This document shows, piece by piece, positions 1-20,072 of a DNA stretch of 20,072 nt. The stretch lies in IMG/VR virus record IMGVR_UViG_3300009164_002870, positions 1-20,072 of that record; one strand, 5' to 3'. Position 1 is the stretch's first letter, and every line of letters begins with the position of its first letter. The notes beneath the pieces were generated by a model. That model worked only from the letters and a program-made list of their open reading frames with translations. It did not search any database and was not told the DNA's origin. The DNA is from a virus. Made by a program: the position numbers and the translations under genes.

Positions 1-1
1 A

Positions 2-313
2 TCAAAAGAACTTAAAAGTAAAATAGATTTAACACAAACAAATACTAATGAGAACATCAATGCAATTCAAAAATATGTTACTGATGATTGTAAGTTGTCT
101 AATGCTGCTGTCAGCTTGCACAACAGTTCCAGTCAAAATGAAGTTCCCTCAAGTACCATCGGAACTATTACAGGAACCTCCAACATTAAAACCCCTGAAC
201 TCCTCAACACCGTCACAGAAAATTATGGAACCTGTCACGAAACCCGTGAAAAATTGAAAGCGTGGCAAGATTGGTACAAAACTCAAAAACAAATATACGA
301 AAGTGTAAAGTAA
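2..313 (+). CDS. i-spanin (Rz-like), 3' part, truncated by window edge
   Basis: The frame beginning at base 2 is open to the TAA at 311-313, giving about 103 residues with no start visible, so the gene enters from the left. The C-terminus (CHETREKLKAWQDWYKTQ, then a charged tail) matches the end of Rz/i-spanin proteins of T4-like phages, where a periplasmic coiled coil ends in a segment that meets the outer-membrane partner. An inner-membrane anchor is expected off-window. A lipoprotein gene (48-257) lies wholly inside it in another frame, the classical nested Rz/Rz1 arrangement, which is the best support for the call. A shorter reading starting at ATG 95 is possible but would discard open coding sequence upstream. 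In spanin systems the complex fuses inner and outer membranes in the last step of Gram-negative lysis. Confidence 0.65.
   Translation, partial: SKELKSKIDLTQTNTNENINAIQKYVTDDCKLSNAAVSLHNSSSQNEVPSSTIGTITGTSNIKTPELLNTVTENYGTCHETREKLKAWQDWYKTQKQIYESVK
48..257 (+). CDS. o-spanin (Rz1-like) lipoprotein nested in i-spanin gene
   Basis: A 69-residue protein with a hydrophobic signal segment (about residues 9-22) ending in a lipobox LSAC, the cysteine being the expected lipidation site. The mature part is short, proline-rich and lacks predicted domains, as in Rz1-type outer-membrane spanins. It may start at ATG 48 or at the in-frame ATG 60; the latter leaves a more typical short n-region. It is entirely contained in the +2 frame of the gene that runs to 313, so each base codes for two proteins. 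Expected location is the inner leaflet of the outer membrane, with the C-terminus binding the i-spanin. The lipobox and nesting are seen; the spanin function is inferred from them. Confidence 0.68.
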   Translation: MRTSMQFKNMLLMIVSCLMLLSACTTVPVKMKFPQVPSELLQEPPTLKPLNSSTPSQKIMEPVTKPVKN

Positions 314-314
314 T

Positions 315-3008
315 ATGCCTTTAACAAAAATACAATCTGGATCAATTGAAGCAGGTGCAATTCAAACGGCCGATCTATCAGCAAACGCAACTATTGCTTT
401 TGCATCATCTGCTACTTTTGCAAACTCATTAACACCTAAAGTTTCCACAGTTAGTATAGCCAATAGCACTTTTACTGTATTAGATGATACAGCTGTGAAT
501 GTGGGTGGTGGTTATATTGTAGTAACTGGTAGTAATTTTCAAGATGGAGCAACAGTACTAGTTGATACCACTACAGCATCAGCAGTCACATATGTTAATA
601 GTACCACACTACGAGTTCAAGTGCCCGCTAAATCAGCTGCAACATACAATCTTTATGTTGTAAATCCTGATGGTGGTACAGGCATTAGAGTTTCAGGCAT
701 AACTTATTCTTCAGATCCAACTTGGGTCACTACAAGTCCTTTAACTGGTCAAGTATCTGAAGTAGCTTTCAGTTTAAATCTAAGCGCAACAGAAGCTACA
801 TCATATGCTTTGGCTGCAGGTTCATCACTACCATCCGGCACTACATTGGCATCTAATGGTTACTTTTATGGTACTATTACTGTTGGTGCAACCACAACAT
901 ATTCTTTTGATGTAGTTGCTAGCGATAATCAAAACCAAACATCTAATAAAACATTTGGTGTAACAGTTGTATTTGGTGAAGCTAAGTATAATGCAGTAAC
1001 ATTCTTAATGCAATTAGATAATGTATCTCAAGGTGCAAACAATTCTGTTTTTGTAGATACTTCCGCAAACAATCATGCAGTATCCATTTTTTCTGGTAAT
1101 CCAGTTGAAGGATCAAAAAGTCCTTATACAACTAGGACAAATGCATACAGTTATTATTTTCCTTCTAATGGAAATTATCTTTTCGGTGACAACGCTCAAC
1201 TTGCAGCTGGATTTGCCGCAGGAACTACTCCGTTTACGATTGAGTATTGGGTATTTCCTATGACCGCAACCACAGCTCATTTTAGTGTTGGTAGCGGAGG
1301 AGGTTACGGTAATGCTATACAAGTAGGACTACATGGTGATGGAAAATTTAAAGCTGGCCAAGGCAACGGTGGTGGTACAAACTATGAACTAGCCTCATCA
1401 ACCACATATTCTTATGGCCAATGGTATCATGTTGCAGTAACAAAAGATGCAAATCGTTTAATGACAATTTATGTAAATGGTGTGTCTGTTGCTTCCGGTA
1501 CAAACAGTAATGGTGTTACTGGTAGTGCTAGCCGTTGGGTGCTTAATGGATTAAACGACAATAATGGACTAGGTAACAACGGCGGTAAGAATTACATTTC
1601 AAATGCTCGTATTGTAATGGGTAGCGTAGTATATACTGGTAACTTTACTCCAAGTACCTCAGCGTTAACAGCCGTAACAAACACTAAAGTGTTAACAGCG
1701 CAAACTAATAAGTTTGAAGATACGACCGGCATTTCAACTAATGTGCTTAATGATAAGAGTGGAGTTTCTGTGGAGAAGTTTAGTCCTTTTACAACCGCAC
1801 ATGAAACATATTCTTACAATCCTTCTTCAAATACAAATTTTTCTGGATCAGTTTACTTCAATAATAACACCAGCGATGCATTATCAATACCTGGCGCAGC
1901 TTTTCCAAGTGGAGCTTTTACCGCAGAAGCATGGGTGTATTTAACTAGAACACCTAATGGAGCTATTTTCTGCTCTCGTCATACAGGCGGAACAATACCT
2001 ATACTTTTTGGTCCTAGTAACGGAAACGTTGCAAGTTTAGATGGCCAATACATGCAATTAGCTCTTTATGATGGCAGTAATTGGGCTGGAGTTGTTTCAA
2101 CACAAAAAGTAGATTTAGGTGAATGGACTCACGTTGCTGGAGTGTTTGATGGTTCAACTACAAAAATTTATATTAATGGTGTTGAAGGAACTAGTGGAAC
2201 ACGATCCACTTGGGTATCTCCTAATGGTAACGTAATTTTTATTGGTAGACATTGGGATACAAATAATAATAACTTTTTTAATGGTTACATCGCAGATGCT
2301 CGACTTACTAGTGGTGCCAAATACACTACCACTTTTACTCCACCAACAGCACCGCCAGCCGCAACAAGCAACACTACATTCTTACTACAAGGAACAAATT
2401 GTGGATTGTATGATGCTAGTATGCAAAACAATATATTGACCTATGGTGGTATTGGTGCAAATACTTCAGTAAAGAAATTTAGTTCAGCAAGTGCCTATTT
2501 TAATGGTTCTAGTCAATATTTCGCTATACCTACAGGTTCATATCCTGGATCTAATGGTGGATTTGAACTAGGTGCTGGCGATTGGACAATAGAATTCTGG
2601 TTATATGTAAACTCATTTGGTAGTGGTGCTGGCCTCATTGAATGGAGGACTGGCAATAACAATCAACCCCATTTAATATTAGGTGAACCTAGTGGTAAAA
2701 AATTAGTTTGGAGATTTGGTGGAAATTCTTTGATCACATCTCCTACTGATCTTTCTGCGGCCACTTGGTACCATGTTGCTCTTTGTAAATCTGGTAGCAG
2801 TACAAAAATGTTTATCAATGGTACGCAAACTAGTTCAACTTATAGTGACACTCAAACATATACAGCAGAAGATTCCATAGTAAAAATAGGAACTACTTGG
2901 GATAATAATTATTTAAATGGAAATATAGATGAATTGAGAATCACTAAAGGTTTTGCTAGATATACGGCTAACTTTACAGCACCAACTGAAAAATTTACGG
3001 ACATATAA
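315..3008 (+). CDS. tail adhesin/fibre with IPT/TIG, Ig-like and three LamG-like domains
   Basis: An 897-residue virion adhesin candidate. Residues 1-40 form a short conserved attachment segment (MPLTKIQSGSIEAGAIQT) shared in style with the two minus-strand adhesins. Residues about 40-131 look like an IPT/TIG Ig-like fold (GGGYIVVTGSNFQDGA, VVNPDGGTG). Residues about 132-220 look like a He_PIG/cadherin-like domain (SNGYFYGTITVG). Three concanavalin A/LamG-like units follow at about 228-448, 458-676 and 688-893, each with an FTIEYWV-type strand, a W(Y/T)HVA motif, an (I/F)(Y/F)(V/I)NG strand and a closing ARYTANFT-type motif. LamG folds commonly bind glycans, so the tips probably contact host surface polysaccharide (inference). 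The start ATG follows the spanin stop by one base, and the stop overlaps the next start (TAATG). Placement among lysis genes is consistent with a late gene. Confidence 0.8.
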   Translation: MPLTKIQSGSIEAGAIQTADLSANATIAFASSATFANSLTPKVSTVSIANSTFTVLDDTAVNVGGGYIVVTGSNFQDGATVLVDTTTASAVTYVNSTTLRVQVPAKSAATYNLYVVNPDGGTGIRVSGITYSSDPTWVTTSPLTGQVSEVAFSLNLSATEATSYALAAGSSLPSGTTLASNGYFYGTITVGATTTYSFDVVASDNQNQTSNKTFGVTVVFGEAKYNAVTFLMQLDNVSQGANNSVFVDTSANNHAVSIFSGNPVEGSKSPYTTRTNAYSYYFPSNGNYLFGDNAQLAAGFAAGTTPFTIEYWVFPMTATTAHFSVGSGGGYGNAIQVGLHGDGKFKAGQGNGGGTNYELASSTTYSYGQWYHVAVTKDANRLMTIYVNGVSVASGTNSNGVTGSASRWVLNGLNDNNGLGNNGGKNYISNARIVMGSVVYTGNFTPSTSALTAVTNTKVLTAQTNKFEDTTGISTNVLNDKSGVSVEKFSPFTTAHETYSYNPSSNTNFSGSVYFNNNTSDALSIPGAAFPSGAFTAEAWVYLTRTPNGAIFCSRHTGGTIPILFGPSNGNVASLDGQYMQLALYDGSNWAGVVSTQKVDLGEWTHVAGVFDGSTTKIYINGVEGTSGTRSTWVSPNGNVIFIGRHWDTNNNNFFNGYIADARLTSGAKYTTTFTPPTAPPAATSNTTFLLQGTNCGLYDASMQNNILTYGGIGANTSVKKFSSASAYFNGSSQYFAIPTGSYPGSNGGFELGAGDWTIEFWLYVNSFGSGAGLIEWRTGNNNQPHLILGEPSGKKLVWRFGGNSLITSPTDLSAATWYHVALCKSGSSTKMFINGTQTSSTYSDTQTYTAEDSIVKIGTTWDNNYLNGNIDELRITKGFARYTANFTAPTEKFTDI

Positions 3009-3412
3009 TGAAAAAATTATTATTATTGGTTGCAGTATTATCTTTAAATGGTTGTGCATTATTTGATGCCTACAACATGGCAACATATGATAGTGCCGAG
3101 TATGCATTAGTAAACAAGATTCGCACACAATCAGAATTATCCATAAATGAGTGTAAAAACTCTATGAAGTCACAAATTAATTTTATTGATATGCATTATG
3201 CTTCCATTGAATTAAGAAACTTTTCACAATACTTGCCAAATAACAATGATGTTTACAAGTTATCTGGTAATTTGGTGGATTTAACTAAACAGGGAGTTGA
3301 AGCATATGATAAAGGTTCTACTGTATCTGAAATTTTTTGCAAATTCAAGTTACAACAGATTAATCGGTCTGCTGAAACTGCACAGAAAGCAATAGGAAAT
3401 AAACCAAGATGA
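3008..3412 (+). CDS. small lipoprotein, unknown role
   Basis: A 134-residue protein with a lysine-starting signal peptide and a clear lipobox LNGC, placing the lipidated cysteine at residue 16. The mature region is mainly helical and carries two further cysteines (about residues 49 and 111). It starts inside the adhesin stop (TAATG) and overlaps the next gene by ATGA, so all three are probably translationally coupled. I do not recognise a named family. Because it sits between a tail adhesin and a holin it could take part in lysis or in changing the envelope to exclude other phages; both are guesses from position and lipidation. It is too long for a usual o-spanin and one is already present upstream. 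Confidence 0.7.
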   Translation: MKKLLLLVAVLSLNGCALFDAYNMATYDSAEYALVNKIRTQSELSINECKNSMKSQINFIDMHYASIELRNFSQYLPNNNDVYKLSGNLVDLTKQGVEAYDKGSTVSEIFCKFKLQQINRSAETAQKAIGNKPR

Positions 3413-3615
3413 CCTTAGAAGAAATCCAAAATTCATACAAAGAAGTAACTGAATTATACCAAGCAGGACAAATTAGTAAAGAAGAATATGTTAACCTCTT
3501 AAAAGGTTTTGAAGTTGAGAAAGCAGTATTAGATAATGCTGAAGAATTAGAATTAAAAGAACAACTCAATGAATTAATCAACGCTGCTATCACTATTGCT
3601 GGTGCTGCAGTTTAA
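3409..3615 (+). CDS. small SHOCT-like helical protein, unknown
   Basis: A 68-residue acidic helical protein. Residues about 15-30 (LYQAGQISKEEYVNLL) resemble the short helix-turn-helix SHOCT-type motif (a G-x-I-o-x-x-E-(F/Y) pattern) seen at the ends of many bacterial and phage proteins. The C-terminal 12 residues are alanine/isoleucine-rich and hydrophobic (INAAITIAGAAV), perhaps a membrane-associating tail. Its ATG overlaps the lipoprotein stop (ATGA). No function can be assigned; context is the adhesin-lysis cluster. Confidence 0.65.
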   Translation: MTLEEIQNSYKEVTELYQAGQISKEEYVNLLKGFEVEKAVLDNAEELELKEQLNELINAAITIAGAAV

Positions 3616-3626
3616 GGGGAATTAAA

Positions 3627-3968
3627 ATGGCAGAAGAAAATCAAAAAGGTGCATTTATTGAAAAACTATTATTTGCACTATTACCACTATTAATTGGCTG
3701 CACAGGATATTTAATCTCAGCTCTCGGTGCATTACAACACGATGTAACTATTCTTAATAGTAAAGTTAGTTTAGTTGTTACTAGTGACAATAAACAAGCA
3801 TCGAATACGGGTGCAGAACTTGCTCGTGAAAAGTTACGCCAAGACTTAGGTATTGAAATTCAAAAGAATCGTGATTCAATTGCTGAGAACCGACTGCATA
3901 TTGCCATACTGGAAGAAAAAATTGGTATAGCTAACAAGATTAAACCATTAAAAATGGGAGAGAAATAA
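3627..3968 (+). CDS. single-pass membrane protein with coiled coil, lysis-cluster
   Basis: A 113-residue protein preceded by a strong GGGGA ribosome site. Residues about 14-34 form one hydrophobic membrane segment (LLFALLPLLIGCTGYLISAL), followed by a heptad-like helical region (about 38-100) rich in Leu/Ile/Glu/Lys. The topology of one N-terminal anchor plus a long coiled coil is like that of i-spanins or tail-associated membrane proteins, but an i-spanin already lies upstream. It ends one base before the holin start, suggesting joint expression. The holin neighbour makes a role in lysis or lysis timing plausible but unproven. Confidence 0.65.
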   Translation: MAEENQKGAFIEKLLFALLPLLIGCTGYLISALGALQHDVTILNSKVSLVVTSDNKQASNTGAELAREKLRQDLGIEIQKNRDSIAENRLHIAILEEKIGIANKIKPLKMGEK

Positions 3969-3969
3969 A

Positions 3970-4308
3970 ATGGCAGACGAAATCAAAGTAGAAGAAGATT
4001 GGATGAGTAAGAAGTGGCGTCCAATGATGGGTTGGATGTATATGTCCGTTTGTATATTTGATTTTATTTTAGCACCAATATTATACACTATTGTACAATT
4101 TTGGGAAACTCAGGCAGCCAATGATGCCTTCCGTGAATGGGTACCACTAACATTATCTAATGGTGGGTTATTTCATATTGCCATGGGTGCTGTATTGGGT
4201 ATTTCGGCTTATGGAAGAACGCAGGAGAAGTTGAATGGTGCTACGACAGCATCGACAACAGTAACACCACCGCCACCACCTCCAACACCACCAAAACCGA
4301 TGCTATAA
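3970..4308 (+). CDS. holin, GTA/T4-like marine phage 3-TM type
   Basis: A 112-residue membrane protein. The N-terminal block (KKWRPMMGWMYMSVCIFDF) is characteristic of the family described as holin of three membrane segments (GTA_holin_3TM). Hydrophobic stretches lie at about residues 19-44 (interrupted, ending in LAPILYTIVQFW) and 64-80 (GLFHIAMGAVLGISAYG). The protein ends in a low-complexity tail with six consecutive prolines. Holins assemble in the inner membrane and open it at a set time to release endolysin; no endolysin gene is visible in this window, so it would lie elsewhere. Position beside spanin and membrane-protein genes supports the call. The proline tail may be a regulatory cytoplasmic end, which I infer only from composition. 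Confidence 0.75.
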   Translation: MADEIKVEEDWMSKKWRPMMGWMYMSVCIFDFILAPILYTIVQFWETQAANDAFREWVPLTLSNGGLFHIAMGAVLGISAYGRTQEKLNGATTASTTVTPPPPPPTPPKPML

Positions 4309-4314
4309 AACACT

Positions 4315-4533
4315 ATGAAGATAAATAATGATTCACATAAAGTAATGTCATTACCTGATTTTTATGGCAGTTATATAGAAGCTAAAAAAAGTTTCGATGA
4401 GTACCTAGAACAAAAACAATACAAGGACTTAGAAATTAAAGAGGCATTAATTAAAGTAGAAGAAGATATGTGCCATTTAAAATCTCTACTCGCACAGATT
4501 GCCTCAATAAAGTGTAAAAAAAATGTATCCTGA
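4315..4533 (+). CDS. hypothetical small helical protein
   Basis: A 72-residue protein, strongly helical and charged, with possible coiled-coil character at residues 20-62. No domain recognised. Its end overlaps the next gene by 11 bases. Codons 2-5 contain the octamer GATAAATA, which resembles the late-promoter motif of T4-like phages, so the start or even the expression mode of this ORF deserves caution. No convincing ribosome site precedes the ATG. Confidence 0.55.
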   Translation: MKINNDSHKVMSLPDFYGSYIEAKKSFDEYLEQKQYKDLEIKEALIKVEEDMCHLKSLLAQIASIKCKKNVS

Positions 4534-4993
4534 AGAAGAAAAATTATACAAAATGGAAATGAAGGTAGGTTTATTGGAAAAAGATATTCAACAAACCAAC
4601 CATGTTTATGAGAAGTTATCCGAATCTATCGAGAAAATTCAAGAAATGAATGACACGATGATTCGTATGATTACCATCCACGAACAACGGCATGAACACC
4701 ATACAAAAACGGAAACCGATTTGAAAGAAGATATAAAAGAACTTCACTCTCGTATCACTACCGTAAGTAGAGAACTGCATGAGCGTATGGATCAGGTCGA
4801 ACGGCACATTACCGAAAGATTGGATGATCTCCGTTCTGATCTGCTTAAGCATGCCAAAACTGATCCTAATCGTCTATCAAATACCTTGCATGAAATCGAC
4901 AAGTATAAATGGATGTTGTTAGGTGGTGCAGCTGCTCTAGGTTGGTTGTTTGGCAATATTAATTTGGGTGTGTTAGGTACACTTCTAAAATAA
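4523..4993 (+). CDS. long coiled-coil protein with C-terminal membrane anchor
   Basis: A 156-residue protein. Residues 1-125 are almost entirely heptad-like helix with many Glu, Lys, Arg and His residues (including a histidine-rich patch near HEQRHEHH). Residues about 130-152 (WMLLGGAAALGWLFGNI) form one hydrophobic segment at the C-terminus, the reverse of the layout in the 3627-3968 protein. A tail-anchored coiled coil at the end of the lysis cluster could pair with one of the other membrane proteins or act in the virion tail. I do not recognise a family with certainty. Transcription of this module probably ends or is re-initiated in the 34-base gap after it. Confidence 0.7.
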   Translation: MYPEEEKLYKMEMKVGLLEKDIQQTNHVYEKLSESIEKIQEMNDTMIRMITIHEQRHEHHTKTETDLKEDIKELHSRITTVSRELHERMDQVERHITERLDDLRSDLLKHAKTDPNRLSNTLHEIDKYKWMLLGGAAALGWLFGNINLGVLGTLLK

Positions 4994-4995
4994 AC

Positions 4996-5024
4996 TTGAT
5001 TTTGTTGTAGTTTTTTGTTATACT
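4996..5024 (+). promoter_or_regulatory. sigma70-like promoter for primase, TTGATT-17-TATACT
   Basis: TTGATT at 4996-5001 and TATACT at 5019-5024 are separated by exactly 17 bases. The expected start of transcription, about seven bases past the -10 box, falls at roughly 5030-5032, on top of the two tandem ATG codons of the primase gene. There is no ribosome-binding sequence before those codons. The arrangement fits a leaderless transcript, or a promoter that serves downstream genes only. Confidence 0.55.
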
Positions 5025-5027
5025 TAC

Positions 5028-6059
5028 ATGATGTTATCAGTTGATTCAAAATACATTCGCCTATTATCCTTCCGTTTGCGTAACTTCAAGCAGAAGAATG
5101 ATTACCTTTGGAATTTCTCATGTCCACTATGCGGTGATAGTAAGAAAAATAAATTAAAGGCTCGTGGTTATGTTTTCAAAAAAGGTAACGATCTATTCTA
5201 TACATGTCACAATTGCGGTGTGGGGTTAAATCTTGGAAATCTTATCAAACATGTTGATGACAACACCCACAAAGAATATGTACTCGAAAGATACACATCA
5301 GGTAAATCAAATAACTCCAAAGTCGCCAACACCACATTTAACATCACGCCTCCCAAATTCGGCAAAGTGGAAAAGCAAAAAGTATTTGAACAAGGAGAAT
5401 GGGTCGACAAGTTACCTGCTGGACATTTTTGTTTAGACTACATTAAGTCTAGAAAGATTCCTGAAAAGCATTACAAACTGTTGGCATATACTGATAAGTA
5501 TCGACAATTTGTAACAGACCTAGTACCTGATTGCGATAAACAATTGATCAATGATGCAAGGTTGGTCATACCATTTTATGATGAATATAATGACCTAATT
5601 GCCATCTCAGGCCGTGCATTGGTGACTAGTGATAGAACCTTGCGTTATGTCACCATTCGTACAAAAGAATCTGATAGTAAATTGGTATATGGCATGGAAA
5701 GAGTTGATCTAAATCAAACAGTATATCTTGTTGAGGGACCACTCGATTCATTGTTCTTAGATAATTGTTTGGCGAGTGGTGATGCCAACCTTGCATTGAC
5801 GGCAAAAAGTATTTCAGCAGGTAAAAAAGTTTTAATATTTGATAATGAACCACGCAATAAAGAAATCGTGAAGATGATGCAAAATGCGATCAAAAGTGAC
5901 CATTTTATAGTCATTTGGCCAGACAATATGAATGGTAAAGATATTAATGAGATGGTACTAAACGGATATAGTCAATCAGAGATTCAAAGTATTATAAGTA
6001 GTAACACCTTCAAAGGACTTGAAGCACAAGCTAAATTTACATTTTGGAAAAAAATATAA
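5028..6059 (+). CDS. 61: DNA primase, T4 gp61 family
   Basis: A 343-residue protein, the same length class as T4 gp61. It has an N-terminal zinc-binding domain with CPLC (C32, C35) and CHNC (C60, C63). A TOPRIM-type catalytic region shows the VEGPLDSLF motif (E236) and an LIFDNEPRNKE motif (D272). Such primases make short RNA primers for lagging-strand synthesis and act with the replicative helicase (gp41 in T4). Two tandem ATGs (5028, 5031) are possible starts; conserved residues begin immediately (SVDSKYIRLLS), so no later start is acceptable. There is no Shine-Dalgarno, and a sigma70-like promoter ends four bases upstream. The next gene, nrdA, follows after about 100 bases, giving a replication/nucleotide block. 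Confidence 0.88.
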   Translation: MMLSVDSKYIRLLSFRLRNFKQKNDYLWNFSCPLCGDSKKNKLKARGYVFKKGNDLFYTCHNCGVGLNLGNLIKHVDDNTHKEYVLERYTSGKSNNSKVANTTFNITPPKFGKVEKQKVFEQGEWVDKLPAGHFCLDYIKSRKIPEKHYKLLAYTDKYRQFVTDLVPDCDKQLINDARLVIPFYDEYNDLIAISGRALVTSDRTLRYVTIRTKESDSKLVYGMERVDLNQTVYLVEGPLDSLFLDNCLASGDANLALTAKSISAGKKVLIFDNEPRNKEIVKMMQNAIKSDHFIVIWPDNMNGKDINEMVLNGYSQSEIQSIISSNTFKGLEAQAKFTFWKKI

Positions 6060-6094
6060 TGAAACATTAACATCATGAATACATTACATACATC

Positions 6095-6107
6095 TTCGCT
6101 TAGCGAA
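6095..6107 (+). other. short inverted repeat in primase-nrdA gap
   Basis: TTCGCTTAGCGAA is a perfect palindrome around a central T in the 102-base gap between primase and nrdA. It could form a five-base-pair hairpin in RNA or be a protein-binding site. No T-run follows, so it is not a standard terminator. The rest of the gap is AT-rich, with an A-run and a GGAG ribosome site at 6152-6155 placed six bases before the nrdA ATG. Confidence 0.35.
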
Positions 6108-6161
6108 TGACACACAAAAAATAGATTCGTAATAAAAAAATAACAATAACTGGAGTTTTGG

Positions 6162-7970
6162 ATGAGCAATGTCGTTCACGGTGTTACCGTTGATTTTAGT
6201 AGAGATTCATTGTTTGATGAATTAGGTTTAAAAAGATTAAAAGAGAGTTACATGAAAGAAGATGAGAACTCTCCGCAAGAAAGATTTGCATTTGTATCAA
6301 AATCATTTGGAAGTAATCAAGAACATGCACAAAGACTATATGAATACAGCAGTAAGCATTGGCTCAGTTATTCTACTCCCATTCTCAGTTTTGGTCGTAG
6401 TAAGCGTGGCATGCCTATATCATGTTTCCTTAATTATATTGAAGATACTGCGGAAGGATTAGTTGATAATCTATCAGAAACTAATTGGCTGTCTATGTTG
6501 GGTGGCGGAGTGGGTATCGGCTTTGGTATTCGGTCTGCTGATGACAAGTCTACAGGTGTTATGCCACATCTTAAAATTTATGATGCAAGTTCTTTGGCGT
6601 ATCGTCAAGGCCGTACTCGCAGGGGTTCGTATGCTGCTTATTTGGATATAAGTCATCCAGATATTATTGGATTTTTAGAAATGCGTAAGCCGACTGGTGA
6701 TCCAAACCAGCGGTGTTTAAATTTGCATCATGGTATCAACATTACAGATGACTTCATGCAACTCATTGAACAGTCTATGTTAGATCCAAATTTCGATGAT
6801 TCTTGGAATCTAATTGATCCAGCATCAAACGAAATTCGTGAAACTGTATCTGCCAAAACTTTATGGCAAATGATCCTTGAATTGCGTATGCATACAGGTG
6901 AACCATACATTCATTATATCGATACAAGTAACAATAAATTACCACAACACTTAAAAGATTTGGGTTTAAAAGTACACCAATCAAATCTTTGTTCTGAAAT
7001 TATATTACCTACTAATGAACAACGAACAGCCGTATGTTGTTTATCAAGTTTGAATTTGGAGACTTATGATGAATGGAAAGACAACAAACAATTCCTCAAA
7101 GATGTGGCTGAGATGCTCGATAATGTGCTTCAGTATTTCATTGATAATGCTCCTGACGCTATTGCCCGTGCAAGATATTCTGCCAGCCGTGAGCGTAGCA
7201 TTGGTATTGGGGCTCTCGGCTTTCATGCTTACTTACAACGCAATGGTATTGCTTTCGAAGGTGTCATGGCAAAAGTTGCCAACAATCGAATCTTTAAAAC
7301 GATTAGAGAGGGATTAGATGCAGCTAATAAGGAACTTGGATTGGAAAGAGGTGAGGCTCCTGATGCGGTGGGAACTGGTAATCGTTTTAGTCACCTTATG
7401 GCTATCGCACCAAACGCATCTTCTTCAATTATCATGGGTAATACTAGCCCTAGTGTTGAGCCTTATCGTGCTAACGCTTATAGACAAGATACTCTTTCGG
7501 GATCATTCTTAAATAAGAATCGTTGGTTAGATAGAGTAATACAAGACCATTTGGCGGATGAAAATCATGTTATTTGTAGTGATGATTATGATAATATTTG
7601 GTCATCTATTATTGCTAACGATGGTTCTGTTCAACATCTAGATTGGATGTCACAACATGATAAAGATGTATTCAAAACATCCATGGAGATTGACCAAAGG
7701 TGGGTAATTGAATTGGCTGGTGATAGACAACAGTATATTGACCAAGCACAGTCATTGAACCTATTCTTTAGACCAGATGCTCACATTAAATATATTCACG
7801 CTATTCATTTTATGGCATGGAAAAAAGGACTGAAAACACTATACTATTGCCGTTCTGAAAAGATTGGTAAGGCAGATAAAGTATCTAAGAAGATTCAAAG
7901 AGAAATTATTAAGGAAATAGATATGACACAAATAGCACAAGGCAATGATTGTATTGCTTGCGAAGGATAG
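6162..7970 (+). CDS. nrdA: ribonucleotide reductase class Ia, large subunit NrdA
   Basis: A 602-residue catalytic (alpha) subunit that reduces ribonucleoside diphosphates to deoxynucleotides in the cytoplasm, together with NrdB. Visible class I features are one cysteine of the active-site disulfide at C88 (MPISCFL), the thiyl-radical site NLCSEI with C277 and E279, the partner cysteine at 292/293 (AVCCLSSLN), the radical-transfer pair Y561-Y562 (TLYY), and the C-terminal redox pair C597/C600 (CIACEG) that is regenerated by thioredoxin or glutaredoxin. The protein begins directly in the barrel-proximal region; the usual N-terminal ATP-cone of about 90 residues is absent, so dATP shut-off is probably lost. 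A GGAG site precedes the ATG by six bases. nrdB follows after two bases. Confidence 0.95.
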   Translation: MSNVVHGVTVDFSRDSLFDELGLKRLKESYMKEDENSPQERFAFVSKSFGSNQEHAQRLYEYSSKHWLSYSTPILSFGRSKRGMPISCFLNYIEDTAEGLVDNLSETNWLSMLGGGVGIGFGIRSADDKSTGVMPHLKIYDASSLAYRQGRTRRGSYAAYLDISHPDIIGFLEMRKPTGDPNQRCLNLHHGINITDDFMQLIEQSMLDPNFDDSWNLIDPASNEIRETVSAKTLWQMILELRMHTGEPYIHYIDTSNNKLPQHLKDLGLKVHQSNLCSEIILPTNEQRTAVCCLSSLNLETYDEWKDNKQFLKDVAEMLDNVLQYFIDNAPDAIARARYSASRERSIGIGALGFHAYLQRNGIAFEGVMAKVANNRIFKTIREGLDAANKELGLERGEAPDAVGTGNRFSHLMAIAPNASSSIIMGNTSPSVEPYRANAYRQDTLSGSFLNKNRWLDRVIQDHLADENHVICSDDYDNIWSSIIANDGSVQHLDWMSQHDKDVFKTSMEIDQRWVIELAGDRQQYIDQAQSLNLFFRPDAHIKYIHAIHFMAWKKGLKTLYYCRSEKIGKADKVSKKIQREIIKEIDMTQIAQGNDCIACEG

Positions 7971-7972
7971 AA

Positions 7973-8965
7973 ATGATTAAGAAAACAGATTCAAGGATGA
8001 CCGATGAACGGACATATTTTAAACCTTTTAATTATCCTTGGGCTTACGATGCATGGCTTAAGCATGAGCAATCTCATTGGTTGCATACTGAAGTGCCAAT
8101 GCTCGAAGATGTTAAGGATTGGAAAAAGAAACTTACAAAAGAAGAAAAACAGTTCCTCACACACATCTTTAGATTCTTCACCCAAGGAGACATTGACGTT
8201 GCTGGCGGTTATGTTAATAATTATCTTCCTTATTTCCCACAACCAGAAATTCGGATGATGTTATTGGGCTTTGCTGCTCGTGAAGCCTTACATATTGCAG
8301 CTTACAGTCATTTGATTGAAACACTTGGTTTACCTGATACTACATACAATGAGTTTATGGCGTATGCTGAAATGAAAGAGAAACACGACTATGTTATGGA
8401 CATTTCTGGTAAAAATACTACTAAAGAAAATACAGCAACTCACATCGCTGTATTCTCAGCATTTACCGAAGGTATGCAGTTGTTTAGCTCTTTTATTATG
8501 TTACTTAATTTTCCACGACATGGCAAAATGAAAGGTATGGGTCAGATTGTTACTTGGTCTATCGTTGATGAAACTCAACACACCGAGAATATGATTAAAT
8601 TGTTCCGTACATATATCGAAGAAAACCGTGAGATTTGGAACGATGATCTGAAAAGTAGACTATATACTATAGCTGAACGCATGGTAGAATTAGAAGATAA
8701 GTTTATTGATTTGGCATTCCAAATGGGTGACATGGAAGATTTAGATGCTGAAGATGTTAAAAAGTATATTCGTTATATTGCTGATCGCAGATTGATTTCA
8801 TTAGGACTCAAAGGTCAGTTTAAAGTAAAACGCAACCCTCTACCATGGGTAGAAGAAATGATTAACGCACCAACACACACCAATTTCTTTGAGAACAGAG
8901 CAACAGACTATGCTAAAGGTTCTCTATCAGGAGATTGGGGTGATGTATGGGGTAGGGCAGCCTAA
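7973..8965 (+). CDS. nrdB: ribonucleotide reductase class Ia, small subunit NrdB
   Basis: A 330-residue ferritin-like radical-generating (beta) subunit. Using ATG 7973, the metal and radical residues fall in the expected spacing: D73, E104 and H107 in AAREALH, and tyrosyl-radical Y111 four residues after the histidine; a second helix pair carries E in FTEGMQ and E/H in DETQHTE. It houses the di-iron/tyrosyl radical cofactor and passes the radical to NrdA. ATG 7973 is preferred over an in-frame TTG at 7949, because AGGA (7964-7967) lies five bases upstream and the TTG would overlap nrdA. The stop overlaps the iscU start (TAATG), so Fe-S assembly genes are translationally coupled to this iron enzyme. 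Confidence 0.94.
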   Translation: MIKKTDSRMTDERTYFKPFNYPWAYDAWLKHEQSHWLHTEVPMLEDVKDWKKKLTKEEKQFLTHIFRFFTQGDIDVAGGYVNNYLPYFPQPEIRMMLLGFAAREALHIAAYSHLIETLGLPDTTYNEFMAYAEMKEKHDYVMDISGKNTTKENTATHIAVFSAFTEGMQLFSSFIMLLNFPRHGKMKGMGQIVTWSIVDETQHTENMIKLFRTYIEENREIWNDDLKSRLYTIAERMVELEDKFIDLAFQMGDMEDLDAEDVKKYIRYIADRRLISLGLKGQFKVKRNPLPWVEEMINAPTHTNFFENRATDYAKGSLSGDWGDVWGRAA

Positions 8966-9342
8966 TGGCATATTCAGATAAAGTAATCGATCACTACGAA
9001 AATCCACGAAATGTGGGTAAAATGGAAATTGACGATACTGTTGGTACAGGTATGGTCGGTGCACCAGCATGTGGTGATGTGATGAAATTACAAATAAAGG
9101 TAGAAAATGGTATTATTAGAGATGCTCGTTTCAAGACATATGGATGCGGTTCAGCGATTGCCTCTAGTTCACTCGTCACGGAATGGGTCAAGGGTAAAAC
9201 GTTGGAGCAGGCTAGCGCAATTAAGAATGTTGAAATTGCAGCGGAACTCGCACTCCCGCCGGTTAAAATCCATTGTAGTATCCTTGCGGAAGACGCTATT
9301 AAGGCAGCAGTAAATGATTATCGTAACAAACACGGCCTCTAA
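8965..9342 (+). CDS. iscU: IscU-like Fe-S cluster scaffold protein
   Basis: A 125-residue protein nearly identical in length to bacterial IscU. All functional residues are present: C36 and D38 (GAPACGDVMK), C61 (YGCGSAIASSS), H103 and C104 (KIHCSILAEDA). The LPPVK motif (97-101), recognised by the HscA chaperone in the host system, is intact. IscU receives sulfur from a cysteine desulfurase and iron to build [2Fe-2S] clusters, then hands them on. No iscS, hscA, hscB or ferredoxin gene is in the window, so the phage protein would rely on the host partners. It is coupled to nrdB by a TAATG overlap and overlaps iscA by 29 bases. Complete conservation argues for a working enzyme rather than a decaying passenger. 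Confidence 0.93.
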   Translation: MAYSDKVIDHYENPRNVGKMEIDDTVGTGMVGAPACGDVMKLQIKVENGIIRDARFKTYGCGSAIASSSLVTEWVKGKTLEQASAIKNVEIAAELALPPVKIHCSILAEDAIKAAVNDYRNKHGL

Positions 9343-9634
9343 CAAAATACAATCCAATTTGCAGAAGCGTGGCAAAGGGATTGGTATTAAAGTTGGTGTT
9401 AGAACTACTGGTTGTAGTGGATTGGCATATACATTAGAATATGTTGATGATCTATTACCAGAAGATGTAGTACAAGACAATACAGAATATAAAATCATAT
9501 CAGATCCTAAAAGTCTGGCCTATTTAAATGGCATGACCATAGACTATGTAAGAAATGGTCTGAATGAAGGTTTCGAATTTGTAAATCCAAACGAAAAAGA
9601 TCGTTGTGGATGTGGTGAGAGTTTTAGAGTTTAA
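9314..9634 (+). CDS. iscA: A-type Fe-S carrier, IscA-like
   Basis: A 106-residue A-type carrier with the three conserved cysteines C34 (TTGCSGLAY), C98 and C100 (CGCGESF). The motif KGIGIKVGVRTTGCSGLAY and the final GESF-R-V place it with IscA more than with ErpA or SufA, though these are hard to separate. A-type proteins bind a [2Fe-2S] or [4Fe-4S] cluster and deliver it to apo-enzymes. ATG 9314 lies inside iscU; the family N-terminus (M-I-x-(V/L)-T) fits this start exactly and no later ATG is available. The iscU-iscA order is the same as in bacterial isc operons, suggesting the pair was acquired together. Confidence 0.92.
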   Translation: MIIVTNTASNKIQSNLQKRGKGIGIKVGVRTTGCSGLAYTLEYVDDLLPEDVVQDNTEYKIISDPKSLAYLNGMTIDYVRNGLNEGFEFVNPNEKDRCGCGESFRV

Positions 9635-9651
9635 TCAATAAGGAGAATTAT

Positions 9652-9765
9652 ATGTTAGACACACTATTTTGGGTAGCAGTTGGTGCATTTGTAGGTTGGC
9701 ATTTCCCTGAGCCATTTTGGGCTAAAGCAATTAAAGCTAAAGTTTTGGGAATGATCAAGAAATGA
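9652..9765 (+). CDS. 37-aa single-pass membrane protein
   Basis: A short ORF with an excellent AGGAG ribosome site (9641-9645) six bases before the ATG. The product has a hydrophobic segment at about residues 5-17 (LFWVAVGAFVGWH) and a lysine-rich C-terminus (AKAIKAKVLGMIKK), predicting one membrane span with a positively charged cytoplasmic tail. Its stop overlaps the next start by ATGA. The strong ribosome site and coupling make it likely real despite its size. Function is unknown. Confidence 0.7.
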   Translation: MLDTLFWVAVGAFVGWHFPEPFWAKAIKAKVLGMIKK

Positions 9766-10202
9766 AGAAAATTAAATTATGCCTATTGACTGTACTCATT
9801 ATGATTGGCTCAGGTGCAGTTGCCAATCCATATAATTGGCCAGTCACTAGAGTTATTGATGGTGATACAGTAGAATTTGATGCACCATTCATGCCTGATC
9901 CATTGCCTAAGAAGTTGTCAATTCGTGTACTTGGAGTTGACACACCAGAAAAAGGCTTTCGTGCTCAATGTCCTAAAGAAGCAGAAGCAGCATTAAAGGC
10001 CTCACAATTCACCAAAGATACATTAAACAAAGCATATCAAACCAATCAAACTGTTCTTATTGAATTAAAAGAACATGACAAGTATGGTGGCCGTGTGTTA
10101 GGTGATGTAATTATCAATGGTCAAAAGTTGTCAGCATTGTTAATCGCCAATGGCCATGCAAGGCCTTATTTTGGTGAAAAGAAATCTTCATGGTGTAATT
10201 AA
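9762..10202 (+). CDS. secreted thermonuclease (SNase-like) protein
   Basis: A 146-residue protein with a signal peptide (about residues 1-21, positively charged start, hydrophobic core, AVA cleavage-like site) followed by a staphylococcal-nuclease-like OB fold. Motifs are VIDGDTVEF (D33, D35, the metal/fold region), IRVLGVDTPE (R55, D60, E63) and KYGGRVLGDV (R111), corresponding to the catalytic Arg, Asp, Glu and Arg of SNase. It would hydrolyse DNA or RNA, with calcium, in the periplasm or outside the cell. Export is unusual for a phage enzyme that would act on the host chromosome; it may attack incoming competitor DNA or extracellular nucleic acid (inference). It is coupled to neighbours by ATGA and TAATG overlaps. 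There are two cysteines (C70, C145) in the mature protein. Confidence 0.85.
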   Translation: MKKIKLCLLTVLIMIGSGAVANPYNWPVTRVIDGDTVEFDAPFMPDPLPKKLSIRVLGVDTPEKGFRAQCPKEAEAALKASQFTKDTLNKAYQTNQTVLIELKEHDKYGGRVLGDVIINGQKLSALLIANGHARPYFGEKKSSWCN

Positions 10203-10351
10203 TGAAGTCACTACGACACCTATGTGACAATTGTGGTTCAGATTTTACAATTAAATATGATGATGCACAATGCGAAACTGATCCTTTGCATTGTCCATTT
10301 TGTGCGGAGTATATGGTAGATTCTGAAAATGTTAATGATGATGATGAATGA
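10202..10351 (+). CDS. 49-aa zinc-ribbon protein
   Basis: A short ORF starting inside the nuclease stop (TAATG) and ending over the next start (ATGA). The product contains two CxxC knuckles, CDNC (about residues 8-11) and CPFC (about 31-34), in the spacing of a zinc ribbon, then an acidic Asp/Glu/Asn tail. Zinc ribbons of this kind bind nucleic acid or proteins. Coupling at both ends supports it being a real gene. No specific role is known to me. Confidence 0.75.
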   Translation: MKSLRHLCDNCGSDFTIKYDDAQCETDPLHCPFCAEYMVDSENVNDDDE

Positions 10352-10761
10352 CTTGGTACTATTATAATACACCAGCCGAAATAACTTCAGAAGAAACTGA
10401 GGGTTATTTCGGTTTTGTGTATCTTATCACGCACATCAAAACAGGCCAAAAGTATGTTGGTAAGAAGTTCTTTACCAAATCTAAGACCAAGCAGGTCAAG
10501 GGTAAAAAGAAAAAGATTCGTGTTGCCTCTGATTGGGAAACCTATTGGGGATCCAATACCAAACTACAAGAAGATGTGAAACTGAATGGGGAAGAAGAAT
10601 ATACCCGTGAGGTGTTGCATCTATGTAAAAATCGAAGTGAGTGTTCCTATTGGGAAACTTATGAGATATTCAACCGCCACGCTCTGATGAGTGATTGGTA
10701 CTACAATGAATGGGTTTCCTGTCGTATTAGGAAAGCTCACCTAATTAAATCCAAACCTTAA
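10348..10761 (+). CDS. GIY-YIG-like endonuclease
   Basis: A 137-residue protein whose residues about 21-42 show FVYLITHIKTGQKYVGKK, a variant of the GIY-YIG nuclease motif (here VYLI and KYVGKK). A conserved C-terminal part carries YWETYEIFN, with the glutamate expected in the metal-binding site, and a WYYNEW block. Basic segments (KGKKKKIR) fit DNA contact. In T4-like phages such small stand-alone proteins are often annotated as Seg-like or putative endonucleases; it could be a homing enzyme or a recombination/repair nuclease. No intron or interrupted target gene is seen next to it, so mobility is not demonstrated. The start overlaps the zinc-ribbon stop by ATGA. Confidence 0.65.
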   Translation: MTWYYYNTPAEITSEETEGYFGFVYLITHIKTGQKYVGKKFFTKSKTKQVKGKKKKIRVASDWETYWGSNTKLQEDVKLNGEEEYTREVLHLCKNRSECSYWETYEIFNRHALMSDWYYNEWVSCRIRKAHLIKSKP

Positions 10762-10797
10762 CTTAAAAACGGAACACCGATACTTATAAGGTTTTGG
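10751..10797 (+). other. imperfect inverted repeat at end of GIY-YIG gene
   Basis: CCAAACCTTA at 10751-10760 and TAAGGTTTTGG at 10787-10797 are complementary over ten bases with one bulged T, enclosing 26 bases and including the stop codon of the GIY-YIG gene. A transcript could fold here, but no T-run follows, so it may be a processing or attenuation structure rather than a standard terminator. Confidence 0.35.
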
Positions 10798-10860
10798 TGA
10801 TAATTTCGTTTCATCCTATAAAATAATTTCACATTTGCCTCATTTTATGTTGCATTGCAG

Positions 10861-10866
10861 TATAAT
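10861..10866 (+). promoter_or_regulatory. perfect TATAAT -10 box ahead of small genes
   Basis: A perfect TATAAT lies in the 163-base gap 10762-10924. A -35 match is weak: TTGCCT at 10835-10840 gives a 20-base spacer, longer than ideal. Downstream, TGGTGC-ATTTA-GCACTA at about 10884-10900 can form a six-base-pair hairpin in the leader before the GGAG ribosome site of the 10925 gene. A promoter here is plausible because no gene is read through the gap, but it is unproven. Confidence 0.4.
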
Positions 10867-10924
10867 AATGGATAAGTAGTACTATGGTGCATTTAGCACT
10901 AATGTTTAATTAACGGAGATCCTA

Positions 10925-11038
10925 ATGCAATTTTTAAAATATATCTGGTCATTACTTTGTGACATTGGCAAGGCCAAGTATGCCGCAAACTTAGCCAGAA
11001 ATGGTAAAATTGAAGAAGCTCAATCTCTATATAGATAA
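10925..11038 (+). CDS. 37-aa hypothetical protein
   Basis: A small ORF with a strong GGAG ribosome site at 10915-10918, six bases before its ATG. The product has a hydrophobic N-terminus (FLKYIWSLLCDI) and an amphipathic C-terminal half (KYAANLARNGKIEEAQSLY) reminiscent of a single helical-hairpin repeat. It ends ten bases before the next ATG. It probably associates with the membrane or a partner protein; no function is assigned. Confidence 0.65.
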   Translation: MQFLKYIWSLLCDIGKAKYAANLARNGKIEEAQSLYR

Positions 11039-11048
11039 AGGAATAAAA

Positions 11049-11300
11049 ATGTTTGATTTATTTAAAGTACCAGAACTTGATGTTGCAGTAAAAAAAACCA
11101 CCGATGTGACTATCAAAGCTCTAGAGTTTCAAGAGTTATTGTTTAAAGAGAGTTTAGACTTCTTTAACGATATTACAGATAAGGCCTTTTATACATATAA
11201 TGTAAACGCAGTAAAAGCAATCACAAAAGGCACGGAATATGCAAAAGAAGCAATCGTCAAAACAGGACAATTATCAAAGGTTTCTGGAAGTAGCAAATAA
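11049..11300 (+). CDS. small helical protein, phasin-like resemblance
   Basis: Start chosen at ATG 11049, with AAAGGA ending at 11042 as ribosome site; an in-frame ATG at 11001 would overlap the preceding gene heavily and lacks such a site. The 83-residue product is almost wholly amphipathic helix (MFDLFKVPELDVAVKKTT, then ALEFQELLFKESLDFFNDITDKAF). The start and helical periodicity recall phasins, proteins that coat polyester granules, but this resemblance is weak and could reflect helix composition. No catalytic motif is visible. The 3' end overlaps the next ORF. Confidence 0.6.
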   Translation: MFDLFKVPELDVAVKKTTDVTIKALEFQELLFKESLDFFNDITDKAFYTYNVNAVKAITKGTEYAKEAIVKTGQLSKVSGSSK

Positions 11301-11496
11301 GTATAGAACTTGGTTACCAGTCAATCGCAATGGCTGGTGGATCAAGTTTTCTACCTATGATTTTGATAATATATTATTGGTGATTGTTTCACAATTTACT
11401 GGCCAAACCATAATCAGATACTTTCATGATGAAGATGAAGCAGTAGAGTTTATTAATTATGTCTGTGAATCTGATCCAAACTTTGATTTAGTATAA
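11239..11496 (+). CDS. hypothetical 85-aa protein
   Basis: A compact protein whose residues 20-85 look like a small alpha/beta domain (WLPVNRNGWWIKFSTYDF, then a hydrophobic strand LLVIVSQF and an acidic end DEDEAVEFINYV). Its ATG lies 62 bases inside the preceding gene, an unusually long overlap for this window. No later ATG exists before the conserved-looking part, so either the overlap is real or translation starts at a non-standard codon. It is the last plus-strand gene before the terminator. Confidence 0.6.
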   Translation: MQKKQSSKQDNYQRFLEVANKYRTWLPVNRNGWWIKFSTYDFDNILLVIVSQFTGQTIIRYFHDEDEAVEFINYVCESDPNFDLV

Positions 11497-11497
11497 T

Positions 11498-11523
11498 AAA
11501 CCCACCTTTCGGTGGGTTTTTTT
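11498..11523 (+). terminator. bidirectional intrinsic terminator
   Basis: AAACCCACC-TTTC-GGTGGGTTT forms a stem of nine pairs (six of them CCCACC/GGTGGG) with a four-base loop, followed by a run of seven T on the plus strand and, read backwards, an A/T-rich tract on the minus strand. It sits between convergent genes (plus-strand end 11496, minus-strand end 11522), so it can stop transcription from both sides. Confidence 0.93.
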
Positions 11524-14500
11524 AATTCTTCGTCAAAGCAAAGCAAGAATCTATACCACCAGCTATTTGATACCAATTGGTATTTGTTCCTACTTGTACT
11601 GGACTAGATTTATTAACTCTATCATTAAGTCCTAATTGTCCGTTAGAGTTTTCTCCAGTTACCCATAATGTACCATCACTTCTAATTGCAGCAAGATACC
11701 CATATCCAAAACCTACATCAGTCCAAGTATTTGTTCCAATTTGAGTAGGACTGGATACCGCATTGATTTTGTTTTGTCCTAATATACCCAAACTATTGCG
11801 ACCCCATGTCCATAATGTACCATTTGTTTTCAAAGCTGCAACCGATCCTACACCACTAGTGACAAATATTTTACTCCAGTCTGTTGATGTACCTACTTGT
11901 ACTGGACTGGATCTATCGATGACCGCCTCATCATTAAGTCCAAGTGCACCTCCAGAATTATATCCCCAAACCCATAATGTACCATCTGTTTTAATTGCAT
12001 AGCAAGCGGAATTATCAGCAACAACATCACTCCAATTTGTACCTGTTCCTACTTGCGTTGGACTGGATTTTTCAACTAAATTATTTTGTCCTAATTGGCC
12101 ACGATTATTACTTCCCCATGTCCACAATGTACCATCAGATTTGATGGCTGCAGCTGAAAGAGAGGCGGAAGCTTTTATCCAAGAACCGCTGTCTACCATT
12201 CCTGGACTAAGCCTGTCAGCAGTACTATTGTTTCCTTGAAGTCCATTCGCTCCAGAACCCCACATCCATAATGTATTATCAGATTTAATTGCAATTGCCG
12301 CACTTGTTCGAATCATGAAGTTATCTGTCCAATTAGTATCTGTTCCTATTTGACTAGGACTGGATCTTCCTTGGGTTGCTGAAGTTGATCCAAATCCTAA
12401 TTGGCCACTAGAATTTACACCCCAACTCCATAATGTACCATCGTCTTTACGAGCTATTATACCAGGGTAACTACCTTCATGATTGGCTGATACTTTAGTC
12501 CAATTTGGTGATGTACCAATTTGAGTAGGACTTGATCGAGAAGTTAAAACACCTTGAACTAATATGTCTTTATCTCCATTTCCCCAACCCCAAAGTAAAA
12601 TTCGATTTTTAACATTCAGACTAAATGTTCTTGACACTTCTTGTAGAGTTTCATCAGTTGCTTTGACTGTAAACGAATAATTGGTGGGTGAAGAAACGCT
12701 AACTGTACCATAAAAATAACCATTCGCTAACAATGAAGTACCAGCTGGTAGTGATGTAGTATTTGAATATGTTATAGATGAATCACCAGAAGTTGCTATA
12801 ATATTCAATGCTATTGGAACATCATCATATTGATTAGGTAAAGTTGCACTGGTTGTAAATCCTAATAATGATGATGTTGTTTGACCAATAATAAATCTAT
12901 CACCACTTGAAACTTTAGACCATGTTGTTCCTGATCCTAGTTGTACTGGACTTGACCTATAAACTTTATCATTTAATCCTAATGTGCCATATCCATTGTA
13001 TCCCCACAACCATAAAGTACCATTAGTTTTAATCGCACCAACATTACCAAAATTTCCTATTGCAACTTTAGATGGTCCTTGAGCCCAATTGGTATCTGTT
13101 CCTATTTGTACTGGACTTGAAGTACGATTTGATGAATTAGCAAAACCTACTCCTGCTATATTTCTTCCTTGGCCACCAAATGTGTTGCTACCCCAAGACC
13201 ATATTGTGCCATTGGTTTTTGTACAAATTGACATTGCGGTTTCTGCTTCGTTTCCTTGATGCGGTCCCGAAATCACAGGATAAGACCAATCCGCCAAAGC
13301 TCCAATTTGAACTGGACTTGATGCGTTAGCTACAGAACCAATTCCTAATCTACCTGCTGTATTTACACCCCAACCCCATAATGTACCATTAGTTTTAACA
13401 ACTAAAGTTGCTTGACCCGAAGTAAAAATTCTACCGCCCCATGCAGTACTTCCCCAATCTGTTAACGCACCTACTTGTACGGGACTTGATCTTCTAAGAC
13501 TAGCAAGTGATCCAGATAATCCAAGTTGGCCAAGTGTGCCATCACCCCAAGCCCATAATGTACCATCAGATTTAATTGCAAATGAACATTCAACTCCAGC
13601 AGCAATATCTAACCAAGTTGTTTCTGATCCTATTTGTACTGGACTTAAAAAGGGTGTTGAATTGTTGGTTCCCAAAACTCCTTGGTTGGCAGCTCCCCAT
13701 GCCCATAATGTACCATCAGATTTAATTGCTAAAGTGTGATTAAAACCAACTTCTACTTTGGACCAATTTGTTAACGCACCAACTTGAGTTGGACTTGATC
13801 GAGAAATTTGATCACCGTGTCCTAACTGATTACGTACTCCAGATCCCCACGACCATAAAGTGCCTTTATATTTGACAGCTAAAGTGGCCGAATCGCATGA
13901 AGAAAAAGCGTTCCAATCAGTTAATGCACCAATTTGTGTAGGACTGGATCTGTAATTACCTGAACCCACATTTAAACCAAGTTCACCTGAACCGGTTATA
14001 CCACCAATAGCAAAAGTTTTTACAATTTTGGGTACTTCAACAAATACACTAAATGTTCTTGAAGTATCTTGTAATTCAGCATCAGTTGCTTTAACATCAA
14101 AAGTGAAAGTTGTATTTGCAATTTCGCTGTATGCACCATAAAAATAACCATTCGCCAACAATGAAGTGCCAGTTGGTAATGATGTAGTATTTGAATATGT
14201 TATAGCTGAATCGGATGAAGCGGAAATATTAACTGCAAAAGAGTCAGTAATAAATGTATTGGCCAATGTTGCAGCGGTACTGAATGATGGAAGGGAACTA
14301 TAAGTTATACCATTAACACGAATTGATGTACCACCATCAGGATTAACAACAAATAAATTATATGTACCTGCTGCTCTAGCGGGCACTTCAACCCTCAGAG
14401 TGGTAGAATCAACAAATGATGTAGAAGTGGCCGGTGTATTACCCACCAATACTTGAGCACCAGATTGAAAATTGGTACCCGTTAATACAATATAACCACC

Positions 14501-14674
14501 ACCTATGTTGACAGCATTAGCCGTTGATACAATATATGACACATTTGCAGTATTGGCCAAACGGACTTTAGGTGTTAATGTTTGAGCAAAAGCAACAACG
14601 GCTGTATTGGAGAATTTTTCAGTTGGAACTGAATAGTTTTTTAAATGACGAGATTTGATTTTAAATAGTGGCAT
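11522..14674 (-). CDS. tail adhesin with IPT/TIG, Ig-like domains and two RCC1-type propellers
   Basis: A 1050-residue adhesin candidate. Residues 1-36 form a short attachment segment ending AQTLTPKV. Residues about 37-130 are IPT/TIG-like (GGGYIVLTGTNFQSGAQ, VVNPDGGTS). Residues about 131-215 are He_PIG-like (LLANGYFYGAYS). Residues 217-600 hold seven RCC1-type repeats. Residues 602-690 carry a second He_PIG-like domain, and 691-1050 seven more RCC1 repeats. Repeat hallmarks are (S/T)DGTLW(A/S)WG, GQLG and RSSP(V/T)Q(V/I)G, at about 50-residue spacing. Seven repeats is the number that closes an RCC1 beta-propeller, so two propellers are predicted. It follows the 586-aa adhesin by six bases, with no clear ribosome site, suggesting coupled translation. 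Receptor binding is inferred from the shared chassis with the LamG adhesin. Confidence 0.82.
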   Translation of the reverse strand: MPLFKIKSRHLKNYSVPTEKFSNTAVVAFAQTLTPKVRLANTANVSYIVSTANAVNIGGGYIVLTGTNFQSGAQVLVGNTPATSTSFVDSTTLRVEVPARAAGTYNLFVVNPDGGTSIRVNGITYSSLPSFSTAATLANTFITDSFAVNISASSDSAITYSNTTSLPTGTSLLANGYFYGAYSEIANTTFTFDVKATDAELQDTSRTFSVFVEVPKIVKTFAIGGITGSGELGLNVGSGNYRSSPTQIGALTDWNAFSSCDSATLAVKYKGTLWSWGSGVRNQLGHGDQISRSSPTQVGALTNWSKVEVGFNHTLAIKSDGTLWAWGAANQGVLGTNNSTPFLSPVQIGSETTWLDIAAGVECSFAIKSDGTLWAWGDGTLGQLGLSGSLASLRRSSPVQVGALTDWGSTAWGGRIFTSGQATLVVKTNGTLWGWGVNTAGRLGIGSVANASSPVQIGALADWSYPVISGPHQGNEAETAMSICTKTNGTIWSWGSNTFGGQGRNIAGVGFANSSNRTSSPVQIGTDTNWAQGPSKVAIGNFGNVGAIKTNGTLWLWGYNGYGTLGLNDKVYRSSPVQLGSGTTWSKVSSGDRFIIGQTTSSLLGFTTSATLPNQYDDVPIALNIIATSGDSSITYSNTTSLPAGTSLLANGYFYGTVSVSSPTNYSFTVKATDETLQEVSRTFSLNVKNRILLWGWGNGDKDILVQGVLTSRSSPTQIGTSPNWTKVSANHEGSYPGIIARKDDGTLWSWGVNSSGQLGFGSTSATQGRSSPSQIGTDTNWTDNFMIRTSAAIAIKSDNTLWMWGSGANGLQGNNSTADRLSPGMVDSGSWIKASASLSAAAIKSDGTLWTWGSNNRGQLGQNNLVEKSSPTQVGTGTNWSDVVADNSACYAIKTDGTLWVWGYNSGGALGLNDEAVIDRSSPVQVGTSTDWSKIFVTSGVGSVAALKTNGTLWTWGRNSLGILGQNKINAVSSPTQIGTNTWTDVGFGYGYLAAIRSDGTLWVTGENSNGQLGLNDRVNKSSPVQVGTNTNWYQIAGGIDSCFALTKN
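11525..12604 (-). repeat. coding tandem repeats, RCC1 propeller C (7 units)
   Basis: Seven imperfect repeats of about 150 bases encode the C-terminal propeller of the 1050-residue adhesin. On the plus strand they appear as recurring CCATAATGTACCATC-like and ACTGGACT(A/G)GAT-like words (reverse complements of the DGTLW and RSSPVQ codons). Such repeats can recombine and change blade number or order. Confidence 0.75.
12707..12784 (-). repeat. 78-base near-identical duplicate, copy A
   Basis: Lies in the second He_PIG-like domain of the 1050-residue adhesin and matches 14135-14212 at 73 of 78 positions by direct comparison. It encodes the SNTTSLPAGTSLLANGYFYG region. Confidence 0.85.
12875..14026 (-). 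repeat. coding tandem repeats, RCC1 propeller B (7 units)
   Basis: Seven imperfect repeats encode the first propeller of the 1050-residue adhesin. One unit (around residues 380-420) carries an insertion (SGSLASLRR) and another (around 500-520) an NIAGVGFANSSNR insertion; these loops are candidate receptor-contact sites. Confidence 0.72.
14135..14212 (-). repeat. 78-base near-identical duplicate, copy B
   Basis: Lies in the first He_PIG-like domain of the same gene. It differs from copy A at five bases, of which some are synonymous. A more diverged third version is found at about 15901-15978 in the neighbouring adhesin. Confidence 0.85.
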
Positions 14675-14680
14675 ATTGTA

Positions 14681-16441
14681 TTAGTTATATGTTTGGAAAA
14701 AACCATGTAAATAACCATAGTTAACTTTGTTCCAATTTGTATTTGTTCCTACTTGAACCGGACTGGAACTATTAACGTTTCCAAAATTTCGTCCTTGTTG
14801 ACCAAAATCATTTGCTCCCCATGTCCATAATGTACCATCTGTTTTAACGGCCGCTATTGCTGGACTACCCCAACCACAATGAATTTTATTTAACCCTTGA
14901 GCCCAATTAGTCAATGCTCCTACTTGTATTGGACTGGATCTATTAATGTTAGTATTTGTTCCTGCACTTCCATTACCGCCATATCCCCAAGACCATAATG
15001 AACCATTTGTTTTTGTACACATCGCAACACAGTAAGACAATTGACCACCTAACATTGGATAATTCCAATCTGTTAATGCTCCTACTTGTATTGGACTGGA
15101 TCTATTAATGACATTATTTGTTCCATTTGTACCAGCACCGCCTTGTCCAGTAGTCCATAATGTACCATCTGTTTTAACTGCCAGTATGTTTGCGCCTTTC
15201 ATTGTGATTCTACCGCCCCAAGCAACACTTCCCCAGTTTGTTAATGCTCCTACTTGTATTGGACTTGATCTATTAACTCTGTCCAATAATGCAAGTTCTC
15301 CACTAGAATTATTTCCCCATGCCCATAGAGTACCATCAGTTTTAACTCCAAAAGCACTATATGTTCCAACAGCAACATTTAACCAAGTTGTTCCTGATCC
15401 TATTTGTGTTGGACTGGATCTAGTAACATTTAGGTCATTTAATCCTAATTGACCATATTGATTATTTCCCCATGACCACATTGTACCATCTGTTCTAATT
15501 GCTACTATATGTTGTTGACCAGTACCAATTTTTGACCAATTAGTATTTGATCCTATTTGTACGGGACTACTTGGACTAGTATTATAGTCATTGTTACCTA
15601 TTAGTCCGTAAGTATTTCCGCCCCATCCCCATAATGTACCATTTAATTTAATTGCATGTGTTGTACCAACACCGGCCGCCATTATGTTCCAATCTGTTAA
15701 TGCTCCCACTTGAGTCGGACTTGATCTAGATAAGTTGTCACCTGTACTTAATTGTCGATTACCGTTATTACCAACTGCATATATTCTTTCTGGAGGATTC
15801 AATGCAACTGTTAAACTAAATGTTCTTGATGTGTCTTGCAACTCAATGTCAGTAGCCTTTACTGTAAATGAATAGGTTGTTTCAACACCAACGCTAACAG
15901 TACCATAAAAATAACCATTAGACAATAATGTGGTGCCCGCTGGTAATGCTGTGGTGTTGGCGTAAGTAATATTAGAATCAGAAGATGCGGAAATAGCCAC
16001 ACTAAAGGCAGCATTAGTGGTTTGATTAGATAATGATGCACCAGTGCTAAATGCTGGGAAGGCACTATAAGTTAAAGCATTAACACGAATTGCCGTACCA
16101 CCATCAGGATTGACCACATAAACATTATATGTGCCTGATGCTTTTGCTGGTACTTGAGCTCGTAATGTAGAACTGTTTACAAAAGTGGTGCTGTTGGCTG
16201 TAGAGGTGTCAATAAGGACAGAAGCACCTGATTGAAAATCGGAACCTGTAATGACAAGATAACCACCTGCCGTATTCATAGCCGTATCATCTAATGCTGT
16301 ATAAGTGTCATCGGTTTCAACTACTGTAAGAATTTTAGGAGTAAGAGTTTGTGCAAAGGCCGCAACGGCTGTATTGGACAACTTTTCGGTTGACACCGCA
16401 TAATTGTCAATATTATGGGTTTCTACTTTGGTTAATGGCAT
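14681..16441 (-). CDS. tail adhesin with IPT/TIG, Ig-like domain and one RCC1-type propeller
   Basis: A 586-residue protein with the same chassis as its downstream neighbour: attachment segment (MPLTKVETHNIDNYAVSTEK, AQTLTPK), IPT/TIG-like domain at about 37-130 (GGYLVITGSDFQSGAS, VVNPDGGTA), He_PIG-like domain at about 131-215 (LLSNGYFYGTVS), then seven RCC1 repeats at 218-586 (each with an RSSPIQVGALT-like core and a DGTLW(A/T)WG-like strand). It is predicted to be displayed on the tail and to recognise a host surface molecule. It is the promoter-proximal gene of a two-gene minus-strand unit. AGGA lies nine bases before the ATG, and an AATAAATA late-type motif is further upstream. Alternatives are a capsid decoration protein or fibre chaperone, but the three-paralogue pattern favours an adhesin. 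Confidence 0.82.
   Translation of the reverse strand: MPLTKVETHNIDNYAVSTEKLSNTAVAAFAQTLTPKILTVVETDDTYTALDDTAMNTAGGYLVITGSDFQSGASVLIDTSTANSTTFVNSSTLRAQVPAKASGTYNVYVVNPDGGTAIRVNALTYSAFPAFSTGASLSNQTTNAAFSVAISASSDSNITYANTTALPAGTTLLSNGYFYGTVSVGVETTYSFTVKATDIELQDTSRTFSLTVALNPPERIYAVGNNGNRQLSTGDNLSRSSPTQVGALTDWNIMAAGVGTTHAIKLNGTLWGWGGNTYGLIGNNDYNTSPSSPVQIGSNTNWSKIGTGQQHIVAIRTDGTMWSWGNNQYGQLGLNDLNVTRSSPTQIGSGTTWLNVAVGTYSAFGVKTDGTLWAWGNNSSGELALLDRVNRSSPIQVGALTNWGSVAWGGRITMKGANILAVKTDGTLWTTGQGGAGTNGTNNVINRSSPIQVGALTDWNYPMLGGQLSYCVAMCTKTNGSLWSWGYGGNGSAGTNTNINRSSPIQVGALTNWAQGLNKIHCGWGSPAIAAVKTDGTLWTWGANDFGQQGRNFGNVNSSSPVQVGTNTNWNKVNYGYLHGFFQTYN
14684..15790 (-). repeat. coding tandem repeats, RCC1 propeller A (7 units)
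   Basis: Seven imperfect repeats of about 150 bases encode the single propeller of the 586-residue adhesin. The word encoding RSSPIQVGALT recurs almost unchanged at about 14920, 15080 and 15250, suggesting recent spread between blades. Confidence 0.75.
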
Positions 16442-16467
16442 AGGTAAACATCCTGTGGTTAATCACC

Positions 16468-16475
16468 TATTTATT
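16468..16475 (-). promoter_or_regulatory. late-promoter-like motif AATAAATA for minus-strand adhesins
   Basis: Read on the minus strand the bases are AATAAATA, which fits the NATAAATA late motif reported for T4-like cyanophages and differs at one base from the T4 late consensus TATAAATA. It is 27 bases upstream of the adhesin start, suitable for a short leader containing the AGGA ribosome site. Late expression of a virion gene fits. The motif is AT-rich and short, so chance occurrence is possible. Confidence 0.5.
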
Positions 16476-16487
16476 CCAAACAGGGGC

Positions 16488-16516
16488 TTGACAGAGTGAT
16501 TATTTTAACATATAAT
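16488..16516 (+). promoter_or_regulatory. perfect sigma70 consensus promoter TTGACA-17-TATAAT
   Basis: TTGACA at 16488-16493 and TATAAT at 16511-16516 are separated by 17 bases, a full match to the host housekeeping consensus. Transcription should start near 16523, leaving a leader of about 20 bases with an AAGGA ribosome site before ATG 16543. It is back-to-back with the minus-strand late-type motif, so one short region controls early plus-strand and late minus-strand units. Confidence 0.9.
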
Positions 16517-16542
16517 GATTAAACATTTAAAAGGAATAAACT

Positions 16543-16755
16543 ATGATTGCCGATGAACAATTGCTGACTATGACCAATGAAGTAGATCAATTTTTGGTAG
16601 AGATGGTTACCAAGCATCAGATGGATCCCCTCAGTTTTACAGGCATGGTACTGGCCAGACTAGTATTGCTCAATGATAGGCATCCAGACTTTTTTAATCT
16701 AATTCAATCCGTCATTGATATTGATAACGAAGCACCACCTAAAACTATACAATAA
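16543..16755 (+). CDS. hypothetical 70-aa protein, first gene of right-hand cluster
   Basis: A small helical protein with hydrophobic patches (VDQFLVEMVTKH, FTGMVLARLVLLN) and an acidic end. It is preceded by AAAAGGA and by the strongest promoter in the window, so it should be among the most highly and earliest expressed proteins. I do not recognise a family. Products in such positions are often host-takeover factors, which is inference from position only. Confidence 0.75.
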   Translation: MIADEQLLTMTNEVDQFLVEMVTKHQMDPLSFTGMVLARLVLLNDRHPDFFNLIQSVIDIDNEAPPKTIQ

Positions 16756-16758
16756 ATA
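16751..16758 (+). promoter_or_regulatory. late-promoter-like motif AATAAATA
   Basis: The octamer AATAAATA overlaps the stop of the 16543 gene and lies five bases before the ATG of the next gene (16764). It matches the same NATAAATA pattern as the minus-strand site. The very short distance to the ATG means a transcript from it could not carry a ribosome site for the first gene but could serve genes further down. Confidence 0.3.
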
Positions 16759-16763
16759 GGCAC

Positions 16764-16916
16764 ATGGAAAATACATTTAAAACCGATATATCAGGCAAAT
16801 GGGTCTATCTTCAGTATCACGAAGAAGCCGTAAAGAAAGCTTATGAACAAGGCCGTGAAGATGCAAAACAAGAAGCACTAGAATCCACACTATTAATTAA
16901 AACTAGTCATGAATAA
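16764..16916 (+). CDS. 50-aa hypothetical protein
   Basis: A short ORF with helical, charged content (KWVYLQYHEEAVKKAYEQ, REDAKQEALES). It starts eight bases after the stop of the previous gene and overlaps the next by eight bases, the regular spacing of the cluster. No good ribosome site, so translation may depend on coupling. Family unknown. Confidence 0.55.
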   Translation: MENTFKTDISGKWVYLQYHEEAVKKAYEQGREDAKQEALESTLLIKTSHE

Positions 16917-17091
16917 TAAAAACTATTGGGGTGAACCTGATGAAGTAGATTTTCCTGATTGGATGCTACCTGATAACCACCCAAACAAAAACAAAACTAT
17001 GCCAAGAAAATCCAGTCATAGTCTAACCGAAGCAATTAATCAGGCACTTGCCAAACCACCCGTAACGATTATCATAGAGAAACCAGAATGA
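16909..17091 (+). CDS. 60-aa hypothetical protein
   Basis: A small polar protein with a Trp/Asp/Pro-rich N-terminal half (YWGEPDEVDFPDWMLPDNHP) and a helical segment (SLTEAINQALAKPP). It overlaps both neighbours (8 bases before, ATGA after). No recognisable domain. Confidence 0.6.
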   Translation: MNNKNYWGEPDEVDFPDWMLPDNHPNKNKTMPRKSSHSLTEAINQALAKPPVTIIIEKPE

Positions 17092-17306
17092 GTATCATAC
17101 AAGAAACGATCAATAATTTGTGGTATTGGACTTATGGCCTAGTAGTCGGTTGGGGTGCTAGTTTTACTATTCTCCTTGCATTGGTCATATTACTATACAT
17201 CAAGATCATACGACTAAACCGAAGATTATCTTATCTACAAAATCGAGTGGTCGCCAATGAAAGAGACCATAACCTAGAGAGTAAGAAAACTCTATTAAAA
17301 GGATGA
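17088..17306 (+). CDS. 72-aa single-pass membrane protein
   Basis: One hydrophobic span at about residues 15-40 (YGLVVGWGASFTILLALVIL and a following IKIIRL) with a basic, coiled-coil-like cytoplasmic tail (RLNRRLSYLQNRVV). The positively charged side suggests an N-out, C-in orientation. It is coupled by ATGA overlaps on both sides. Possible roles include membrane-level exclusion or lysis control, but nothing in the sequence decides this. Confidence 0.65.
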   Translation: MSIIQETINNLWYWTYGLVVGWGASFTILLALVILLYIKIIRLNRRLSYLQNRVVANERDHNLESKKTLLKG

Positions 17307-17467
17307 ATCTCAATAAGACCTACGATAAGACCGCTAAGTGGGATCATACATCCAATAAGTGGTCTATTTACGATAAACCGAAGTATCAATGGGACAAAGC
17401 CAGTCCCGTCTTTGATGACCTGCAAGACGCCCTAGATTGGATTATAGAACATGATAGAATTAATTGA
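17303..17467 (+). CDS. 54-aa hypothetical protein
   Basis: A short ORF starting in the previous stop (ATGA) and overlapping the next gene by 17 bases. The product is rich in Lys, Asp and Trp (WDHTSNKWSIYDKPKYQW, then DDLQDALDWIIEH). Coupled position supports coding. Function unknown. Confidence 0.6.
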   Translation: MNLNKTYDKTAKWDHTSNKWSIYDKPKYQWDKASPVFDDLQDALDWIIEHDRIN

Positions 17468-18017
17468 GGTGTCTACTAAAGAACAAAAGGCCTTAGTAAA
17501 GTATATCATTGAAAATCACCATTCCTATGTACCAACCAATTCTTCAGTAGGCCGCCGTATAGATTGGCTGATATATTATAATGATGAACCCGTAGGCATG
17601 ATAGGCATTGGATCTTCCGTGTACCCGCCTCCGAAAGATATACTCCGACACCTCAACCTCAGTAAAGATCAATATAAATCAGTATTCAATAATATAGCCA
17701 ATAACTGGCGATTTTGCATGACCCAATCCATTAAAAATGCTGGAACTCAAGTATTAAAACAATTAAGACATAAAGCACCTAATGCATGGAAGATCAAGTA
17801 TGGTAATGAATTGAATCATATCATTACCTTTGTAGGTGCTGGTAAGAATGGTGCCGTATATCTTGCTGATAATTGGAAAAAGATTGGTGAAACGGCTGGT
17901 CTACCTAAGCATAAGAGTTCCTCTATGAAATGGAATACTGGAGAACAATTGAAAGAACTATTCGTAAAACCAACAGGTGAAAACAAAAAGATTATATTAA
18001 TAAAGGGATTGAAATGA
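17451..18017 (+). CDS. DruA/Mom-like GNAT-fold protein (DUF4338-type)
   Basis: A 188-residue protein whose landmarks follow the DUF4338/DruA and Mom pattern of GNAT-related proteins: HH at 23-24, a strand pair DWLIYYNDEPVGMIGIG (38-54), NNWRF (84-88), the helix N96-AGTQVLKQL, KYGNE (116-120), ITFVGAGKNGAVYLADNW (125-142) and IGETAG (145-150). Mom of phage Mu adds a carbamoylmethyl group to adenine and shields DNA from restriction; DruA is part of the Druantia defence system. By analogy this could modify phage DNA or act on host defence. No second Druantia or Mom gene is beside it. It is about half the length of many DruA proteins. The pattern match is by eye. Confidence 0.62.
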   Translation: MIELIEVSTKEQKALVKYIIENHHSYVPTNSSVGRRIDWLIYYNDEPVGMIGIGSSVYPPPKDILRHLNLSKDQYKSVFNNIANNWRFCMTQSIKNAGTQVLKQLRHKAPNAWKIKYGNELNHIITFVGAGKNGAVYLADNWKKIGETAGLPKHKSSSMKWNTGEQLKELFVKPTGENKKIILIKGLK

Positions 18018-18175
18018 ATACACTAGAAAGACTAAACGATTGGTGTGGTGAAATGCTGAATAAAGCAATAAAATATGATGACCTAATCACCTTTACTATG
18101 TTTTCCTTAATGTTTATTGTTATGGTTATCTGTATGGTAATGGGTATTCTAGGTGGGTTAGGTTATCTACAATGA
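18014..18175 (+). CDS. 53-aa single-pass membrane protein
   Basis: A hydrophilic N-terminus (residues 1-24) is followed by one methionine-rich membrane segment, about residues 25-52 (FTMFSLMFIVMVICMVMGIL). It starts in the stop of the DruA/Mom-like gene (ATGA) and shares ATGA with the next. Nine methionines in 53 residues is striking. Unknown function; a membrane-acting host-control protein is possible. Confidence 0.62.
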   Translation: MNTLERLNDWCGEMLNKAIKYDDLITFTMFSLMFIVMVICMVMGILGGLGYLQ

Positions 18176-18462
18176 TTGATACCTATAAGTTACAAAACGA
18201 TACTCAAATTGATACCTATAGGTATGAACCAGTAGCATATTTGATGGTAGAAAGAAATGATGGTAATAGTTACATTCAAATGAGTACACCAACAAGAGAT
18301 GAAAAAATCAGTCACCAACCATATCCACTCTATAAGCATCCAGTAAGAGAACTAACAGATGAGGAAATACTGGAAGTTGCTGGAGAAAAGCCAAGTGAAT
18401 ATGGTAATCAGCTTATTGAATTTGCTAGAGCAATACTAAGAAAGGCACAAGAAAATGGTTGA
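18172..18462 (+). CDS. hypothetical 96-aa protein of a common phage type
   Basis: The layout EPVAYLMVE, PLYKHPVRELTDEEILEVA and a C-terminal FARAILRKAQ is one I have seen in small hypothetical proteins of many unrelated tailed phages, where it often sits in early gene clusters. It probably contains a small beta domain followed by a helix. Its role is unknown. It overlaps both neighbours. Confidence 0.7.
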   Translation: MIDTYKLQNDTQIDTYRYEPVAYLMVERNDGNSYIQMSTPTRDEKISHQPYPLYKHPVRELTDEEILEVAGEKPSEYGNQLIEFARAILRKAQENG

Positions 18463-18634
18463 AGCCAAACTATTACGCAAAAAGCTAAAGAACGGCTTGA
18501 TTGTCGATAAATGGGATTTAGTAACCATTATTGAAAAACAAGAAGCTGAAATAGAAGCATTAAAGCTACAGTTGCACACAACGCTAACCAACAGAGATTT
18601 ACGAACTTATGATGGAAAGGCACAAGAAAAATGA
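18455..18634 (+). CDS. 59-aa coiled-coil protein
   Basis: A short ORF beginning eight bases before the previous stop and ending in ATGA. The N-terminal part is very basic (KLLRKKLKNG), then an amphipathic helix (IEKQEAEIEALKLQL). It could dimerise. No function known. Confidence 0.6.
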   Translation: MVEAKLLRKKLKNGLIVDKWDLVTIIEKQEAEIEALKLQLHTTLTNRDLRTYDGKAQEK

Positions 18635-18831
18635 AAGAAACCGTAGAGATCAGACTACCAAAGAAATTACTGTATAAGTTAATGCTGATGGCACACGAAC
18701 AGGACATTACATTAAACCAGTTAATAGAGAATATTCTAGTAAAGACCATCAAGGAACACAAGGAAGATAGAATAACCACACATGAGAAACATCAAGAGTG
18801 GTTGAAGAATGTACGAAAGACCGAATATTAA
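18631..18831 (+). CDS. ribbon-helix-helix DNA-binding protein
   Basis: A 66-residue protein with an N-terminal ribbon-helix-helix pattern: strand VEIRLPKKL (about 5-13), helix to about residue 24 (LYKLMLMAHEQD), a turn, and helix ITLNQLIENILVKTI (about 26-40). Such proteins dimerise and place the strand pair in the DNA major groove, acting as repressors (Arc, HicB and CopG types). It may control the cluster it lies in or host genes. It is coupled to the 59-aa gene by ATGA. No operator site could be identified. Confidence 0.7.
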   Translation: MKETVEIRLPKKLLYKLMLMAHEQDITLNQLIENILVKTIKEHKEDRITTHEKHQEWLKNVRKTEY

Positions 18832-18833
18832 TT

Positions 18834-19445
18834 ATGAATCTTCCAACAAGAATAAAACACGATTATTCTAATAAAGAATTAGAAGATAAATTACATAATT
18901 TCTATAATTCCGCAGAATGGAGATATGCCAGAGAACAGGCCAAAAGAGAATTAACACCTATGTGTCCTGTATGTGGTTCTGAACATAATCTCCATGTAGA
19001 TCATATTAAACCAATACGATATTTCTTTGAGGAAAGACTTAATCCAAGCAATCTACAAATATTATGTGGCGATTGTAATTTGGAGAAAGGGTCGATGCTG
19101 AATTGGTCTCTTGAATGGCATATAAAGAATAAAACTATGCTAGAAAATGAAAGAAACTATATTTCCTTACAAGTCCATAGAAAAGAACAAATAAAAAATA
19201 GTCTCCATGCCAATAAAGGGTTAGAGGGATGGGAACAAACCGAACTAAAATCCTGTTATGCTAGTTACCTCTCCAGATGTAAGGGTAAGAATATCCAACC
19301 TATATCTAAGTATGATCTGAGATGTTATATAGAGGAAAATATGTGGGTAAGAGGTGATAGTCCTTGGAGACATTCCAATCTTTTAAAGAGGCATATTAAA
19401 GAAAACTATACCAATATTAATCGTATAGATAGAGGTAGTAAGTGA
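18834..19445 (+). CDS. HNH endonuclease
   Basis: A 203-residue protein from ATG 18834; a GTG at 18798 would extend it by 12 residues into the preceding gene. Residues about 44-87 are a classic HNH site: CPVC (C44, C47), LHVDHIKP (D56, H57), NPSNLQILC (N73) and CGDC (C78, C81). The C-terminal half is basic, with a possible second DNA-binding region (SPWRHSNLLKRHIKENY). HNH enzymes cut DNA using one metal ion and in phages serve as homing endonucleases or packaging nucleases. No intron or split gene is seen here, so a free-standing homing enzyme is most likely. Confidence 0.85.
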   Translation: MNLPTRIKHDYSNKELEDKLHNFYNSAEWRYAREQAKRELTPMCPVCGSEHNLHVDHIKPIRYFFEERLNPSNLQILCGDCNLEKGSMLNWSLEWHIKNKTMLENERNYISLQVHRKEQIKNSLHANKGLEGWEQTELKSCYASYLSRCKGKNIQPISKYDLRCYIEENMWVRGDSPWRHSNLLKRHIKENYTNINRIDRGSK

Positions 19446-19464
19446 AAGTATTGGAAACCATCAA

Positions 19465-19755
19465 ATGCCTGGTGTATATAAAGAAAAAGAATGTCCAGTA
19501 TGCGGTATAATACACCGTAAGAGAGGACTATATTGCTGTCAGACCTGCGCTAACTCTACTCGCATACACTCAGAAGAAACCAAACAGAAAATCTCAGATA
19601 GTAATAGAGAAACCTCACAGTCGCCAGAGAGAATTGCACACGGACACATGCTCAAGGCAGGTACTCTAATGGCTGCTGACGAATACGCAATAAGCATTCC
19701 AGACTTATCAGAGATGCCAGACCTAGATGGCTACAGTAACGCCTCCGACTGGTAA
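19465..19755 (+). CDS. zinc-ribbon protein with NUMOD3-like motif
   Basis: A 96-residue protein. C10 and C13 (CPVC) with C25 and C28 (CQTC) make a short zinc ribbon. Residues 33-48 (IHSEETKQKISDSNRE) resemble the NUMOD3 motif (H-S-x-E-(T/S)-x-x-K-(I/M)) found in DNA-binding parts of homing endonucleases. The C-terminal third is acidic. There is no nuclease core, so it may be a separated DNA-binding module, a remnant, or a partner of the HNH protein 19 bases upstream. The start has no strong ribosome site. Confidence 0.6.
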   Translation: MPGVYKEKECPVCGIIHRKRGLYCCQTCANSTRIHSEETKQKISDSNRETSQSPERIAHGHMLKAGTLMAADEYAISIPDLSEMPDLDGYSNASDW

Positions 19756-19816
19756 GTAAGTACTAACTAACCCTCCCCGCCTTACCTCCTCTTGTTGCTT
19801 TTCGGCAACAGTCCTA
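19756..19816 (+). other. C-rich gap with hairpin
   Basis: This gap holds a pyrimidine-rich stretch (CCCTCCCCGCC-TTACCTCCTC), unusual for the AT-rich window, then the inverted repeat TGTTGC-TTTTCG-GCAACA. No T-run follows, so a terminator is uncertain. The minus strand of the C-rich tract is a GAGG-rich sequence resembling ribosome sites, but no minus-strand gene is convincing there. Confidence 0.4.
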
Positions 19817-19845
19817 TTGACAATTTCTCGATTATCCATTATACT
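19817..19845 (+). promoter_or_regulatory. sigma70 promoter TTGACA-17-TATACT
   Basis: TTGACA at 19817-19822 and TATACT at 19840-19845 are separated by 17 bases. Transcription should start near 19852, ahead of the small gene at 19880. The -10 box is identical to that of the primase promoter (TATACT). Confidence 0.85.
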
Positions 19846-19879
19846 GGTTGTATTGAAAATGAAAAAGGATCTAAAATCT

Positions 19880-20038
19880 ATGACCTCCACTAAACTGATT
19901 GCTGATATTGCTGTCAAAAAAGATATTCTAAAATTCTTGAAATCTGGTGGTATGATCAAGATTTGTAAACCACGCAAACCCCGCTATAATAGTAAAACCC
20001 TTAGCGGTGCTCGTAAATCTATTGTAAGGACTGCTTAA
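19880..20038 (+). CDS. 52-aa basic hypothetical protein
   Basis: Start placed at ATG 19880, with AAGGAT at 19865-19870 as ribosome site and a leader of about 28 bases from the promoter. ATG 19859 is a possible alternative adding seven residues but would be almost leaderless. The product is small and strongly basic, with a helical first half (LIADIAVKKDILKFLKSGG) and a Lys/Arg-rich end (KPRKPRYNSK, GARKSIVRT), consistent with nucleic-acid binding. The stop overlaps the next start (TAATG). Confidence 0.7.
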   Translation: MTSTKLIADIAVKKDILKFLKSGGMIKICKPRKPRYNSKTLSGARKSIVRTA

Positions 20039-20072
20039 TGATTATTGTTATTGATACGCAATTTATGGAGAA
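20038..20072 (+). CDS. start of a gene cut by the window edge
   Basis: ATG 20038 overlaps the previous stop (TAATG) and opens a frame that runs off the window (MIIVIDTQFME). The first residues look like a beta strand followed by D-T-Q. Too little is present to identify it. Confidence 0.55.
   Translation, partial: MIIVIDTQFME

Follow-up and report, generated by a model that had tools for sequence, protein, structure and literature searches.

A GNAT-type relative of DruA/DUF4338 and Mom proteins in aquatic T4-like viruses, a candidate DNA base modification enzyme

The virus record IMGVR_UViG_3300009164_002870 (20,072 bases; referred to as the window, which is the full length of the record) carries on its plus strand, at 17451..18017, a gene for a 188-residue protein (ATG to TGA) of GNAT type, related to DruA/DUF4338 and Mom proteins and a candidate DNA base modification enzyme. 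The evidence leans somewhat towards an enzyme of this superfamily that modifies a base in the phage DNA and thereby shields it from host restriction. The gene is strongly conserved in freshwater and marine T4-like viruses of bacteria. Newly found here is that in 29 IMG/VR loci its ortholog is followed directly on the 3' side by a previously unannotated ORF with a predicted HinP1I fold.

Family assignment and conservation

A reading made from the sequence only had described a series of short motifs in this ORF as the outline of DruA and Mom proteins. Every one of these motifs was found, and in the order given: H23-H24, YND-EPVGMIGIG (42-54), N84-N-W-R-F88 and N96-A-G-T-Q-V-L102 in the first half of the protein, followed by Y117-G118, I125-T-F-V128, Y137-L-A-D-N-W142 and I145-G-E-T-A-G150 in the second. 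The profile matches, relatives and conservation described below show that the pattern exceeds chance. The C-terminus of the family has the form SSSMKW...VKPTGENKK, with invariant residues in SMKW and VKPTGENKK.

Profile searches against the DUF4338 and Mom families, which the sequence-only reading had proposed, gave a match above cut-off to Pfam PF14236 ('Druantia protein DruA', DUF4338; 37.7 bits, cut-off 27, E 1.8e-9) and a weak one to phrog_1384 ('Mom-like DNA modification protein'; E 2.5e-5). The Pfam Mom family PF25680 did not match the protein at E up to 10; Mu Mom itself scored 2e-75 against it. Members of a divergent subclade fall under the PF14236 cut-off (L060, 23.3 bits; L050, no match). 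The protein had no tblastn match at E 0.01 among 50,697 cultured phages and was matched by none of the PADLOC DruA models, and a sequence search of the PDB with the family profile gave no match. In profile-profile comparisons the family matched transposon-type DUF4338 proteins (Planctomycetota genomes and a Thiodictyon plasmid) at E 3e-19, DruA-like proteins including those of Kyanoviridae at E 2e-10, and twelve Mom-type proteins at E 1.3e-9. The comparison alignments were built within this analysis, and E never fell under 0.015 with 40 column-shuffled versions of each. By these profiles the protein is placed between DUF4338, DruA and Mom, with transposon-type DUF4338 nearest. The proposed kinship with DruA and Mom is thus borne out, while the outline needs amendment in three respects: the nearest relatives are transposon-type DUF4338 proteins, PF25680 is unmatched, and the Asp/Glu that Mom and DUF4338 share is missing.

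The profile-nearest proteins are exemplified by Thiodictyon WP_100917814 (plasmid pTs485), colinear with the family over 166 residues and also matched by the single sequence in tblastn (E 2e-4). The motifs NNxRF, N-(L/A/G)x-(S/T), TF(V/I), GxxYxAxNW and (I/L)GET are common to both; however, DUF4338 proteins have ETFVD/E where the window family has ITFVG. The sampled DUF4338 proteins are chromosomal or plasmid-borne, longer and N-terminally extended; the window family has a C-terminus of its own. Cellular DUF4338 relatives were supplied by 16 of the 149 genomes searched in the phylum to which a Planctomycetota MAG with the gene belongs; a PF14236 scan in the phylum of a Bacilli MAG (195 genomes) gave no signal, its controls being equally silent, and so carries no information. 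Druantia DruA and the DruA-like proteins of Kyanoviridae (phrog_19197; HTVC008M, S-SCSM2R) share PF14236 and a 'VGR...VG.IG.GS' N-terminal half with the family, and the Kyanoviridae proteins come from the T4-like phage group that also carries the window family, frequently with both in one genome. These DruA types carry GGKLLA and TTSLYG where the window family has N-x-G-(S/T) and TFVG...VYLADNW.

Members of PF14236 are found as parts of Druantia, fused to DndF, alongside transposons and in T4-like phages of the sea. No biochemical function of PF14236 (DUF4338/DruA) is established to our knowledge, and the literature accessible to our search yielded no activity for any PF14236 protein. One paper describes a Pfam DUF4338 domain as being of GNAT type (PMC10853773).

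A first scan of IMG/VR brought up 63 relatives, and a scan with the family profile gave 285 matches. Identity is 75-84% for about 48 of the 62 loci collected first and near 50% for a second clade. Across 26 homologues 52 residues are invariant, and for the nearest relatives dN is 0.10 with dS above 1.6 (dN/dS about 0.06-0.1). The gene and its more than 100 IMG/VR relatives are under strong purifying selection. The genome collections gave two matches only, in the Bacilli MAG (L065) and the Planctomycetota MAG (L066), both on contigs of 5-8 kb that are probably phage. A precedent for a Mom-type function comes from Melnitz, whose primase is the nearest among cultured phages and which carries a canonical Mom homologue in a cluster of small ORFs.

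Several related phages hold more than one PF14236 protein. The records G003 and G004 (176-177 kb; loci L129-L134) have three each: a 428-residue protein, the short ortholog, and a 369-residue protein whose gene immediately precedes that of a DnaB/gp41-like helicase. In HTVC008M a protein of the 369-residue type lies between DNA polymerase and UvsX, and in one cyanophage record this type is named 'methylcarbamoylase mom'.

A predicted restriction-type nuclease beside the gene

Genomic context was compared over 1.5 kb on both sides of the gene in 40 distinct loci, the T4 gene names of the neighbours being assigned by reading their sequences. In 27 of them the gene lies in a T4-type interval with gp59 and gp32 homologues, in which a short ORF reads like the gp33 of cyanophages. 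Five loci have it among gp62, RegA and gp43 homologues, and in the remainder, as in the window, it is found among small or unassigned ORFs.

In several lineages an ORF of about 244 residues without a Pfam match lies directly downstream, for example at 892-1626 in L099. A profile scan found this family in 32 loci, in 29 of which its start lies 3-40 nt beyond the GNAT match; these 29 loci represent 9 lineages at 85% identity, among which the downstream protein has diverged to 52% identity. Its predicted structure (pLDDT 85.6) matched HinP1I (Foldseek E 4e-10; Z 16.2 over 207 residues), MspI came second (Z 9.8), a Z of 6.9 followed, and the homing enzyme I-Ssp6803I reached 6.7. The ORF is therefore predicted to have the fold of a HinP1I/MspI-type type II restriction endonuclease, and its invariant residues D42 and S55-x-K57 fit, by reading, a PD-(D/E)xK-like site. 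The nuclease is present in 15 of the 62 distinct GNAT loci with enough downstream DNA and is absent from the 20,072-base window record.

Three loci depart from the usual arrangement. L237 and L238 have a nuclease that is 40% identical to the others, and in L237 it is followed by a 420-residue DNA methyltransferase-like ORF (phrog_498, E 2.4e-7; annotated DNA methyltransferases of Staphylococcus phages, E 2e-7). In L232 the nuclease is at its usual site and the GNAT gene is absent from the 12.9-kb record. Since the nuclease elsewhere adjoins a methyltransferase-like gene, the GNAT gene would occupy the place of a modification enzyme. The nuclease is accompanied by a GNAT gene or an apparent methyltransferase-like gene in all loci but one, and the GNAT gene often stands alone, as modification and restriction would predict. 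DNA modification is the function with the most support, and the neighbouring nuclease adds a new argument for it.

The main confounder is that all 29 pairs appear to lie in the same genomic interval, apparently at one syntenic site, so that common descent could explain the pairing. The nuclease may then be an independent and perhaps mobile element that entered the gp33-gp59 interval, its adjacency reflecting synteny and saying nothing about the GNAT gene. L232, with a nuclease and no GNAT gene, speaks for such independence, as would the HNH ORFs near the gene (L056, L060 and the window) if they are homing nucleases, which are numerous in T4-like phages. Against it stand the HinP1I/MspI fold, which matches far above the homing enzyme, the methyltransferase-like neighbour elsewhere, and the retention of the pair through the divergence of the 9 lineages. 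We regard an independent nuclease as a serious possibility that falls short of even.

An HNH-like ORF overlapping the GNAT gene in L056, L057 and L060 was considered as a second restriction partner; Pfam made no call and PHROGs gave weak matches, and because HNH genes are also common in such phages it was not counted as evidence. In L056 (2396-2956) and L060 (4355-4984) this ORF has a possible winged-helix N-terminus, and its end overlaps the GNAT start. In L049 an ORF at 5033-5722 overlaps the GNAT stop codon by 4 nt and runs off the contig; it carries a methyltransferase-like stretch, 'VVLDTSMGWGDRLAGF...IGCDPN'. Family searches gave no confirmation of a methyltransferase, and the ORF resembles that of L237 over 56 residues only.

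Predicted structure and active site

The AlphaFold2 model of the window protein (pLDDT 76.4, pTM 0.71) has the strand and helix order of a GNAT fold, as the sequence-only reading had anticipated, so the outcome which that reading named as refuting, a structure lacking this fold, did not occur. Confidence is low in two stretches, the loop that leads to Y137 (130-136) and the C-terminal residues 151-177, the latter nevertheless holding invariant residues. Among 350,542 PDB chains searched with Foldseek the top match was phage Mu Mom (8BV8, E 1.5e-6), which was also first in VIA (Z 14.7 over 155 residues at 3.4 A), and the matches listed by both programs were overwhelmingly GNAT proteins. Generic N-acetyltransferases followed closely (Z 13.6 and below), so the fold alone indicates a GNAT protein only, and the sequence profiles are the more specific evidence.

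Many phage and bacterial GNATs act on targets other than DNA, and the near-equal scores of Mom and the generic enzymes would suit an acyltransferase acting on a host protein, a tRNA or a small molecule. However, the sequence profiles single out the branch of Mom, DUF4338 and DruA, the canonical acetyl-CoA motif is absent, and the recurrent neighbours are DNA-processing genes, the predicted restriction endonuclease among them. A non-DNA target consequently appears improbable.

A joint alignment identified H24, R87, N96, T/S99, Y137, N141 and G146 as shared with Mom and DUF4338. Residue roles in Mom were taken from the PDB title and this alignment: the title of 8BV8 names S124A as an 'inactive mutant', the change in the chain being at position 114 of the 231-residue form. 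This serine aligns with T99 of the window protein, a position that is Ser in 7 of 26 homologues. In the 231-residue numbering His48, Arg101, Ser114 and Tyr149 are common to Mom (PF25680, phrog_1384) and the window protein, whereas Asp139 of the Mom SFAD motif corresponds to Gly129 and the C-terminal halves differ. The acid at this position is conserved in the SFAD of Mom and nearly so in the TFVD/E of DUF4338; all 26 homologues have a different residue there, Gly in 24 and Ala in 2. The window sequence also lacks the canonical GNAT acyl-CoA motif (R/Q)xxGx(G/A), which is likewise not present at the equivalent site of Mom. The likely active-site frame is therefore kept, but the chemistry need not be that of Mom; the loss of the acidic residue suggests that the chemistry of the window family may differ from Mom's or be absent.

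The family-wide loss of this acid, together with the relationship to Druantia-type DruA, would suit a non-catalytic DNA-binding or inhibitory relative, acting either on a DruA-type defence of the host, as decoy or inhibitor, or on the neighbouring nuclease, as immunity or regulatory protein; we give this little credence, as His, Arg, Ser/Thr and Tyr are kept in all homologues at a dN/dS near 0.1, most loci have no adjacent nuclease, and the PADLOC DruA models do not match. The decoy role in particular, which the sequence-only reading had offered besides a shield, finds no support, given the conserved catalytic positions and the strong purifying selection, and no druB-E-like neighbours that would indicate a Druantia operon were noticed among the ORFs of the window and its relatives. 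Of that reading the Mom/DruA kinship and the GNAT fold stand.

Proposed role

In the base-modification reading that we favour, the GNAT enzyme would attach an acyl or other group to a base of the phage DNA itself, and DNA modified in this way would resist host restriction enzymes, its main role being that of a shield. The gene, its family, fold and conservation, the promoter and the fold of the nuclease nearby are supported by computation; we infer the enzymatic activity, DNA as its substrate, the base and the donor, the protection and a functional pairing with the nuclease. In the subset of phages with the paired genes, the same modification may protect the phage DNA from the phage-encoded HinP1I-type endonuclease of the next gene, leaving that nuclease free to cut unmodified host or competitor DNA. 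The arrangement resembles phage Mu Mom in its phage setting and follows the adjacent-nuclease logic of jumbo phages, for which a published survey reports fusions of Mom and REase domains and interprets them as a modification activity joined to a nuclease (PMC7824862). Unlike for Mom, no com-like partner was seen for the window gene.

The 29 loci also resemble a type II restriction-modification system with a HinP1I/MspI-type endonuclease, in which the nuclease lies beside a putative modification gene; here, in contrast, the putative modifier is a GNAT protein rather than a methyltransferase, the genes are phage-borne, and the nuclease is missing from the window. A tentative and rather unlikely extension is that the GNAT protein took over from the methyltransferase in a HinP1I-type pair; the result would be a restriction-modification system carried by the phage, with a non-methyl mark and a new chemistry that dispenses with the SFAD/TFVD acid.

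As a stand-alone 188-residue PF14236 member that keeps most Mom active-site positions and has relatives beside a restriction-type nuclease, the protein offers a small model for the question of whether DNA base modification is common to the entire DruA family. Were that so, a part of Druantia would be explained and an unexplored DNA modification in abundant aquatic viruses revealed.

Promoter and gene cluster in the window

The gene had been described as lying downstream of a host-type promoter, and rightly so, since a perfect sigma-70 consensus (TTGACA-17-TATAAT, 12/12; 16488..16516, plus strand; 0.05 expected by chance per window) heads the same-strand cluster that contains it, 26 nt upstream of the first of its small, partly overlapping ORFs. 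We infer early expression of this cluster. A 54-residue ORF (17303..17467, plus) overlaps the start of the GNAT gene, with which it is likely cotranscribed, and has a look-alike, judged by eye, near the gene in L082. Upstream of it, a 72-residue ORF (17088..17306, plus) with one apparent membrane segment, again by eye, has a homologue close to the GNAT gene in L082; in L001 a similar ORF adjoins that gene. The end of the gene overlaps by 4 nt a hydrophobic ORF of 53 residues (18014..18175, plus). Further downstream, an HNH endonuclease (18798..19445, plus) has a homologous ORF near the GNAT gene in L111 and L114, the loci compared giving no supporting evidence for a functional pairing of the two, and a small zinc-ribbon/NUMOD3 ORF (19465..19755, plus) recurs near the gene in L071, L082, L111 and L114.

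The fetched loci contain, overlaps included, 169 perfect TTGACA-(16-18)-TATAAT promoters, spread over many loci (e.g. L004, L068 and L120), which suggests, as far as promoter sequences can tell, that related phages rely on consensus host promoters.

Elsewhere in the window, proteins of 1050 and 586 residues encoded on the minus strand (11522-14674 and 14681-16441) contain many RCC1-like repeats ('TLWSWG...SSPVQIG') and share an N-terminal segment similar to that of an 897-residue ORF at 315-3008; they are candidates for unusual tail or adhesion proteins. Directly after ribonucleotide reductase-like genes lies a pair for Fe-S cluster assembly (8965-9634), consisting of a NifU/IscU-like ORF (8965-9342, phrog_8429) and an adjoining ORF (9314-9634) that is IscA-like by eye. 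A SegE-type GIY-YIG endonuclease (PF19835, E 8e-31) is encoded at 10348-10761, with a staphylococcal-nuclease-like ORF (9762-10202) upstream of it.
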